NCBI RefSeq assembly: GCF_023734095.1
Contig: NZ_AP024620.1
Coordinates: 2,352,501-2,416,500, forward strand
Origin: Moorella sp. Hama-1
GTDB taxonomy: Bacteria > Bacillota > DSM-521 > Neomoorellales > Neomoorellaceae
Reading direction: 5' to 3'
DNA: 64,000 nucleotides
Shown: piece by piece, positions 1-64,000 of the stretch
Numbering within the stretch: position 1 is the stretch's first letter
Layout of the letters: each line of letters opens with the position of its first letter
Made by a program: the position numbers and the translations under genes
The notes under the pieces: generated by a model
The model's input: the letters and a program-made list of their open reading frames with translations, nothing else
What the model was told of the DNA's origin: nothing
The model's database searches: none

Positions 1-303
1 CGCAAGGGCCACCAACGGCGCCCGGGATAATTGAGCGTAGGTGCATTCTGGTTCAATTGGCCGCAATGGCAACCATCATTGAGGCCTAAGTATTATGCCG
101 TTGCTCTGTCGTTGCTCACTATAGCTCAGGCTCCGAGGCTTGCGCCATCCTAAAAACATGCTACCCATATGATAACAAAACGGTATCGCGAACTGGCACC
201 AGGCATTATACAAAAAAAGCTGCCAGCGGCGGCGAGAGCAATTATTGTAGCGGCCAGAAGGTTATTATTTCTACTGGCGATTGTCCCTTAATGAGGCAAG
301 GCT
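1..303. other. intergenic, no supported gene
   Basis: No convincing gene is visible. A 40-codon plus-strand reading frame (169-291) has no Shine-Dalgarno sequence and no recognisable product, so I do not call it. On the minus strand, downstream of the M24 gene, a short GC-rich inverted stretch followed by seven T residues (complement of 212-218) could be a weak intrinsic terminator ending the long leftward operon. Confidence 0.4.
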
Positions 304-1410
304 TTACCTCTCCAGAATAAGGGGTCGTTTAACCCTTCGCCCGCCAATCTCCATCGCTGCCACCGGCCACCATGCCGGTACGGAGGTGATAAAATCCAGG
401 CCGCCGGGAGCAGTTACCAGCACCGTATCCTCACATTTAGCGCCCTGAACGGTAGGGTTCCAGGCCAGCATCTGGTCCGGTTGGATGATTTCCTCCGCAC
501 CTTCCCCGGCCCGGTACTCCCGCGGCGCGTAGCCGATGGCGCCGCCCTGGTGGTGGCGCTGCCACTCTTCCGGAAAACCGGCGGCCGCATAAGCCGCCCG
601 GCCCTGGTCAAAGATAAACCGGCTGCCGGCGCCAACAGTGCTGGCCTGCAGGAAAGCCGCTTCCACCTTTAAAGCCGCATCGTAAAGCCGCCGTAAAGCA
701 TCCGGTACGGTGCCGAAATAGACGGACCGTGTCAGGGCTATGTGCAAGCCGCCTTGCTCGCCTACCAGGCCGATGACCGCGTATTTCTCCAGCTTTTTAT
801 TTGTTGGCACGGGATGACGGTACTTTAAAGCACGTTCATCAGTGCCTACCAGCAAAACCGCCGGGCGCACGCCAAATTTAAGCAGCCTCCCGGCAAGCTC
901 GGCCTGGATCTCCCATTCCGTCATCCCGGGGTTAATGTTCACACAGGTGGCGGCCAGTTCCCGGGAACAAATCGCCCCTATCTCCCTGGCGCGGGCGATT
1001 TCCCCCTTAGTCAGGCTGTAGCGGAGCCGGTTGAGGTCAGCGCCCAATACCGGCCAGTCGCCCAAGGGTATATCGCTGCCAACCCTGCGGCTGCCGACAA
1101 GGTCGGCAATGGCCTTTTCCCTGCTCGCGTACCATTCATAAGTCCAGGGCTCAAAGCCAAGATCGAAGACCTGTTCCTCCATGATGCGTTCGATTTCATT
1201 CTGCGGCGCTACTACATATTTCTTTTCGCCCAGTATTACCAGGGCCGCCGCTCCCGTTTCTGACCCGGTCACCACCCGGTTATTGCCCCCGGCGGTAAAC
1301 CAGGCGAAATTTAACGCCCGCGATAGGCAGATGCCATCTAAACCCATCCTGGCAGCTAAATCCCTGAGACGCTGTTCCTTTTGAGCTGTCTCATTTTGCC
1401 TGTTTGCCAT
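304..1410 (-). CDS. M24-family (creatinase/aminopeptidase P-like) hydrolase, metal site incomplete
   Basis: 368 residues with the two-part layout of the M24 'pita-bread' family: an N-terminal creatinase-like domain (about 1-130) and a C-terminal catalytic-fold domain. The His pair near 286-287 and the Glu of the CEDTVLVT motif (E327) are present. By my alignment the two metal-binding Asp positions are Gly214 and Ala225 (VIGLVGEQGG and IALTRS), and the Glu of the usual EPG motif is Asn318 (WNPT). Three of five metal ligands are thus absent, so, as in creatinase, it may be a metal-independent hydrolase of a small C-N compound rather than a peptidase. It is the last gene of the leftward sugar operon. 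The start has a GGAGCGAGG ribosome site. The fold is secure, the substrate unknown. Confidence 0.8.
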   Translation of the reverse strand: MANRQNETAQKEQRLRDLAARMGLDGICLSRALNFAWFTAGGNNRVVTGSETGAAALVILGEKKYVVAPQNEIERIMEEQVFDLGFEPWTYEWYASREKAIADLVGSRRVGSDIPLGDWPVLGADLNRLRYSLTKGEIARAREIGAICSRELAATCVNINPGMTEWEIQAELAGRLLKFGVRPAVLLVGTDERALKYRHPVPTNKKLEKYAVIGLVGEQGGLHIALTRSVYFGTVPDALRRLYDAALKVEAAFLQASTVGAGSRFIFDQGRAAYAAAGFPEEWQRHHQGGAIGYAPREYRAGEGAEEIIQPDQMLAWNPTVQGAKCEDTVLVTAPGGLDFITSVPAWWPVAAMEIGGRRVKRPLILER

Positions 1411-1483
1411 TTTCCTCGCTCCTATTTTAATATCTTAAGTCGGAAAGCTGCATTAATAAAAGGCCTGTGACTTTTGAGGTAGA

Positions 1484-2641
1484 TTAGACCTGGTGGTTTA
1501 TATCAACCCAGCCGCCCTTTTCGCCGGCCTCCAGGGCCGCCTCTATCACTTCCTGGCAGCGCAGGCCATCCGCAAAGGTAGCTCCCCAGGGGGCCACATC
1601 TTCTCCAGTAGCGATACAGCGCAGGAAGTGCTCGATCATATGGATATGGTAATGCTCCCAGCCCAGGTTGTGACCCCGCGGCCACCAGTATTTGGCATAA
1701 TCATGGGCCTCCGGTTCGGATGCATGGATGGTGCGCATGCCCTGGAGATATAAAGGATCGCTCTTGCTATAAAACTGCAGTTCGTTCCCCCGGGAGAGGT
1801 CGAACACCAGGCCCCCCTCGCTACCGTGGACCTCAAGCCGCCACATAGTTTTATAACCGGTGGCTACTTTACTGGCCTCGAGGGAAGCCATCGCTCCATT
1901 AGCCAGCTTGAGCCAGATCATGGAGGCGTCGTCCACGTCCACCTTACACATCTGACCCCTGGCATCGGGTCGCAGGGAATTAAAAGTATGGTTCCACGCC
2001 TGTACTGACTTTACTTCCGTTTGCAGGAGAAAACGCAACATATCGATAGCATGCGAATTCAGGTCGCCCAGGGCGCCCGAACCAGCCTTCTCTTTATCCA
2101 AGCGCCAGAAAAAAGGTGTCGTGGGATCAGACAGGCGGTCCAGCAGGTAGGCGGAACGAAAATGGTATATCCTACCCAGTCGCCCCTCGGCAATAATCCG
2201 TCGCGCCAGGCGCAGGGCCGGCGCAAAACGGTAGTTAAAGGCGACGATATGCTTCTGGCCCCTATCTTCCGTATCTTTGGCCGCCTGGTACATCCGCCGC
2301 GCTTCGGCCAGGTTTAAGGCCATGGGCTTTTCGACGATGACGTGCTTGCCGGCTTTAAGGGCGCTGAGGCAGGGTTCACAGTGGATGTCATTGGCGCCGG
2401 TGTTGGCGAAGATATGTATGTCTTCGTCGGAGATCATCTCCTGCCAGTCGGTGGTCCATTTTTGGTACCCGTAGCGGGCGGCAGCTTCCCGGATACCGGC
2501 TTCATTACGACCGCAAATAGCTACCAACTCCGGTTCTGCCGGAAAGGGATAAAAAATATACGGGATTTTTCTTAAAGCATTAGTATGGGCTTTGCCCATA
2601 AAGCCGTAGCCCAGCATCCCAACGCCAAGTTTAACTGGCAT
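1484..2641 (-). CDS. Gfo/Idh/MocA-family NAD(P)-dependent oxidoreductase
   Basis: About 385 residues. The N-terminal Rossmann fold carries GYGFMGKAH, followed by the family's EKP motif (VIVEKPMAL) and a C-terminal alpha/beta domain. Members oxidise or reduce sugars, inositols or sugar acids, using the Lys of EKP in catalysis. I place the start at the ATG nine bases after AAAGGAGGG, because an earlier in-frame ATG directly abuts that ribosome site. It sits between the broken NhaC gene and the M24 gene in the ABC-sugar operon, so it probably acts on the imported sugar or a derivative. The exact substrate cannot be read from sequence. Confidence 0.88.
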   Translation of the reverse strand: MPVKLGVGMLGYGFMGKAHTNALRKIPYIFYPFPAEPELVAICGRNEAGIREAAARYGYQKWTTDWQEMISDEDIHIFANTGANDIHCEPCLSALKAGKHVIVEKPMALNLAEARRMYQAAKDTEDRGQKHIVAFNYRFAPALRLARRIIAEGRLGRIYHFRSAYLLDRLSDPTTPFFWRLDKEKAGSGALGDLNSHAIDMLRFLLQTEVKSVQAWNHTFNSLRPDARGQMCKVDVDDASMIWLKLANGAMASLEASKVATGYKTMWRLEVHGSEGGLVFDLSRGNELQFYSKSDPLYLQGMRTIHASEPEAHDYAKYWWPRGHNLGWEHYHIHMIEHFLRCIATGEDVAPWGATFADGLRCQEVIEAALEAGEKGGWVDINHQV

Positions 2642-2657
2642 TTTAACCATCCCTCCT

Positions 2658-4034
2658 TTAAATGTTTTGAACCCGGCTGGCCTGGCGGCGCCAACCGGCC
2701 AGAAGCCCGAGAATAACTACTAGCCAGGAGAAAATATTATAAGGGGTAGTCTGCAAAGCGCCTACTCCCAGGGTACCCAGGACAATAAAGTTTAAATTGG
2801 TCCATGGTACCAGGGCGGCGACGGCGAAAGAGCCTTCCACCAGGTCACGGGAAAGGTGTTCCGGCCGGTAGCCTGTCGCCGTATACTGGTCTTTAAGCCA
2901 TAAGGATGGTACCAGAACCGCCGGGATGATAGCGCAGGTGAGTACTGACATTAAAACGGCCAGCAAAGTACCGGTTGCACATATCCTGCCTTTTAGCAAT
3001 TTCGTGTTAGCCAGCTTGCCCAACAACAATTCCAGTACTCCGATGTGCTGCATTACGGTAGCCCAGGCTGAAGCTAGAAGAATTAGCTCGATAATATTAC
3101 CGAAAGCGATTATGCCGCCTTTATTGAGCATCGCCGCCGCTTCATTGCCGGCGGTGGCGGTGTAACCGCCGCTCATAAACCGGATAACACTGGCCCAATC
3201 TATTCCCTGGACGACCATGGCTACCACCGCTGATAACAACAAATTTAGCCCCAGGGCCGGTACCAGGGGTACGCGCAAAACAATTAATATAAACAGGATG
3301 CCCACCGGTACCAGCAGCCAGGGACTGATGACGAATAGCTCCTTTAAGGTGGCCAGTTAGCGTGCCGTCGCGGTGCTGTTCACCTGGCCGGTCCAGAAAA
3401 ATCCGTAAAGGCCATAAAAGACCAGGGTGATAACCAGGGCCGGAACCACCCGGCGGGTAAAAAGTTTGACCAGTTCAAGTATATTGCCGCCATTGGTACT
3501 GAGCGCCATGGCTGAGAGGTCACTTAACGGCGAAACAATATGCCCGGCTATCCCACCGCCAGTCACCGCCCCGGCCGTAACGGGTAGAGGTATCCCCAGG
3601 CCATGACCGATGGCCAGCAAGGCCACCCCGATAGTCCCGAAGGCGCCGGCATCGGAACCGGTAGCCAGGGCCATCAAAAAGGTCAGCAGGCAGGCTTCCG
3701 CCAGGAAAAACCGCGGCGACAACCACTGCAGGCCGAAGTAAATAAAGGTAGGGATAATACCCGCCGCGATCCAGATACCGATAGTGGCGCCAATCAGCAT
3801 CAAGATCAATAAGGCAAAGGCGCACTGGTTCATACCCTGTAAAGCAGCCCCTTCGATTTCCGCCCACCGGTAACCATAACGCCGGCCCACCACGCCGGCT
3901 AAAAATATCCCCAGCAAAAAGGGAATTTGTAACGGCAAGCCCAGCAGGCTTGCCGTTATTAACGCCATTAGCGCCGGGATGGTGGCTCCCAGGGCGGCGC
4001 GAAGGGAGATTTCTTTTCCTGTTTCAGCGGTCAT
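2658..4034 (-). pseudogene. NhaC-family antiporter-like gene interrupted by an in-frame TAA
   Basis: The strand encodes one continuous NhaC-type (Na+/H+ or organic-anion antiporter) membrane protein of about 458 codons, but codon 3359-3357 is TAA. The upstream part (225 residues) ends ...NSTATAR. In the same frame, straight after the stop, the family sequence resumes (LATLKELFVISPWLLVPVG) and runs to 2658. Both parts are rich in transmembrane segments. A GTG at 3305-3303 could restart translation but would drop 18 conserved residues and has no well-placed ribosome site. TAA excludes selenocysteine or pyrrolysine recoding. Most simply this is a nonsense mutation or a sequencing error. A natural two-chain protein is less likely. 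Confidence 0.8.
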
Positions 4035-4048
4035 AAATTGTTCAATCC

Positions 4049-5380
4049 TTAGATCGCCACAATTTCCAGTTCCAACAACCGGGCAAACTCCCGCAGTTCC
4101 GGCGTAAAATCACCATAGGTCAAAACGTAATGGTGTTCAAAGCCTTTATTGAGAATCGTACCCAGGGCCGGGCCCACCGGCGTTTCCAGGCGCACCGGTA
4201 AAGTATTGCCACTGAATAACATCGGTGCCTGCAGGCCCGTTCCTTTACCTAGGAGCAGCCTCAGCTTGCCGTTTTTATCAGGGCTCAGCCGGCTGATGGT
4301 AACCTTGCCTTCGCGTAAAGGAAAATAGAGGGACAGGGGGATCTTGCGATTGGGATGGACCCCCGCTACCGCCCTAGCAGTGGCAGCCATCAACGACCGT
4401 GGCGCGGCACCGCAGTGCCAAAAGGTAAGCTCATTCTTTTCTTCCTCACCAATTACCAGGTCAGCCAGAAAGGTCGCTTGACCCGACCAGTATTGTCCCA
4501 ACAGCATAGTCACAGCCCCGTTAACGTCGGCTTCGCAGGCGGCGACAATGCCGTCGTCATTTAGTTGTCCCAGGGAAAAGCAGGCCGCGCCCCCATAGGC
4601 AGCCATAAAATCGGGCCAGCATTCGACGGCAATAGCGTCCAGGGATCTATCGGCTATTATCTTCTTCAGGGCCAGGTACGCGCGAAGGGATTTCCGCGCT
4701 GCCCCGTTGTCGACCTGATCATAACCGGACAGACCGGAGGTCAAAGCGGCAGCATCCCTTAGATCCATTTCGCCGGCCAGGCTAAAGACTTCCAGTAGGG
4801 AAATATAATCGACAGCTACCCCCAGGGTGCTGTACAAATCCACCTCGTTAAAGTTGGAAGTATAGTACCCCGCCGGCCGGTGACCAACCAAACCGATGCG
4901 TTTACCCTTTAACCATTTGGCCGCACCAGCGGCGCGGATGAAAGCCAGGACTTCCTGCTCGACCTTTGGTGATCCCGGGTTGCCATAGACACCCTTAAAT
5001 CGCTTCCCGGCGGCAGTTAAGGCATGGGCACCAAGGTTCAGCCCGCAGAAAGAATTGAGGCGCAGACGTTCCCCGGTGGGTTCTTCTTTAACCGCCCAGA
5101 TTAACAAAGGCAAATCAATGTTTGCCGCCAGGTTAAGGACCAGGGAAGCATCCGTAAACGTCCCCTGGACAGCAATAATGGCCGCCACATCCGTTTCCTT
5201 TAGTTTCCGGGCGGCGGCGATTGCTTCCTGAGGAACGGTTACCGGTTCTTCGATAATTTCTGCGGCCACCCCGGCTTCCTGTAAAGTTTTTTTAACCCCG
5301 GTGAAGAATTCGTTAGCCAGCGGCATATCAAAAAACGGCCGGCCCAGCATTACTAAACCAACTTTAGTGCTGTTACTCAA
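4049..5380 (-). CDS. L-fucose/L-arabinose isomerase-like aldose-ketose isomerase
   Basis: 443 residues resembling the FucI/AraA fold. The metal-ligand pattern of the family is visible: Glu253 (AVECWPD), Asp285 (CEADVNGA) and His322 (FWHCGAAP). It is shorter than FucI of enteric bacteria (about 590 residues). Family members interconvert aldoses and ketoses with Mn2+. A TTG start follows GGAGG closely. It lies in one operon with a sugar ABC importer and a PFK-like kinase, so it probably carries out the first intracellular step on the imported sugar. Which aldose it uses is unknown. Confidence 0.78.
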   Translation of the reverse strand: MSNSTKVGLVMLGRPFFDMPLANEFFTGVKKTLQEAGVAAEIIEEPVTVPQEAIAAARKLKETDVAAIIAVQGTFTDASLVLNLAANIDLPLLIWAVKEEPTGERLRLNSFCGLNLGAHALTAAGKRFKGVYGNPGSPKVEQEVLAFIRAAGAAKWLKGKRIGLVGHRPAGYYTSNFNEVDLYSTLGVAVDYISLLEVFSLAGEMDLRDAAALTSGLSGYDQVDNGAARKSLRAYLALKKIIADRSLDAIAVECWPDFMAAYGGAACFSLGQLNDDGIVAACEADVNGAVTMLLGQYWSGQATFLADLVIGEEEKNELTFWHCGAAPRSLMAATARAVAGVHPNRKIPLSLYFPLREGKVTISRLSPDKNGKLRLLLGKGTGLQAPMLFSGNTLPVRLETPVGPALGTILNKGFEHHYVLTYGDFTPELREFARLLELEIVAI

Positions 5381-5400
5381 TTCGGCACGCCTCCACTTTG

Positions 5401-6537
5401 TTAATCGATTTCTGAATTATATCTCCCGTATTCCCTGGCGGTTTTATACAGAGTAACTATATTTTCTGGCGGCACCTCAGCCTGGACGATATTAGCCGGG
5501 GCGACAATATAGCCGCCCCCCCGGCCCAGATCATCGATCCTGGCTTTAGCCTCTTTCCTAACATCCTCTACACTGCCACCTAGTGCCTGCTGGATGTCAA
5601 TGCCGCCATGAAAAACAATTTCTGACCCAAACTCTTTTTTAATCCTGGCCGGATCCATTCCCTCTGCCAGGTGTTGAATAGGGTTTAACACATCAATGCC
5701 AGCTTCAATAAACAGGGGTATTAAAGGATAAACAGCGCCGCAGCTATGCAGCATGATCTTAGCCTGAGGAGCTTTCTTCTTGATAAAACTGAAGAGCTCC
5801 TTGTGCAGGGGTAAAAACATCTCGGCGTAAAGTTTCGGTGAAATAAAAGGTGCTGCCTGCATACCGTAATCCTCAGCGTGGACGACCAGGTGCACGTAAG
5901 GCCCTACCTCGTCCAGGTAAAGGTCATAAAATTCCAGATAAAGGTCGAGTATTTTACGCAGCAACCGCCTAGCGAAGTCTTTATTGATCATCAAATCGGT
6001 CATAAACTCTTCAAAGCCCCGTAAAATCCAGGCATTGTCAAACAAACCATAAATATAGGCGGCGTGAGCGGCAACGGCATAATCGGTTTCCTCGTATAAA
6101 TACCTGGCCTTTTCCGCTAGACCATCAGTCCGGCCCAGGGCAGCGGGATCCGGCCAGGGATATTTGTCAATGGCATCGACATCGGCACCGCTCAAAGGGT
6201 TCCGCATGATCGCCCTTTCATTGCCTAAAAGGCGGTAGAGAACGCCCCATTCATCGCTGAAGGTGCCATCGGGATAATTCATTTGCTGGTATCCCGCCGG
6301 TGGTTTCAGCCACACATGGCGAAAATCGATATCCAGGGCCGCCAGCACCCGTTCATCGTAGTAATTGCCGGTAAACCCTTTGCGAAAGGGAGCCACATCC
6401 CCTTCAATATGCAGATATTCTTTTAAGGCAAAATAAGCCGGATCGTTGATGAACGAAGCGGTGTTGCACAGGTCCAGGGGCACCAGATCCGGTTCTTGAT
6501 GGTTTAAAACCGCCAGGACCCTCTCCCGATGATTCAT
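5401..6537 (-). CDS. Uroporphyrinogen decarboxylase-superfamily protein (MtaA/methyltransferase-like)
   Basis: 378 residues with the UroD/MtaA TIM-barrel pattern: N-terminal NHRERVLAVLNHQEPDLVPLD, and the HSCG zinc-site motif (MLHSCGAVYPL) typical of cobamide-dependent methyltransferase relatives, followed by FHGGIDIQ. True HemE proteins lack HxCG, so haem synthesis is unlikely. Relatives in acetogens and methanogens move methyl groups between corrinoid proteins and thiols, but no corrinoid-binding gene lies nearby. Position between the permeases and the isomerase suggests a role with the imported compound, for example demethylation of a methylated sugar; that is inference. AAAGGAG precedes the ATG. 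Confidence 0.78.
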   Translation of the reverse strand: MNHRERVLAVLNHQEPDLVPLDLCNTASFINDPAYFALKEYLHIEGDVAPFRKGFTGNYYDERVLAALDIDFRHVWLKPPAGYQQMNYPDGTFSDEWGVLYRLLGNERAIMRNPLSGADVDAIDKYPWPDPAALGRTDGLAEKARYLYEETDYAVAAHAAYIYGLFDNAWILRGFEEFMTDLMINKDFARRLLRKILDLYLEFYDLYLDEVGPYVHLVVHAEDYGMQAAPFISPKLYAEMFLPLHKELFSFIKKKAPQAKIMLHSCGAVYPLIPLFIEAGIDVLNPIQHLAEGMDPARIKKEFGSEIVFHGGIDIQQALGGSVEDVRKEAKARIDDLGRGGGYIVAPANIVQAEVPPENIVTLYKTAREYGRYNSEID

Positions 6538-6567
6538 ACTATTAAATGCACTCCTTTTAAAATATCA

Positions 6568-7413
6568 TTACCCTTTCACGGCGCCGCCGGTCAAACCTTC
6601 CACCAGGTACCGCTGGATGAGGACGAAACCGATAATAACCGGGATAGTTACAATGGTTGAAGCCGCCATCATACCGCCCCAGTCGTGTTTGAATTCCCCG
6701 CCGAAGGCCAGGATCATGCCCGGGGGCAGGGTCTTCATAGTAACGTCATTAACCAGGGTCAACGGGAAAAGAAGGTTGTTCCAGGCGTCCAGAAAGGCAA
6801 AAACGGCGGTCGCTACCACCCCGGGTATAATCAGGGGAAAGACTATCTGGCGCATTGCCTGTAAGCGGGTACACCCATCAACCATGGCTGCTTCTTCAAT
6901 TTCAACTGGTACAGTATCGACAAAGCCTTTGATCATCCAGATCCCAAAGGGCAAAGTAAAAGAAGTATAGGCCAGGATTAGCCCGAAATAGGTGTTCAAC
7001 AAGTGGGAACGGACATAGAAAAGGTATAACGGGATTAGCAAAACTACCAAGGGAAACATCTGCGTTACCAAAACTCCGATAAGAATGGATTTGCGGAAAC
7101 GGAAACGGAGCCTCGACAAGGCGTAGCCAGCAAAGGTAGCCAGAGCTACGGCAATCACCACCGTACCTAAGGACGTGATAACGCTGTTGATGAAAAAAGT
7201 CCAGATAGGGGTGATCCCGTTACTGAGGTTGAAATAATTGATTAGGGTTGGGTGTAACGGCCACAGATCGGGAGGCAGTTTAAATACATCCAGGTTCTCT
7301 TTTAAACTGGTACTTAACATCCAGTAAATGGGGAAAAGAGTCCAAAGCACGGTGAAGCCTAGTACTAGCGTTAACAAGCCACTCCATAATATCGAAAAGC
7401 GTCGCCTGATCAT
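6568..7413 (-). CDS. Carbohydrate ABC transporter permease (MalG-like, CUT1)
   Basis: 281 residues, six predicted membrane helices, and the cytoplasmic EAA loop that docks the ATPase (EEAAMVDGCTRLQAMRQIV, about 185-205). It is the second permease of the importer and lies 21 bases after the MalF-like gene, with GGAGG before its ATG. CUT1 systems take up di- and oligosaccharides, polyols or glycerol phosphates and use a MalK/UgpC-type ATPase, which is encoded upstream in the same operon. Confidence 0.93.
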   Translation of the reverse strand: MIRRRFSILWSGLLTLVLGFTVLWTLFPIYWMLSTSLKENLDVFKLPPDLWPLHPTLINYFNLSNGITPIWTFFINSVITSLGTVVIAVALATFAGYALSRLRFRFRKSILIGVLVTQMFPLVVLLIPLYLFYVRSHLLNTYFGLILAYTSFTLPFGIWMIKGFVDTVPVEIEEAAMVDGCTRLQAMRQIVFPLIIPGVVATAVFAFLDAWNNLLFPLTLVNDVTMKTLPPGMILAFGGEFKHDWGGMMAASTIVTIPVIIGFVLIQRYLVEGLTGGAVKG

Positions 7414-7434
7414 TGTTATTCCTCCAAAGTTACC

Positions 7435-8355
7435 CTAAAAATCTTTTTGTAGGGCGCGGACGTAAAAGATAGAAAGGATCAAGAGGACAATCACCCAGAT
7501 AATACCCACCGCTGAGGCATAGCCCATGTCGTATTGCTCAAAGGCCAAACGGTAGATATAGATTACGGAAGTGGTGGTGGTGTAGACTGGCCCACCTCCG
7601 GTCATGGTAAAGATGATAGGGAAGTTGTTGAAGTTCCGGATCACCATCAAGAGGCTGGTGATTACCAAAATGCCTTTTAAATGGGGCATCGTTACATGCC
7701 AGAACTCTTGCCAGCGGCTAGCCCCTTCCACATAAGCGGCCTCTTTAACATCTTCCGGTATGGCCTTTAACCCCGCCGTAAACATTAACATATAAAAAGG
7801 GGCTTGGTTCCACACGTGGGCGACAATGATGGCGATCATCGCCAGGTCGCCGTTCATCAACCACGGGAGAAACTGTTGGATCACATGCAATTTCTGCAGG
7901 ACATAATTAAAAATACCTACTTCCACGTCAAACATATACATAAAAAGGTAACCGACAACAATCCCCGGGATAACCCAGGGGACCAGGATTATCCCCCTGA
8001 GACTGGTAAAACGTTTGGGAAGTTGGTCGATGGCTAAAGCCATAATCAAACCCAGTACCAGGCTGATAACCACAGTAAAAAAGGTGAATACCGTTGTATT
8101 TTTAAAGGCAATCCAAAAAGTGTCATCGTGAATGACGCGTAAATAATTTTGGGTTAACGTGAAGGCAAATGCATCTGGCCGCGTCAGTTGATAATTAAAA
8201 AGTGATAACCAGAGGGAGTTTAAGAGCGGGTAGAGAATGATAACTCCCATCACCACTAAAGACGGTGCTATCAGCATTGCGGCAATTTTGGGGGAGGCGC
8301 CGGGCTGATACCCGGCCCTCCCTGCTTTCTTTACTCTATCCAGATTACTTGCCAC
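7435..8355 (-). CDS. Sugar ABC transporter permease (MalF/UgpA-like, CUT1)
   Basis: About 306 residues with six membrane helices and an EAA loop (KEAAYVEGASRWQEFWHVTMPH). I choose the GTG at 8355, eight bases after GGAGGG, overlapping the end of the upstream binding-protein gene by 11 bases. This suggests translational coupling. A longer reading frame to 8385 exists but has no ribosome site. It forms the transmembrane heterodimer with the MalG-like protein encoded next. Confidence 0.9.
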   Translation of the reverse strand: MASNLDRVKKAGRAGYQPGASPKIAAMLIAPSLVVMGVIILYPLLNSLWLSLFNYQLTRPDAFAFTLTQNYLRVIHDDTFWIAFKNTTVFTFFTVVISLVLGLIMALAIDQLPKRFTSLRGIILVPWVIPGIVVGYLFMYMFDVEVGIFNYVLQKLHVIQQFLPWLMNGDLAMIAIIVAHVWNQAPFYMLMFTAGLKAIPEDVKEAAYVEGASRWQEFWHVTMPHLKGILVITSLLMVIRNFNNFPIIFTMTGGGPVYTTTTSVIYIYRLAFEQYDMGYASAVGIIWVIVLLILSIFYVRALQKDF

Positions 8356-9664
8356 CAAGAATGCCCTCCAGTTTTGTTTGTACACTCGCCAGTATTTCCG
8401 GTATGGGTTTATCAGTAGTTATGGCTTCCTGCATACCAGCCATAATAGTAGTTGCCACTTTGGTATAATCAGGACCATAGGGTAAAGGTACCACCGTCGG
8501 AATAATCTTTTCGATAAAAGCCTTCCGGATGGGATCCTCACCGATGGCCGGGATGCGCTGGACGGCGCTCTTGGTGGCAGGGACAAAGCCGACCGGGGCA
8601 ATATAGTTCGCCAGGGCATAATCGCTATTCACGAGGTACTCGGCGAATTTGGCTGCTGCTTCCTTGTGCTTGGAAGCTTTGAAGACAACCAGGAAGTGAT
8701 CATCCGGGGCAGCATAATGCTTGCCGTCTTTACCAGCCGGTATAGGAGCTACTCCCCAGGTATCATTGAATTCTTTATCCGTCATTGATTTATTCAGGCT
8801 CTCTATTATCCCTTTGACATAGGAACCATCGAGGGCGAAGAGCAGGCGATTTTGGGCGGCGAGGGGCCGGAATTCGCCGTATTTCTTACCCGGCAGGGTA
8901 TAACCATTTTTCACCAAACCGCGCAACCATTCGGTAAAGGCTTGCATTTCCGGGGTATTGACATTGGCTTTATTGCCCTCAACCGGCAGGGCGCCAAAAG
9001 CACGCATCAAAGGCCACTCATGCATCAAACCTATGGTCCTGATGGTCGTGTCCAGCTGGAGAAGCACCACTTCCTTCGGCAGCTTTTCTTTGGCCTGTTT
9101 CAGGGCTTGGTTGAGTTCATCTATAGTTTGCGGTGGTTTATTGGGATCCAGGCCGGCCTGTTGCATTAATTTTTTATTATAAAGGAAACCGGGTCCAGCG
9201 GGTGCCCAGGGAATACCAAAATGCTGATCTTTATAAACCGTTAGGTTTAATAAACTCTGTTGCAAGTCTTGCTTGAAATTTGTAGACAGAAGGTTATCAA
9301 CGGGTTCCAATGCTCCCATAGCTGCAAGGGTTACTACGTCATCAGGGTGCACCTGGGCAATATCCGGAGCATTGCCGCCAGTAACCATAATCGAGAGCTG
9401 ATTCTGGATATCACTTACAGCCACTGGTTTAACATCAACTTTAATATTGGGGTTTTCCCGTTCAAAAGCAGCGATAACATCTTTAATTTTATCCCTAGTA
9501 CCTTCCTCAGTCGAAACCCAGTTGACAAAAGTTATGGTTTCTTGGCCCTGCTGCTGGGCACCCTGGTCCTTGGATCCACTACTGGTCTTACCGCAACCGG
9601 CCAGGGCCATAACGCCTATTATTAGCACCATTATCCCTAAAAGCTTAATCTTACTGCGCTTCAC
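8345..9664 (-). CDS. Extracellular sugar-binding lipoprotein (first paralogue)
   Basis: About 439 residues of the family 1 extracellular solute-binding proteins (MalE/UgpB-like). A positively charged N-terminus, hydrophobic stretch and lipobox LAGC, followed by a Gly/Ser/Gln-rich linker, indicate a membrane-anchored lipoprotein. A GTG start six bases after GGGAGGGG is preferred to an upstream TTG. It is adjacent and clearly paralogous to the next binding protein (shared stretches such as KKLMQ.GLDPNKPP and LPGKK.GEFRPLAAQNRL). Both probably deliver ligands to the same permease pair. Confidence 0.92.
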   Translation of the reverse strand: MKRSKIKLLGIMVLIIGVMALAGCGKTSSGSKDQGAQQQGQETITFVNWVSTEEGTRDKIKDVIAAFERENPNIKVDVKPVAVSDIQNQLSIMVTGGNAPDIAQVHPDDVVTLAAMGALEPVDNLLSTNFKQDLQQSLLNLTVYKDQHFGIPWAPAGPGFLYNKKLMQQAGLDPNKPPQTIDELNQALKQAKEKLPKEVVLLQLDTTIRTIGLMHEWPLMRAFGALPVEGNKANVNTPEMQAFTEWLRGLVKNGYTLPGKKYGEFRPLAAQNRLLFALDGSYVKGIIESLNKSMTDKEFNDTWGVAPIPAGKDGKHYAAPDDHFLVVFKASKHKEAAAKFAEYLVNSDYALANYIAPVGFVPATKSAVQRIPAIGEDPIRKAFIEKIIPTVVPLPYGPDYTKVATTIMAGMQEAITTDKPIPEILASVQTKLEGILGGK

Positions 9665-9689
9665 CTTAACCCCTCCCAACTTTTAAAAA

Positions 9690-11003
9690 TTATTTTCCTA
9701 AGAGAACCCCTTCCAGTTTGCTCCTGGCACTATTTAAGATTTCATCGATGGGTTTGGTGGTCGTGATTACCTCCTGCATACTGGCCGATACAATAGTTCC
9801 GGCTTTGGTATAATTAGGACCATAGGGAGGTGAAATAATTGTAGGATTTATTTTTTCAATAAACGCTTTCGCCACCGGATTATTAAAGGCATCCGGGAAA
9901 CGCTTGACGGCACTATCTGTAACTGGCAAGAAACCTACAGGAATTACATACTTCTGTAAAGCTACGTCACTGTTAGCCAGGTACTCAACAAATTTAATCG
10001 CTGCTTCCTTATGCTTAGAAGCCTTGAAGACGGCGGTGAAATGATTGCTACCGCCAACAGTATAGGATTTCCCGTCCGGTCCGGTGGGCAAAGTGGTTAC
10101 ACCCCAGGTTTCATAAAAAACCTGATCGGTAATCGACTTATCAAAGCTTTGAATAATCCCTTTGACGAAAGGGGCATCAATGCCGAAGACCAAACGGTTC
10201 TGGGCGGCCAGGGGTCGGAATTCGCCTAGCTTTTTACCGGGCAGGGTGTAACCTTTACTTACTAGGTCACGTAGCCATTGGGCATAGGCTGTCATCCCAT
10301 TAATCTCAACTTTATCCGCCGAAAACGGCACTGTGCCAAAAGCCTGCATAAAGGGCCACTGAAAAGTAAGGGCAAAGGGACGTACAGTAGTATCATACTG
10401 GAGAGGAACAACATCTTTCTTTTTAGCCTTGATTTGGGCCATGGCAGCATCTAGTTCTTCTATCGTTCGCGGCGGCTTGTTGGGGTCCAGGCCAACCTCC
10501 TGCATCAGCTTTTTGTTATACCAGAAACCATTCGGCCCGCCGATCCAGGGAACTAAAAAGTGTTGATTCTTGTAAATGCCAATATTATAGTAGGCCTTGT
10601 TCACATCAGCGGCAAATTCTTTGGAAAGTAAATTATCTACGGGTTCCAAAGCACCCATCGCCGCCAGGCTGATGCCTACATCATCGGGTAGCTGAGCTAC
10701 GTCGGGAGCATTACCTCCGGTGGTCATGATGGTTAACTGATTCTGGATTTCCGTAAATGGAATAGGGATATTTTTAACTTTGATATTGGGATTCTCGGTT
10801 TCAAAGGCTTTGATAACTTCTAATACCTGATTTTTTGTAGCTTCTTCTGCCGTCGCCCAGTTAACAAAAGTTATTTCTACCTTTTCCCGGGAGTCATTCC
10901 CTCCATTTTTCGCTTGCGAAGAATTACCCCCGCCACAGGCAGTAAGGGTTAAAGTGAAGATCGTAAGCAAAGCCGATAAAACGATCCATTTCTTCCTGGA
11001 CAT
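9690..11003 (-). CDS. Extracellular sugar-binding lipoprotein (second paralogue)
   Basis: 437 residues with a lipoprotein signal (lipobox LTAC), the same family as the next gene in the operon and similar along the full length, showing tandem duplication followed by divergence. GGAGG precedes the ATG. Because only one permease pair and one ATPase accompany two receptors, the importer may accept two related ligands, or the two proteins may differ in affinity. The ligands are unknown. Confidence 0.92.
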   Translation of the reverse strand: MSRKKWIVLSALLTIFTLTLTACGGGNSSQAKNGGNDSREKVEITFVNWATAEEATKNQVLEVIKAFETENPNIKVKNIPIPFTEIQNQLTIMTTGGNAPDVAQLPDDVGISLAAMGALEPVDNLLSKEFAADVNKAYYNIGIYKNQHFLVPWIGGPNGFWYNKKLMQEVGLDPNKPPRTIEELDAAMAQIKAKKKDVVPLQYDTTVRPFALTFQWPFMQAFGTVPFSADKVEINGMTAYAQWLRDLVSKGYTLPGKKLGEFRPLAAQNRLVFGIDAPFVKGIIQSFDKSITDQVFYETWGVTTLPTGPDGKSYTVGGSNHFTAVFKASKHKEAAIKFVEYLANSDVALQKYVIPVGFLPVTDSAVKRFPDAFNNPVAKAFIEKINPTIISPPYGPNYTKAGTIVSASMQEVITTTKPIDEILNSARSKLEGVLLGK

Positions 11004-11029
11004 TAACTGGCCTCCTTCAATAACCTAAT

Positions 11030-12136
11030 TTAAGCAACAATACTAAACGCAATTAGACAGGAACCGCTCTGGGCATCAAACAGGTGCATGTTACCTTGAC
11101 TGGCTTTAGCTTTAATAGTTGATCCCATTTTAGGCGTTTTCTCGAAACCGCTGGCCTTGATCACAGCCTCCTCTTTGCTTGGTATGCGGGCATGGATAAT
11201 GGTTTCCGAGCCGATATTCTCTACCACCTCCACTTCGCAGGGTATATAAGCCCCCTTATCCTCACCATTTACTACAGCCAGGCTTTCGGGGCGGATACCT
11301 AATACAACCTCTTTTCCTACTGGTACTGCCATGTTTGTTATCGGGAGGTTCAGGGTAAAACCCTGGGCCTTAAATTGCACTTTGCCGTTCTGTTGTTCAA
11401 TAACACCCTTCAGGAAGTTCATAGGCGGCGAGCCGATAAATCCGGCTACGAAGAGATTGCCGGGGTTGTTATAAATTTCTTTAGGTGTCCCCACCTGCTG
11501 GATCAGCCCATCCTTCATGACCACAATCCGTGTGCCCATGGTCATGGCTTCTGTCTGGTCGTGGGTAACATAAATGATCGTTGTTTCCAACCTTTTATGC
11601 AGCTTGATTAGTTCAGCCCGCATCTGTACCCTGAGCTTAGCATCCAGGTTGCTCAAAGGTTCATCCATCAGGAATACCTGGGGATGACGAACTATGGCCC
11701 GCCCTAGGGCTACCCGCTGCCGCTGGCCGCCGGAAAGTTGTTTGGGATACCTGTCCAGCAGGTGGGCTATGCCTAAAATCTCAGCCGCCTCTTTAACACG
11801 GGCTTCAATTTCTTTTCGGGCTATTTTACGTAACCTTAAGCCGAAAGCCATGTTGTCAAAGACCTTCATGTGGGGATAAAGGGCGTAATTCTGGAAAACC
11901 ATGGCAATATCCCGGTCTTTGGGCTCCAAGTTGGTCACTTTCCGGTCGCCGATATAGATTTCTCCTTCGGTAGGCGTTTCCAGGCCGGCAATCATGCGCA
12001 GAGTGGTGCTCTTGCCACAGCCAGAAGGCCCGACTAGGATCAAAAATTCGCCATCTTTAATTTCCAGATCGGTTTTCGCCACCGCCGTCGTATTGCCAAA
12101 TACTTTTGTTATACCTTCTAATCTAACTCCTGCCAA
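11030..12136 (-). CDS. ABC transporter ATP-binding protein (MalK/UgpC-like)
   Basis: 368 residues, the usual length for CUT1 ATPases. Walker A GPSGCGKST, signature LSGGQRQRVALGRA, Walker B VFLMDEPLSNLD and the switch His in THDQTEAMT are all intact, followed by a C-terminal regulatory OB-fold region. A TTG start follows GGAGGAGGAAG. A 183-base gap separates it from the kinase gene upstream on the same strand. It energises the importer encoded immediately downstream. Confidence 0.94.
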   Translation of the reverse strand: MAGVRLEGITKVFGNTTAVAKTDLEIKDGEFLILVGPSGCGKSTTLRMIAGLETPTEGEIYIGDRKVTNLEPKDRDIAMVFQNYALYPHMKVFDNMAFGLRLRKIARKEIEARVKEAAEILGIAHLLDRYPKQLSGGQRQRVALGRAIVRHPQVFLMDEPLSNLDAKLRVQMRAELIKLHKRLETTIIYVTHDQTEAMTMGTRIVVMKDGLIQQVGTPKEIYNNPGNLFVAGFIGSPPMNFLKGVIEQQNGKVQFKAQGFTLNLPITNMAVPVGKEVVLGIRPESLAVVNGEDKGAYIPCEVEVVENIGSETIIHARIPSKEEAVIKASGFEKTPKMGSTIKAKASQGNMHLFDAQSGSCLIAFSIVA

Positions 12137-12319
12137 GGGAACTTCCTCCTCCGGTATGAGATATGAGAAATGAGAGGTGAGATGGGGGATGCCTGTCGAA
12201 ATTGGCTGCGCCAGTTGCAGATTTAAGCTTGCCTGCCTATCATATTCTCCCGTTCGCTAATAGGGGCAGCCATTACGGGTAATTCCCGCGGAATAAGTTA
12301 TGAGATAGTGGATTACTGG

Positions 12320-13561
12320 CTAACGACCGCTATTAGTTACTCCCCCGCAAGCAGCGTAGGCGGGAATAATAGTCTTCTGAATCTCCTCCCGCCATAATAC
12401 CGGCGGTATCTCCCCCACCAGGGGAGTCAACCAGGCTACAAATTCTGGCGTTACCCTTTTATTGACCGGGTCGTAATAGTGCTGAGGCACCTTTTTTTCT
12501 ATCCCGGCTACTTTCTCTAAAGGCGTAGAGCTTATATCCGCGCTACCACCCTTTCTAACCAGTGTGACCATCTGCCCACCGCCACCGCGGACCGCCAATT
12601 GCACGGCCGCCCTGCCGACCTGAAAGGCCTCCTCTTCATCAACTGGTGACACGCAGGCGGCAAAACTTCTCTGGTTCATACCCAGGATTTGGGCCCGGGC
12701 GCGCAAGCCTAGTTTGGCATTGACTAGCTGGGCCAGGTACTCGGCCGCCCCTGTCCGTACCGTATGGCAGCCTTCGTCGGTCATGCCGGCAAAGGGCTTG
12801 TTACCCAGGGGTTCACCCTTTCTATTTTGTAGCCCCTCACCGATTACCGCCAGGACATAGCCCTGCTCCCGGTATACCCTATCAATATGGGTAATAAATT
12901 CGTCTTCATCAACAGGTACTTCCGGGATAAAGAGGGGATTAATGGTGGTAGTAGGATCCATGGCAAGAAAGCCGGCGGCAGCCAGCCACCCCACCAACCG
13001 GCCCATGGTTTCCACAATGCGTACTTGCTCAAAACGCCGCATGGCTTGCAGGTCCAATACCTGGTCCCGGACTGAAAGGGTTACATAACGCGCCGCGCTG
13101 CCATAACCGGGAGCATGATCGGTAACCTCCAGGTCGTTGTCCACAGTCTTAGGCACACCGATTATTTCTATGTCAACGTTGCTTTCCCGGCAGGCATTTT
13201 GTAACCGCAGGCAGGTGTCCATGGTACCATTACCGCCAATAAAAAGAAAATAGCGGCATTCCTTTTCTTTAAAAAACTTAACAACCTTAGATATATCCTC
13301 ATCAGTAAGCGGAAACCGGCTACCGCCGAGAATAGCCGCCGGTGTATGGCGTAACTTTACCAATTCTTCCTGGTTTAAATTAGTGAGGTCGATACTCTCC
13401 TTCCTTAAGGCCCCTTCCAACCCGTGGATCAGTCCATAAACCCGGTCGACCTGGAGCTGCTGCCTGGCCGTGGTAATAATACCTGCCAGGGTACTGTTGA
13501 TTACCGAAGTAGGACCACCCGATTGCGCCACAAACAACGAACCGTGCTGCATTTTCAACAA
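12320..13561 (-). CDS. Phosphofructokinase-family kinase, phosphoryl donor uncertain (PPi or ATP)
   Basis: 413 residues of the PFK-A fold. Catalytic PKTVDND (138-144) and the sugar-phosphate-binding MGR motif (ETMGRLVGW) are present, and the C-terminal half resembles the roughly 400-residue PPi-PFK group. The donor signature is mixed: Lys138 is the PPi-type residue, but the loop reads GGNGTMDT (109-116), with Gly where PPi enzymes usually have Asp. Such Gly/Lys combinations are also known in ATP enzymes. The start is either TTG 13561 or ATG 13552. It is first after the GntR gene and expected to make a ketose bisphosphate for the divergent aldolase. Confidence 0.85.
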   Translation of the reverse strand: MLKMQHGSLFVAQSGGPTSVINSTLAGIITTARQQLQVDRVYGLIHGLEGALRKESIDLTNLNQEELVKLRHTPAAILGGSRFPLTDEDISKVVKFFKEKECRYFLFIGGNGTMDTCLRLQNACRESNVDIEIIGVPKTVDNDLEVTDHAPGYGSAARYVTLSVRDQVLDLQAMRRFEQVRIVETMGRLVGWLAAAGFLAMDPTTTINPLFIPEVPVDEDEFITHIDRVYREQGYVLAVIGEGLQNRKGEPLGNKPFAGMTDEGCHTVRTGAAEYLAQLVNAKLGLRARAQILGMNQRSFAACVSPVDEEEAFQVGRAAVQLAVRGGGGQMVTLVRKGGSADISSTPLEKVAGIEKKVPQHYYDPVNKRVTPEFVAWLTPLVGEIPPVLWREEIQKTIIPAYAACGGVTNSGR

Positions 13562-13592
13562 CCACTCACTCCATCATTTAATCTAACGGGAA

Positions 13593-14372
13593 TTATGGCA
13601 ACAACACTCCTTCGAGGTTGTTGTTGGTCGGAAATAATAAAACGCGGTATTTATAACGATCGGCACGGTAAGCATTGATGGAGAGTTCCACCGGCCGGTC
13701 GCCGGCAAAGGCCAGGCGTTCCATGATGAGCACCGGAAACCCGACCTTGACTTCCAACAGCTGGGCCTCCTTCTTGCGGGCCACGCCGGCAGCGATGGTC
13801 TGCTCGGCCCGGGTGAGGGTCAGATGCAATTCCCTGGTGGCAATCTCGTATAAAGCCTCTTTACTCAAGTCGAACTCGGCCATGCGTTTCCCGTATTCAT
13901 AGGGCCAATAACTGCGTAAATAGACCACCGGTTTGCCATTTAATCGTTGTAATCTTTCCACCAGAAACATTTTCTGGTCGCCAAAAATACTGAGACCCGG
14001 CGTTTTTTCTAATTCTTTAGGGGTTATATCGACAGGGCGGAGGTCAAGAACGTCAGCACTGGGGGTAAAGCCACAACGGCGCATCTCTTCGAAGAAACCA
14101 GTCAGCCGCCCCAGGGTTTCTTCCACGTGTTCTTTCTTAACAAAAGTCCCTTTGCCGGGTTTGCGTTCCAGCCAGCCTTCCTGGACCAGCTGGGCCACCG
14201 CCCGGCGGACGGTGGTACTGCTGACGCCGTATTTGGCCATTAATTCTTTATCGGTGGGAAAGAGGTCACCCACGCTCCATTTGCCGTTTTTAATGGTTTC
14301 GCGCAGGTCATTGGTGAGCTGGTAATGTAGAGGGAGAGGCTCGTTTTTATTGAAGGCCATGGCTTTCCCCAT
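13593..14372 (-). CDS. GntR-family regulator, HutC/UTRA type
   Basis: About 255-259 residues: an N-terminal winged helix (YGVSSTTVRRAVAQLVQEG, about 45-65, then PGKGTFV) and a C-terminal UTRA ligand-binding domain. It begins the leftward operon and shares a 99-base divergent promoter region with the aldolase gene. The overlapping inverted repeat there is its likely operator. Effectors in this family are usually sugar phosphates or related metabolites. A close paralogue lies at 24914-25699. ATG codons at 14372 and 14360 are both possible starts. Confidence 0.92.
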   Translation of the reverse strand: MGKAMAFNKNEPLPLHYQLTNDLRETIKNGKWSVGDLFPTDKELMAKYGVSSTTVRRAVAQLVQEGWLERKPGKGTFVKKEHVEETLGRLTGFFEEMRRCGFTPSADVLDLRPVDITPKELEKTPGLSIFGDQKMFLVERLQRLNGKPVVYLRSYWPYEYGKRMAEFDLSKEALYEIATRELHLTLTRAEQTIAAGVARKKEAQLLEVKVGFPVLIMERLAFAGDRPVELSINAYRADRYKYRVLLFPTNNNLEGVLLP

Positions 14373-14403
14373 CCCGTCTCTTGTAATATTATATATTTGC
14401 GTC

Positions 14404-14443
14404 TTTACACTTTAATTATATTCTGTTAGTATAATTGCGTCAA
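14404..14443. promoter_or_regulatory. Divergent promoters with shared inverted-repeat operator
   Basis: Leftward promoter: TTGACG (complement of 14438-14443), 17-base spacer, TATAAT (complement of 14415-14420), driving the GntR operon. Rightward promoter: TTTACA (14404-14409), 17-base spacer, TAGTAT (14427-14432), driving the aldolase gene. The perfect inverted repeat AATTATA-N9-TATAATT (14414-14436) covers the leftward -10 and the spacer and -10 of the rightward promoter, so one bound regulator could block both. GntR binding is inference. Confidence 0.7.
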
Positions 14444-14471
14444 GCACTTTTTTAAAGCGGAGGTTAAAAAC

Positions 14472-15317
14472 ATGTTAACGTCATCTGCCGAAATACTGTC
14501 CCAGGCGCAAAAGGAAGGTTATGCCGCCGGCGCCTTCAACTTTCACAACCTGGAGGTCCTGCAGGCTATCATTGAAACCGCTGACGCGGAAAAAGCTCCT
14601 GTAATCTTACAAATTACGCCTACCTATTTAGAAAAAATCGGTGCCACGGCGGCGGCCGCCATGGCCCGGGAAGCTGCTGCCGCCGCAAAGGTTCCAGTAG
14701 CCCTGCACCTGGACCATAGTAACAGCTGGCAATGGATCATCTGGGCCCTGGCCCACGGTTTTACCTCGGTAATGATCGATGCATCCAAATTTCCCCTGGT
14801 AGAAAATATCGCCCTTTCCCGGCAGGTGGCGGAAGCGGCCCACGCCGTCGGTGCATCCGCCGAGGCTGAACTGGGCCACATCGGCGGCGTTGAAGATTCC
14901 GTTGACCGGGGTAACGCGGATGCCAGCCTGGCCGACCCCACCGAGGCGGCCCGGCTGGTCGCAGAAAGCGGCATCGACGCCCTGGCCCCTGCCCTGGGCA
15001 CCGCCCATGGCCTGTACATGTCTGAACCGAAAATCGACTTTGCACGCCTGGATAAAATCCGGAAACTGACGCCGGTACCCCTGGTCCTCCACGGCGGCTC
15101 CGGGATCCCCGACGCCATGATCCGGGAGGCCATCCGCAGGGGTATCGCCAAGGTCAACATCGGTACGGAACTGAAGGTGGCCTGGGCAGGAGCTATGGAG
15201 GCGGCCATGACCGCCGGGGAAAAAGAACCCTGGAAGGCGGCGGTAAAGGCCAGGGAGGCGGTGCGGGAGATTGTGAGGCATAAGATCTACCTGTGCGGGG
15301 GCGCCGGAAAGGGGTAA
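14472..15317 (+). CDS. Class II ketose-bisphosphate aldolase (Fba/GatY/KbaY family)
   Basis: 281 residues, the compact GatY/KbaY-like size. Zinc and substrate motifs are visible: LHLDHSNSW (about 79-87), ELGHIGG, GTAHG, LHGGSGIP and KVNIGTEL. It cleaves a ketose-1,6-bisphosphate or ketose-1-phosphate to DHAP plus an aldehyde; fructose or tagatose bisphosphate are the standard substrates, but the sequence cannot decide between them. Its divergent arrangement with the GntR/PFK/ABC operon makes it part of the same sugar pathway. AAGCGGAGG lies before the ATG. Confidence 0.9.
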   Translation: MLTSSAEILSQAQKEGYAAGAFNFHNLEVLQAIIETADAEKAPVILQITPTYLEKIGATAAAAMAREAAAAAKVPVALHLDHSNSWQWIIWALAHGFTSVMIDASKFPLVENIALSRQVAEAAHAVGASAEAELGHIGGVEDSVDRGNADASLADPTEAARLVAESGIDALAPALGTAHGLYMSEPKIDFARLDKIRKLTPVPLVLHGGSGIPDAMIREAIRRGIAKVNIGTELKVAWAGAMEAAMTAGEKEPWKAAVKAREAVREIVRHKIYLCGGAGKG

Positions 15318-15331
15318 AAAAGAGTAAAATT

Positions 15332-15366
15332 AAACGCGGGTTGAAAGATAGACCCGCGTTTTACTA
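15332..15366. terminator. Bidirectional intrinsic terminator
   Basis: Perfect 10-bp stem AAACGCGGGT/ACCCGCGTTT with a 10-base loop, T/A-rich on both sides. It lies between the convergent aldolase and toxin genes and can serve both. Confidence 0.8.
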
Positions 15367-15651
15367 TATATCCGGTAATAACCTGGCACCATGAACAATA
15401 GCCACGATTTCAACTGCCTCAGGCTTAACCATGTATACAATGCGATAGCCATGAAAGATCCTTTCCCCCAACTCCTTGCGTCTATATTCCGGTACCATTC
15501 TTCCAGCTAGAGGAAATGTAGCAATAGTTTCAACTAGATCCCAAACTTTTTGAGCAAATAATCGGGCATAGTGCTCTGAATCTTTAGCGATATACTTACA
15601 AATTTCCTCCAAATTGGCAACGGCTTCGGGGGACCAGATTATTCTAACCAT
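15364..15651 (-). CDS. RelE/ParE-superfamily toxin
   Basis: 95 residues with the ParE/RelE signature: N-terminal IWSPEAVANLEEICKYIAKDS, a central FPLAGRMVPE turn, and C-terminal RIVYMVKPEAVEIVAIVHGARLLP. ParE-type members inhibit gyrase, RelE-type members cleave mRNA; this short protein fits the ParE-like branch better. Its ATG lies inside the end of the preceding antitoxin gene (13-base overlap), a typical coupled antitoxin-toxin layout. Confidence 0.88.
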   Translation of the reverse strand: MVRIIWSPEAVANLEEICKYIAKDSEHYARLFAQKVWDLVETIATFPLAGRMVPEYRRKELGERIFHGYRIVYMVKPEAVEIVAIVHGARLLPDI

Positions 15652-15824
15652 TTTTTCAGCCGGTCTCTGGCCTGGTCATGGGTCAAGACCTGGCCCGCTT
15701 TTAACTGCTGTAGCCCCCTGTCCACTTTTTTCCGGAAATATAATTCGGCCATAATATCTTCGACACTGGCGTCTTCCGGCATTTCCCGGATCATATGAAT
15801 GATTTCTTCCCTAAATGTCGCCAT
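15639..15824 (-). CDS. Small antitoxin of the RelE/ParE-type pair
   Basis: 61 residues, with a helix-rich N-terminus (TFREEIIHMIREMPEDASVEDIMAELYFR) and a charged tail. This resembles the short antitoxins of Firmicute ParE/RelE modules. The order antitoxin then toxin with overlap supports the call. A GGGGGG ribosome site and its own promoter lie upstream. As the smaller gene it carries limited independent evidence. Confidence 0.8.
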   Translation of the reverse strand: MATFREEIIHMIREMPEDASVEDIMAELYFRKKVDRGLQQLKAGQVLTHDQARDRLKKWLE

Positions 15825-15868
15825 GGGAAGCCCCCCTATCGCCTTTTAAAATATCCTGGTATAGATTG

Positions 15869-15896
15869 ATTATATCATAATTACCAGTCTGCCCAA
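15869..15896 (-). promoter_or_regulatory. Promoter of the toxin-antitoxin pair
   Basis: On the minus strand TTGGGC (complement of 15891-15896), 16-base spacer, TATAAT (complement of 15869-15874), 45 bases before the antitoxin start. Confidence 0.6.
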
Positions 15897-15924
15897 AGGT
15901 AAATTTTTATCTACATGAAAAGTC

Positions 15925-15953
15925 TTGCCTTATACCCTCTCATATATTATACT
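15925..15953 (+). promoter_or_regulatory. Promoter of the triosephosphate isomerase-like gene
   Basis: TTGCCT (15925-15930), 17-base spacer, TATACT (15948-15953), 35 bases before the GTG start. The isomerase gene therefore has its own sigma-A-type promoter and need not be read from the aldolase promoter. Confidence 0.65.
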
Positions 15954-15988
15954 GGTGCTAACCAGCATACCTGAAAGGGGGATAATTA

Positions 15989-16918
15989 GTGAAAGAAATC
16001 TTCGTTAACCTCAAGCGGTTTGAAGTCCCGCAAAGCCTGGGGGGTATATGTCCGGTCGACAATCCAAAAAAATGGATTGAGTGGGTTGTGGATGAAAGCG
16101 TTAAATACGGGCTGGGGAAACTGCCGGAGATAAGGATTACCTACCTTTTACCTGAAGCCCTGATTATTAACGCTTTAGATAAACTGGCTTCCTATCCGGC
16201 GGACGAGGTGCAAAACCTGCAGATCGGCTGCCAGGGGGTTTTCCGGGAAGATGTCACTCCCGGCGGTAACTTCGGCGCCTTCACCACCAACCTGCCGGCC
16301 GCTGCGGCCAGAAACCTGGGCTGTACCTGGGCGATCATCGGCCATTCCGAAGAGCGCCGGGATAAGCTGGGGATTATCGAGCGTTATGACCCTACTTATA
16401 ATGACACTGAAACGGCAAGAACTAAAGCGATGCAGGCTTTGAACAGTATCATTAACGAAGAAGTTATCTGCGCCCTCCGGGCGGGGCTAAATGTATTGTT
16501 ATGTGTAGGTGAAACAGCAGCCGAAAGGGGAGACAGGAGCTTTGCCGAGCAAAAACCCCGTATTGAAGCTGTCTTAAAATCCCAGCTTGAAATGGGATTA
16601 CAGGGTATTGGAGGGAAAACTGGCGCCAATAAAATTGTTATCGGGTACGAACCGGTGTGGGCCATAGGCCCTGGTAAGACACCCCCGGGAAAGGAATATA
16701 TAAGCTTTGTATCCGCGACTATAAAGGCGATAGTAAAGGAAAAATTTAACTTTGATCCTGTCGTTGTCTACGGCGGCGGCTTGAAAGAGGAAAACGCCGG
16801 CATGATTGCGGGAATTGAAACCATCGGCGGTGGCCTGGTGGCCCTGACCAGGTTTAGCGGCGATATTGGGTTTGATCCGGAAGGATTAAGAAATATCATT
16901 GCCAAATACGCAGCCTAA
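15989..16918 (+). CDS. Divergent triosephosphate isomerase-family enzyme
   Basis: 309 residues, longer than the usual 250. The catalytic triad of TIM can be placed: Lys9 (NLKRF), His119 (IIGHSEERR) and Glu221 (YEPVWAIGPGKTP, including the mobile loop). The C-terminal phosphate-binding loop differs from the canonical GxLVGGASL, reading GGGLVALTRF, and the preceding YGGS reads YGGG. It may therefore isomerise DHAP/GAP or a related ketose phosphate, as TIM-like erythrulose-phosphate isomerases do. GTG start after GAAAGGGGG. Context links it to the aldolase pathway. Confidence 0.85.
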   Translation: MKEIFVNLKRFEVPQSLGGICPVDNPKKWIEWVVDESVKYGLGKLPEIRITYLLPEALIINALDKLASYPADEVQNLQIGCQGVFREDVTPGGNFGAFTTNLPAAAARNLGCTWAIIGHSEERRDKLGIIERYDPTYNDTETARTKAMQALNSIINEEVICALRAGLNVLLCVGETAAERGDRSFAEQKPRIEAVLKSQLEMGLQGIGGKTGANKIVIGYEPVWAIGPGKTPPGKEYISFVSATIKAIVKEKFNFDPVVVYGGGLKEENAGMIAGIETIGGGLVALTRFSGDIGFDPEGLRNIIAKYAA

Positions 16919-17264
16919 TCTTTAAAAGGCAGGGCGCCAGGCCAGGTTCTATGCAAATAAGGTTTTATATGAAGGCAACCGTTTATATGAAGGCAACCGT
17001 GCAATTAAATTATACTTTATCATCCATTTGTTCATAAAACGGAGTGGAAGCGGAGAGAAAGTGGAGAGAAACCGGAGTGCTCATTAAGTAGCATTTAATT
17101 GTTATCAAGGCATCCATACCACTGCCGCGACACCACTGGCATCTGCCGGCAGCGAGCGACCTAGTCCGCCCGGTGCAGTCGCTCCGGATAAAACCGGATA
17201 GTGAGCAATAACAATGCTGGCATGTCAGGATTTTTTTGAAGGTAAAAGAAAGGAGTTGTCCCCC
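16919..17264. other. intergenic region before larA-like gene
   Basis: No gene is visible. It contains a perfect 18-base tandem duplication (16964-16999), a purine-rich stretch (about 17040-17080) and a possible -10 box TATACT at 17011 without a good -35. The larA-like promoter may be here, but I cannot place it firmly. Confidence 0.5.
16964..16999. repeat. Perfect tandem duplication of an 18-mer
   Basis: TTTATATGAAGGCAACCG occurs twice head to tail with no spacer. It may be a slippage product or two regulator-binding sites upstream of the LarA-like gene. Confidence 0.9.
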
Positions 17265-18686
17265 ATGCAGGAAGTCCTGTTAGAATACGGCGACGCCAGA
17301 ATGCCCGTCGAGGTGCCGGATACGGCGACCATCTTCCAGATAGGCCGGGATAACGTCGACCCGCCGGAAGTCGACCCCTATGAAGCCACCCGCCAGGCCC
17401 TGGCCAATCCATTAGGTATGCCCCCCTTTAGCCAGCTGGTGCAAAAGGGCAGTAAAGTCGTCATCGCCTTCCCCGACCGGGTGAAAGGCGGCGCCCACGC
17501 CAAAGCCCACCGGCGGGTATGTATTCCCATTATCGTCGAGGAACTGAAAAAAGCCGGCGTCGAGGATAAGGACATCAAGCTCATCTGCGCCATGGGGCTA
17601 CATCGTAAGAATACCAAAGAGGAACTCTACTGGTACCTGGGCCGGGAGATCGTCGACGCCTTCTGGCCCGAGCGCCTGGTGATGCACGACGCCGAAGACC
17701 CCCAGGGCATCGTCGAATACGGTTATGATGAAATGGGCAACGTCGTCAACGTCAACCGCGATGTGGCCGAAGCCGACCTGGCCGTCATGATCGGCCACGT
17801 CCAGGGCAACCCCTACGGCGGTTACAGCGGCGGCTACAAGATGTGCGTCACCGGCGTCACTACCTGGCGCTCCATCCGCTGCCACCATTGCCCGGATACC
17901 ATGCACCGGGACGACTTCATCCCGGTCAATACGGAAAAAAGCCTGATGCGCCGCCAGTTCGATTCTATCGGCCAGGCCATTGAAAAGGGCATGGGTAAAA
18001 AGTTCTTTTGTGTTGATGCCGTCACCGGCACCAATTCACAGGTTCTGGGGGTCTACGCCGGCGCCGCCAAGGAGGTCCAGGAAGCCAGCTGGCAACTGGC
18101 CGAAAGGCGCACCAACGTCTACCTGGACATTAGAGATAAGTTTGATATTATGATTTTCGGTGAACCCCGGACCTTCCACTACGGACCAGGCATGGGCACC
18201 AACCCGATACTGATGCTCCAGGCCATCGGCGCCAACCTGGCCCGCAACTTTGACGTCTTTAACGACGGCGGCGTCATCATCGCCCCGGCCCTGTGCGACG
18301 GCTGGTTCAATGACGAGTGGTTCCCTTCTTACCGCAAGGTATTCCATAAACTCCAGGAAGTAGCCGACTTCGCCGCAGCCGTGCGCTTTGAAGACGAAAT
18401 CGCCCACGACCCGGAGGATATCTATAAATACCGTTACGCCTACGCTTACCACCCCTTCCACGCCCTCTCCATGGTGTCCATGGGCGGCGTGGCCCTGAAA
18501 CATACCCAAGCCATCTTTATCCCCGGTGCCAGGAAACCTGGTTACGCCCGCGCTATGGGATGCATCCCTACCAACACTTTCGCTGATGCCTTAAAGCAGG
18601 CGGAGAAATACGTGGGTAAAAACCCGCGCATCCTGGTGTTGCCAGAGTCTTTCCTGAAGGTATCGGTGCATCTAAAACGTAAGTAG
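17265..18686 (+). CDS. LarA-family nickel-pincer hydroxyacid racemase/epimerase homologue
   Basis: 473 residues from the ATG at 17265, which follows AAGGAG by nine bases. Family landmarks, in L. plantarum LarA numbering: Arg75 (Arg72 in FPDR), His108 (His113 in GLHRK), cofactor-bound Lys184 (Lys192 in SGGYK) and His200 (His208 in RCHH). The second catalytic His, His174, aligns with Asn182 (GNPYGGYSGG). LarA enzymes racemise 2-hydroxy acids by hydride transfer to a nickel-pincer nucleotide, whose makers larB/C/E are not in this window. A regulator and a TauE-like exporter follow, so the substrate may be an exported or imported organic anion. The specificity is unknown. Confidence 0.85.
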   Translation: MQEVLLEYGDARMPVEVPDTATIFQIGRDNVDPPEVDPYEATRQALANPLGMPPFSQLVQKGSKVVIAFPDRVKGGAHAKAHRRVCIPIIVEELKKAGVEDKDIKLICAMGLHRKNTKEELYWYLGREIVDAFWPERLVMHDAEDPQGIVEYGYDEMGNVVNVNRDVAEADLAVMIGHVQGNPYGGYSGGYKMCVTGVTTWRSIRCHHCPDTMHRDDFIPVNTEKSLMRRQFDSIGQAIEKGMGKKFFCVDAVTGTNSQVLGVYAGAAKEVQEASWQLAERRTNVYLDIRDKFDIMIFGEPRTFHYGPGMGTNPILMLQAIGANLARNFDVFNDGGVIIAPALCDGWFNDEWFPSYRKVFHKLQEVADFAAAVRFEDEIAHDPEDIYKYRYAYAYHPFHALSMVSMGGVALKHTQAIFIPGARKPGYARAMGCIPTNTFADALKQAEKYVGKNPRILVLPESFLKVSVHLKRK

Positions 18687-18826
18687 ATTTATGGGGAGCC
18701 TCTCTTGGAGGGCTATGCCCCTTCCACGAACAATGAAAATGCGGGCTGAGGCAGGGGCTGGCGGATACAGCTCAATCAGCAACCGCCATTTTGGGCAGAA
18801 ACCTATTTTTGAAGGGTGGTTTCTCC

Positions 18827-19561
18827 GTGCTCTATCCCGGCAGCGCTAAACCCTTATATGAACAACTCAAAGACATCCTCAAGCAGAAAATCACGGCCGG
18901 GGAACTGCAGCCTGGGGCAGCCCTGCCTGGCGAAAGGCAGCTGATGGAGACCTACGGTGTCAGCCGGGTCACCGTGCGGCAGGCCATTGCCGAGCTGGTC
19001 AACGAAGGTTTATTGTACCGCCAGCATGGCAAAGGCACCTTCGTCGCCCCCAAACGCATCGAACGGCCCCTGGCCCGGCTCCTGGGGGTGGCGGAGGAAC
19101 TAGCCCTGGAAGGGCTGGATATAGGGATCCAGGTTATCAAAAGCGGCCTTCAGGAGGCTCCCCCCGAGGCCCGGCAGGAACTCCAGCTGGCGGAAGGGGA
19201 GACTGTATTTGGTGTCACCAGGTTGATAACCGCCGCCCACCAGCCCCTATTGCTGGACGCCAGCTATTTTCCCCCGGCTATCGGCCAGTTGCTTCAGAAT
19301 ATGAACCTTTCTAAAGACCTGATCTATACCCAGCTGGAGCTCTATGGGTATAAAATCAGCAACGGCCGGCAGCGCATCAGCGCCGGCCGCGTCTCGCGGG
19401 AAGAAGCCCGGTACCTGCAGTGCCGGGCCGGCAGCCCCGTACTGATCGTTAAGCGCACCACCTACGTCGAAGGGGGATTACCCATTGATTATTCCCGCGC
19501 TATTTACCGGGGAGATCGTTATGAGTACCATGTTGATTTGCAAAGGCACCATCATAGATAA
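18827..19561 (+). CDS. GntR-family regulator, HutC/UTRA type
   Basis: 244 residues from GTG 18827. Winged-helix DNA-binding domain (GVSRVTVRQAIAELVNEG, then HGKGTFV) and UTRA domain (VLIVKRTTYVEGGLPIDYS). It is only distantly related to the two other UTRA regulators in this window. It lies between the LarA-like and TauE/SafE genes on the same strand and probably controls that module. An in-frame TTG at 18791 is an alternative but lacks a ribosome site. A short inverted repeat GGCGG/CCGCC (about 18757-18786) before it may weakly terminate the larA-like transcript. Confidence 0.9.
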   Translation: MLYPGSAKPLYEQLKDILKQKITAGELQPGAALPGERQLMETYGVSRVTVRQAIAELVNEGLLYRQHGKGTFVAPKRIERPLARLLGVAEELALEGLDIGIQVIKSGLQEAPPEARQELQLAEGETVFGVTRLITAAHQPLLLDASYFPPAIGQLLQNMNLSKDLIYTQLELYGYKISNGRQRISAGRVSREEARYLQCRAGSPVLIVKRTTYVEGGLPIDYSRAIYRGDRYEYHVDLQRHHHR

Positions 19562-19739
19562 TTTTCCAGGCAGCGCCTGAATGTTCCCCTTCGGGCTCCG
19601 ACCATTATGATTGTATCTATCCAGAATTACTTTGAGTGACAAAAGATCTACAAACCTTAGTATTGAAATATAACACGTCAAGTATAGCCGTAAAGATGAA
19701 CGACAAAATTTTTACAGAATAGCAGGGAGGTGTTTTAAG

Positions 19740-20576
19740 TTGGTCAGTCTTTCCCTGATCCTCTCGATTTTCGCCGGTTCAGTCCTAGCCGGCCTGGTGG
19801 GATCCCTGCTGGGCCTGGGGGGCGGGATTATCATTATCCCCATCCTTACCCTGCTCCTCAATATTGACATCCGTTACGCCATCGGCGCCAGCATCGTCTC
19901 GGTCATCGCCACCTCCAGCGGTGCGGCGGCGGCTTATATCCACGACCGCATTACCAATATCCGCATCGGCATGTTCCTGGAAATGGCCACCACTACCGGC
20001 GCCATTACCGGGGCCTATCTGGGCGGCTTAATCAGCCCCCGCGTCCTTTATATTATTTTTGCCGTCGTCCTGGGCTATTCCACCCTGGCCATGTTTAAAC
20101 GGCGTAATGTTGAACTGCCGGAAGGGGTCGAAGCCCATCCCCTGGCGAAAAAACTTAACCTGGAGGGTAGCTACTACGACCAGGTCCTGGACCGGCCGGT
20201 GGCCTATACCTCCACCGGGGTTTATGAGGGGTTTGGCGTCATGTACGGCGCCGGCGTCATTTCCGGCCTGCTGGGCATTGGCAGCGGCATCTTTAAGGTC
20301 ATGGCCATGGATATGTTCATGAAGCTGCCTATGAAAGTCTCCACTGCCACCAGCAATTTCATGATCGGCGTCACCGCCGCCGCCAGTGCCGGCATCTATT
20401 TCACCCGGGGGGACATTCACCCGGCCATTGCCGCGCCAGTCGCCCTGGGTGTAGTTACCGGGGCCACCCTGGGCACCCGCCTCATGGTCCGCCTGCGCAA
20501 TACCACCCTACGGAAGATCTTTGTCCCGGTGCTGCTCTATGTATCTTTGCAGATGCTGATTAAAGGGTTGAGGTGA
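19740..20576 (+). CDS. TauE/SafE-family anion exporter/permease
   Basis: 278 residues, about eight membrane helices in two repeated halves, each with the family's glycine-rich motif (GSLLGLGGGIIIIPIL near the start and GLLGIGSGIFKVMAMD around 175). Family members move sulfite, sulfoacetate or other sulfonates and organic anions. TTG start nine bases after GGGAGG. It overlaps the next gene (GTGA), so the two are translated together. Following a LarA homologue, it could export a hydroxy acid or sulfonate; that is inference. Confidence 0.88.
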   Translation: MVSLSLILSIFAGSVLAGLVGSLLGLGGGIIIIPILTLLLNIDIRYAIGASIVSVIATSSGAAAAYIHDRITNIRIGMFLEMATTTGAITGAYLGGLISPRVLYIIFAVVLGYSTLAMFKRRNVELPEGVEAHPLAKKLNLEGSYYDQVLDRPVAYTSTGVYEGFGVMYGAGVISGLLGIGSGIFKVMAMDMFMKLPMKVSTATSNFMIGVTAAASAGIYFTRGDIHPAIAAPVALGVVTGATLGTRLMVRLRNTTLRKIFVPVLLYVSLQMLIKGLR

Positions 20577-20968
20577 GTTGGATGGAAGCCAACCTGCAAA
20601 AAAAACCGGCCGGGGAGCCCCGGGCCGTCGTCGTCGAAGACTTCATCAGCCGCTCGCTGCGCTGGGGGGTTGTGATCAGTTCCCTCGTAATTGCCGCCGG
20701 TGTCATCCTGTACGTAATCACCGGCAGCAGCGGCTACCCGGCCGATATCTTCCCGTCTAGCATCCCCCAGGTAATGGACGGGCTGGCACATTTTAAGCCC
20801 TTTGCTGTTATTGACCTGGGGCTGCTGCTCCTCATCGCCACCCCCATTTTCCGGGTGGCCGCCTCAATTATCGCCTTTATTGTCGATCGCGACCGGCCCT
20901 ATATCCTGATTACCTCTTATGTGCTGGCCATGTTGATTTTAAGCCTGCTGCTGGGTAAGGCGGAATAG
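20573..20968 (+). CDS. DUF1634 small membrane protein, TauE partner
   Basis: 131 residues with three hydrophobic segments (about 27-47, 68-105 and 110-128), matching the DUF1634 family that commonly sits beside TauE/SafE permeases. Its GTG start overlaps the TauE stop (GTGA). It is probably an accessory subunit of the permease; no biochemical function is established that I know of. Confidence 0.8.
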   Translation: MSWMEANLQKKPAGEPRAVVVEDFISRSLRWGVVISSLVIAAGVILYVITGSSGYPADIFPSSIPQVMDGLAHFKPFAVIDLGLLLLIATPIFRVAASIIAFIVDRDRPYILITSYVLAMLILSLLLGKAE

Positions 20969-20970
20969 CC

Positions 20971-22800
20971 CTACTTGCCTTTTTTAAAAATCTCCTCCAG
21001 GGCCCGGGTTAAAACTTCTTCCAGGGGTTCTCCAGTATAACTTAAATCATCATCTTCGTCATAATCATCAACGCTATAATCATCGGGATCATATTCATAA
21101 CCATCATCTCCGAGTTTGAGCCGGTGGACGATAACCTCGGGATAGGGCATGTAGCCCTGGCCCTCCAAACCATGCAGGCATTGATGGGCAACATTCTCGG
21201 GGATCAGGAAATCCGTGGGCGTAATTTGTTCGCGGAGCCACCCCCGGGACTGCAACCAGGCCCGCACCTGGACAGCTTCCTCCACGCCCCGGCAGCGCAC
21301 CAGTGCCCCCCGCACCAGGGATACACTACCCATTTTGGCAGCCCATTCCTCCAGGGTGGTGCCGACGTTGGTGGGCAGTTCATACTTACTTTGCTGCCGA
21401 AGAAATTGGAGCATCCCTTCCGGCTGCTGGCCGGTAGTAAAGCCGCGGTAAAAGGATTTTTCGTTGAGATTGAAGATAAAGGTGCGGTCGGCACTCTTCA
21501 GATCCGCCAGGCCGCTGAGCGATAAAAGCAGGGGCGGCGCCAGCTCCAGGGGGGCGATAATCTCATAATTAGGCTGGACGACAAAGGTGTCGGCTTCCGG
21601 CAGGAAATCCCCCAGGGCCTTTTTATAAAGATCAAGGGATTCCTGATCCGTATTCTTTTCTTCACTACGGTTCTGGCGTGTAGCATCGGCACGCATAGCT
21701 TCTGTACGCATAGCATCAAAATAGGCTCGGAAAATATCCGTAACCCTGATGGCGCCCTGCTCCAGATCGCCAACTAGTTCTATTACTCCCACCCACAGGG
21801 CTCGCCGGAGAAAGTCCCTGGTATATTGCAGGTTATAGCTTAGATACTGCTTGCTATATGACTTTTGGGCCAGTTGGTAAAGCCCGGGCAGGGAGAGCCA
21901 CTGCTCCTTTGGTAACATCATTAAGGCCGTTAGAATATGGGTCGGCCACAGCCACCTGGTGTCTTCGAGATCCCGCCCCAGCAGCCAGCCAAAAAGGCTC
22001 AGCCATTGCTCCACCCGGGAGCGACGCAGCCAGGCTCCGGCCTCTTTATCTAGATAGGCCAGGCCATCTTTCTCTTTGATAAAGCCCAGGCGCCAGCCCA
22101 GATTTTCCAGCAACAAGTAGCGTTCTTCATCCTGCGGGTAGTGCTGCAGGAGCTGGATGCGCTTGCGCTCCCGTTTATAAAGGTTACCCGCCTGGGTGAC
22201 CTTTATTTTCTGCTGCAGGATGCCGATGAGCAGGATCCAGAAATCGACCAGCAAAAAAAGGCCATGGTTTTCCACCGGGCCTGCCGGCAATTCCCCTTCT
22301 TTAACCATCAAAGTAGCAGCCGTATGGCGGTAAATAATTTGCCTTATCTCCAGGGGAATGAGATAATACTCCCGCGGCCCGCCGCCGTTGCTGGTAAAGA
22401 GGAGGCCGTAGGCCAGCAAACGGTCACGGATTTCCTTGGCTGAACCCTTACCAAAGGTTTTGTTAATCTGCTCATGAATCCGGCTGACATCTGCCGGCTG
22501 ATCATTAAAAAGAATCGTTTGCAGCATGAACTGCCCTTGCGAGCCGGCCATTTCCCAGAGTTTTGCTAGATTGTCCGGTGAGCTATAAAAGGCCAGCAGG
22601 TCCTTAAGCAGCTCCTGGCGCTGGGTATTTTGGTTGAGCCGGATGAGTTTCTTGTCCTTCACCAGGGGCCGGTTGAGGTTCAGGGCCAGGTTCCGTAGAA
22701 AAGAGAAGGGCGCCCCGGTCAGGATTTCCTGATAGCTGCCGATCACCTCCTGCTCACCACCCTCCCTGTCCAGACAGCTACTACCATCAGATGCGGACAA
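20971..22800 (-). CDS. Helicase-associated protein, XPB N-terminal-like domain (Helicase_C_3)
   Basis: 609 residues. The C-terminal half resembles the XPB/Ssl2-like domain (Helicase_C_3) found next to or fused with bacterial XPB helicases (FVVQPNYEIIAPLELAPPLLLSL, LRQQSKYELPTNVGTTLEEW). The last 60 residues are highly acidic (DPDDYSVDDYDEDDD). It follows the XPB gene on the same strand by 109 bases. It may load or regulate the helicase in DNA repair or transcription. The start is uncertain: TTG 22800 or GTG 22746. Confidence 0.8.
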   Translation of the reverse strand: MSASDGSSCLDREGGEQEVIGSYQEILTGAPFSFLRNLALNLNRPLVKDKKLIRLNQNTQRQELLKDLLAFYSSPDNLAKLWEMAGSQGQFMLQTILFNDQPADVSRIHEQINKTFGKGSAKEIRDRLLAYGLLFTSNGGGPREYYLIPLEIRQIIYRHTAATLMVKEGELPAGPVENHGLFLLVDFWILLIGILQQKIKVTQAGNLYKRERKRIQLLQHYPQDEERYLLLENLGWRLGFIKEKDGLAYLDKEAGAWLRRSRVEQWLSLFGWLLGRDLEDTRWLWPTHILTALMMLPKEQWLSLPGLYQLAQKSYSKQYLSYNLQYTRDFLRRALWVGVIELVGDLEQGAIRVTDIFRAYFDAMRTEAMRADATRQNRSEEKNTDQESLDLYKKALGDFLPEADTFVVQPNYEIIAPLELAPPLLLSLSGLADLKSADRTFIFNLNEKSFYRGFTTGQQPEGMLQFLRQQSKYELPTNVGTTLEEWAAKMGSVSLVRGALVRCRGVEEAVQVRAWLQSRGWLREQITPTDFLIPENVAHQCLHGLEGQGYMPYPEVIVHRLKLGDDGYEYDPDDYSVDDYDEDDDLSYTGEPLEEVLTRALEEIFKKGK

Positions 22801-22909
22801 TAATCAACCATGGCTTTCCTCCCACCCCTGATAATCCGCGCTACCAGGCTGCCTTCTTACCGCAATTGTCATTACCAGCTTTCTCCCTTTCCCGGGCAAT
22901 AAAGTTTCC

Positions 22910-24835
22910 TTACTTTCCCGCTTTTTGCCGCCAGGTGGCCAGATCGATTACCTTTGCTGCGGCGGGATGCTCCCGCTGGCGTCCCTGGGGCTCCGGCGCT
23001 GCTGCCGCGATGGCCTCCCCCGGATTGGCTTCGCTCCGGCCCTGTTCCGGCCCGGCTGCCTCCCCGGAGCCACCCTCACCCTGGCTCCGGCCTGGTCCGG
23101 CTGCCTTCTTATTATTCCCGGCCACGTCCTGACGGGCCGTCAGGGGATAAACCCTCTCCCGCTGCAGATCCGGTCCGAGGATCTCATAACGATAGCCCTG
23201 CTCCGTCAAAAAGAGCTGCCGGTGGACGGCGAATTCCTGTTCTACCGTCTCCCTGGTAACCAGGGAGTAGAAGCTGGCCGGCTGGCCCCCCTTCTTGGGC
23301 CGTAAAATCCGCCCCAGGCGCTGGGCCTCCTCCTGGCGGGAACCAAAGGTGCCCGATACCTGGATGGCGACGCTGGCCTCGGGCAGGTCGATAGCAAAGT
23401 TGGCTACTTTGGAAACTACCAGGCACCTCAGATCTCCCTGGCGGAAGGCCTGGTAGAGGCGTTCCCGCTCCCGGTTACTGGTCTTACCGGTCAGGAGGGG
23501 GACCCCCAGTCGCCCGGCCAGGCGCTCCAGCTGGTCCAGGTACTGGCCGATGACCAGAACCTGTTCGTTACCGTGGCTGGCAATAATGGCCTCCACCAGG
23601 GGGTCTTTGACGGGATTGGTGGCGGCGATCCGGTACTTATCCCGCTCCCCGGCGGTGGCGTAATCCATCCGTATTTCCAGCGGCAAGTTTAACCGCACTT
23701 CGTAACAGGTGGCTTTGGCAATCCACCCCTGGGCCTCCAGCTGTTTCCAGGGCAGGTCGTATTTCTTAGGCCCGATGAGGGAAAAAACGTCGTCTTCATG
23801 TTTATCTTCCCGGACCAGGGTGGCCGTCAGGCCCAGGCGCCGGCGGGCCTGGATTTCCGCCGTAATGCGGAAAATAGGGGCCGGCAACAGGTGGACCTCG
23901 TCGTAGATGATCAGGCCCCAGTCCTGCTGGTTGAAGAGGCTGAAGTTGGGGTAGTCTCCCCCTTTACGACGGCGGTGGGTGATAATCTGGTAGGTGGCCA
24001 CTGTGACGGGTTTGATCTCCTTTTTCTCCCCGGTATACTCGCCCAGGACCTCCTCCGGCAGGTCCGTCTTATCCCGGAGCTCTGCCAGCCATTGGCGGGC
24101 GGCCGTTACGCTGGTCACCAGGATCAGGGTGTAGCACTGGCACAGGGCCATGGCTGCCAGGCCGACGACGGTCTTGCCGGCGCCGCAGGGCAGGACGACC
24201 ACCCCGCTGCCGCCTCGGGAGCTGCCCCCGGCGTAGAAGACCCGCGCCGCTTCCCGCTGGTAGGGCCGCAGGCTAAAGGCCTCGCCGCCCCTGGTCTTTT
24301 CCCGCAGCCCGAATTTCAGGGCCGCCCCCGGCACATAACCGGCCAGGTCTTCGACGGGGTAGCCGATCTTAATCAGGGCCTGCTTAACTGCTCCCCGCTG
24401 CCAGGGTTCGATGCGCAGGGTGCAGCTATCACGGCGTTCCTTGATATACTCGCCGGTGCGCTTGTTATTGATGATCTCCGCGGCCACCGCCGGGTCGGCC
24501 GTAATTAACTGTAGCTCGTTACCCTTACTTACGAGCTTTACCTGCCCGTAACGGCCGACATACTCCCGGATATCGGCCACCACATTGGCCGGCAGGGGGT
24601 ACTTGCTGTAAGCCGCCAGTACCTGGATGATGGTCGCGGCGTCCAGCCCGCTGGCGGCGGCGTTCCATAGGGAAAGGGGGGTCAGACGGTAGGTGTGGAT
24701 ATGCTCGGGGCTCTTGACCAGTTCGGCAAAACGGGCCAGGGCGTCCCGCGCCTCCGGGTAGACGGGGTTGTCCACTTCCAGGAGCATGGTCCGGTCGCTC
24801 TGGACTACCAGGGGTTTCTCCCGCGCATCAGCCAT
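22910..24835 (-). CDS. XPB/Ssl2-type DNA helicase
   Basis: 641 residues. N-terminal damage-recognition-like domain (1-180), Walker A CGAGKT (Lys221), motif II DEVH (312-315), GLTAT, and motif VI QRLGRILRPKKG identify a superfamily 2 3'-to-5' helicase of the XPB type, which in eukaryotes opens DNA for repair and transcription. About 75 C-terminal residues (from NNKKAAGPGRSQ on) are a low-complexity Gly/Glu/Ala/Pro/Gln tail ending in a basic KVIDLATWRQKAGK. GGAGG lies upstream of the ATG. It forms an operon with the partner protein. Confidence 0.92.
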   Translation of the reverse strand: MADAREKPLVVQSDRTMLLEVDNPVYPEARDALARFAELVKSPEHIHTYRLTPLSLWNAAASGLDAATIIQVLAAYSKYPLPANVVADIREYVGRYGQVKLVSKGNELQLITADPAVAAEIINNKRTGEYIKERRDSCTLRIEPWQRGAVKQALIKIGYPVEDLAGYVPGAALKFGLREKTRGGEAFSLRPYQREAARVFYAGGSSRGGSGVVVLPCGAGKTVVGLAAMALCQCYTLILVTSVTAARQWLAELRDKTDLPEEVLGEYTGEKKEIKPVTVATYQIITHRRRKGGDYPNFSLFNQQDWGLIIYDEVHLLPAPIFRITAEIQARRRLGLTATLVREDKHEDDVFSLIGPKKYDLPWKQLEAQGWIAKATCYEVRLNLPLEIRMDYATAGERDKYRIAATNPVKDPLVEAIIASHGNEQVLVIGQYLDQLERLAGRLGVPLLTGKTSNRERERLYQAFRQGDLRCLVVSKVANFAIDLPEASVAIQVSGTFGSRQEEAQRLGRILRPKKGGQPASFYSLVTRETVEQEFAVHRQLFLTEQGYRYEILGPDLQRERVYPLTARQDVAGNNKKAAGPGRSQGEGGSGEAAGPEQGRSEANPGEAIAAAAPEPQGRQREHPAAAKVIDLATWRQKAGK

Positions 24836-24883
24836 AAGCTCGTTTATACCTCCGGTAAAATTATTCTCTACCGTAGTTTAGAT

Positions 24884-24913
24884 CAAAAAAAGCGGGTGGA
24901 CAACCCCGCTTTA
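24884..24913 (-). terminator. Intrinsic terminator after the second UTRA regulator
   Basis: On the minus strand AAAGCGGG-loop-CCCGCTTT followed by a T-run, directly after the GntR stop codon and before the XPB operon. Confidence 0.8.
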
Positions 24914-25699
24914 TCACTCTACAATGACACCGCTGCCCGGCTGGGGACGGTTGCGGTCCAGCTCAACGCGATACTTATAGCGATCAGGCCGGTAGGCGTT
25001 GAGGGAAAGCTCCACCGCCCGGTCCCCGGCGTAGGCCACCCGTGTCATGATCAACAGGGGCGAACCGGTCTTCACCTGGAGGTGTTCAGCTTCCTTCTTC
25101 CCGGCTCGCCCGGCGGAAATGGTCTGTTCGGCCCGCTCCAGGACCAGCCCCAGCTTATCCTCCACCAGTTCATATAAACCGTGGTGTTCCAGGTCTTCGG
25201 CGGCCAGGCGGCCGCCGTATTCCAGGGGCCAGTAGCTGCGCAGGTAGGTGATGGGCTGGCCGTTCATCTTCTGGACCTTTTCGATGAGGTACAGGGGCTC
25301 ATCGCCAAAAACCCGCAGTTCCGGCGTCCGCTGAAGTTCTTTTGCCGGGTCCTCCACCGGGCCGGTAAAGATAATGGTGGCGCTGGGCTCGTAACCGCGG
25401 GCCTTCATTTCCTCGAAAAAGCCGGTCAGCTTACCCAGGGTCTCTTCCACTGTTTCCCGCTTGACAAAGGTCCCCTTACCCGGCTGGCGCGCCAGCAGGC
25501 CTTCATCTACCAGGGCCGCCACGGCCCGGCGCACGGTGATACTGCTGACGCCATACTTCTCCATGAGCTGCTTATCGGTGGGAAAGAGATCCCCTACCCG
25601 GTACTGCCCCTCCTTGATGGCCTGGCGCAGTTCGTTGGTAATCTGGTAATGCAGAGGTATCGGTTTATTACGATCAATAGCCACGAAGTTCACCTGCAT
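24914..25699 (-). CDS. GntR-family regulator, HutC/UTRA type (paralogue of the sugar-operon regulator)
   Basis: About 256-261 residues, very similar along its length to the regulator at 13593-14372 (shared PLHYQ, VGDLFPTDK, KYGVSS, LTGFFEEM, TYLRSYWP.EYG, RAEQTI.AG). Winged helix then UTRA. It is monocistronic: its own promoter upstream and a terminator downstream, with unrelated neighbours (trpS, XPB). Its targets are therefore probably elsewhere, perhaps including the region A operator. Start at ATG 25699 or, with AGGTG upstream, GTG 25684. Confidence 0.9.
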   Translation of the reverse strand: MQVNFVAIDRNKPIPLHYQITNELRQAIKEGQYRVGDLFPTDKQLMEKYGVSSITVRRAVAALVDEGLLARQPGKGTFVKRETVEETLGKLTGFFEEMKARGYEPSATIIFTGPVEDPAKELQRTPELRVFGDEPLYLIEKVQKMNGQPITYLRSYWPLEYGGRLAAEDLEHHGLYELVEDKLGLVLERAEQTISAGRAGKKEAEHLQVKTGSPLLIMTRVAYAGDRAVELSLNAYRPDRYKYRVELDRNRPQPGSGVIVE

Positions 25700-25723
25700 T
25701 TTTATAAGGTTATACTTATATTC

Positions 25724-25752
25724 ATTATAGCTATTTATTTATAATAAGGCAA
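25724..25752 (-). promoter_or_regulatory. Promoter of the monocistronic GntR gene
   Basis: Minus strand TTGCCT (complement of 25747-25752), 17-base spacer, TATAAT (complement of 25724-25729), 25 bases before the start. Confidence 0.7.
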
Positions 25753-25767
25753 TAGGATTGAGGGTAC

Positions 25768-25796
25768 TTTTGGAAGCGTCCCGTTCATGGTATAAT
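25768..25796 (+). promoter_or_regulatory. Promoter of trpS (extended -10)
   Basis: TGGTATAAT extended -10 (box at 25791-25796) with a weak TTTTGG -35 at 17 bases. The -10 overlaps the first ATG of the reading frame, so translation must start further in, at 25837. Confidence 0.6.
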
Positions 25797-25836
25797 GATG
25801 TACGTACCTAACATGAGAACTGGAAGGGAAGTAGAA

Positions 25837-26853
25837 ATGGCTGCAATAGAAGCTAAGAAAAAAGGGCGGATTTTAACCGGGGACCGGCCGACGGGCAAAC
25901 TGCACCTGGGCCATTATGTCGGCAGCCTGATTAACCGTGTGCGGCTACAGGATGAGTATGACACCTTTTTGATTATCGCCGACGTGCAGGCCCTGACTAC
26001 CAACTTCGAAGAGCCGGAAAAACTGGCTGCCGACGTTCGGGAGGTCGCCCTGGACTACCTGGCGGCGGGCATCGACCCGGAGAAAAGTACCATTTTTGTC
26101 CAGTCCCTGATCCCGGAGATCGCCGAGCTGACGGTTTTATTCTCCATGATCGTCACCGTCAATACCCTGCGCCATAACCCGACCATCAAGTCGGAGGCCG
26201 CCCAGAGAGGTTACACCGACATGACCTACGGCTTCCTGGGTTATCCCGTCAGCCAGACGGCGGATATCACCTTTTGCAAGGCCAACCTGGTGCCGGTGGG
26301 CGAGGACCAGTTACCCCATATCGAGCTGGCGCGGAAGATCGTCCGGCGTTTCAACAGCCTCTATGGCCCGGTCCTGGTGGAGCCTGAAGCCCTGATAGGG
26401 GAAGTACCGCGCCTGGTGGGCCTGGATGGGGCGGCCAAGATGAGCAAATCCCTGGATAATGCCATCCACCTGGCTGACCCGCCGGAGGAGGTCGAGCGCC
26501 GGGTGAAAAACGCCGTCACCGACCCGGCCCGCATCCGCGCCACCGACCCGGGCCACCCTGACATCTGCACCGTTTTTGCTTACCACGGGGCCTTTAATAA
26601 ACCAGTAACCCCGGAGATCGAGGAATCCTGTAAGAAAGGCGCCATCGGCTGTGTGGCCTGCAAAAAGCGCTTGACTGCCACCCTCAACGCCTTGCTGGAG
26701 CCCATGCGCGCGAGAAGGGCCCGCTATGAGGCCAACCCCAAACTGGTGGAGGAGATCCTTATGGCCGGGACGGAACGCGCCCGAGTCGTGGCTAGGGAAA
26801 CCATGGCCCAGGTGCGGGAGGCCATGAAGATTAGCTATTTCCCCGGGAGATAG
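25837..26853 (+). CDS. trpS: Tryptophanyl-tRNA synthetase
   Basis: 338 residues, class I synthetase. HIGH-type motif PTGKLHLGHYVG (about 20-31), KMSKS-type AAKMSKS, and the TrpRS-typical TFCKANLVPVGEDQLPH segment. It charges tRNA-Trp. I choose ATG 25837 (GGAAGGGA upstream) because the earlier ATGs overlap the promoter. The leader is only about 35 bases, too short for a T-box, so no tryptophan-tRNA riboswitch is present. The terminator hairpin 28 bases downstream is shared with hicB. Confidence 0.95.
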   Translation: MAAIEAKKKGRILTGDRPTGKLHLGHYVGSLINRVRLQDEYDTFLIIADVQALTTNFEEPEKLAADVREVALDYLAAGIDPEKSTIFVQSLIPEIAELTVLFSMIVTVNTLRHNPTIKSEAAQRGYTDMTYGFLGYPVSQTADITFCKANLVPVGEDQLPHIELARKIVRRFNSLYGPVLVEPEALIGEVPRLVGLDGAAKMSKSLDNAIHLADPPEEVERRVKNAVTDPARIRATDPGHPDICTVFAYHGAFNKPVTPEIEESCKKGAIGCVACKKRLTATLNALLEPMRARRARYEANPKLVEEILMAGTERARVVARETMAQVREAMKISYFPGR

Positions 26854-26880
26854 CTAAAGGTCTATAGAGGTGTCCTTTGA

Positions 26881-26912
26881 AAAGAAGCAGTCCATTAGGA
26901 CTGCTTCTTTAT
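26881..26912. terminator. Bidirectional terminator between trpS and hicB
   Basis: Perfect 12-bp stem AAGAAGCAGTCC/GGACTGCTTCTT with the four-base loop ATTA. The hicB stop codon falls in the loop. A/T-rich flanks let it act in both directions. Confidence 0.85.
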
Positions 26913-27329
26913 TCGCTGGTGATAATCGTGGATGCCGAGGTACTGTTTTAAACTGGTCTGAAGCAGGTGGGAAAAATTAACTTTCTCCCTTTCAGCTATA
27001 TCATTGAGCCACTTGGGGATTGTCAGGGTCTTTTTTATAGCCTTATTTTCTATCTCGTCCCTGACGATATCTGTCCAAGCTTCCACTAGTGCAATAAAGG
27101 CACCGGGTGGTATTTCCATTTCGCCAGGATCTGAAGGTGCAGGAATATTTTCGCCGTCTTCTTCCATGCCGTAAAGGAAACCGGCCAAAGCATCTTTGGC
27201 CATAGCCATTGCTTCTTTTAAATCTTTACCTTCAGTAATACAGCCGGGGAGATTGGGAAAGGTCACTGTATACCCCGGGCTACCGTCGTCACCCGGATCA
27301 AAAATCGCTGGAAAAATATATTTTGCCAT
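26895..27329 (-). CDS. hicB: HicB-family antitoxin
   Basis: 144 residues. The N-terminal HicB partial RNase H-like fold reads FDPGDDGSPGYTVTFPNLPGCITEGKDLKEAMAMAKDALAGF, and the C-terminus carries a ribbon/helix DNA-binding region (IPKWLNDIAEREKVNFSHL). It neutralises HicA and represses the operon. It lies 24 bases after hicA, the usual toxin-first order of this system. Confidence 0.93.
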   Translation of the reverse strand: MAKYIFPAIFDPGDDGSPGYTVTFPNLPGCITEGKDLKEAMAMAKDALAGFLYGMEEDGENIPAPSDPGEMEIPPGAFIALVEAWTDIVRDEIENKAIKKTLTIPKWLNDIAEREKVNFSHLLQTSLKQYLGIHDYHQRIKKQS

Positions 27330-27353
27330 AAGTGGAACCTCCTTTCCATAGGA

Positions 27354-27545
27354 TTAACTAATCCCCGCCTGTTTAAATATAGATTTTACAGTTCCGGGTT
27401 TTATGTCTTTTCTAGGGTGGGGCACCGTAACGGTACCCTTTTTCTTGGGATGTTGAAAATGGTGATGACTGCCTACAACTCGCCTTAATACCCAGCCATC
27501 TTGCTCGAGTATTTTTATGATTTCTTTAGAGGAGTATGTCTTCAC
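27354..27545 (-). CDS. hicA: HicA-family mRNA interferase toxin
   Basis: 63 residues from GTG 27545, after a GGGAGGGG ribosome site. Double-stranded-RNA-binding-like fold with the catalytic His in GSHHHFQHP and the KGTVTVPHPRKDIKPGTVKSIFKQAG tail that define HicA. Longer reading frames upstream would begin inside the promoter and are rejected. Confidence 0.93.
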   Translation of the reverse strand: MKTYSSKEIIKILEQDGWVLRRVVGSHHHFQHPKKKGTVTVPHPRKDIKPGTVKSIFKQAGIS

Positions 27546-27566
27546 CTTACCCCTCCCTTCAAAGCA

Positions 27567-27596
27567 ATTATAATACGTATTTTGCATACGTGTCAA
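27567..27596 (-). promoter_or_regulatory. hicAB promoter with operator in the spacer
   Basis: Consensus promoter on the minus strand: TTGACA (complement of 27591-27596), 18-base spacer, TATAAT (complement of 27567-27572). Inside the spacer is the inverted repeat ACGTAT-N5-ATACGT (27575-27591), well placed for repression by HicB. Confidence 0.8.
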
Positions 27597-27652
27597 GACG
27601 TTTCCACTCTTTCATGCCCCTTTACCTAAATAGTTAAACTCCCTCATTCCCC

Positions 27653-29074
27653 TCAAATCCGCAGAACTACCAATCTTTCCTCCGTCATCTCCTGGATAAC
27701 GTAGCGCGGGCCTTCTTTGCCGGTGCCACTCTCCTTAACGCCGCCATAGGGCATAAGGTCGGCGCGGAAGGTTGAGACATCGTTAATAATAACGCTGCCA
27801 TACTCTAGCTCCTGGGCACAGCGGGTGGCCACATCCAGGGAATTGGTAAAGACCCCGGCCTGGAGGCCGTAACGGGAGTCGTTGCCCAGGGCGATGGCTG
27901 CGTCAATGGTATCGTAAGGGGTGATGCTGAAAACCGGAGCAAAGAGCTCCTGGCGGCAGACTTTCATCGATGGGGCTACGTCTGCCAGAATGGTGGGTTC
28001 CAGCCAGGCACCCCGGCGCCGGCCGCCCACCAGCACCCGGGCGCCGGCGGCCACGGCCTCCGCGATCCAGCTTTCCGCCCGCCGGGCTTCGGCCTCGCTG
28101 ATCATGGGGCCGATGTCGGTAGCCGGGTCCAGGGGGTCGCCCATTTTGAGGGTCCGGGTCAGGTCAACGGCCCGCCGGCAGAAGTCTTCATAGACTTGCT
28201 GCTGGACGTAGACCCGCTGGACGGAGATACAAAGCTGGCCGGCATTGGCAAAGGCGGAACGGGTGCAGGCCTCTACTGCCAGGTCCAGGTCGGCGTCGCT
28301 GTGGACGATATTTGGTGAGTTGGAGCCCAGTTCCAGGGCCACGGGCCGGAAACCGACGCTGTTTTTAAGCCGCAGACCCACCGCCGGGCTGCCGGTAAAG
28401 CTGTAGAAAGCAATGCGCTCATCTTTAGCCAGGGCGTCGCCGACCACGGCCCCGGAACCCAGGACCATATTCAGGTAGCCCGCCGGCAAGCCGGCATCGA
28501 CCAGGGCCTGGCAGAGTTTGGCGCCGATGATGGGGGTGGCGCTGGCCGGCTTATAAACCACAGCATTACCGGCGGCCAGGGCCGGGCCGATTTTATGGCA
28601 GGAGAGGTTCAGGGGGGCGTTAAAGGGCGTAATGGCGCAGACCACTCCCCGGGGCACCCGGATGGTCCAGGCACGGCGGTTGGCGTTCCCGGGGGAACCC
28701 TCAACAGGGACAATCTCCCCCTGCAGGCGTTTGGCCTCCTCTGCCGATAGCAACAGGGTCTGGCTGGCCCTCTCGACCTCACCCCGGGCTTCCTTCAGGG
28801 TCTTACCCTCCTCCTGGCTGATGGTCAGGGCCAGGTCCTCCTGGCGTTCTAGCAGCAGCTCGCTAGCCTTCTTTAATATTTCATAACGCCGGTAGGGCTC
28901 TATTTTTCCCCGCTGGAAAGCGGCCCTAGCCGCTGTCACGGCGGCGTCCACCTCCGCCGGCCCGGCCAGGCAATACTCCGCCAGGGGCTCGCCGGTGGCC
29001 TTGTTGATTACCGTGTCCCTTTGCTCTGTGGTTACCCATTCGCCGTTGATGAATAAACGGTATACAGGCAGCAT
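27653..29074 (-). CDS. NAD(P)-dependent aldehyde dehydrogenase (lactaldehyde/glyceraldehyde-type)
   Basis: 473 residues from the ATG at 29074 (GAAGGAGGT upstream). Classical ALDH residues: Asn153 (FNAPLNL), Glu248 (ALELGSNSP) and nucleophile Cys282 (NAGQLCIS), plus FTGSPAVG for cofactor binding. Its closest general resemblance is to non-phosphorylating lactaldehyde, glycolaldehyde or glyceraldehyde-3-phosphate dehydrogenases of anaerobes. It stands alone, with no operon partner other than the decayed ferredoxin gene upstream. It could oxidise the aldehyde released by the region A aldolase; this is speculative. Confidence 0.9.
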   Translation of the reverse strand: MLPVYRLFINGEWVTTEQRDTVINKATGEPLAEYCLAGPAEVDAAVTAARAAFQRGKIEPYRRYEILKKASELLLERQEDLALTISQEEGKTLKEARGEVERASQTLLLSAEEAKRLQGEIVPVEGSPGNANRRAWTIRVPRGVVCAITPFNAPLNLSCHKIGPALAAGNAVVYKPASATPIIGAKLCQALVDAGLPAGYLNMVLGSGAVVGDALAKDERIAFYSFTGSPAVGLRLKNSVGFRPVALELGSNSPNIVHSDADLDLAVEACTRSAFANAGQLCISVQRVYVQQQVYEDFCRRAVDLTRTLKMGDPLDPATDIGPMISEAEARRAESWIAEAVAAGARVLVGGRRRGAWLEPTILADVAPSMKVCRQELFAPVFSITPYDTIDAAIALGNDSRYGLQAGVFTNSLDVATRCAQELEYGSVIINDVSTFRADLMPYGGVKESGTGKEGPRYVIQEMTEERLVVLRI

Positions 29075-29344
29075 ATAAATGACCTCCTTCGAGAATCGAC
29101 TTCTAATAAAAGTGGTTGCTGTTAGCAAGCACTTTGCTTAGGCTGGCGAGTACATCCTTCTGGCTCCGGTGGTTCTCGGCGAGCAAACTGGGAGCTCAGT
29201 TGCTTAAGCGGCGGGGGTGGCTCGGCTATATCTCTTTGTATAAACGCAGCGGGGAGCGAAACTCTTCGTTCCTCAATTAACGTTCCGATCCCCATCCCGT
29301 TCACCGCCGCCGAGGCTATCGATTTCGCTGAGTTTGCTTTAGCC

Positions 29345-29650
29345 TCAAACCAAGTCGCCCTCCGTCTGTACCCACCAGCCCCTGCCTATTTTCCTCCCCT
29401 TCTCCTCATTAACTAGCACCGCTCCGGTGGCCGGGTCTTTGCTCAGGGCCCCCTCCCGGCAGGCGGCGATACAGGGACTCTGGGCGCATTGCATACAGGT
29501 CACCGGGATATTGAGGTACTTGGCGTGGACCCGGCTGACCCGTACCCGGGCTTTAGTAGGGTTGACCCGGCCTTCGTGCTTCCAGGAACGCCACTGCTCG
29601 CAGATCCGGCAGCCGACGCAACGTTCGGGATAGGTAACCAGGACGTTCAT
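29345..29650 (-). pseudogene. Decayed polyferredoxin (AOR-associated electron-transfer subunit)
   Basis: 101 residues beginning MNVLVTYPERC, the start of the 4Fe-4S proteins that partner aldehyde:ferredoxin oxidoreductases. The first cluster motif reads CVGCRICEQWR, so the fourth Cys is Arg. The second cluster (CMQCAQSPCIAAC) is intact. After VLVNEEK, where a further CxxCxxC motif is normal, the sequence turns into unrelated residues and stops. No oxidoreductase gene follows: the 270 bases to the dehydrogenase gene hold only a 60-codon minus frame I do not recognise. It looks like a remnant, although a short working ferredoxin cannot be excluded. Confidence 0.6.
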
Positions 29651-29921
29651 GAAGAATACCCCCTTGAGGGTGGGTTTCGCCCATATAATAAGGCGCTCCG
29701 GCATAATTATATATATTTATATCTAGCATTATTATAAACGCTATGTAACGTCACTGCAAGGGCCTGTTCAAGTTTGATTAACTTTACCCCGGGATCTGCG
29801 CCAGGATTTAACACCAGGAAGCTTGATTTCATCCTGACTATATTTCCTTCTCCAGTGATCTATCCTGAGGACAGGGGATTATCCCATCTCCCGGGTCGAG
29901 CCTGTCCCACCCCTGTACCCC

Positions 29922-29949
29922 TTAACAAATCTTGCCCGTCTGCTATAAT
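29922..29949 (+). promoter_or_regulatory. Promoter of the structured leader/thioesterase unit
   Basis: TTAACA (29922-29927), 16-base spacer, TATAAT (29944-29949). Transcription would start near 29956, about 200 bases before the thioesterase ATG. The remaining part of the gene-free stretch 29651-29921 shows nothing I can identify. Confidence 0.65.
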
Positions 29950-29955
29950 TACCCA

Positions 29956-30142
29956 TAGGCATATAGATTTTATAATTCCCCACTGGCGCCCGTAGAGCGC
30001 CGTACTCCTGCCCGGGTGAGACTCCCGGGGCCGAGGTCTCCCTGTCGCTATGCTTGCCCCAGGGGCAAGCAAATTAAACTTAGAAGGAGTGAAAGCCTGG
30101 ACATGGGGAGGCTGGCTATTGTGAAAAACAATTAGCCTTTTT
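29956..30142 (+). ncRNA. Unidentified structured RNA (leader attenuator or small RNA)
   Basis: About 190 bases between a promoter and an intrinsic terminator, dense in nested complementarity. A closing stem UUCCCCA/UGGGGAG (29976-29982 with 30104-30110) encloses hairpin GGCGC/GCGCC (29985-30001) and a second stem ACUCC/GGAGU (30004-30008 with 30086-30090). The second stem in turn encloses CCCGGG/CCCGGG (30011-30029) and an 8-bp stem GCUUGCCC/GGGCAAGC (30052-30070). An alternative pairing GAGAC/GUCUC (30018-30022 with 30036-30040) competes with the CCCGGG hairpin. I could not match it to any riboswitch class, 6S, SRP or tmRNA that I know. No reading frame explains it. Confidence 0.55.
30114..30142 (+). 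terminator. Intrinsic terminator at the end of the structured leader
   Basis: GGCTA-TTGT/ACAA-TAGCC stem with one bulged T and a GAAAA loop, followed by five T. It lies 15 bases before the thioesterase start, so it would cut off that gene unless bypassed. Confidence 0.7.
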
Positions 30143-30157
30143 CGACCAGGCAATTTT

Positions 30158-30562
30158 ATGGGCGAGAGTTACTGTTTCGGCTGCAGCAAGCAGAACCCCA
30201 TCGGCCTGCACCTGGAGTGTTTCCCCCAGGATGACAGTACCTGGGCCACCTATTTTACCCCTGCACAATATCACGAGAGCTATAACGGTATCATGCACGG
30301 CGGCCTGATAACCACCGTGCTGGACGAGTTAATCGGCAATCACCTGGGCCGGGGCCGGGGCCTGTGGGCCGTAACCGCTCGCCTGGAAGTTCGTTTCCGC
30401 AAACCCATTCCCACCGGGGAACGGATTAAATTTGTCAGCCGCATCATTAAGGAGCACCGGCGGATCTTCCAGGTAGAGGCCTGGGCCGAGCTCCCGGACG
30501 GCCAGATCGCCGTCGAAGCCCGGGCGGAAATGATGGCGCGTGCAGCAAATAAGCCCTCCTAA
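30158..30562 (+). CDS. PaaI/YbgC-like hotdog-fold thioesterase
   Basis: 134 residues with the hotdog thioesterase signature HGGLITTVLDELIG (about 48-61) and the following RLEVRFRKPIPTGERIKF strand pair. The N-terminus has CFGCSKQNPIGLHL, typical of a subgroup of Firmicute PaaI-like proteins. It hydrolyses an acyl-CoA, type unknown. The ribosome site is weak (AGG), and a terminator lies just upstream, so expression is probably conditional on leader read-through. It is monocistronic. Confidence 0.88.
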   Translation: MGESYCFGCSKQNPIGLHLECFPQDDSTWATYFTPAQYHESYNGIMHGGLITTVLDELIGNHLGRGRGLWAVTARLEVRFRKPIPTGERIKFVSRIIKEHRRIFQVEAWAELPDGQIAVEARAEMMARAANKPS

Positions 30563-30679
30563 AATAGCGCTTCCTGCTATTCTCATCCACTGCTGGTGCC
30601 GCCTGGCGGCATGGGCGTCTTGAAGGCAAATGTAAAGAAAGATATAATTAATACTATAAACCAGGGGGGTGAAAATGAA

Positions 30680-30928
30680 ATGCCAATTATAGCCCGGTTT
30701 TATGGCATTGTTATTAAAATGTTCTTTAATGAGCATCTACCGCCCCATTTTCATGCTCTTTACGGCGAATATAATGGCATTTTTAATATCAAAACTCTGG
30801 AAATGATAGAAGGCGATATGCCGGTACGGGCTCGAAAGCTCATTCTCGAATGGGCTGAAACTCAGCAAAAGGAACTGGAACTAATGTGGAATACGAAAAA
30901 GTTTAAACAGCTCCCTGGCCTGGAGTAA
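30680..30928 (+). CDS. DUF4160 protein
   Basis: 82 residues from ATG 30680 (GGGGGG upstream), beginning MPIIARFYGIVIKMFF, with the family motif EHLPPHFHALYGEY and the helix ARKLILEWAETQQKELELMW. DUF4160 genes are found paired with DUF2442, as here 14 bases downstream. The pair has been suspected to be a toxin-antitoxin-like module, but I know of no demonstrated activity. The conserved His-rich loop suggests a metal or nucleic-acid role; this is inference. Confidence 0.85.
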   Translation: MPIIARFYGIVIKMFFNEHLPPHFHALYGEYNGIFNIKTLEMIEGDMPVRARKLILEWAETQQKELELMWNTKKFKQLPGLE

Positions 30929-30941
30929 GGGGGTAAGGCCT

Positions 30942-31208
30942 GTGTTCTATCCCAAAGTCAGAGATGTACAACCTTTAAGGGATTATACGTTGATTATCAC
31001 CTTCGACAACGGGCAAGTTAAAAAATACGATATGCAGCCCCTGATTGCCAGGCCGCCCTTTGATATTTTACGTGACCCCATTATCTTCAGTATGGTCCGA
31101 GTCGATGCCGGCGGTTACGGTATTAGTTGGAGCGATGAACTGGATTTAAGCGAGTATGAGCTTTGGAAGAACGGGGAATTAATTACTAACTACACCTATA
31201 ATAATTAA
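30942..31208 (+). CDS. DUF2442 protein
   Basis: 88 residues, GTG start. The family pattern is clear: VRDVQPLRDYTLIITFDNGQVKKYD, then VDAGGYGISWSDELDLSEYELWKNG. It is co-transcribed with the DUF4160 gene and followed at once by a terminator. By analogy with other two-gene modules of this size it may be the antitoxin-like partner, unproven. Confidence 0.85.
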   Translation: MFYPKVRDVQPLRDYTLIITFDNGQVKKYDMQPLIARPPFDILRDPIIFSMVRVDAGGYGISWSDELDLSEYELWKNGELITNYTYNN

Positions 31209-31233
31209 AGCGGGGCCTGTAGGCTCCGCTTTA
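31207..31233 (+). terminator. Intrinsic terminator after the DUF4160/DUF2442 pair
   Basis: AAAGCGGGGCC/GGCTCCGCTTT, 11-bp stem with one G-T pair and a TGTA loop, overlapping the stop codon region. The T-run is short. Confidence 0.75.
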
Positions 31234-31351
31234 ACGTTTACCCTTCTTATTCGCAACACGGGAAACTAACCCTTCATGATGATAATAATAAAAGACGAAG
31301 AAGCTATTTCCTACCTTCCGTTTTTATGGCAACCTGCCAGCTAGCCCCCGG

Positions 31352-32170
31352 CTACCCGCTCACCAGGTGGTCGAAACGGGCCTGGGGAGTGAGGTAATCA
31401 GGCAATGGCCGGGGATTGGCTATCTCTTTAACGGTCAATCGTCCCTCTGCATACTCGGCCAGGGGCCACTGGCCCGTCTGGACGGCCAGGCGGGCGAGTT
31501 TTACCGTTAAGTCGCTGCGATAGCCCCACCCCGGCGGGCAGGGCGCCAGGACCTGGATGTAAGCCGGACCTGCCACCATCATGGCCTTCTGTACCTTGGT
31601 CAGGTAGTCCTGGGGGTAGCCGATGCTGGCGGTGGCTGCATAGGGGATATTATGGGCGGCGACGATCCGCAGCATATCCTTCTTGGGCCGGTCTTCACCG
31701 CGGCCGACGCTGCCTACCGGCGTCGTCGTGGTCCGCGCTCCCAGGGGGGTGGCACCGCTCCGCTGCACGCCGGTGTTCATGTAGGCCTCGTTGTCGTAAC
31801 AGATAAAGATAAAGTTGTCGCCCCGTTCGATAGCGCCAGATAAAGCCTGAAGCCCGATATCCACGGTGCCGCCGTCGCCAGCCAGGCCCACCACTTTAAT
31901 CCCTGCCTTTCCCCGGCGACGCAGGCCCGCCACCACCCCGGAGACGGCCGCCGCCGTGCTGGGGAAGGTGACGTTGACACAGGGGACTTTAAAGGCCAGC
32001 TGGGGGTAAAAGGTGGTTACGCCCAGGAGACAGCTCGGGGTAGTAACAATCACTGTTTCCGGCCCCAGGACCTTCAGGGCCATGCGCACGGCCAGGATCC
32101 CGCCACAGCCGGCGCAAGCATAGGAACCCTGGACCAGTTCGGCATCGGGTAACTCCTTTATTTTAACCAT
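31352..32170 (-). CDS. porB: 2-oxoacid:ferredoxin oxidoreductase, beta subunit
   Basis: 272 residues, the thiamine-diphosphate-binding subunit. ThDP/Mg motif GDGGTVDIGLQAL...NEAYMNTG, and the Cys pair CAGCGG near residue 18 contributing to an iron-sulfur cluster. With the other three subunits it converts pyruvate or another 2-oxoacid and CoA into acyl-CoA, CO2 and reduced ferredoxin, a central reaction of anaerobes. Pyruvate is the likeliest substrate from general similarity, but 2-oxoisovalerate-type enzymes share the layout. Confidence 0.9.
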   Translation of the reverse strand: MVKIKELPDAELVQGSYACAGCGGILAVRMALKVLGPETVIVTTPSCLLGVTTFYPQLAFKVPCVNVTFPSTAAAVSGVVAGLRRRGKAGIKVVGLAGDGGTVDIGLQALSGAIERGDNFIFICYDNEAYMNTGVQRSGATPLGARTTTTPVGSVGRGEDRPKKDMLRIVAAHNIPYAATASIGYPQDYLTKVQKAMMVAGPAYIQVLAPCPPGWGYRSDLTVKLARLAVQTGQWPLAEYAEGRLTVKEIANPRPLPDYLTPQARFDHLVSG

Positions 32171-32201
32171 AATGAAATCCTCCGTAAATAGACTTCCGGC
32201 C

Positions 32202-33419
32202 TTACCTCTGCCAGCCGCCGCTGAGAACTAGTTCTCCGCCCCGGTCCCGGTGCCGCAGCGCCTCCAGGCACTGGCGGTAAATTCCGGCCAGATCCGCCGG
32301 GCCGATATCGCGGCCGCCCAGGCCGCCAACAAAGCCGGCCACCAGGGGTTGCCCCCACTGGCTCTCTGACCTAGACGCCACCGGCGCCGGCGATCCGTAA
32401 AGGGCAGCTTTAACCTCCGTAGCCAGCACACCCTCGTAGCCGAAGGAACAATCCCGGTCCAGCACAGCCACTACCCCGGCTGCGGTCAGGACCGCCCGCA
32501 AGTCGGCCACCGGGAAGGGCCGGAAACTCCGCAGGCGTAAAAGGCCCACCCGTTCACCCTGGCGGCGCAGGTCATCAACTACTTCCCGGGCCGTCCCGGC
32601 CGTAGCCCCCATCAATACCAGGATTACATCCGCATCATCACAGTAGTAAGGGTCCACCAGGCCGCCGTAAGTGCGGTCAAATTGGGCGCCAAACTCCCGG
32701 TCCACCTCTTTAATTACTTCCTGTGCCCGGAGCAAGGCCTGCTGCTGGTGGTATTTAAAGGCCGGGTAGAGCTCCGGGCCGGCGCCGACGCCAAAAACAT
32801 ACGGCCGCTCAGGGTCAACGGCATACGCCGCCTGGTAGGGCGGCAAAAAGCGATCCACGGCTTCCTGCTCCGGTACGTCGACAATCTCCTCGGTATGGGA
32901 GAGGACATAACCATCCAGGCAAACCATAACCGGCGTCAATACCTCAGCATGGGCAGCAATTTTATAAGCCTGGAGGCAGGTATCCAGGGCCTCCTGGGCG
33001 GTCTCCACGTAGAGCTGGATCCAGCCCGTATCCCGGCAGGCAATGGCGTCCTGGTGGTCGGCCCAGATGGTCCAGGGCGCCGCCAGGCCGCGGTTGGCCA
33101 CCGCCATAACCAGGGGCACGCGGCAGCCGCTGACGTAATGGAGCATTTCATACATGTAGGCCAGACCCTGGGAAGAAGTAGCGGTAAAAACCCGGGTCCC
33201 GGTTACGGCGGCACCGTAACAGGCTGCCAGGGCGGCATGCTCCGACTCCACCCGTATGTAGTCCGCCGCCATGGAGCCATCTGCGATATACTCGGCAATC
33301 TTCTCCACAATGGTCGACTGGGGCGTAATGGGGTAGGCGGCCACCACTTCGGTCCGGGCCAGCCGGACGGCGGTTGCCACCGCCTCGTTACCGTTCAGAT
33401 AAGCGCGCACTGGCAGCAC
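32202..33419 (-). CDS. porA: 2-oxoacid:ferredoxin oxidoreductase, alpha subunit
   Basis: 405 residues. The N-terminal AYPITPQSTIVEKIAEY motif and ESEHAALAACYGAAVTG define the alpha subunit of the four-subunit POR/VOR family, followed by the transketolase-C-like domain (VILVLMGATAGTAREVVDDLR). It begins with GTG inside the end of the delta gene (32-base overlap), implying translational coupling. Confidence 0.9.
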   Translation of the reverse strand: MLPVRAYLNGNEAVATAVRLARTEVVAAYPITPQSTIVEKIAEYIADGSMAADYIRVESEHAALAACYGAAVTGTRVFTATSSQGLAYMYEMLHYVSGCRVPLVMAVANRGLAAPWTIWADHQDAIACRDTGWIQLYVETAQEALDTCLQAYKIAAHAEVLTPVMVCLDGYVLSHTEEIVDVPEQEAVDRFLPPYQAAYAVDPERPYVFGVGAGPELYPAFKYHQQQALLRAQEVIKEVDREFGAQFDRTYGGLVDPYYCDDADVILVLMGATAGTAREVVDDLRRQGERVGLLRLRSFRPFPVADLRAVLTAAGVVAVLDRDCSFGYEGVLATEVKAALYGSPAPVASRSESQWGQPLVAGFVGGLGGRDIGPADLAGIYRQCLEALRHRDRGGELVLSGGWQR

Positions 33420-33684
33420 CTTCTTCCACCAGGGTCAGGGCCTGCCGGGGACACTCCGCCACGCAGATGCCGCAGCCCTTGCAAAAATCTAAATTCAAAC
33501 TGACAGCCTGATCCCCCCGGGAAAAACAGCCCTCCGGGCAAAAGAGCCAGCAGGCCAGGCAATTATTACACCGTTCCGGGTCCAGGACCGGCCGCTCGGT
33601 CCGCCAGGAGCCGGTGGTAAACCCCAGGTAGGGCGTCGCCAGGTTGGGTCCCCTTTTCAAGGTATCTTCTGCTAACAATGACAT
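33388..33684 (-). CDS. porD: 2-oxoacid:ferredoxin oxidoreductase, delta (2x[4Fe-4S] ferredoxin) subunit
   Basis: 98 residues from ATG 33684. Two complete 4Fe-4S motifs, CNNCLACWLFCP and CKGCGICVAECP, carry electrons from the ThDP site to free ferredoxin. The start is after a GAGGCGGTG sequence; a longer frame upstream has no ribosome site. It overlaps the alpha gene. Confidence 0.9.
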   Translation of the reverse strand: MSLLAEDTLKRGPNLATPYLGFTTGSWRTERPVLDPERCNNCLACWLFCPEGCFSRGDQAVSLNLDFCKGCGICVAECPRQALTLVEEGAASARLSER

Positions 33685-33823
33685 CACACCGCCTCTATAT
33701 GTTGCTAAAACCTCACTTTGTCGGACTGGCGGGAACACCCTCACCGGTAACTGCCGGGGCTCATGTCCCCGAGGGAACTGGCCACGGTCGTGAGGGAGCC
33801 GCCCCCCTTAACCCCATCGGCAA

Positions 33824-34399
33824 TTACACGCTGGATAAATGGCCGGCCATCAGGTCGAAGGCCTGCCGGGCAACATCGCTATTTCTGGCTGCCAGCCTCT
33901 CCGGCAGCACGTCGGCGATGGCCCTGGCCACCGCTTCTACCGGGAGCAGACCGCTCAATCCCGCCAGGGCCCCTACCATGGCCGTGTTGACTATAGGGAC
34001 CCCCAGGATTTCCCGGGCCAGGTGGGTGGCATCCAGGTAATGGAGCCCGGACCGGGACGGATCGCGGTCGTTGCGATCATCGCCATTGTCAACCACTTTC
34101 CGGACACTATTAATAAGTACTATGCCTCCCGAAGCCAGGCCGGCAAAGACATCGGTGTTTTCCAGCAGGGTCGCGTCCAGGACGACTATATAGTTGGGAT
34201 TAGCGATCTGGCTGCGGTCGCGGATGGGCCGGTCGTCCAGGCGGGTAAAGGCCGTCACCGGCGCCCCCCGGCGCTCGGTACCAAAGGAAGGAAAAGACTG
34301 GGCATACCGGCCGGCATAAAGGGCTGCCGCCCGGGCAAAGATCCTGGCTGCCGTGACGGCCCCCTGGCCGCCACGGCCGTGCCAGCGAATTTGCAGCAT
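33824..34399 (-). CDS. porG: 2-oxoacid:ferredoxin oxidoreductase, gamma subunit
   Basis: 191 residues with the gamma-subunit start RWHGRGGQGAVTAARIFARAA, RYAQSFPSFGTERRGAPVTAF and VPIVNTAMVGALAGL. It is the first gene of the operon (gamma, delta, alpha, beta) and carries GGAGG upstream. A 139-base gap follows before the delta gene. Confidence 0.9.
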   Translation of the reverse strand: MLQIRWHGRGGQGAVTAARIFARAAALYAGRYAQSFPSFGTERRGAPVTAFTRLDDRPIRDRSQIANPNYIVVLDATLLENTDVFAGLASGGIVLINSVRKVVDNGDDRNDRDPSRSGLHYLDATHLAREILGVPIVNTAMVGALAGLSGLLPVEAVARAIADVLPERLAARNSDVARQAFDLMAGHLSSV

Positions 34400-34421
34400 T
34401 TTTCCACCTCCTGCTGGCTAT

Positions 34422-34457
34422 ATTTTACCACCAGGTGATATTACTAGCAAGTAATAT
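34422..34457 (-). promoter_or_regulatory. Promoter and overlapping operator of the 2-oxoacid oxidoreductase operon
   Basis: Minus strand TTGCTA (complement of 34445-34450), 17-base spacer, TAAAAT (complement of 34422-34427). The perfect inverted repeat ATATTACT-AGCA-AGTAATAT (34438-34457) covers the -35 box, a good position for a dimeric repressor. Confidence 0.75.
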
Positions 34458-34463
34458 TTGTCG

Positions 34464-34490
34464 ATAAAAAGGGCCACCTTAAGGCGGCCC
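34464..34490 (-). terminator. Terminator of the nucleotidyltransferase-mutase gene
   Basis: On the minus strand GGGCCGCC-TTAA-GGTGGCCC followed by TTTTT, 58 bases after the stop codon. Confidence 0.85.
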
Positions 34491-34547
34491 GGTAAAGCGG
34501 CAGGAAGAAGCCTGAGAGACCCTCTTCCTGTGTGTAAGGATTAGGGG

Positions 34548-37139
34548 TTACAGGATATTACCTTTATTTCCTTTCTCCCGGGCGATCAAGTCTTTCAGGC
34601 GTTTCTCGTAAAAGCCTGCCAGTTCTTCGGCCGCCTCCTGGGAGAAGGCTTCGCTGTAAATACGATAATGGGGGGTCTCCCCGTCGGGGAGGACCAGAGA
34701 CCAGCCCTTCCCGTGGCGGACCTGGACCCCATCCAGGAGTTCCACCTGATCCGCCGGTTCCTCGCTAATCAGGGTGCGCATGACCCGGCCCTTGGTCTCC
34801 CAGGGGCAGGGCACGGTCCGGCTGGCGGTATAAATCTCCGGCAGCTCGGCCGCTACATGGTCCAGGCTCTCTTCCCGCCGGGCCAGCCAGTCCATCAGGT
34901 GCAGGAGGGCTGCCAGGGCGTCCAGTTGCAGGTGCTGCTGGCCCAGTACCGTGGGACCCTGGTAACCTTCGCGGCTGGCATAAACTTGCGACGGCTCCTT
35001 GCCGGCTTTAGTCTCCCCGCTAGCCGGCGGGCTGGCTGCAGCGATGCTTGCTGGCTGCCACCCGCTGGCCTCCTCGTCCGCCCGGGCCATGGCTTCCTGG
35101 TGAATACCGGGGTGGCTCTTGACCCGCTCTACCCGGCCGCCCAGGCCCTCGACGATCTGATCCACCAACCGCGGCGCCGTCACCGGCAGGACCAGGTTGG
35201 TCCCGGGGTGGGTCTCCAGGTAAACCCGGGCCAGCAGGGCCAGCTGCCGGGCCGGGTCGACTCGCTGCCCTTCACCGGTAAAAAGGATTAATTCCTCGCC
35301 GTTGGGGTCCAGGGCCGCCCCCAGGTCGGCGCCGTAGCGCCGGACCTCGGCGGCGAAGTAGGGCAAATCGTCCCGGACCTGCTGCCAGGTTTTAGCGGGA
35401 TCGAGATCCAGACGAATAACGATAGCCCCGGCCGCCTGCAGGACCTCCCCGGCCACCTCGGCCACCTGCCCCTGGCCCCCCAGGGCTACCCGCAGGGACC
35501 TCTTCTTTAAACCTTCATTACCAAGGCTGGCTACCAACCAATCGCGATAAGCCTCCCGGAGGGCCGGGAAAGAGATGCTGGCCGGGACCTCCTGCACCCG
35601 GCGGCCATCTTCCCGCCAGTAGAGATTCTCGATCTTGCGGACGGCCCCGGGGGCCAGGTCATGACCCCGGGCGTTTACTAGATGCAGCCGCACCTTATCC
35701 CCTTCAGCCACATCCCGTTTGATATGGCAACCACCATCTAAACCCAGGGAGCGAACGGCAAAACGGTGCATGGGGGTTAGCAAGCAACCCAGGTCGGCCA
35801 CCTTTACCCCGGCAGCCATCAGGCCGGCGGCCATGGCCTTATAAAGCATCTCCCCGGCGCCACCGGGAAAGGTGCTCAGGCCCACCGTCGCCCCCACCGG
35901 AAAACTGCCCCCATAGGCCATCCCCAGGCGGGTAACCTGGAAGGGGGTGATATCGCCGTAGAGGTATCCGGGAACCTGACTGCCGGCAAAGAGGGGTCGC
36001 GCCAGGCCCCGGCCCCAGATGAGGCTTTCGTGGACCACCGTTTCCCGGCTTAAGACTTTCTCCGGCCAGACCTTGACCTCCGGCCGCACCTCGGCCCCGG
36101 CATCCACCTGGCTGCCATCACCGATGACGGCCCCCTCATACACCTGGGCATGGTGCTGCAAGGCGGCCCGGCTGCAAACCACAGCTCCGCGTAGGCCGGC
36201 CCCCGTACCAATATAAACGTTATCCCACAGGATGGAGCGCTTGATGGTGGCTCCTTCTTCCACCCGGGTGTAGGGACCCAGGACGGTAAAAGGGCCCACA
36301 ACAGCGCCGGTGGCAATCCGGCAACCGCCACCGATGAGCACCGGGCCTTCAACCCGGGCCCCGGGGGCGATCTCCACCCCTTCACCCGTCACCACGCCGC
36401 CGCCATGGTCCTCGCCCACTACCCGGACTTTTACCCGGCCCCGTAGGATATCCTCCTGGGCCTGGCGATACTGGTTCAGGTTGCCGATATCACACCAGTA
36501 CCCGGATAGGGTCACCCCGTACAGGGAACGTTTCTCCTTGAGGAGCCGGGGAAAGAGGTCCTTGCTGAAATCAAAGGGCCGGCCGTCGGGTATCAAATCC
36601 AGAACTTCCGGCTCCAGGATATAGATGCCGGTATTGACCCGGTCGCTGAAGACTTCGCCCCAGCTCGGCTTCTCCAGGAAGGAGCGGATGCTGCCATCGG
36701 GGTTGGTAATCACCACCCCGTACTCCAGGGGGTTGTCGACGGTGGTCAGGACCAGGGTGGCCAGGGCGCCGCTTTCTTTATGTTGAGCAATGGCCGACCG
36801 CAGATCGAAATCCGTCAGGGCGTCGCCACTGACCACGATAAAGGTTTCATCTAAAATAGCCGCCGCGTTCTTGACGCTGCCGGCGGTACCCAGGGGCTGA
36901 TCCTCGACAAAGTAATGCAGGTGCAGGCCGAAATCGCCGCCGTCACCGAAGTATTCCTCAATCAGGAGCGGTAAGTACTGCAGGGTTACCCCCACCTCGG
37001 TGATCCCCAGCTCCCGCAATAGATCGACGCAATACTCCATCACCGGCCGGTTGGCCACCGGTACCAGGGGTTTGGGCCGCTTGCAGGTCAGGGGCCGCAG
37101 CCTGGACCCTTCCCCGCCGGCCATGATGATTGCCTTCAT
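34548..37139 (-). CDS. Sugar-phosphate nucleotidyltransferase / phosphomannomutase-like fusion
   Basis: 863 residues. Domain 1 (1-235) is a nucleotidyltransferase ([26 protein letters not shown]). Residues 240-375 are left-handed beta-helix repeats. Residues about 380-845 follow the alpha-phosphohexomutase fold. The mutase lacks its catalytic landmarks: the SHNP serine loop is replaced near 469-480 ([14 protein letters not shown]) and the metal loop DGDxDR near residue 600 reads DPNGEE. The N-terminal domain should make an NDP-sugar (GDP-mannose or NDP-glucose), while the C-terminal part is probably binding or regulatory. Such fusions occur in Firmicutes and cyanobacteria. It is monocistronic. 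Confidence 0.88.
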
Positions 37140-38033
37140 AGTCTCCCTCCTGCAAAATCCACATCAGCCATCTTTAAACATTTTGCCCCACTCCTTATAA
37201 AAAATTCCCGGGTTTCGTTAAAAAAGAACCGCCCCGCTTATCTGTTCACCCCTTTTCCAACATTAACCATTATACAGGAAAAATCACTTGATTGGCTAAC
37301 CCCTTTTTTATTTTCTCTTTGCCATGCAATACATTAAAAAACACTTTTTGAAAAAAAGGGTTTGCCCCTTTTATTTGAAGCGGTGCAACTGTTCCAACCG
37401 TCCGCCATCCTGCCCGTCTTTAATATCAAGTTTTAATATCACGTTCCCTTCAATTACCAAAAGCGCATTGACCGCTTAAATAATGGCGTCGATCATAGCC
37501 TTTCGCGAACTCGTCGCCGCTTTTCTCATTTTACCGCCTGATATGGAAACCGTTTCTACTTTCATCTTTTCGGTTCTTCGCTGTTTCGTATGGGTAGAAC
37601 AACTTTTTTGCGGCCGCCCTTGACATGGAGCCTCGCACCCGTGTTTCTAAGGGGCAAGGGGCAGGCTAGCTTCGCTTGCCGCCCCTTGCCAAATCAGGCT
37701 AACACGGGCATTCTCCATGTCAAGATCCTCAGCTTCGCTTCGGTGAACGGCCGCTTAAAAAAACAAAAAAGCGGGCACCCACACCAAATAGCGAGGAGCC
37801 AAATTTGATTGCCATGGCTTATATAATTTCCAGTCATCTTGACTATGGCTTACCTAAATATTGCCTGTCTTGGCTATCCCTGTTGTCTTTACCCACACAA
37901 AATAGCGAAGAACCAATAATTTCTGGGTTGTAGCTTAAAACCCTGAAAAGTTGGTATTGGTCAACAGCCTCCTAGAAAAAAAGGGTGCTGCTGTGTATAA
38001 TAGAACGAAAGAATTCAAAGGGAGGATAATGCC
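37140..38033. other. Long intergenic region with palindromic repeat element
   Basis: No gene over 894 bases. The right two-thirds is occupied by a long hairpin element and its flanking motifs (37565-37920). The left third is AT-rich and probably holds the promoter of the nucleotidyltransferase gene. A TATAAT at 37996-38001, without a clear -35, may serve the amidohydrolase gene. Confidence 0.6.
37565..37806. repeat. Palindromic repeat element, copy 1
   Basis: A near-complete hairpin of about 106 bases (37619-37724): outer arms CTTGACATGGAG/CTCCATGTCAAG, middle arms CCCGTGTT/AACACGGG, inner arms GGCAAGGGGC/GCCCCTTGCC. GCGGCCGC-type sequences and oligo-T/oligo-A runs lie outside. Both ends carry a roughly 28-base motif with core AGCGAAGAACC or close variants, inverted at the left (37567-37596) and direct at the right (37776-37804). 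A further motif copy is at 37891-37920. A second copy of the element lies at 56475-56665 in reverse orientation. Layout resembles a MITE-like or REP-type element. Confidence 0.85.
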
Positions 38034-39422
38034 TTGGGTTATCTTTTAATCAACGGTACCATCATAACTGTCGACCGAAATAGGAGGATTATCCGTGACG
38101 GCTCCTTGGCCATTGAAGGCCGCGATATTGTTGATATCGGCCCAACCGAGGAACTGCTACCCCGCCACAGTGGTAAGGAGGTGATAGACACCCAGGGCGG
38201 TATCATTATGCCCGGCCTGATCGATTGCCACGTCCACCTTGCCCAGGCTTTAATCAGGGGCTCTGCCGACGACTTGCCGCTGGCCGACTGGTTGAGCAAA
38301 AGGGTATGGGTATTACAGGGTAATTATACACCCTACGAAGGACGGGTAAGCGCCGAACTCTGTCTACTGGAAATGATTAAGTCGGGCACCACGACTTTTG
38401 CCGAGACTCTCCTGGTTTCCCGTTACGGTTGCGATGGCATTGCCGCTGCCGTCTTGCAATCCGGGATGCGCGGCGCCCTGGCCAAAACAATTATGGACGC
38501 CTCGGCTTATGCCGCCCAAGAACATACCATGTACCCGGGGATGCTTGAGGACAAAGAGGCGTGCCTGGAGGAAGCCCTGGCCTTGCACCAAAAGTGGAAT
38601 GGAGCAGGAGGGGGCAGGTTATCAATCTGGCTGGGACCGCGGCCCCTTGGCAGCAGCCCGCCGGGATTGTTGCGTGAGGTTGCCGCCCTGGCCCGGGATA
38701 AAAACATGGGCATTCATATTCACTTTGCGGAAATCCGGGAGGAGGTAGAACTGCTTGAGCACACCTTCAACAAAAAACCCGGCCTGTTGCTTGACGAACT
38801 AGGCCTGCTGGGGCCGCGTACCCTGCTGGTTCACAGCGTGTGGCTCTCCCCGGAAGAAATGGCAGTAATCCGGCAAAGGAAAACCACCATAGTCCACAAT
38901 CCATCTTCCAACGCCAAAGGTGCCTACGGCTTCTGCCCGGTGCCGGAACTTCTGGACCTCGGGGTAAACGTCACCTTGGGGTGCGACGGCGGTCCCAGCA
39001 ACAACACTTACGATATGTTGGGGGAAATGAAACTGGCCGCCTGCCTGCATAAAGTTAATAAGCTGGACCCCACAACCGTACCGGCAGAAAAAGTTATAGA
39101 AATGGCCACTATAAACGGCGCCCGTGCCCTGGGCCTGGACCAGATAACCGGTTCCCTGGAAACCGGGAAAAGAGCCGATGTAATAATTCTCGATTGTAAC
39201 AAGCCCCACCTCGTTCCCAACCTCAACCCCGTCTCGACAGTTGTATATGCCGCCCGGGGGCAGGACGTAGATACTGTTTTCATCGACGGCAAGCTGGTCA
39301 TGCACCGCCGCCGGGTAATGACCATGGATGAAGAAGCCGTACTGGTGGAGGCCAAGGCAGCGGCCGCTAACTTGCTCAAAAAAGCAGGCATCGACGTGCG
39401 TTCCGGATGGCCTGAATACTAG
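38034..39422 (+). CDS. Amidohydrolase, MtaD/chlorohydrolase-type deaminase
   Basis: 462 residues, with TTG start eight bases after GGGAGG. Amidohydrolase metal motifs: GLIDCHVHLAQ (about 58-68), HIHFAE, HS in LLVHSVWLS, and LGCDGG. The layout is that of the 5-methylthioadenosine/S-adenosylhomocysteine deaminase group, which also includes guanine deaminase, atrazine-type hydrolases and related cytosine/isoguanine deaminases. It removes an amino or other group from a purine- or pyrimidine-like ring; the substrate is not decidable. It is monocistronic. Confidence 0.88.
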   Translation: MGYLLINGTIITVDRNRRIIRDGSLAIEGRDIVDIGPTEELLPRHSGKEVIDTQGGIIMPGLIDCHVHLAQALIRGSADDLPLADWLSKRVWVLQGNYTPYEGRVSAELCLLEMIKSGTTTFAETLLVSRYGCDGIAAAVLQSGMRGALAKTIMDASAYAAQEHTMYPGMLEDKEACLEEALALHQKWNGAGGGRLSIWLGPRPLGSSPPGLLREVAALARDKNMGIHIHFAEIREEVELLEHTFNKKPGLLLDELGLLGPRTLLVHSVWLSPEEMAVIRQRKTTIVHNPSSNAKGAYGFCPVPELLDLGVNVTLGCDGGPSNNTYDMLGEMKLAACLHKVNKLDPTTVPAEKVIEMATINGARALGLDQITGSLETGKRADVIILDCNKPHLVPNLNPVSTVVYAARGQDVDTVFIDGKLVMHRRRVMTMDEEAVLVEAKAAAANLLKKAGIDVRSGWPEY

Positions 39423-39567
39423 TCCCCGGCTCCCGTCTCTTTCGGGTCCGGCATGAACTTTTTCGTCGGCGTCAAAATTATCTTAGCGCTCTTTATCTGT
39501 ACGGTTAAGGGAACTTTTAGAGATTAACGGATAGAGATCCCTTTGCACTCAGCCGATAGAGAATAAA

Positions 39568-39705
39568 GTGCCTTCCGGTATTACTGCTATGTTGGATCAG
39601 GGTCTGGCAGCGTGGGCCGGCGGCAAGACCCTGGGAACCAGGCAATATTTTCCGATTAAAAAAGGACATCCCCTTGCCTGGATAGCGGAGGAAGATCTTC
39701 GGTGA
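39568..39705 (+). pseudogene. Antitoxin remnant (Phd/YefM-type C-terminus)
   Basis: The last 45 codons resemble the C-terminal half of Phd/VapB-type antitoxins (GLAAWAGGKTLGT, then WIAEEDLR). No N-terminal DNA-binding half is present upstream. The stop codon overlaps the GTG of the following PIN fragment (GTGA), the usual coupling in intact modules. Confidence 0.65.
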
Positions 39706-39940
39706 TCTCGTACCTTGATACAAGCGCCCTGGTGAAGCTGTATATTTATGAGGAAGGTACCCCACAGGCAAAAGAACTTGTGGCCAATTCCCTTATTATA
39801 GCCACCTGTAAAATTGCCTACGCTGAAGCCAGGGCCTGCTCTGGCCCGGGGTCACCGCGAAAATGCCCTTAATGACGAGTTATATACCGGGGCCGTTGCC
39901 GCTCTCAAGGATGATTGGCGTAAATACTTCAGGAGCCATA
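39702..39940 (+). pseudogene. Frameshifted PIN-domain (VapC-like) toxin remnant
   Basis: Starts with MISYLDTSALVKLYIYEEG, the PIN-domain N-terminus with its first catalytic Asp. It continues to AEARA, then shifts frame; removing one extra T near 39837 restores ALARGHRENALNDELYTGA and further residues to RSHI. The downstream half of the domain with the remaining acidic residues is gone. The result is a dead toxin, part of the gene debris before the UxaA fragment. Confidence 0.75.
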
Positions 39941-40004
39941 TTGGTAGTCCCCGGCTACAAAGACTAATTCATTCTACCATGTTAGTCCCCGTAAAATTAT
40001 TCGT

Positions 40005-40310
40005 TCACAGGGTGACACCCGACTTAAAAATGGCAATTTCCCGGGAGCCCAGGGCTTCGGCCCTAACGGGCCGGCCGGCAGCCACCTGGATAACCTGCGC
40101 CAGCAATTCTCCGGCCAAGCCAGCTATGTTCTCCCCCTCCAGGGTCCGGCCGGCGTTAAAATCAAACCAGTGGGGTTTCCGGGCAAAAATAGTGCTGTTG
40201 CTGGCAATCTTCAACGTCGGTACACAGGTACCAAAGGGCGTACCCCGGCCGGTGGTGAACAGGATCAACTGGCAGCCGGCCGCCGCCAGGGCCGTGGATG
40301 ATACTAGCTA
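40005..40310 (-). pseudogene. Orphan 3' fragment of altronate dehydratase
   Basis: About 100 codons matching the end of the full-length uxaA at 52176-53789 nearly residue for residue (LFTTGRGTP.GTCVPTLKIAS, KPHWFDFNAGR.LEG, LGSREIAIFKSGVTL). Homology begins abruptly at about 40310, inside the STALAAAGCQ segment, and ends with the stop codon. It is a truncated duplicate lying 12 kb from the intact gene. Confidence 0.9.
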
Positions 40311-40356
40311 GAGTTATCCCCAATGGGATTAGGGATTCCTATTTCAAATACAAATC

Positions 40357-41559
40357 CTATTTGGATGCGCGACCGGCTTTATATATTGGTAGATAGACGT
40401 CAGCATCCCGGATTACGCAGCCGGTTTTACCACCATCACGCATGATTTGCGTACAGCGACTGCAGGCGATACAAACTTTATTCGCGTCCAGGTAACCCCG
40501 GGTAAGTAAATCCCGGGCGAAATCCCGGGTTACGCTAAACAGGCGGGCCACACTTTCCAGGGGATGCTCAGGGGGGATAGTGGCTCCTACCATCGGCGTG
40601 TCAAAGGGCCGCGTAATATCCGGCCGGTTGTAATAGGGATTGCCGGCTGAAACAGCGACCAGGGAAACCCCCTGCTGCTTCAGGAGATGCAATAGCTGCT
40701 TGGGTTCTGTTAAGTCAGGGAGGGTGTAATCTTCCTGATCCACACCCCACCCATAGGGATAGGGATGGGCGTCACAGGCGCTTAAGCGGACCGCCAGGAT
40801 CAGCTCATCGCCGACGGCAGCCTTCACCCTGGCGATTGTCTCCAGGAGAAAACGCACCCGGTTCTGGAACTCCCCGCCATATTTACCATGACGCGTATGG
40901 GCAGCCAGTAACTCCGATAAAAGATAACGGTGGCAGGACTTGATATCAACGCCATCAAAGCCAGCTTCCCTGGCTAGCAAGGCGGCCTCGACATAACTGG
41001 CCTGCAACTGCTCCAGTTCAGCATCAGTAATAGGGGCCTGGTCCGGAGTTACGCCGGCGGGCCCGTCCAGGTAGGGATCATGATAGGCTATAATCGGCTG
41101 CTGTTGGCCATACGGCTTGCTATAACGACCGGAGTGGGTCAACTGCAGGATACAGAGGGGCCGGTGGTTGGACCCCATACTATTCCACGCCGCCTGTAGA
41201 GCATCTTGGAGCAATTCCTTGAAGGCAGGCAGATTATGGCGGTTAATATGCAGCTGCCGCGGGTTGGCCCGCCCCTCCGGGACGACAGCGGTAGCTTCAA
41301 ACCAGAGTAACCCTGCGCCCCCGGCGGCAAAACGCCGGTAGCGGCGGAAGGTCAGCTCTGAAGGGGCGCCGTCTTCGGTACCATCGCAACCCTCCATCGG
41401 CAGGACCGCCAGGGAATTGGGCGTTTCGTAATCCCCAATGCGTACCCGCCTGGCCAGGGGAGTGAGATCGTCCTGCAGTTCAATGCCTACTTTTAGTTCA
41501 GCTATTTTTGTTTTGAGTTCGGCGAGACTTTTAACATTAAACCGGGCATGGGGAGCCAT
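40357..41559 (-). CDS. Old-Yellow-Enzyme-family NADH:flavin oxidoreductase, single-domain
   Basis: About 400 residues: only the FMN TIM-barrel domain of the OYE/dienoyl-CoA reductase group, without the C-terminal FAD/NADPH domains. A C-terminal cluster CIACSRCTQIMRDGGKTGC probably binds a [4Fe-4S] cluster, as in the longer relatives. I start at ATG 41559, nine bases after GGAG, rather than the ATG within it. It likely reduces an activated C=C bond of an enone- or enoate-like compound. It is the last gene of the Liv-importer operon, 33 bases after the flavoprotein gene, which may be its redox partner. Confidence 0.83.
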   Translation of the reverse strand: MAPHARFNVKSLAELKTKIAELKVGIELQDDLTPLARRVRIGDYETPNSLAVLPMEGCDGTEDGAPSELTFRRYRRFAAGGAGLLWFEATAVVPEGRANPRQLHINRHNLPAFKELLQDALQAAWNSMGSNHRPLCILQLTHSGRYSKPYGQQQPIIAYHDPYLDGPAGVTPDQAPITDAELEQLQASYVEAALLAREAGFDGVDIKSCHRYLLSELLAAHTRHGKYGGEFQNRVRFLLETIARVKAAVGDELILAVRLSACDAHPYPYGWGVDQEDYTLPDLTEPKQLLHLLKQQGVSLVAVSAGNPYYNRPDITRPFDTPMVGATIPPEHPLESVARLFSVTRDFARDLLTRGYLDANKVCIACSRCTQIMRDGGKTGCVIRDADVYLPIYKAGRASK

Positions 41560-41591
41560 GCAGACCATCTCCTATCACAAATATGAAGCAA

Positions 41592-43427
41592 TTATAGCTG
41601 CGGGCGCACCGGTGTGCGGGGTGTTATGTCCATCTGCCCTCCCCGGCGCTTGATTATCAGGTATTGCTGCCACTCGGGGTCGCGCCGTGCCAGCGGGGTC
41701 AAGTCCCTGGCTTTGGCGAAACGCAGGTGGGGACCGCGACTTTCATCCCGGGCCAGGGCGGCCCGGAGAATCATTTCCGCTACCAGAAATAGATTCTCAT
41801 TCTCGAGGGCATAAGCCAGGCCGTGTTGATCAACCCGCTGCCCTTGAAGCTGAGCTTGTAACTCCTCCAGTTCCTCCAGGCCCACCCGCAGCCCCTCAGC
41901 GGTGCGAACTACGCTGGCCACCCGGTCCATGAGGGTTTGCAGTTCCCGCCGTACCCGGCTGGCAGCTACATCACCTGTGGCTAATAGCCCTTTTAACTCC
42001 GCCAAAAAGGCTGTACTTTCTTCCGCCGGTAGGTCGGGGGCGGGTGTTACAGCGGCCTCCCGGGCGGCGGCTTCCCCCGCCAGGCGGCCAAAGACCTGGC
42101 CATCCAGTAGGGCGTTACCCCCGGGGCGATTGGCGCCATGCTGGCCGCCAGCCACCTCGCCAACAGCGTAAAGCCCGGCTAGCGTCGTTTGCCCATCCTG
42201 ACTGATTTTGACGCCGCCCTGGAAATGCTGACAACAGGGGGCCACTTCCACCATCGCCCCGGCATACAGATCAAGGCCTCGCTCCCGTAACCAGGCAATA
42301 CTCTCAGGGTTGATTTCCTGTAACCTTTGCAGGGGGCTAGCCAGGCGCCCTTCAAGTCCTACCGGACTTCGCACTTCGCTTAAATACCTACGGCGGTCTT
42401 CCACCGCCAGGGCCTCCCACTGGAAACCCTCCGGATTCCGGCTATAATCAAGGTAAACGCGGTGCCCGGCCGCTATCTCTTGATAAACAGCCACGTCGAT
42501 AACATGGGTCGGGTGTTCATAAGTCACCGGCCAGGTGGCACCTTTACGGAATATCAAGTTCAGCAGCTCCGCGGTCCCGGTGCCAGGTGGGCAATAACGG
42601 CTTAAAAACTCTTCCCCCCTCTCATTGACCAGGCGAGGTAGAGCCCGGAACATACTGCCGGAGCAATTTAATTTCGTTTTCACTGAGGCTAGACCAATCT
42701 GGATAAATTCCATATTTACCAGTTCGGCTCCGGCCCGATAGGCCAGGGCCTGGCCGTCGCCGGTCATACCAGCGGGATAGACATTGGTGCGGTAAACCTG
42801 ACCGGCGCCACCCGTAGCCAGGATGACAGTCCGGGCGGAAATAGCCTTGACGGCTTTCTCTGGTTCATCCTGGTTACGAGTATCCAAAGCTAGAACGCCT
42901 ATTACCCGTCCCTGGCGACAAATCAGACGTGTTACCATAGTAAAATTCATGATTTCTACCGGCAACTGCTGAAGATGGCTCAACAGAGCTCTTTCGATAT
43001 GAATAGCCGTTTCGGGACCAGTGTAGCAAGCCCGGGGATAAGCCGAACCGTCGGTGATAAACTGCACTGCCTTACCCTCTTTCTTTACGAAGGGTACGCC
43101 GAGACCATCCAAATAATTGTAGGCTAAGATGGCCTCCCGGGCTAGGGTTACGGCCAGGTCCCAATCGGATACCAGACCTCCGATCCGGTAGATATCCTCC
43201 GCGTGATAGCGCCAGGCGTTTGCCCCCCCCGGCGGGGTATGGGGTAAGGTTGCGTGAAAGGCCATGCGGTCGGAGCAGGCCGTGGCCGTCACCCCGCTCC
43301 TGCCCAGCCTCCCCTTGGTGGCCAGGATTACTTTTAACTCCGGGTTCCATTCCTGGGCGGCAATGGCCGCCCGCAGCGCGGCGCCGCCGCCGCCAACTAC
43401 TAAAACGTCGCAAGTATGGTGCTCCAT
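41592..43427 (-). CDS. FAD-dependent fumarate reductase/succinate dehydrogenase-like flavoprotein
   Basis: 611 residues: FAD-binding DVLVVGGGGAALRAAIAA at the N-terminus, TVILATGGAGQVYRTN, the capping domain, GLYAVGEVAGGQHGANRPGGNAL, and the C-terminal helical domain. It belongs to the FrdA/SdhA/AprA/L-aspartate oxidase superfamily. No iron-sulfur or membrane subunits accompany it, so it is probably not respiratory fumarate reductase or AprA. A role in oxidising or reducing the compound imported by the Liv-type transporter is plausible. It overlaps the end of the cupin remnant. Confidence 0.83.
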   Translation of the reverse strand: MEHHTCDVLVVGGGGAALRAAIAAQEWNPELKVILATKGRLGRSGVTATACSDRMAFHATLPHTPPGGANAWRYHAEDIYRIGGLVSDWDLAVTLAREAILAYNYLDGLGVPFVKKEGKAVQFITDGSAYPRACYTGPETAIHIERALLSHLQQLPVEIMNFTMVTRLICRQGRVIGVLALDTRNQDEPEKAVKAISARTVILATGGAGQVYRTNVYPAGMTGDGQALAYRAGAELVNMEFIQIGLASVKTKLNCSGSMFRALPRLVNERGEEFLSRYCPPGTGTAELLNLIFRKGATWPVTYEHPTHVIDVAVYQEIAAGHRVYLDYSRNPEGFQWEALAVEDRRRYLSEVRSPVGLEGRLASPLQRLQEINPESIAWLRERGLDLYAGAMVEVAPCCQHFQGGVKISQDGQTTLAGLYAVGEVAGGQHGANRPGGNALLDGQVFGRLAGEAAAREAAVTPAPDLPAEESTAFLAELKGLLATGDVAASRVRRELQTLMDRVASVVRTAEGLRVGLEELEELQAQLQGQRVDQHGLAYALENENLFLVAEMILRAALARDESRGPHLRFAKARDLTPLARRDPEWQQYLIIKRRGGQMDITPRTPVRPQL

Positions 43428-43684
43428 CTGCCTTCCCGTTCCTTTTGCCAGTGATCTACGATACCTTTGGGTGCGTAGACAAACATCATTACAACACCTT
43501 CGTTGGTTTCATTGTGCAGTTCATGGAAATCTCCCGCTTGTTCGTGCTCATGTCCTGGAATACCCCCGCCGGGAAATACTGTCACATGTCCCATTACAAA
43601 ATTTTTGCTTCCAGAGGGGCACCAGGTCCTACCAGCAGGCACGTTATCCTACCGGATAAAAATCGCTCTCCACGCAGTTCCATG
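43400..43684 (-). pseudogene. Broken cupin-domain protein
   Basis: The reading frame begins MELRGERFLSGRITCLLVG, then shifts at a run of five A (complement of 43602-43606), where a sixth A would restore frame into NFVMGHVTVFPGGGIPGHEHEQ. The central cupin strands are missing: sequence jumps from HEHEQ to AGDFHELHNETNEGVVMMFVY. Hence one frameshift plus an internal deletion of roughly 35 codons. The metal-binding HxH and the second His remain but the barrel cannot form. Cupins of this type often are sugar or keto-acid isomerases or dioxygenases. Confidence 0.72.
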
Positions 43685-43734
43685 TAGTTAACTTTTTCCG
43701 TATTATCCACTCCTTTTAAAGGAGGTCTAGCCTT

Positions 43735-44823
43735 CTATGGAACAAGCACCGCCTTAACTGCTTCTTTGCTGGCCATAACCCTTAAAGCCTCGTTAACCCT
43801 GGTAAGAGGGAAACGGTGAGTTATCATGCCGGCAAAAAGCCCGGGCTGCGTTAGAATCATAGCCATGGCCCGGTAAACATGGCGGGTATCGCTGACCCAC
43901 ACCCCCTGCAGGCGGATATTCCGACGGGCCAGGTGCTGGTAACCGTCAAAGGCGAAGGTTCCCCCCGGCTGGCTGAAACCTATGCTGAGGACAGTACCTC
44001 CCGGTCTTGCCAGGGTAATGGCTTCCTGCAAAGCTGCAGCATTGCCGGCCGCCTCAACTACGAGATCGGCCCCGCGGCCGTAGGTCAGACCCAGGATGAT
44101 CTGCCGCCGCTCCTCTTTCGGGACGGCGTGGCGGTCCAGAGTAACAGTCGCTCCAAATTCCCGCCCCATTTCCAGTCGCGCCTTAGAACCCCCGCTCACG
44201 ACAACATTGGTGGCTCCATAGGACCGAGCAAAGGCTACAGCAAACAGACCTAAAGGCCCGGGGCCGATAACTACCACTGTATCGCCCGGTTCAGGCCGGG
44301 CCAGGTCAAAGCCGTGAGCCGCCGTGGCTCCAGAGCACGAAGCAGCTACCAGGACGGCCGGGTCAATGCCTGCCGGCACCCGGAAAATATCAGCACCAGC
44401 CTGGAGGATGATATATTCCGCATAGCAGCCATTTAAATATGGGGGCTCACTACAGGAAATATTGATTCCCTGGACGACCCGGTTGGGGCATAAAGATGCT
44501 TCCTGCAGCACGGCGCAGTAGTAGCAGTGACCGCAGGAAACACCCCGGTTCCAAAAAATAAGGTCGCCCTCTTTTAGTTCCTCCCCTTCGACCGTCAGCT
44601 TTCTACCTTTGATACCGGCTACCTCACCCACGCCTTCGTGGCCCAGGATCATGGGCAGCCTGGCGCGAGGATCCTCCCCCTGCCAGATGTGCAAGTCGGA
44701 ACCGCAAACCCCGGCGGCTTTGATTTTTACTAAAACCTGCCCCGCCTCTAGTTCGGGAATAACGATTTCTCGAGCTATTAAAGGTTCCTTAAATGCTTCT
44801 AAGACATAGGCTAGAGCTTTCAT
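43735..44823 (-). CDS. Zinc-dependent alcohol/polyol dehydrogenase (MDR family)
   Basis: 362 residues of the medium-chain dehydrogenase family (threonine/sorbitol dehydrogenase-like). Catalytic zinc ligands are in GVCGSD and GHEGVGEV, the structural zinc Cys are in CGHCYYCAVLQEASLCPN, and the Rossmann motif is VIGPGPLGLFA. The ATG overlaps the stop of the preceding UroD-like gene (ATGA), so the two are coupled. It probably oxidises a secondary alcohol derived from the imported substrate. Confidence 0.9.
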   Translation of the reverse strand: MKALAYVLEAFKEPLIAREIVIPELEAGQVLVKIKAAGVCGSDLHIWQGEDPRARLPMILGHEGVGEVAGIKGRKLTVEGEELKEGDLIFWNRGVSCGHCYYCAVLQEASLCPNRVVQGINISCSEPPYLNGCYAEYIILQAGADIFRVPAGIDPAVLVAASCSGATAAHGFDLARPEPGDTVVVIGPGPLGLFAVAFARSYGATNVVVSGGSKARLEMGREFGATVTLDRHAVPKEERRQIILGLTYGRGADLVVEAAGNAAALQEAITLARPGGTVLSIGFSQPGGTFAFDGYQHLARRNIRLQGVWVSDTRHVYRAMAMILTQPGLFAGMITHRFPLTRVNEALRVMASKEAVKAVLVP

Positions 44824-45836
44824 GCAATTCCCTCGCGTTCTGCCATGTAAGTTGCTAGTACTTGTTTTAGATAAAGCACATTTTCCGGGGCAGCGCCGTA
44901 GGGCACTACTCCACACCCCAGGATGAAACCACCACCGGGTGCCCCTTTAGCCAGCACTTCCCTGGTCTGGGCGGCAATCAGCTCTTTGGGGCCCGTTTCC
45001 AGTACCCGGGATTGAATGCTGCCCCGCAGGAGAATACCAGCCGCCCGGGCCTTTGCTTTATAGGCTATAAGGTCGGTACCGTAATCAGCCATAAGGATAG
45101 AGGAACCTGTTTGCACCAGCCAGTCAACAATAGGGGTAGTATTGCCGCCGCTGATTAAGCCAACGCTGGTGGCCCCGGATACCTTTAAGGTGGCAATTAA
45201 GCGTTTTTCCCGGTAAAAAGCAAATTGCTGGTAGAGTTCCGGCGAAAGCAGGGGCGGCGTAATCCAGGATTCATTGATCGAGATAGCGGTTATACCCCGC
45301 TTAATCATAGCCGTGCCTACTGTCTGGCCAACTTCGGTGGCAAAATCAAGCAGGGCGCCAGCAAAATCCGGTTGGGTCAACAAATCTAAAACAAAACTTT
45401 CATACCCCCGCAGCAGGGCCGCCAGAGTAAAAGGGCCAACCATGGCTGCCCCCACCGGTACCTCCAGGCCAATGGCTTCCTTGACCTGGCTGGCAGCTTC
45501 CAGGAGCAGGGGCAGGCGCCCGTCATGTTCCGGGTCTGGAAGGTGCAACCGTCGTAAATCGGCCGGCCCATTGACGATGTTGCCAGCAATGGCCGGGATA
45601 GCTTCATCGTGGAAATATTGCACCGAGCACCCTAGGGCTTCAGCCTCCACGTTATAAATATCAATGCCGACGGTAACTAAATCGTGGTGGTAGAGCTCGT
45701 AAGCTTTTAGTTGCCCTGCGACAATCAGCTCGGCATTTCTGGCCATGTTTGAAGGGGTTACGCCAATTAAAGCCGCAGCATGCTCATAAATCACCGGCAC
45801 AAACAGAATTTTTTCTCCGGCAATAGAAATATCCAT
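44820..45836 (-). CDS. UroD-superfamily protein (methyltransferase-like)
   Basis: 338 residues from ATG 45836. UroD/MtaA barrel features: NAELIVAGQLKAYELYHHD, VGAAMVGPFTLAALLRG, C-terminal GGGFILGCGVVPYGAAPENV. The HxCG zinc motif of the other UroD-like protein in this window is replaced by SGGNTTP, so the chemistry may differ. It follows livF by 16 bases and overlaps the dehydrogenase gene. As no corrinoid protein is near, a methyl transfer role is only suggested by family. Confidence 0.78.
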   Translation of the reverse strand: MDISIAGEKILFVPVIYEHAAALIGVTPSNMARNAELIVAGQLKAYELYHHDLVTVGIDIYNVEAEALGCSVQYFHDEAIPAIAGNIVNGPADLRRLHLPDPEHDGRLPLLLEAASQVKEAIGLEVPVGAAMVGPFTLAALLRGYESFVLDLLTQPDFAGALLDFATEVGQTVGTAMIKRGITAISINESWITPPLLSPELYQQFAFYREKRLIATLKVSGATSVGLISGGNTTPIVDWLVQTGSSILMADYGTDLIAYKAKARAAGILLRGSIQSRVLETGPKELIAAQTREVLAKGAPGGGFILGCGVVPYGAAPENVLYLKQVLATYMAEREGIA

Positions 45837-45852
45837 CACTCGATTACCCCCA

Positions 45853-46575
45853 TCAGTTGCCCGCTTTACATTCCACCTGTTCACCCAGATAGGCATTGCG
45901 AATACTGGGATCAGCCAATAAGTCTTTGCCCTGACCGGCCATGGTAATCCGGCCGTTTTCCAAAACATAGGCGTAATCGCATGAGCTCAGGGCCTTACGG
46001 GCGTTCTGCTCCACCAGCAGGACCGTAACCCCTTCCTCGCGAATTCTCTTGATGATCGTAAAAATAGTGTTCACGACCAGCGGCGCCAGGCCCAAAGAAG
46101 GTTCATCAAAAAGCATCACCTTCGGATTGGACATTAAGCCCCGTCCTACAGCCAGCATCTGCTGTTCACCGCCGCTTAAGGTGCCGGCGTACTGGTTGGC
46201 GCGTTCCTTAAGCACCGGAAATAAGGTAAAGATATGCTCCATATTCCTGGCTATTTCCTGGCTGTTGCGCAGGTAACCACCCATGAGCAAATTCTCCTTT
46301 ACCGTCAGACCGGAGAAAACTTTGCGTCCTTCCGGCACCTGGACAATGCCCCGTTTGACCACCAGATAGGGCTGCCGCGGTAATTCACTACCCATAAACA
46401 GGATCGAACCCTGCCGGGGACGGACACGGCCTGAGATGGTATTAAGCAGCGTACTTTTACCGGCGCCATTGGCTCCGATAATACTGACAATCTGGCCCTG
46501 CTTAACCTCTAAATTAACGTCCTGCAAGGCCATTATTGCTCCATACCCGGCGCTTAGATTTTTAATAGTCAACAT
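45853..46575 (-). CDS. livF: Branched-chain amino acid-type ABC transporter ATPase LivF
   Basis: 240 residues. Walker A GANGAGKST, signature LSGGEQQMLAVGRGL, Walker B VMLFDEPSLGL. LivF-type ATPases pair with LivG for importers of branched-chain amino acids, amides, urea or aromatic acids. Only two bases separate it from livG. Confidence 0.93.
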   Translation of the reverse strand: MLTIKNLSAGYGAIMALQDVNLEVKQGQIVSIIGANGAGKSTLLNTISGRVRPRQGSILFMGSELPRQPYLVVKRGIVQVPEGRKVFSGLTVKENLLMGGYLRNSQEIARNMEHIFTLFPVLKERANQYAGTLSGGEQQMLAVGRGLMSNPKVMLFDEPSLGLAPLVVNTIFTIIKRIREEGVTVLLVEQNARKALSSCDYAYVLENGRITMAGQGKDLLADPSIRNAYLGEQVECKAGN

Positions 46576-46577
46576 CT

Positions 46578-47342
46578 TTATCCCTCGTCCCCCAGATAGG
46601 CCTTGATAACTTCTTCATTGCACTGGATCTCTGCCGGTGTACCACTGGCCAGGGTCTTGCCAAAGTTCTGGACGTAGATATACCGGCAAAGCTGCATGAC
46701 TACCTCCATACGATGTTCAATCAAGAGAATCGCCAGCCCTAATTCCCGGTTTAATTTACCGATTAACTTAATAAGATCAGCAACTTCTTTGGGATTCAGG
46801 CCGGCGGCAGGTTCATCCAATAGTAAAACCTTCGGCCCGGTGGCCAATGCTCGGGCAATCTCTAGGCGGCGTTGAATACCGTAGGGTAAATTCTCCGGCC
46901 GCCAGTCTTTATACGGCACTAAGTCGACCAGCTCCAGATACTCCCTCACCTTCGCCCTGGTTTCCCTTTCAGCCCGGATTTTACCTGGTAATGACAGGAG
47001 ACAGGGAAAAATACTATATTTAGTAACCGGATCCATCGCTGTCATGACATTTTCCGCCACGGTTAAGCCTTTAAATAGACGGATGTTCTGGAAAGTCCGG
47101 CTCAAACCGGCCCTGGCCACCTGGTGTTGCTCACGATTGGTAATATCCTGGCCGGCAAGGGTTATTCGTCCGCCGTCAGCCTTGTAAATACCGGAAATGA
47201 GATTAAAAATCGTTGTTTTGCCGGCTCCGTTAGGGCCGATAATCCCGATTATCGCCTTATCAGGCAGAGAAAGGGAAAAATCGGCTACTGCCTGGATCCC
47301 TCCGAACCTCTTGTGCAGTCCCTGAATTTCTAAAATATTCAT
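46578..47342 (-). CDS. livG: Branched-chain amino acid-type ABC transporter ATPase LivG
   Basis: 254 residues. Walker A GPNGAGKTT, signature LPYGIQRRLEIARAL (the Y instead of S is common in LivG), Walker B VLLLDEPAAGLN. It overlaps the end of livM by four bases (ATGA). Confidence 0.93.
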   Translation of the reverse strand: MNILEIQGLHKRFGGIQAVADFSLSLPDKAIIGIIGPNGAGKTTIFNLISGIYKADGGRITLAGQDITNREQHQVARAGLSRTFQNIRLFKGLTVAENVMTAMDPVTKYSIFPCLLSLPGKIRAERETRAKVREYLELVDLVPYKDWRPENLPYGIQRRLEIARALATGPKVLLLDEPAAGLNPKEVADLIKLIGKLNRELGLAILLIEHRMEVVMQLCRYIYVQNFGKTLASGTPAEIQCNEEVIKAYLGDEG

Positions 47343-48208
47343 GGCCTATCAACACCCTTTTTCCTGGTCCCCAAGTGGCGCCATAGGGCCAGCAAGGAAA
47401 TCTCATATTCCCCAAATAAACCGGTGGGTTTAAAGTTCAAAATTAGGAGGACAATTACGCAGTAGGCGACAATACGCCACTCGGCCGCGGCGCGTAATAT
47501 TTCCGGCATGCCGGTAAGGAAAGCACTGGCGAAGATGGCCCCCGTCAAGCTGTTGACCCCACCAAAAAAAACCATGATAATCCACTCGGCCGATTTCGTC
47601 CAGCCGAACATTACCGGTTCGACATAAGTTGTATAGAAGCCATAGAGAACTCCCGCATAGGTGGTAATGGCTGCCGATAAAAGAAAGGCCGTCATTTTTA
47701 CCCGGTTAACATCGATGCCCATGGACCTGGCCGCTAGTTCGTCACTGCGTAGCGCCAAGCATTGACGACCGTAACGAGAATTTTTAAATCCCCAAACAAG
47801 GATCAAGCAAACAACGGCGGAAACAATCGCCAGGGTCAGAGTAGTCTGTTTGGGAATTCCGGACAGGCCGGTAGCGCCGCCGGTAACGTTAACTGCCTGG
47901 TTCAAAAGGGCCGCTATGGCCTCCCCGAAGCCGAAAGTGACCAGGGAGATATAGTCCCGGCGTAACCTGATAGTTGGTAGACCGACGATCAGGCCTGCCA
48001 CCAGGCCGATGCTAATGGCGCCAACCGCTGCCAGGATAAAGGGGAAATTATATTTCACCGCCATCAGGCCGGCGACATAGGCGCCAATGCCCATAAAGGC
48101 CGCCTGGCCCAAAGAAAAGAGGCCGGTTAACCCGGTTAAAACAAAAACCCCCGTCACCGCGATCACATTTATTGCTGTAAAGGTTAAAACTGATATTAGT
48201 AGGTCCAT
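47339..48208 (-). CDS. livM: Branched-chain amino acid-type ABC permease LivM
   Basis: 289 residues, multiple membrane helices, with the LivM-type loop (GRQCLALRSDELAARSMGIDVNRVKMTAF) that contacts the ATPase. Coupled to livG by a four-base overlap. Confidence 0.92.
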   Translation of the reverse strand: MDLLISVLTFTAINVIAVTGVFVLTGLTGLFSLGQAAFMGIGAYVAGLMAVKYNFPFILAAVGAISIGLVAGLIVGLPTIRLRRDYISLVTFGFGEAIAALLNQAVNVTGGATGLSGIPKQTTLTLAIVSAVVCLILVWGFKNSRYGRQCLALRSDELAARSMGIDVNRVKMTAFLLSAAITTYAGVLYGFYTTYVEPVMFGWTKSAEWIIMVFFGGVNSLTGAIFASAFLTGMPEILRAAAEWRIVAYCVIVLLILNFKPTGLFGEYEISLLALWRHLGTRKKGVDRP

Positions 48209-48223
48209 TTATCATGCTCCTGT

Positions 48224-49096
48224 TCACGCTTTTTCCTGGATATGGCTACCGGCAATGCCCCGGGGTCGCACCAGGAGGAAAAGCAGCATAATGATAAAGA
48301 TAAATACCGGGGATATTCCTGAACCAACCAGGCGGATGAGAAAAATCTCCACCATCCCTAAGAGGAAAGCTCCGGTAACGGCACCTTCAAGGCTACCTAG
48401 ACCACCGATAACCGATGCGATAAAGCCTTTAACTACCATTTGGCCTAACTGGGGATAAAGAGTATAGCTGATCCCCAAGAAGACACCGCTGATGCCGCCT
48501 AGAAAACCGGCCAGGAAAAAAGCCAGTTGGATAATTCGTAAGACATTTATGCCCATAAGGCCCGAAGTATCTAGATCATAGGAAACAGAACGTAGGGCTG
48601 TACCTAGTTTGGTCCGGTAAATGATTATTGCCAGGATTATCAAGGCCAAGGTCGAAATGCAGAACATGATTAAATCCGGAACCCCGATAATTAACCGGCC
48701 TAGCTTAATTGTATTTACCGGAAAGAAGTTGGGGTAGGAGTAAAAGTTGGTGCTAAAAAAGATGGTCATCAGGTTTTCTAGTAACATGCCCAGAGTGATC
48801 GAAGAAACAAAGTAGTAGATTACGGGGCTCTTATTGTTGCGGATGCGGCGAAAAGCCACCAGTTCCGCCAGCAAGCCAAGCAACCCGCCAGCCAGAGAGG
48901 CTATGAGCAGGGTCGCCAGTAATGAGGTGTGCCAGAAACGGGTAGCTAAAAAGCCCGCATAAGCCGTTACGGTCATAAAGCCGCCATGAGCGAAATTGCT
49001 GAACTTCAGTATATTGAAAATTATGGCAAACCCTACAGCGATCAAGGCATAAACCGCGCCCAGGGATAACCCGTTAATAATTAATTGTGCCGTCAT
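48224..49096 (-). CDS. livH: Branched-chain amino acid-type ABC permease LivH
   Basis: 290 residues, hydrophobic, with the LivH start (INGLSLGAVYALIAVGFAIIFNIL) and the GTALRSVSYDLDTSGLMGINV coupling loop. Pairs with LivM to form the channel. It lies 87 bases downstream of livK. Confidence 0.92.
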   Translation of the reverse strand: MTAQLIINGLSLGAVYALIAVGFAIIFNILKFSNFAHGGFMTVTAYAGFLATRFWHTSLLATLLIASLAGGLLGLLAELVAFRRIRNNKSPVIYYFVSSITLGMLLENLMTIFFSTNFYSYPNFFPVNTIKLGRLIIGVPDLIMFCISTLALIILAIIIYRTKLGTALRSVSYDLDTSGLMGINVLRIIQLAFFLAGFLGGISGVFLGISYTLYPQLGQMVVKGFIASVIGGLGSLEGAVTGAFLLGMVEIFLIRLVGSGISPVFIFIIMLLFLLVRPRGIAGSHIQEKA

Positions 49097-49183
49097 ACTC
49101 CTGACGCTCCTTTAAACCGATACCTGATTACCAGGGAGGACGCGGCATTCCGCGCCCGCCCCGGTTTTGGCCATGTCATCCCG

Positions 49184-50389
49184 TTATTGCTGTTGTTGTT
49201 CCTTGGTAATATAACGTTCCTTAGTAACATACTGGCCCTTCTCGATCTTGATCATCACCATGGAAAGACCGTAGGGACGGTGGGTTTTGGGCGAAATACT
49301 GATAATGCCGGTCGTTCCTTTGAGATCTTTCGTCTGCTCCAGGGCGTCGCGCACTTTGACCGGATCAGGAGTACCAGCCCGCTTAATGGCGTCGGCAATG
49401 ACCAGGATGCTATCATAGCCGATAAAAGCTTTGTTAAGGGGTTCTTCGTTATAGGCCGCCTTATAAGCCGCTGCCACCTCTTTAATTTGCGGATCTTCAG
49501 CGGCAATATTATTGGGGAAATAAACATCGTTGGCGGCATCGCCGGCCAATTCGGCAAAGGGTGGGGCAAAATCCAGACCGCCGACAATAGGCACGTTGAT
49601 ACCCATTTGGCGCGCCTGCTGAACTGCCAGGACATCCTCCTGGATATAGTTGGGTATAAAAATAGCCTCCGCCCCGGTAGCTTGGATTTCAGCCAACTGC
49701 GTCTTATAATCTTTGTCACTGGTTTTATATGTCTGTTCGGAAACGATCTGGCTGCCATGGCTTTTAACGTAGTCGATAAAAGGTTTTGCCAGTGAAACAG
49801 AATAGGCATTGGCCTGGTTATATAAGACGCCTATCTTTTTCACATTTAACTTATCCATGGTATAGCCGGCTACGATTTGGGCTTGCTGGACGCTACTCGG
49901 CTGGATCAGGAAGTTATAGCCCCAGGGCTTGCCGTCATTCTTGGTGGTGGCCCGCTCGTCAATAAAACTACCCAGAATAGCTACTTTGGTGTTTTCAGCA
50001 ATAGGCGCCAGGGCGATACCGATGTTACTGACCGGCGGGCCAATTATAGCTGCTGCTTTATCCTGGGAAGCAAGGCGGTTATAGGCATTGATGGCTTCCT
50101 GGACATCGTTTTTAGTATCATAGGTAACGAGCTTTAGCTTTTTGCCATTAATGCCACCATCCTTGTTAATCCTATCAATAGCCAGTTGGGCGCCGTTGGT
50201 CACGGCTTTACCCCACACAGAAGTGGTTGAACTTAAATCCTGCAAGTTACCTATAATGATTTGGTCGCCAGTACTACCCTGTTGGCTGTTGCCGCTTTGA
50301 CCCTTCCCCGGGGAGGAATTGCTCTGGCCGCAGGCAACCAGCCCTAAAGCCAGGATGATGGCTAGTACAGAAACTACTATTTTTTTCAT
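49184..50389 (-). CDS. livK: Branched-chain amino acid-type substrate-binding lipoprotein LivK
   Basis: 401 residues from ATG 50389 (GGAGG upstream). A lipoprotein signal (MKKIVVSVLAIILALGLVAC) and a type 1 periplasmic-binding fold (IIGNLQDLSSTTSVWGKAVTNG near the mature start). The neighbouring OYE, flavoprotein, UroD-like and dehydrogenase genes make a non-amino-acid ligand, such as an aromatic or small organic acid, quite possible. Confidence 0.92.
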   Translation of the reverse strand: MKKIVVSVLAIILALGLVACGQSNSSPGKGQSGNSQQGSTGDQIIIGNLQDLSSTTSVWGKAVTNGAQLAIDRINKDGGINGKKLKLVTYDTKNDVQEAINAYNRLASQDKAAAIIGPPVSNIGIALAPIAENTKVAILGSFIDERATTKNDGKPWGYNFLIQPSSVQQAQIVAGYTMDKLNVKKIGVLYNQANAYSVSLAKPFIDYVKSHGSQIVSEQTYKTSDKDYKTQLAEIQATGAEAIFIPNYIQEDVLAVQQARQMGINVPIVGGLDFAPPFAELAGDAANDVYFPNNIAAEDPQIKEVAAAYKAAYNEEPLNKAFIGYDSILVIADAIKRAGTPDPVKVRDALEQTKDLKGTTGIISISPKTHRPYGLSMVMIKIEKGQYVTKERYITKEQQQQ

Positions 50390-50517
50390 ACCTTTAAGCA
50401 CCTCCAGTTTTTTCAATTCAGATTCCTTCTTTTGATACTTCAACCCGCAGCAAAGTTATTATTTATCTGTTATCCTCAAGCCCCCCCTCTCCGGTTAGAC
50501 TCTTTATTAATTTGGAG

Positions 50518-51531
50518 CTATCGCCCGCCAGCCGGCCCGTAACCAACCGACGCCCGGACCAGGAGTTGCGACGGTAGCCTTTCGACCGTGGGTCTGGATT
50601 TTCGTTTGCTGTTAATCAACCTAATCAACCTCTCCACTGCCCGTTGGCCGACTTCATAAAAGGGCTGGGCCATGGTGGTCAGGGGCGGGTCCATTAATTC
50701 CGACATATCCAAGTTATCATATCCCATGACAGCTATATCCTGTGGCACCCGCAGGCCCTTTTCTTTTAGAGCTTTAATGGCACCCAGGGCTTTAGGATCG
50801 CTGGCGGCAAAGACAGCGTCTGGTTGCTGCCCCCGTTCTAGGATGGTGAGGATGGCCCGGTAACCGTCTTCCCAATCTTTAGTGCCATGCACTACCAGAT
50901 CTTCATTATAAGTCAGCCCGGTTTCAGACAGGGCCGCCTGGTAACCGGCAAACCGCTGGCGATAGAGGTCAAGCTCCATGGTACCGTTGATCAAGGCAAT
51001 GCGGCGGTAACCGCGCTGGATAAGAAATTTTGTAGCCTCGTAACCACCCCGGTAGTTGTCGACGATAACAGCATCCACCTGATCCTCCATGTGACGGATC
51101 ATGAGAACCACCGGGAAGCCTTGCTCTTTAAGCTCTAAAATGTGGGTACTGGCTGCTGTGGCGGTGGAAAAGATCAGGCCGTCCACCAGGCGCTTGCGCA
51201 GGTTGTCGACATAGGCCTTTTCCGTTTCTATATCTTCGTCGGTATTACAGAGGATGACGGTATAACCGTGCTTTTTGGCAACGTCGGTAATCCCTTTAAT
51301 GGCTGCCGGGAAAACCAGGTTGCGGACATTAGGGATAATGAGGCCGATAGTTTTTGTCCGCCCTTCCTTTAACCCCTTGGCCAGGGCGTTTGGCTGGTAG
51401 TTGAGCTCACGTACGGCCTGGAGGACCTTCTCCCTCGTTTCCGGACTGACTATCACCCGGCCGCTTAAAGCGCGGGAGACGGTGCTAGGCGAAACCCCGG
51501 CCCGTTCAGCTACTTCTTTAATGTTAACCAT
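50518..51531 (-). CDS. LacI-family transcriptional regulator
   Basis: 337 residues: N-terminal LacI helix-turn-helix (NIKEVAERAGVSPSTVSRALSG) with hinge, then a periplasmic-binding-like effector domain (FAASDPKALGAIKAL, MGYDNLDMSELMDPPLTT). It is upstream of and co-directional with livK, 128 bases away, so it is probably the first gene and regulator of that operon. The uxaA gene upstream could also be a target. Confidence 0.92.
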   Translation of the reverse strand: MVNIKEVAERAGVSPSTVSRALSGRVIVSPETREKVLQAVRELNYQPNALAKGLKEGRTKTIGLIIPNVRNLVFPAAIKGITDVAKKHGYTVILCNTDEDIETEKAYVDNLRKRLVDGLIFSTATAASTHILELKEQGFPVVLMIRHMEDQVDAVIVDNYRGGYEATKFLIQRGYRRIALINGTMELDLYRQRFAGYQAALSETGLTYNEDLVVHGTKDWEDGYRAILTILERGQQPDAVFAASDPKALGAIKALKEKGLRVPQDIAVMGYDNLDMSELMDPPLTTMAQPFYEVGQRAVERLIRLINSKRKSRPTVERLPSQLLVRASVGYGPAGGR

Positions 51532-52175
51532 GTATTCAGCATCCTCTGCTGCAAACCTTTGTGCAATCCATTGTGCAATCGTTTGTAGAATCTATTCGCT
51601 ATGGATTGTTAAATTCCTGCTAAGGTAAGGTAAAAATTTTTAGCCCCTGGTAGGGGCTTTATAGTACTATAGTAACAATATTATTTTCATGGCAAATAAG
51701 GTAACCGTCGTACCAGGATTCGGTACTTGCCGTCCAGGCGTTCTTCCGCCTCGACCTAGGCCCGGTCAATCTGTGGCCAGTCTCGTGCCTACACATTTTC
51801 ACATTTTCTCTGGCATGGTGGCTCTTCACCCTGGAGTAGAGAGTCCAGGCGGCTGGAACCGGCCCGGACCCCGGTCGCCAGCAGCCGGCAATCTTTGAAG
51901 GGTTCAAGCCTCCCGGCCTTCAAGGCGGCGGCAAAGAGGCGGTTGGGCAGGCGGTAGTATTTACCGGGCTTCTAAGTCTACCCTACCGGGTCTCCCCAGC
52001 CCCGGTGCCCCGCCCAGGCCCCGAGGATAGCCGGCACAAGCAAGATGTGAAAAACATCCGGTTTAGTATAACTTAAATAGGATCCCCCCACCATCACCGG
52101 ACCCTCTCCGGACCCTCCCCGTTTTATGGACGATAGTATCATAAAGTAAGATTTAATGCAGAGCTGGTCCCGGTT
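51532..52175. other. Intergenic region between uxaA and the LacI regulator
   Basis: No intact gene. Near the LacI start is a direct repeat (see separate entry). On the minus strand, short stretches such as KYYRLPNRLF (about 51970-51940) and EERLDGKYRILVRR (about 51755-51715) in different frames look like debris of one or more lost genes that I cannot identify. The right end follows the uxaA stop codon. Confidence 0.4.
51559..51580. promoter_or_regulatory. Direct repeat upstream of the LacI regulator, possible operator
   Basis: TTGTGCAATC occurs at 51559-51568 and 51571-51580, 12 bases apart (about one helical turn), just upstream of the lacI-type gene. Possible autoregulatory site; binding is not shown. 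Confidence 0.4.
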
Positions 52176-53789
52176 TTAAAGGGTGACCCCGGACTTGAAT
52201 ATGGCAATCTCCCTGGAACCCAGCCCTTCCGCTTTTGTCATCCGGCCGGAAGCTACTTGCAAAACCCGCTCCAGTAATTCTCCAGCCAAGTCCGCCATGC
52301 TCACACCCTCCAGGATCCTGCCGGCGTTGAAGTCGAACCAGTGGGGCTTCTTGGCGTAGATAGCGGTGTTGCTGGCGATTTTTAGGGTGGGGACGCAGGT
52401 GCCCAGGGGGGTTCCCCGGCCGGTGGTAAAGAGGATGATCTGGCAGCCGGCCGCCGCCAGGGCCGTGGACGATACCAGATCGTTGCCGGGCGCGCTTAAA
52501 AGGTTCAACCCTTTCTCCCGGCATCTCTCCCCGTAGGCCAGGACATCTACTACCGGCGCCGCGCCCCCCTTTTGCACGCAACCCAGGGATTTTTCTTCCA
52601 GGGTGGTTATGCCGCCTTCTTTATTGCCCGGCGAGGGGTTTTCGTAGACCGGCTGGCCATGATCGAGGTAATACTGCTTCCAGGTGTTGATGAGGTTTAC
52701 TATCTTTTGAAACACGCCTTCATCCACGGCCCGGTCCATGAGGATGGTTTCGGCGCCGAACATTTCCGGTACTTCGGTGAGCACTGCCGTGCCACCCCCT
52801 GCTGTTACCCGATCGGCTACCATTCCCGCCAGGGGATTGGCGGTAATGCCGGAAAAGGCGTCGGAACCGCCGCATTTGAGCCCTAGTTTGAGTTCGGCTA
52901 TGGAGCAGGGTTCGCGTTCGGAGGCGGCGGCTTGTTCTGCCAGCTCTTTCAATAGTCTTAAGCCTTCGCTCATTTCGTCTTCTACTTCCTGGGCCACCAG
53001 GAATTTGACCCGCCCGGGGTCTACCTCCCCTAACACCTGGCGCAAAGCAGGTATATTGTTGTTTTCACAGCCCAGGCCCAGGACCAGGACCCCGCCGGCG
53101 TTGGGATGGCGGCATAAGGCCGCCAGCAGCCGTTGGGTGTTACGGTGGTCGTCACCCAGCTGGGAGCAGCCGTAGGGGTGCTTCAGGGCATAAATGCCGT
53201 CAAGGCTACCTGTACCGCCATTAGCCTTTGTTGCCGCTAGGTCCGGTTTTTCTTGCCCTTTTCCCATCTCTCGGCCTGCTGTCCGGGCCAGGTTTTCTTT
53301 CCCTATCCCCAACTCCCGGCTTGCCGCTCGAACCAGGTTTTCCGCTAGCTGGTTGACGCAGCCTACCGTCGGGATAATCCAGAGTTCGTTTCTTACTCCT
53401 ACCTGGCCGTCGGGACGCCGGTAGCCGTTGAAAGTAAGGGGATCTCCCACTGGGAGGTCCTCCGGTGCCGATTTAGCCCCGGCCGGGGGCAGGGGTTGGT
53501 GATGATACTCCTGGATCTCCCCCAGGCCGCTGTGCAGGTTGTGGCTGTGCACCCACTGGCCGGCTTGCACTGGCTGGCTGGTAATCCCGATAGGAAAACC
53601 GTATTTTATAACCTGGGATCCGGCAGGCAAATTCGTCCGGGCCAGCTTGTGGCCGGCTTTAATATTTTCCCGCAGGTGTATCTCTCTTCTGCTTAAAGTC
53701 ACCGTTTCTCCTGCTTTTAAATCGGCCAGGGCGACGGCGACGTTGTCCCCTGCGTTTAACAGGAGAGCTCTATTCATACCTTCTCTCAT
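52176..53789 (-). CDS. uxaA: Altronate dehydratase
   Basis: 537 residues: N-terminal SAF domain (LKAGETVTLSRREIHLRENIKAGHKLA) and the UxaA catalytic domain (CGGSDAFSGITANPLAGMVAD, ILFTTGRGTPLGTCVPTLKIASN). It dehydrates altronate to 2-keto-3-deoxygluconate in galacturonate breakdown, using iron. An insert in the linker carries a tandem 15-residue repeat. It lies downstream of uxaB on the same strand, 304 bases away. The 2-keto-3-deoxygluconate kinase and aldolase are not in this window. Confidence 0.93.
   Translation of the reverse strand: MREGMNRALLLNAGDNVAVALADLKAGETVTLSRREIHLRENIKAGHKLARTNLPAGSQVIKYGFPIGITSQPVQAGQWVHSHNLHSGLGEIQEYHHQPLPPAGAKSAPEDLPVGDPLTFNGYRRPDGQVGVRNELWIIPTVGCVNQLAENLVRAASRELGIGKENLARTAGREMGKGQEKPDLAATKANGGTGSLDGIYALKHPYGCSQLGDDHRNTQRLLAALCRHPNAGGVLVLGLGCENNNIPALRQVLGEVDPGRVKFLVAQEVEDEMSEGLRLLKELAEQAAASEREPCSIAELKLGLKCGGSDAFSGITANPLAGMVADRVTAGGGTAVLTEVPEMFGAETILMDRAVDEGVFQKIVNLINTWKQYYLDHGQPVYENPSPGNKEGGITTLEEKSLGCVQKGGAAPVVDVLAYGERCREKGLNLLSAPGNDLVSSTALAAAGCQIILFTTGRGTPLGTCVPTLKIASNTAIYAKKPHWFDFNAGRILEGVSMADLAGELLERVLQVASGRMTKAEGLGSREIAIFKSGVTL
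53250..53339 (-). repeat. In-frame 45-base tandem repeat within uxaA
   Basis: Two adjacent units (53295-53339, then 53250-53294) encode NLVRAASRELGIGKE and NLARTAGREMGKGQE. The units have diverged but are the same length and contiguous, showing an old duplication in a surface linker. Confidence 0.88.
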
Positions 53790-54093
53790 CTCCCTGAAGT
53801 GCTTCAGCCTATCTCTACTACCCCAAAACGGAGGTCTGAAGCAGGAAGTCGGTGGTCAGAATCTCCGTAGGAACCGAATGCGCCAGTTCCTAATTGAAGC
53901 ATGCCTACTGCCGTTTTCATCCTGCTAGTGCCGCCTGAGGCATGGACGTCTATCCTGAAAATAGCGCGGCGTTTGGCACGGTAGTAGTATCTAACAGGAA
54001 CCCAGCGTCCTTATCAACTCCCGATTCCCGGTATTACCGGGAACTATCAACGTCTAAAAGGAACCCGGTACCGGCCTCTTCTTGCGCCCAGGC
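53790..54093. other. Intergenic region between uxaB and uxaA
   Basis: No gene. It contains a perfect 19-base palindrome TTCCCGGTATTACCGGGAA (54025-54043), possibly an operator or an mRNA hairpin between the two genes. A stretch at 53913-53951 resembles 30583-30621 (GTGCCGCCTG..GGCATGG.CGTCT), a short dispersed repeat. Confidence 0.5.
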
Positions 54094-55617
54094 TTACGCC
54101 AGGAGTTTCGCCAGGGCCGTTGTCATACCACAGCTGATAATACTCTGGAGGTAATTCCCCATTCTCTCCGCCAGGCCAGGAATATCATTTAAATTCCGGC
54201 CCCAGATTTCAATATTGCCAAGGATAAAAGTCGCCACGTCCCCGGCGCCGGCCGGCGTGCCATCATAGCGCTGCCAGGCAGCCTGCCAGAAGGCCAGGGC
54301 CCCGGGGTCGTCTTCGATGCTAAAGGCTCCTTCCTGCCGTACCCCAGCAAACTGGCGGCCGTTCACCTGTCCTTCCTTAAACAGGGTTGCTAGGGCGGCC
54401 AGGGAGAAGGTCATCCGGGATGGCAGGACCTTCTTTTTAGCTGCGTAATCCAGCAACGATGGCAGCACCCGCGTCTTAAATTTAGAGGTGGTGTTGAGCA
54501 GGATGCTCTGCCAGCGGTGAACGATGTAGGGGTTGCGGAAGCGCTGCAATACTTCCCCGGCAAAACTTGTCAGCATTTCCTGATCCAGCTCGGTGGCGGG
54601 GATGACCTCGCTAAAGATTAATTCTTTCATAAAACGGCCGATAACCGGGTGTTCCACCGCTTCCCCCACTGTATCGATGCCGCTTAAAAAGGCTACTGCC
54701 GCCGTGCTGGTATGGGCGCCGTTTAAGATGCGGACCTTACGGGTGCGGTAGGGCGTCATGTCGTCCGTCCAAACGACGTTGAGGCCAGCTTGATGGAAAG
54801 GAAGCCTTTCCTTTACATGTTCCGGACCTTCGATTACCCAGAGGTGAAAGACCTCGCCGGTATCCAACAGGTCATCCTGGTATCCTAGCTCAGCGTAGAG
54901 TTTCCCGGCTTCTTCACGGGGGTAACCCGGTACTACCCGGTCCACCAGGGTATTGAGGAAAAGGTTGGCTTCTTTAAGCCATTGCCGGAATTCTCCCGGC
55001 AGACCCCATTCCCCGGCCAGCCGCATGGTGATGGCTTTGAGGTTGTCGCCGTTTCTGTCGATGAGCTCGCAAGGGATTATGAGCATCCCTTTATTCTGGT
55101 CGCCTTTGAAATGGCAGAAACGGTGATAGAGGTAGGCCGTGAGCTTGCCGGGGAAGGACCGCGGCGGGGCGGCCGTTATGCTGTCTTCAGGGTCGTAAAT
55201 GATGCCGGCTTCAGTGGTGTTGGATATGACTGTATCGATCTTCGGGTCCTCGGCGCAGCGCAGGACGGCCTGCCAGTCTTCGTAAGGGTTAAGGCCCCGG
55301 CTTATGGAGGTGATAATCTCCCGCTTTTCTATCATCTGGCCGTTCTGGTAGCCGCGCAGGATTAAAGTATAGAGGCCGTCCTGCTGGTTTAATTTGTCGA
55401 TCAGGCCCCGGGCCAGGGGCTGTACTACCACCACCCGCCCCTGGAACACTCCCTTTTTGTTAAGCTGGTGGAACATCCAGTCGACAAAGGCGCGCAGGAA
55501 ATTGCCTTCCCCGAACTGGATGACCCGCTCCGGCAGGTGGCCCGGGTAGGGGCTTGCCTCCAGGTCGGGCGGGAAGCTAAAATCGCCGGCGAGTAGAGTT
55601 TTATTTAATGAACGCAA
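54094..55617 (-). CDS. uxaB: Tagaturonate reductase (mannitol dehydrogenase family)
   Basis: 507 residues of the long-chain mannitol dehydrogenase/UxaB family: NAD-binding start ERVIQFGEGNFLRAFVDWMFH, catalytic-region KVRILNGAHTSTAAVAFLSG, and the helical C-terminal domain. It reduces tagaturonate to altronate (or fructuronate to mannonate if UxuB-like; the adjacent uxaA favours UxaB). It precedes uxaA in the same direction. Confidence 0.92.
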   Translation of the reverse strand: MRSLNKTLLAGDFSFPPDLEASPYPGHLPERVIQFGEGNFLRAFVDWMFHQLNKKGVFQGRVVVVQPLARGLIDKLNQQDGLYTLILRGYQNGQMIEKREIITSISRGLNPYEDWQAVLRCAEDPKIDTVISNTTEAGIIYDPEDSITAAPPRSFPGKLTAYLYHRFCHFKGDQNKGMLIIPCELIDRNGDNLKAITMRLAGEWGLPGEFRQWLKEANLFLNTLVDRVVPGYPREEAGKLYAELGYQDDLLDTGEVFHLWVIEGPEHVKERLPFHQAGLNVVWTDDMTPYRTRKVRILNGAHTSTAAVAFLSGIDTVGEAVEHPVIGRFMKELIFSEVIPATELDQEMLTSFAGEVLQRFRNPYIVHRWQSILLNTTSKFKTRVLPSLLDYAAKKKVLPSRMTFSLAALATLFKEGQVNGRQFAGVRQEGAFSIEDDPGALAFWQAAWQRYDGTPAGAGDVATFILGNIEIWGRNLNDIPGLAERMGNYLQSIISCGMTTALAKLLA

Positions 55618-55732
55618 ACCCGGTTCTCCTCCTTAGCTCTAGATCTTTCCCGGAAATAGCTGTTAGGCTGTAGTCCCTTTTTAAAACCGGCTAACATTCT
55701 AAATAAAATCACAAGCTTATCAGGAACATGCC

Positions 55733-56467
55733 TTAAACAGCTTCCAGTTCTCGAAGATCGCGAAAGGCAGGATCATCATAAGGTATCATCTGCCGGCCGT
55801 GGTCGCCCGCCAGAAACCATAGATAATAAAGTTTTACGCCAGGGGGGGCGGCTACAGGGTGATAACCGCAGGGTATCTTAAAAGTTATCTTGCCGTCTTC
55901 GGTATACAAGAGTTGGACGCCAAAGCGGTTTACTGGTTCCACCCGGAAATGATATATCTCCACTAGCTCCGTTTCCTGGGGCGGCCGGTGGCGATCGTGC
56001 TTGTGGGAAGGGAAGCTGGACCAATTGCCGGGCACGCTGTAAGTCTCGCCCACAACTATCCGCTCAACTCTTCCCTCACCATTATCGACAATAATATCAT
56101 GAACGTCACGCTGCCAGAGCTGGGTACCACGGTGATTGACCTTTACCTCTTCGGGCAGCACAACAAAAGGAGAATATTTCTTCTCTGTCCGAACTTGACA
56201 GAGGGCTGCTTCAAAGTTATCGGTAAGAGCAGTAATCCGGTATTGGCTATCCCGGGGAATATAAACAGTCGTAGCGCGGCCAGAAAAAATATCCGGGCGC
56301 GTACCGAGATTTTGAAACTCTTCCCCAGCAACAGTAACATTAGCCTTACCGCTTAAAATTATCAGGGCAATCTCATAACTACTAGAGCAGTTATCATGAC
56401 TTTCCTGGTTCCCAGTTTTACTAAGCGGCTCCTCGCAATTTCGTATGAGTAAACGTTTGTTTTTCAC
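55733..56467 (-). CDS. iolB: IolB-type 5-deoxy-glucuronate isomerase
   Basis: 244 residues, cupin fold, with the IolB signature VGETYSVPGNWSSFPSHKHD (metal-binding His), the Glu of ETELVEIYHF and the late His in IPCGYHPV. It is about 25 residues shorter than typical IolB, the difference lying before YEIALIILSGKA. Its GTG start lies directly beside the palindromic repeat element and has no good ribosome site, so the 5' end may have been altered by that element. IolB acts in inositol degradation, yet no other iol genes are here; beside uxaB/uxaA it may isomerise a uronate instead. Confidence 0.82.
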   Translation of the reverse strand: MKNKRLLIRNCEEPLSKTGNQESHDNCSSSYEIALIILSGKANVTVAGEEFQNLGTRPDIFSGRATTVYIPRDSQYRITALTDNFEAALCQVRTEKKYSPFVVLPEEVKVNHRGTQLWQRDVHDIIVDNGEGRVERIVVGETYSVPGNWSSFPSHKHDRHRPPQETELVEIYHFRVEPVNRFGVQLLYTEDGKITFKIPCGYHPVAAPPGVKLYYLWFLAGDHGRQMIPYDDPAFRDLRELEAV

Positions 56468-56474
56468 CTCTTAC

Positions 56475-56665
56475 CACGGCCGTTCATCGGAGCGCAGCGG
56501 AAAACCTTGACATGGAGCATGCCCGTGTTAGCCTTGTTTGGTAAATGGCAGCAAGCGAATCTAGCCTGCCCCTTGCCCCTTAGAAACACGGGTGCGAGGC
56601 TCCATGTCAAGAGCGGCCGCAAAATAATTTCCCACCCAAACGAAACAGGGAAGAATCAAAAAAGT
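56475..56665. repeat. Palindromic repeat element, copy 2 (inverted relative to copy 1)
   Basis: Reverse complement of the 37.6-kb element, strongly similar over about 170 bases, with the outer arms CTTGACATGGAG (56506-56517) and CTCCATGTCAAG (56600-56611), the CCCGTGTT/AACACGGG arms and the GCGGCCGC end. One inner arm has decayed (GGTAAATGG in place of GCCCCTTGCC's partner). The flanking motif (ACGAAACAGGGAAGAATC, 56640-56657) is kept on one side only. It sits exactly between the iolB start and the end of the SDR remnant. Confidence 0.85.
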
Positions 56666-56673
56666 TGGTGGCA

Positions 56674-56963
56674 CTATTCGCACCGGACATTGAGCAAAAT
56701 GTCCCTACCTCCGGCCCAGTTCTCAAGATTTTTGGTGGCTTCTCTCAATGAAGACGCAATGGTTACATCCGCTTGAAACGTCTCAACGGTCCCACCAACG
56801 TCCCGAATTTTCTCTTCTACATCGGCGGCTTTGGCCAAATTCTTGCAACGATCGCGATCTTTGCTCCGTTTTTGGCTAAGCCTACGGCCATGGCACTTCC
56901 TAAAGTGCTGTTTCCGCCGCCAACGACTGCGATTTTACCATGTAAATCAAAAAGATCGCTCAT
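56674..56963 (-). pseudogene. Truncated, frameshifted SDR-family dehydrogenase
   Basis: Starts MSDLFDLHGKIAVVGGGNS with the short-chain dehydrogenase cofactor motif, then runs to VAR and goes out of frame. Inserting one A near 56841 continues NLAKAADVEEKIRDVGGTVE and so on to GGRDILLN, where the catalytic part should follow. Instead a stop is reached and the repeat element begins. Closest in style to the mannonate/gluconate oxidoreductase SDRs. It is the broken last gene of the amino-sugar island. Confidence 0.85.
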
Positions 56964-56987
56964 TCGAATGACTCCCTGCCAATAGAA

Positions 56988-57746
56988 CTATAGCTTCTTA
57001 ATTCTTCCTTTAAAGCGCTCGATAAAGCGGGCATTGGCCTCGTCTCCGCCAGTGGCGTTCCCACTCATCCAGATGGGCGGCGTGATGCCCTCTTTGACCA
57101 GTAAATCTACCGTCTCCGCAATAAGGGAATTTAAGATAAAGGCATTGGCAAACGTGGACATGGCTGCGACACGTTGGCCCAACCTTTCAATTTCCACCAC
57201 AGCATCACCCACATCGATTTTACAATCTAAAACAATGTCTACAAGATCGGCCAAATTCGCTTTCGATGGGTGACGAGCCGGGTGATCCTTCGGAGTTTCC
57301 AAAGCATGGTGAACAGAAGTCACACCAATGGTTTTAACTCCCCTGCGTTTTGCTTCTAAAGCGGCATCAATAGTCGCTGCGTTAATACCATAGGCATTGA
57401 CGATGATTAGCAGATCCCCTTTTTGAAGGCCATAATCGTCAATGACAATCTTTCCGTAGCCTGGGGTCCGTTCAATCGCCATGGAACGAAGCGCTCCATT
57501 ACTCAAAAGTGTGCCTTCATCTAAAATGGCACTGATATGCATGAGCCCGCCAGCCCGGAAAAAGATTTCCTGGGAGGCGAGGTTAGAGTGCCCTCCAGGC
57601 CCATAGACATATACCAAATTATCTTCTTTGATATGATCGGCGACCAGCCGGGCTGCTTTTTTAATGGCATCTCCTTCTTCGTCGTGGATTTTCTGTAAAT
57701 GCTTGAAGATCTTATTCAGGTACTGGGTCATAACCGGTGTTGTCAT
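56988..57746 (-). CDS. SIS-domain sugar-phosphate isomerase-like protein (UPF0309 family)
   Basis: 252 residues: one SIS domain with the phosphosugar-binding YVYGPGGHSNLASQEIFFRAGG (about 47-68) and DLLIIVNAYGINAATIDAALEAKRRG. UPF0309 proteins occur in amino-sugar operons and probably bind or isomerise a phosphorylated amino sugar or act as an etherase-type enzyme; the exact role is unknown. It ends the SSS-AGE-ceramidase-nagB-nagA operon, 18 bases after nagA. Confidence 0.85.
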   Translation of the reverse strand: MTTPVMTQYLNKIFKHLQKIHDEEGDAIKKAARLVADHIKEDNLVYVYGPGGHSNLASQEIFFRAGGLMHISAILDEGTLLSNGALRSMAIERTPGYGKIVIDDYGLQKGDLLIIVNAYGINAATIDAALEAKRRGVKTIGVTSVHHALETPKDHPARHPSKANLADLVDIVLDCKIDVGDAVVEIERLGQRVAAMSTFANAFILNSLIAETVDLLVKEGITPPIWMSGNATGGDEANARFIERFKGRIKKL

Positions 57747-57764
57747 GGTTTCGTCCTCCTTTTA

Positions 57765-58934
57765 TTAATGGGATGAGTACACACGCTTGCCGGCTTTATA
57801 CGTTTGTAAAATTTTTATTTGGTTGTGTTGACGCTCAAAGAGAACCAGGTCGGCAGGGGCTCCCACCTCTAAACCTGTTTGGGAAGCAAACTCCATAAAT
57901 GCTGAAGGGTACAGGGACGCCATTTCCCATGCCGTTTGAAACGATAGGAGGCGGTCGCTCAAATGTTCAATACCCTGTCTTAAGGATTTCACAGAGCCGG
58001 CGAGCAACTTCGGATTCTCCGCCAGGTGAAGTTTTCCCTCCGGTGTTAACACTACTTTGCCGCCGATGTGGGTTTCATATTCTCCAGCTTCCAAGCCTGC
58101 TAAATAAACAGAATCACTCACCAAAAAAGCATGCCTCTGTTTGACCTTATGAATGACCGTTAGAACGGAGTCTGGAAGATGAAAGCCATCGGCAATCATA
58201 CTCGTCCAAAGCCGCTCGTTAGCGAGTTGATCCCAAATGTAATTAGGATGTCGCGGTAACACGGGGTGTGCACCGTTTCCCAAATGAGTAGACAAGGTTG
58301 CCCCGGCGTTCACCGCCTTAAAAATCTGCTCCGACGATGCAGCCGTGTGCCCAATAGCCACTTTCACACCATGGGCAACACATTTTGCAATAAACTCGGC
58401 GGAACCCGGCCATTCAGGGGATAATGTAATGAGTTTGATCCGGCCTTTGGCTGCTTCCTGCCATTTTTTAAATCGGTCCCAATCGGGTGGTTTAATATGC
58501 TCAAGCGGATGTGCTCCCCTCGGGCCATCTTCCGGCGAGATAAACGGGCCTTCCAGATGTATCCCTTTAATGGTTTTGACCAGCAGAGGATCAGCACCAA
58601 CGGCAGAAGAGAGTTTGCGCACCGATTCTTCAATAGCCGTATCTGAGTTTGTGGTAATGGTGGGAAAATATGATGTAACCCCTTCCCGCCATAAAGCCTG
58701 AGTTACCTTCTCCACCATATCCTCTCCAAAAGGAGGCGTGTTAAAATCCATCCCCCCATACCCGTTAATCTGCAGGTCCACCAAGCCCGGCCCGATCCAG
58801 GAAGACTCTGCAGTTTGTGAGTGCTTTAATGGCTCAACGTCGCGAATAATTTCACCTTCAACCCAAACACGCACCTGCTCCCCAGTGCGGTAATGTATTC
58901 CCTCTAAAGCAAAACTTGTTTCTTTTTGGCTCAT
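57765..58934 (-). CDS. nagA: N-acetylglucosamine-6-phosphate deacetylase-like amidohydrolase
   Basis: 389 residues from ATG 58934, nine bases after AAGGAG inside the nagB end region. NagA metal and catalytic motifs: HLEGPFI, GHTAAS, and the catalytic Asp in VSDSVYLAG. The motif after the second His reads THLGNGAHPV instead of the common THLFNAM, marking a divergent NagA subgroup. It removes acetate from GlcNAc-6-phosphate to give GlcN-6-phosphate for NagB, unless the variant uses another acylamino sugar. Confidence 0.87.
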   Translation of the reverse strand: MSQKETSFALEGIHYRTGEQVRVWVEGEIIRDVEPLKHSQTAESSWIGPGLVDLQINGYGGMDFNTPPFGEDMVEKVTQALWREGVTSYFPTITTNSDTAIEESVRKLSSAVGADPLLVKTIKGIHLEGPFISPEDGPRGAHPLEHIKPPDWDRFKKWQEAAKGRIKLITLSPEWPGSAEFIAKCVAHGVKVAIGHTAASSEQIFKAVNAGATLSTHLGNGAHPVLPRHPNYIWDQLANERLWTSMIADGFHLPDSVLTVIHKVKQRHAFLVSDSVYLAGLEAGEYETHIGGKVVLTPEGKLHLAENPKLLAGSVKSLRQGIEHLSDRLLSFQTAWEMASLYPSAFMEFASQTGLEVGAPADLVLFERQHNQIKILQTYKAGKRVYSSH

Positions 58935-58950
58935 CTGGCTCATCTCCTTA

Positions 58951-59724
58951 TCAGTTTCCATAAGAATCTTTATCCAAATATAAAGTACAGTTCGGATGGC
59001 GTCTTAAGACAGAAGCCGGGCACTCAGGCGTAATTCGGCCGTAGAGGGTACGCTTTACCGCATTCTGTTTGGTTTTTCCCGGAACAATACAGTATAAATA
59101 AGCGCCGGCCATGAGTATAGGAATGGTGAGTGTGATCGCATGCGTCGGTACGGCTTCGAGATCAGGAAAGCAGCCATCATGAACTTGTTGGTTGCGGCAG
59201 GCCTCATCAAGTTGGACAATTTTTACCGTCTTTGGGTCGTTAAAATCTGCAACCCAAGGGTCATTAAAGGCGACATGACCATTTTCCCCAATACCAAGAC
59301 ATACAATGTCGATCGGTTCAGCTCTAAGCAATTCCCCGTAACGCTTACATTCGGTTTCAAGGCCCTTTGACGTGTTAATGAGATTGACTTCACCCGGTCT
59401 CACTATATCAAACAAGCGGTCGGCTAAGAAGCGGGAAAACCGTCTTGGATCGTCCTCAGGTAACCCGATGTATTCATCCATATGAAATACCGTAACCCGA
59501 GACCAATCAATCCCATCCGCATGGGTTAACCCCGCCAGAAACTCATTCTGAGAGGGTGCGGCTGCAAAAATCATGCGAATCCGTTCTTTCTCCGCCAAAA
59601 GCTCCTTCATCTTTTTCACCACATCGTGAGCTGCTGCGTTACCCATATCAGTACGGGTTGAATAAACTTCAACGTGCAACCGTTCTGCCGGTAGAGGCCG
59701 AACCGACTCCAGATTTATCGGCAT
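58951..59724 (-). CDS. nagB: Glucosamine-6-phosphate deaminase
   Basis: 257 residues with the NagB motifs VFHMDEYIGLP and CLGIGENGHVAFNDP (catalytic His and Glu). Converts glucosamine-6-phosphate into fructose-6-phosphate and ammonia. The gene start overlaps the end of the ceramidase-like gene by 10 bases, so it is translationally coupled. Confidence 0.92.
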   Translation of the reverse strand: MPINLESVRPLPAERLHVEVYSTRTDMGNAAAHDVVKKMKELLAEKERIRMIFAAAPSQNEFLAGLTHADGIDWSRVTVFHMDEYIGLPEDDPRRFSRFLADRLFDIVRPGEVNLINTSKGLETECKRYGELLRAEPIDIVCLGIGENGHVAFNDPWVADFNDPKTVKIVQLDEACRNQQVHDGCFPDLEAVPTHAITLTIPILMAGAYLYCIVPGKTKQNAVKRTLYGRITPECPASVLRRHPNCTLYLDKDSYGN

Positions 59725-61019
59725 GTTTCATCCTTCCTTTCAGCTAAGCGTTGGATTTCCGTACAAATCCGTTCTTCCACCAAAGGATCAAAAGGGGCAG
59801 GCTGGCCAAAGTAAAGCACCGAATCTTTAGACTCGTAACCCCCTTCGCCGATTTGCCTTGCCGTCGGCACATACCCGATCATACCATTAGTATATCCTAC
59901 TGGAAGAATTCGCCTCGCGAATTTATCTTTGATGAAAAGGCCATAGGACACCACCATTTCCGCATTGGCGGTTAAGAGCGAAAGCCCTTCAGCGAGATGT
60001 ACCCATGTCATCTCCAGAGGAACACTGGAATGAATTCGTTCAGGATGCTTCATGAGAATCTCGGCCCATTCTGCATAGATTCCTCCTTCAGCACTCTTTG
60101 TTTTCAGTTCGCTTCGTGTCGGAAGGTTCTGTAGAGGAAGGTCTACCGTCAAAGTTTGGCTTATTATTCGGCTTGTTTGCAACGCCTCCATTTGGCTTTG
60201 TATAACCCTTAACACCTCATCCCCGAGAGTTTGACCTAAGCGGCAAACTTCCTGATCATCCCCCCGGTAAAAGGCGCCGTCACGAATAAGAGCCGGTCGT
60301 ACATCCCCACAATACCCCTGGAGATAGGCTGCAACCGTGGTTCCCCCTATTTTATCCTCAAGATAGTCCATCGCGATACCCGGAAACTCCGAAGAGACAA
60401 AATTATCCCCGGTAGTCGTTGCATGGCATGCGTAATGTACCAACAAGGCCTTGGTACTTCCCGTTTCCCTAACAAAGCGGATCACCGTTACTTCCGGGTC
60501 AGTTGGTCCGTCCGGGTTCGGGGCCATCGTCATTTCACCCTCAACAACTTTTCGACGGTTAATGGAAAAGCCACAATAACCAGTCCCCCGGTCCATTCTG
60601 ACAGATTCAAGGTTTTGTAAAGCGCTTCGAACCCCATCGATGATTCGATCTTCCAATGCTTCAACATACCTGATGTCTAAGGGGCCCAGTGAAGGCGTAA
60701 ACCAGCCGCTTGTCTGGGGCCCTGAGTGGTTATGGGTAGCATGAAAAAGCATCGAAGAAAACGTGAAGCCGAATTCCCGCTGCAACCTTTCTTTGAGTAC
60801 CGGGATGCGCTCCGATCCCCACCAAATTAAATCGGCCGAAACAATCAGCACATTTTGCCGCGTCCCATCCGCTTCCGTTTGTTCAAAAAACAAAATCCGG
60901 GCATGAAGCGGATGGATAACATTTTCAAAATTTCCTTGACGGTGGGCAAACCCTGCCAAAGGTATGGGATTCTTAGGGCTAATGTCAATTTTTGCCGTAC
61001 CCAGTTTAAGATTTTCCAT
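59715..61019 (-). CDS. Neutral/alkaline ceramidase-like amidohydrolase, N-terminal domain only
   Basis: 434 residues from ATG 61019. It matches the N-terminal catalytic domain of neutral ceramidases: GTAKIDISPKNPIPLAGFAHR, zinc-type motif HATHNHSGPQT, and YACHATTTGDN. The usual C-terminal domain is absent (ceramidases are about 650-750 residues), and there is no signal peptide, so it probably acts inside the cell on a small N-acyl compound rather than on ceramide. The operon suggests deacylation of an amino sugar. The substrate is unknown. Confidence 0.85.
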   Translation of the reverse strand: MENLKLGTAKIDISPKNPIPLAGFAHRQGNFENVIHPLHARILFFEQTEADGTRQNVLIVSADLIWWGSERIPVLKERLQREFGFTFSSMLFHATHNHSGPQTSGWFTPSLGPLDIRYVEALEDRIIDGVRSALQNLESVRMDRGTGYCGFSINRRKVVEGEMTMAPNPDGPTDPEVTVIRFVRETGSTKALLVHYACHATTTGDNFVSSEFPGIAMDYLEDKIGGTTVAAYLQGYCGDVRPALIRDGAFYRGDDQEVCRLGQTLGDEVLRVIQSQMEALQTSRIISQTLTVDLPLQNLPTRSELKTKSAEGGIYAEWAEILMKHPERIHSSVPLEMTWVHLAEGLSLLTANAEMVVSYGLFIKDKFARRILPVGYTNGMIGYVPTARQIGEGGYESKDSVLYFGQPAPFDPLVEERICTEIQRLAERKDETCR

Positions 61020-61092
61020 ATTATTCACCACCGAGGCTTTTCTCGTTAACATCTAAGCTAAAACGCTAAACGGCGAGACGGTATTAAAAATA

Positions 61093-62376
61093 CTAGCGGC
61101 TAAGGTTCTCCCGTATAAGCTCAATCGTTAATAACACATTTCTCAAGATGTGATAGGGGTCTTTAACCGGTAAAGCAACGACTTTCTGGATCGGCTTGCC
61201 TGTACGGTCACGGATTTGGATCCATTCTCCAACAGTTTCATCGGGATTGGGGAATGTGGTAAACACATGCGTGTGCGTTTTCTCATAGAGCCGGAGAAAA
61301 GTTTCATCACCTGTTACGCTATACATCAGCAAAGTTGTATACAATGCCTCCGAATGAGGCCACCATAGCTTTGTATCCCAGGTATCGAGGATCAGCTTCT
61401 CATAAGGATCACCGTTTGTTGTCCCTTGGGGCTTACCTCCCTGGCGATTTACAAAACGGAGAAGCCCACCGTATTCAGGGTCCCATCCTAATTCAAAGGC
61501 TCGCTTCACAGCCTTAGCTGCTTTATGGGTCCAATCCGTCCCGCCAAGCTTTCGCACATTTTGTATAATAAACCACATGCATTCGATAGTATGGCCAGGG
61601 TTAACATGCCGACAAAGAACGGTATCTTGAAGAGGAGAGCCTTCAGGTGCCAGCAACTCGGTAATTGTGCCATCTGCATTGTAAAAAACCGTCATAATGT
61701 CATTGGCGTGGCCCAGAGCCGCTTGTTTGAGTTCTTGTCTTCGCGGATGTTTTAAGTAAGACAAAGCCTCATACAGTTCATGTGTCACATTGAGCATGAT
61801 CATCGAGACAGAATGCGCCTGTACTCCTTCCGGGATCGGATAAGGTTCACTGCGCAGGTTCTTTTGCTTAAGGCGTTTCACAATCTGATCATACAGGATA
61901 AGGGCTTTCTTAAGGATTTCGGTATCCCGTGTGGCCTTTACATACTCGGAAAATCCAAGAACTACAAAACAATCGGCATAAAAACTTGTATCATATCCTT
62001 GTCCGGGTATCTCCTCGACTGGCTCACCGGTTTCGGTAAGGACAAAAGCACAGTTTCCGTTTTCCAGTACAGCATGCTGCCACAAAAAATCAACAGTTTT
62101 CTTTGCTTGCACGAGGTAGAATTCGGGTTCTTCCGATAAAAGTCCTGCTTGACTTATACGGGCGATTCTGGACCAGATCCAAATAAACCGCCCTTGTGAC
62201 CACGTATATTTGTTTTTACTCATTAATTGAGTTCCGGTGTTATCAAAGCATGTGAAAATCCCGCCATGTTCGTTGTCGACCGCACGTTTCCAGAAGGGAA
62301 GCAAAGTTTTGGTAGCATGTTCGCGATAAAAGTCAAGCAGGCCCGCGTTAAACACACTTTCTCCTTGGTTTAACAT
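61093..62376 (-). CDS. AGE-family epimerase (N-acylglucosamine 2-epimerase-like)
   Basis: 427 residues from ATG 62376 (GGGAGG upstream). An (alpha/alpha)6-barrel of the AGE/renin-binding-protein family: FTCFDNTG, SQGRFIWIWSRI, GHTIECMWFI (catalytic His region), WDTKLWWPHSEAL (second His). It likely interconverts N-acetylmannosamine and N-acetylglucosamine before NagA/NagB. Related members act on cellobiose or mannose, so specificity is open. Confidence 0.88.
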   Translation of the reverse strand: MLNQGESVFNAGLLDFYREHATKTLLPFWKRAVDNEHGGIFTCFDNTGTQLMSKNKYTWSQGRFIWIWSRIARISQAGLLSEEPEFYLVQAKKTVDFLWQHAVLENGNCAFVLTETGEPVEEIPGQGYDTSFYADCFVVLGFSEYVKATRDTEILKKALILYDQIVKRLKQKNLRSEPYPIPEGVQAHSVSMIMLNVTHELYEALSYLKHPRRQELKQAALGHANDIMTVFYNADGTITELLAPEGSPLQDTVLCRHVNPGHTIECMWFIIQNVRKLGGTDWTHKAAKAVKRAFELGWDPEYGGLLRFVNRQGGKPQGTTNGDPYEKLILDTWDTKLWWPHSEALYTTLLMYSVTGDETFLRLYEKTHTHVFTTFPNPDETVGEWIQIRDRTGKPIQKVVALPVKDPYHILRNVLLTIELIRENLSR

Positions 62377-62400
62377 GTTTTCCTCCCTCATTTCATTTAA

Positions 62401-62449
62401 ATTTAGTCATCGAACACCGAACGTTGGGTTTGGTGTTCGATGACTAAAT
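62401..62449. repeat. Perfect 18-bp inverted repeat between symporter and epimerase genes
   Basis: ATTTAGTCATCGAACACC (62401-62418) pairs perfectly with GGTGTTCGATGACTAAAT (62432-62449) around a 13-base loop. In the mRNA it forms a strong hairpin 25 bases before the epimerase start. Without a T-run it is more likely an operator or an mRNA-stabilising/processing element than a terminator. Confidence 0.88.
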
Positions 62450-62528
62450 AAAAGGATCCTTCATTAAAAAATTTCTTGTTATTTAGAGGTAAATCCTTCC
62501 TGATGAAATTTTACCTTACCAAGGATTA

Positions 62529-64000
62529 TTAAGCTGTCGGTTTAGATATGGAATCGTAGCTTAACGCCTCCATCATATGACTGACTTCTGCAGGCAATTC
62601 CCGTCCGCGAGAAAGCAGTCCAAGAAGGACAAATAACACCATGGAAACAAGAACCGGCATCGCAACCGTTACGGCAAGACTGGATGCAAAGGCATATTTA
62701 ACAACGGCAAATGCAATAATTCCCCCGACCCAGGATACAATAGCTGCAGTAACGCCACTATGTCTGAAAGCCGGTAACAGTCCGAAGAGCATTGGAATTG
62801 AAATTGGGCCAACCAGGGCACCAAACCAGGTCAGAATAAGACCCAAAACCCCGCCGAATTTGTCCTGCTCGGCGGCTATAACCATTGTGAGCGCAATGAA
62901 GATAAACGTGGTAACCCGGGCCGCTTTCAAAGAACTTTCACTGGAAAAATTACGGGCTTTTTCCCAAATGACTGGAAGGATGTCCCGTGTTATAACGGCT
63001 GAAATGGCATTGGCATCCGACGTAGTCATGGCCATCGTATGACTAAACATACCAGCTAATACCAGACCGACTAAGCCGGGCGGCAAAAGATTTTTGGCCA
63101 ACATTGCATAGGATTGGCTGGGGTCCTTTAATCCTGGTAAAAGAAGTGGCGCAGCCCACATCGGAAAGAAGAGGACGAGAGGCCAGAGCAAGTACAAGAA
63201 GCCGGAAAGAAGGGCCGCTTTACGGGCCTCTGCACCAGTAGGTGCAGCAATATAGCGTTGTGCCAGGTTCCAGGTTCCTCCGTTATAACTGAGGAAGTCA
63301 ATCAACAAGTACGCTAGGAAGAAACTCAACGTAAATGGGCCTGTCAAGGGGTAATGATGGCTCGGGGGCAACTGGTTCCAAATCCCGAAAATTGCACCCA
63401 AACCGCCAAACTTGGCTAAAACAATAAAGAACAGAACGAGTCCTGCCGCTAATTGAATAACAAACTGGGCAAAATCAGTTAAAGCATCTGCCCATAATCC
63501 GCCAATGGTACAATAGATCAAAGAAACCCCGCCCGTTAAAATAATCCCAACAATCAATGGAAGACCGGTAAATACTTGCAGGATGATAGCGACGGCAGCC
63601 CATTTGGCTCCGACGTCAAAAACCTTGAGCAAGGCACCGCTCCAAGCCATCAACTGTTGAGTCGGGACATTGTATCGGGTTGCTAAGTACTCCATCGGGG
63701 AACCGATATTATACCGTGCCCGTAATCGGGCCCATCTCGGTGCGATGGTAAATGCGCCGAAAAACACTGCAATAGACACTGGAATAGCCCACCAGACATA
63801 AAGGGTAAAACCGTACGTATAAGCGACTGCAGCATAACCGACAAATACAACTGCACTATAACCGGACATATGGTGCGAAACCCCAGAAAGCCACCACGGC
63901 ATTTTCCCTCCCGCAGTAAAGTAGTCATGGGAGTCACGGATTTGACGATGCGACCAAATCCCGATTCCAACCATAACTAGAAAAAAGAGTCCCAATACAA
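62529..64000 (-). CDS. Sodium:solute symporter (SSS family), 5' end outside the window
   Basis: At least 488 residues, about 13 membrane helices. SSS-family motifs: SRQ-like N-terminal region ending HDYFTAGGKMPWWLSGVSHHMSG, the conserved GGLWADALTDFAQF, and SYNGGTWNLAQRYIAAP. The reading frame is open to the window edge, and a TTG at 63995 is unlikely to be the real start; the first helix is probably beyond 64000. It is the first visible gene of the amino-sugar operon and imports an unphosphorylated sugar or sialic-acid-like compound with Na+. Confidence 0.9.
   Translation of the reverse strand, partial: VLGLFFLVMVGIGIWSHRQIRDSHDYFTAGGKMPWWLSGVSHHMSGYSAVVFVGYAAVAYTYGFTLYVWWAIPVSIAVFFGAFTIAPRWARLRARYNIGSPMEYLATRYNVPTQQLMAWSGALLKVFDVGAKWAAVAIILQVFTGLPLIVGIILTGGVSLIYCTIGGLWADALTDFAQFVIQLAAGLVLFFIVLAKFGGLGAIFGIWNQLPPSHHYPLTGPFTLSFFLAYLLIDFLSYNGGTWNLAQRYIAAPTGAEARKAALLSGFLYLLWPLVLFFPMWAAPLLLPGLKDPSQSYAMLAKNLLPPGLVGLVLAGMFSHTMAMTTSDANAISAVITRDILPVIWEKARNFSSESSLKAARVTTFIFIALTMVIAAEQDKFGGVLGLILTWFGALVGPISIPMLFGLLPAFRHSGVTAAIVSWVGGIIAFAVVKYAFASSLAVTVAMPVLVSMVLFVLLGLLSRGRELPAEVSHMMEALSYDSISKPTA

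Follow-up and report, generated by a model that had tools for sequence, protein, structure and literature searches.

The structured RNA upstream of a Moorella thioesterase gene as a probable solo right end of an IS607/TnpB element

The thioesterase locus

The window, by which we mean the whole 64,000-nucleotide stretch of Moorella sp. Hama-1 DNA analysed here, contains a promoter, a structured RNA and a thioesterase gene in succession:

29922..29949, + strand: thioesterase promoter TTAACA-16-TATAAT, older than the insertion; the same promoter occurs without the RNA in two sister genomes (G009, G002)
29960..29982, + strand: junction segment, probably left by deletion of the left part of an element; without similarity to the empty site or to other copies
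29983..30150, + strand: probable solo right end, the 3' part of a structured, presumed guide RNA, ending CCAGG; assigned by homology to element copies
30146..30150, + strand: CCAGG, end of the element with the GG recombination core, and probably the substitute Shine-Dalgarno; assigned from empty sites
30151..30170, + strand: host sequence, the would-be guide stretch of the right-end RNA, including the thioesterase ATG; placed by the TnpB guide position in PMC11061315
30158..30562, + strand: hot-dog thioesterase, host gene (Pfam 4HBT, E = 7.8e-8)

The promoter consists of TTAACA (29922-29927) and TATAAT (29944-29949) separated by a 16-nt spacer, and it matches consensus at 11 of 12 positions (1 site against 0.3 expected), in agreement with the preliminary description of a good promoter. 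That description had assigned it to the RNA. Two sister genomes of the genus, G009 and G002, lack the RNA: there the same promoter (38/43 bases identical) leads to the Shine-Dalgarno CTGGAGG and, after a short spacer, to the thioesterase ATG. The promoter is therefore the thioesterase's. We place the left breakpoint in the window at 29983, where homology to other copies ceases. On the 3' side, the conserved unit extends past the limit of 30142 given earlier and ends at CCAGG, 30150. The distance of 15 nt reported between the terminator and the gene stands, with the ATG at 30158. CCAGG lies 7 nt before this ATG and is likely the present Shine-Dalgarno.

Two other gene pairs were noted in the window. 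A DUF4160 and DUF2442 pair lies just 3' of the thioesterase (30671-31208, +) and is also found downstream in the sister genome G002. A HicA/HicB-type toxin-antitoxin pair is located at 26895-27596 on the minus strand (Pfam HicA_toxin 1.9e-25, HicB_lk_antitox 1.6e-13).

Fold of the RNA

Comparison with relatives resolved the following pairings, all on the + strand:

5' arm 30003..30008, 3' arm 30086-30091: helix a, core CUCC/GGAG; weakly supported, 84% paired with little variation
30011..30029: hairpin 1 (CCCGGG/CCCGGG), invariant in the 17-sequence set; compensatory changes occur among solo copies
30035..30042: pseudoknot helix b, 5' arm GGUCUCCC; 100% paired, UA/CG/GU changes
30052..30070: hairpin 2 (GCUUGC/GCAAGC), covarying
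30096..30100: helix c, 5' arm, in which CCUGG pairs with CCAGG 30146-30150; formed in all solo copies
30106..30113: pseudoknot helix b, 3' arm; 94% paired in solo copies, with compensatory changes
30114..30142: hairpin 3 followed by a T5 run, resembling a terminator; copies differ in stem sequence and retain the pairing

The fold energy of the window RNA (z = −1.95, equalled by 8 of 200 shuffles) would not by itself have convinced us. The six helices are 96% paired in 17 sequences; double-change cells number 24, as compared to 7.6 in shuffles, and pairing falls to 35-63% when the helices are slid. Helix a, one pair of which forms in the window copy alone, was kept as a weakly supported helix. 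Helix b crosses helices a and c, and corresponds to the competing pairing seen from the single sequence; such a conserved pseudoknotted fold, with covariation that includes the crossing helix, is expected of a TnpB guide RNA. The earlier observation of a structured RNA with hairpins is thus borne out by compensatory changes in relatives. The long closing stem proposed from near 29952, which minimum-energy folding also returns, was rejected, as its 5' arm lies in junction DNA that is not homologous to other copies. Helix c likely sequesters the probable present Shine-Dalgarno in pairing.

The terminator of the preliminary description survives in part: hairpin 3 (30114-30137) and the T5 run (30138-30142) are visible by eye and conserved, the T-run being almost constant among intact copies, and a simple terminator scan did not list them. 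Intrinsic termination at this position is plausible from the sequence. At gathering thresholds, Rfam gave no match in the window and at E<=10 chance-level matches alone, so that the RNA matches no Rfam class, as had been suspected; neither 6S RNA nor any riboswitch class matched the window RNA. Covariation among homologues and a search of Rfam had been named as the checks to make, and they yielded covariation and no family, 6S RNA included. We found no support for the sensing of acyl-CoA or metals by the window RNA. Overall, the earlier observation is partly confirmed and its interpretation partly supported.

The complete element and its insertion target

The window copy scores 172.9 bits (E = 4.3e-40) against the covariance model of the RNA. 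The conserved part of the window copy spans 29986-30150. A whole-genome DNA search found five further cores in the same genome, and the covariance model brought the total to seven. Within the order, 13 of 22 genomes have the RNA, and of 399 genomes sampled across the phylum 40 do (25/268 genera), often in several copies; right-end copies precede dozens of unrelated genes. Hosts of the associated TnpB include Moorella, Desulfofundulus, Carboxydocella thermautotrophica (many loci), Thermovorax, Fervidicola and Desulfovirgula, and hosts of the element family are mostly thermophilic.

Full copies of about 2.7 kb contain tnpA, tnpB (∼568 aa) and then the structured RNA as the right end. Their TnpA (∼221 aa) has a MerR-type helix-turn-helix (1.4e-13) followed by a resolvase domain (1.8e-22), the layout of IS607 TnpA; this protein is absent beside the window remnant. 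The TnpB relative matches NCBIfam guided_TnpB at E = 9e-21 (74.5 bits against a cut-off of 100) and also TIGR01766. Among 32 TnpB proteins, D322 and E411 vary little or not at all, the third RuvC aspartate is replaced by an invariant histidine (H478), and the zinc-finger cysteines are missing. The D-E-D triad and zinc finger of TnpB nucleases are thus incomplete, and the protein is still TnpB/Cas12-like in sequence and fold. A PDB sequence search with TnpB returned nothing credible, so its AlphaFold model was used for a fold search; confidence in the model is low (pLDDT 65), as are the TM-scores, and the 17 best PDB matches were all of Cas12 type. The protein at L066:2638-4344 (residue 478) and its 31 homologues form a His-for-Asp clade without zinc-finger cysteines, whose members could be nucleases with an altered site or proteins that only bind.

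The RNA of full copies lies directly 3' of tnpB and extends to the right end, its last bases being TTTTTTGAACCAGG. This is the position of TnpB guide RNAs, and the RNA is presumed to be the guide RNA (omegaRNA/reRNA) of TnpB. This function stays putative because TnpB scores below the cut-off and lacks the third RuvC aspartate and the zinc cysteines. Rfam scans of full elements found a neighbouring tRNA and sub-threshold matches only. In the gene region downstream of one full copy (L126:2717-2775) we observed a sub-threshold match to bacterial SECIS (RF01989, 42.3 bits against 63, E = 5.7e-7).

In 35 copies the start of tnpA could be located, and their left junction reads GGAGG in 34 and GGACG in the remaining one. 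Of 85 right ends, 71 have the start codon of an open frame 3-16 nt further on (mostly 6-11 nt), as compared to window backgrounds of 15% for GG and 23% for GGAGG; these counts are partly non-independent, some copies being orthologous or from near-identical genomes. An exact empty site is found in G001 (TTATTGGAGGCCAGTACAATG), and in G010 the element is situated between GGAGG and CCAGTACAATG. A full-length element with intact tnpB and split tnpA (L059:2041-4758) resides in the Shine-Dalgarno of pgk, encoding phosphoglycerate kinase, in the Hama-1 genome, and relatives show an intact GGAGG Shine-Dalgarno there. The empty sites with a GGAGG Shine-Dalgarno indicate that GGAGG is part of the target and is the gene's own Shine-Dalgarno. 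As the element occupies the Shine-Dalgarno of a central metabolic gene, pgk, right ends must allow some downstream expression.

At the exact and window empty sites, insertion occurred at GG with no target duplication and no terminal inverted repeats, in agreement with IS607 recombination, which takes place at GG without target duplication (PMC6188088). IS607 TnpBs use AGGAG or GAGGG as TAM (PMC11061315), and GGAGG fits both these TAMs and GG-core recombination. The left junctions (34/35) give only indirect support to the predicted binding of TnpB and guided cleavage next to the TAM-like GGAGG. We found no report of ribosome-binding-site targeting in the openly licensed literature on IS607 and TnpB, which is weak evidence of absence.

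The closest known system is the IS607 TnpB with RAGATH-18-derived reRNA (ISFba1 and relatives; PMC11061315), which likewise is an IS607 element with an RNA extending 3' of tnpB to the right end. The ISFba1 reRNA also has three stem-loops and two crossing pairings or pseudoknots, one of which involves the bases immediately preceding the guide (PMC11061315); by analogy, helix c may be the counterpart of this pseudoknot. Both have an AG-rich motif at the left junction, AGGAG or GAGGG in the ISFba1 group (PMC11061315) and GGAGG here. Unlike that group, TnpB here has ∼568 aa instead of ∼390 aa, lacks the zinc-finger cysteines and has histidine for the RuvC-III aspartate, and the window copy is without tnpB and the 5' part of the RNA. 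RAGATH-18 had no Rfam match at E<=5 in full-element loci or at E<=10 in the window. The ISXfa1 TnpB reRNA is also an IS607 right-end RNA that crosses the element border, with a G-rich target motif (GGG), although it belongs to another TnpB clade and the passages of PMC10711439 that we searched report no Shine-Dalgarno targeting. IStrons share the IS607-type element and a structured RNA near the right end; this assignment was rejected, since Rfam scans of full elements showed no group I intron and there was no sign of splicing.

Origin and fate of solo right ends

The window copy lacks tnpA, tnpB, the left end and the ∼130 nt conserved 5' part of the RNA found in full copies, and is thus almost certainly, from these comparisons, a solo right end of an IS607/TnpB element. 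We consider the following history very probable. A ∼2.7 kb IS607-type element, with its TnpA serine recombinase, TnpB relative and right-end RNA, would have entered the GGAGG Shine-Dalgarno of the thioesterase without target duplication. A subsequent deletion would have left only the last ∼168 bp of the element and placed the thioesterase's own promoter beside its right end, which is then expected to be transcribed from this promoter as a structured 5' leader, with the terminal CCAGG probably standing in for the lost Shine-Dalgarno. The RNA of intact copies would guide TnpB to GGAGG-flanked targets and keep the element in place. Right-end identity, multicopy family, insertion target, empty site and covarying fold are read from the sequence; transcription of the window RNA, TnpB binding and any regulation are inferred. 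At the thioesterase the hairpin with its T-run and the CCUGG/CCAGG helix may dampen expression, and a passive or mildly attenuating leader is most likely.

The preliminary description had proposed a terminating riboswitch or independent small RNA specific to the thioesterase. The promoter, fold and terminator-like hairpin do stand in the right order, and with the Shine-Dalgarno in a helix the arrangement resembles attenuator and riboswitch leaders, but the identical RNA type precedes dozens of unrelated genes and lies 3' of tnpB as IS607/TnpB right ends, and relatives have the promoter without the RNA. Unlike such leaders, the RNA originates as a transposon end and has no gene or ligand specificity. 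With no Rfam class and unrelated downstream genes, the riboswitch was rejected, and we regard a gene-specific RNA of either kind as extremely improbable. A second reading holds that TnpB from intact copies binds the solo RNA in trans and is led to cut empty thioesterase alleles (GGAGG followed by CAATTTTATGGGCGAGAG...), which would maintain the insertion or let it spread. The genome encodes five intact TnpB genes despite the orphan state of the window copy, the 3' core and terminus of which are conserved, and its own site, being without GGAGG, would be spared. Against this, the conserved 5' RNA is absent from the window copy, and the 5' flanking motif of ISFba1 contributes to a pseudoknot that is required there (PMC11061315). 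Such trans activity is very unlikely, and because of the missing 5' part the window copy is probably not a working guide.

Solo or degenerate copies also precede rplM, tgt, purA and others in other genomes. Three further groups were observed, before rpsR (ribosomal protein S18) in four congeneric species (G393, G142, G107, G069; cognate TnpB not found), before a response-regulator gene in three Moorella genus members (G005, G003, G006) and in G307 of another family, and before a B3/4-domain gene in two congeneric species as well as before a homologous gene in G241 of another family:

rpsR: L161:376-546 (−), L165:3304-3474 (+), L186:383-553 (−), L210:546-738 (+)
response regulator: L140:349-526 (−), L141:3273-3433 (+), L217:725-820 (−), L213:672-787 (−)
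B3/4: L050:2044-2210 (−), L148:3030-3196 (+), L190:381-549 (−)

The G241 copy may be either an independent insertion or a transfer. Cognate TnpB was not found in nine genomes with solo or degenerate copies.

These solo copies bear on whether the thioesterase right end became a cis-regulatory leader, with the pseudoknot and CCUGG/CCAGG helix gating the Shine-Dalgarno or the terminator in an attenuator-like manner, a possibility compatible with transposon origin. Solo copies elsewhere occupy orthologous places, mostly in genomes lacking cognate TnpB. Between the members of two closely related pairs, RNA identity is 93-94%, as compared to 86-88% at third codon positions and 59-70% in upstream DNA, and the response-regulator RNAs are far better conserved than the DNA 5' of them; in the most diverged pairs (G307; G069) RNA identity is near the third-position level or lower. 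Across 21 solo copies 92% of cells are paired, a figure inflated because a structure-aware model, which favours well-paired copies, selected them; helix c forms in all, and helix b, a helix absent from the search model, is paired in 94%, with compensatory changes. The T-run is often broken in long-kept copies, as expected if termination was harmful. These patterns support a possible cis function for some solo copies elsewhere, and an exapted leader somewhere in the wider family is a tentative proposition that we think doubtful. The window copy shows no such conservation, no sister genome has it, and two have the empty site. A regulatory leader at the thioesterase is accordingly unlikely, and a passive or mildly attenuating one remains our preferred reading.

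Solo ends of transposon guide RNAs can mimic a riboswitch, with promoter, fold, terminator-like hairpin and gene in order, which explains the apparent orphan riboswitch at this locus. The AG-rich target motif would make ribosome-binding sites a landing zone, giving the element relatively safe sites and genes ready-made leaders in the form of right ends. It is conceivable, though we would not call it probable, that a Shine-Dalgarno-targeting IS607/TnpB subfamily seeds leaders in this way, with right ends exapted, once the protein genes are lost, before rpsR, the response regulator, the B3/4-domain gene and perhaps the thioesterase. Should the retained solo copies prove functional, new cis-regulatory RNAs would be able to arise from transposon guide RNAs.
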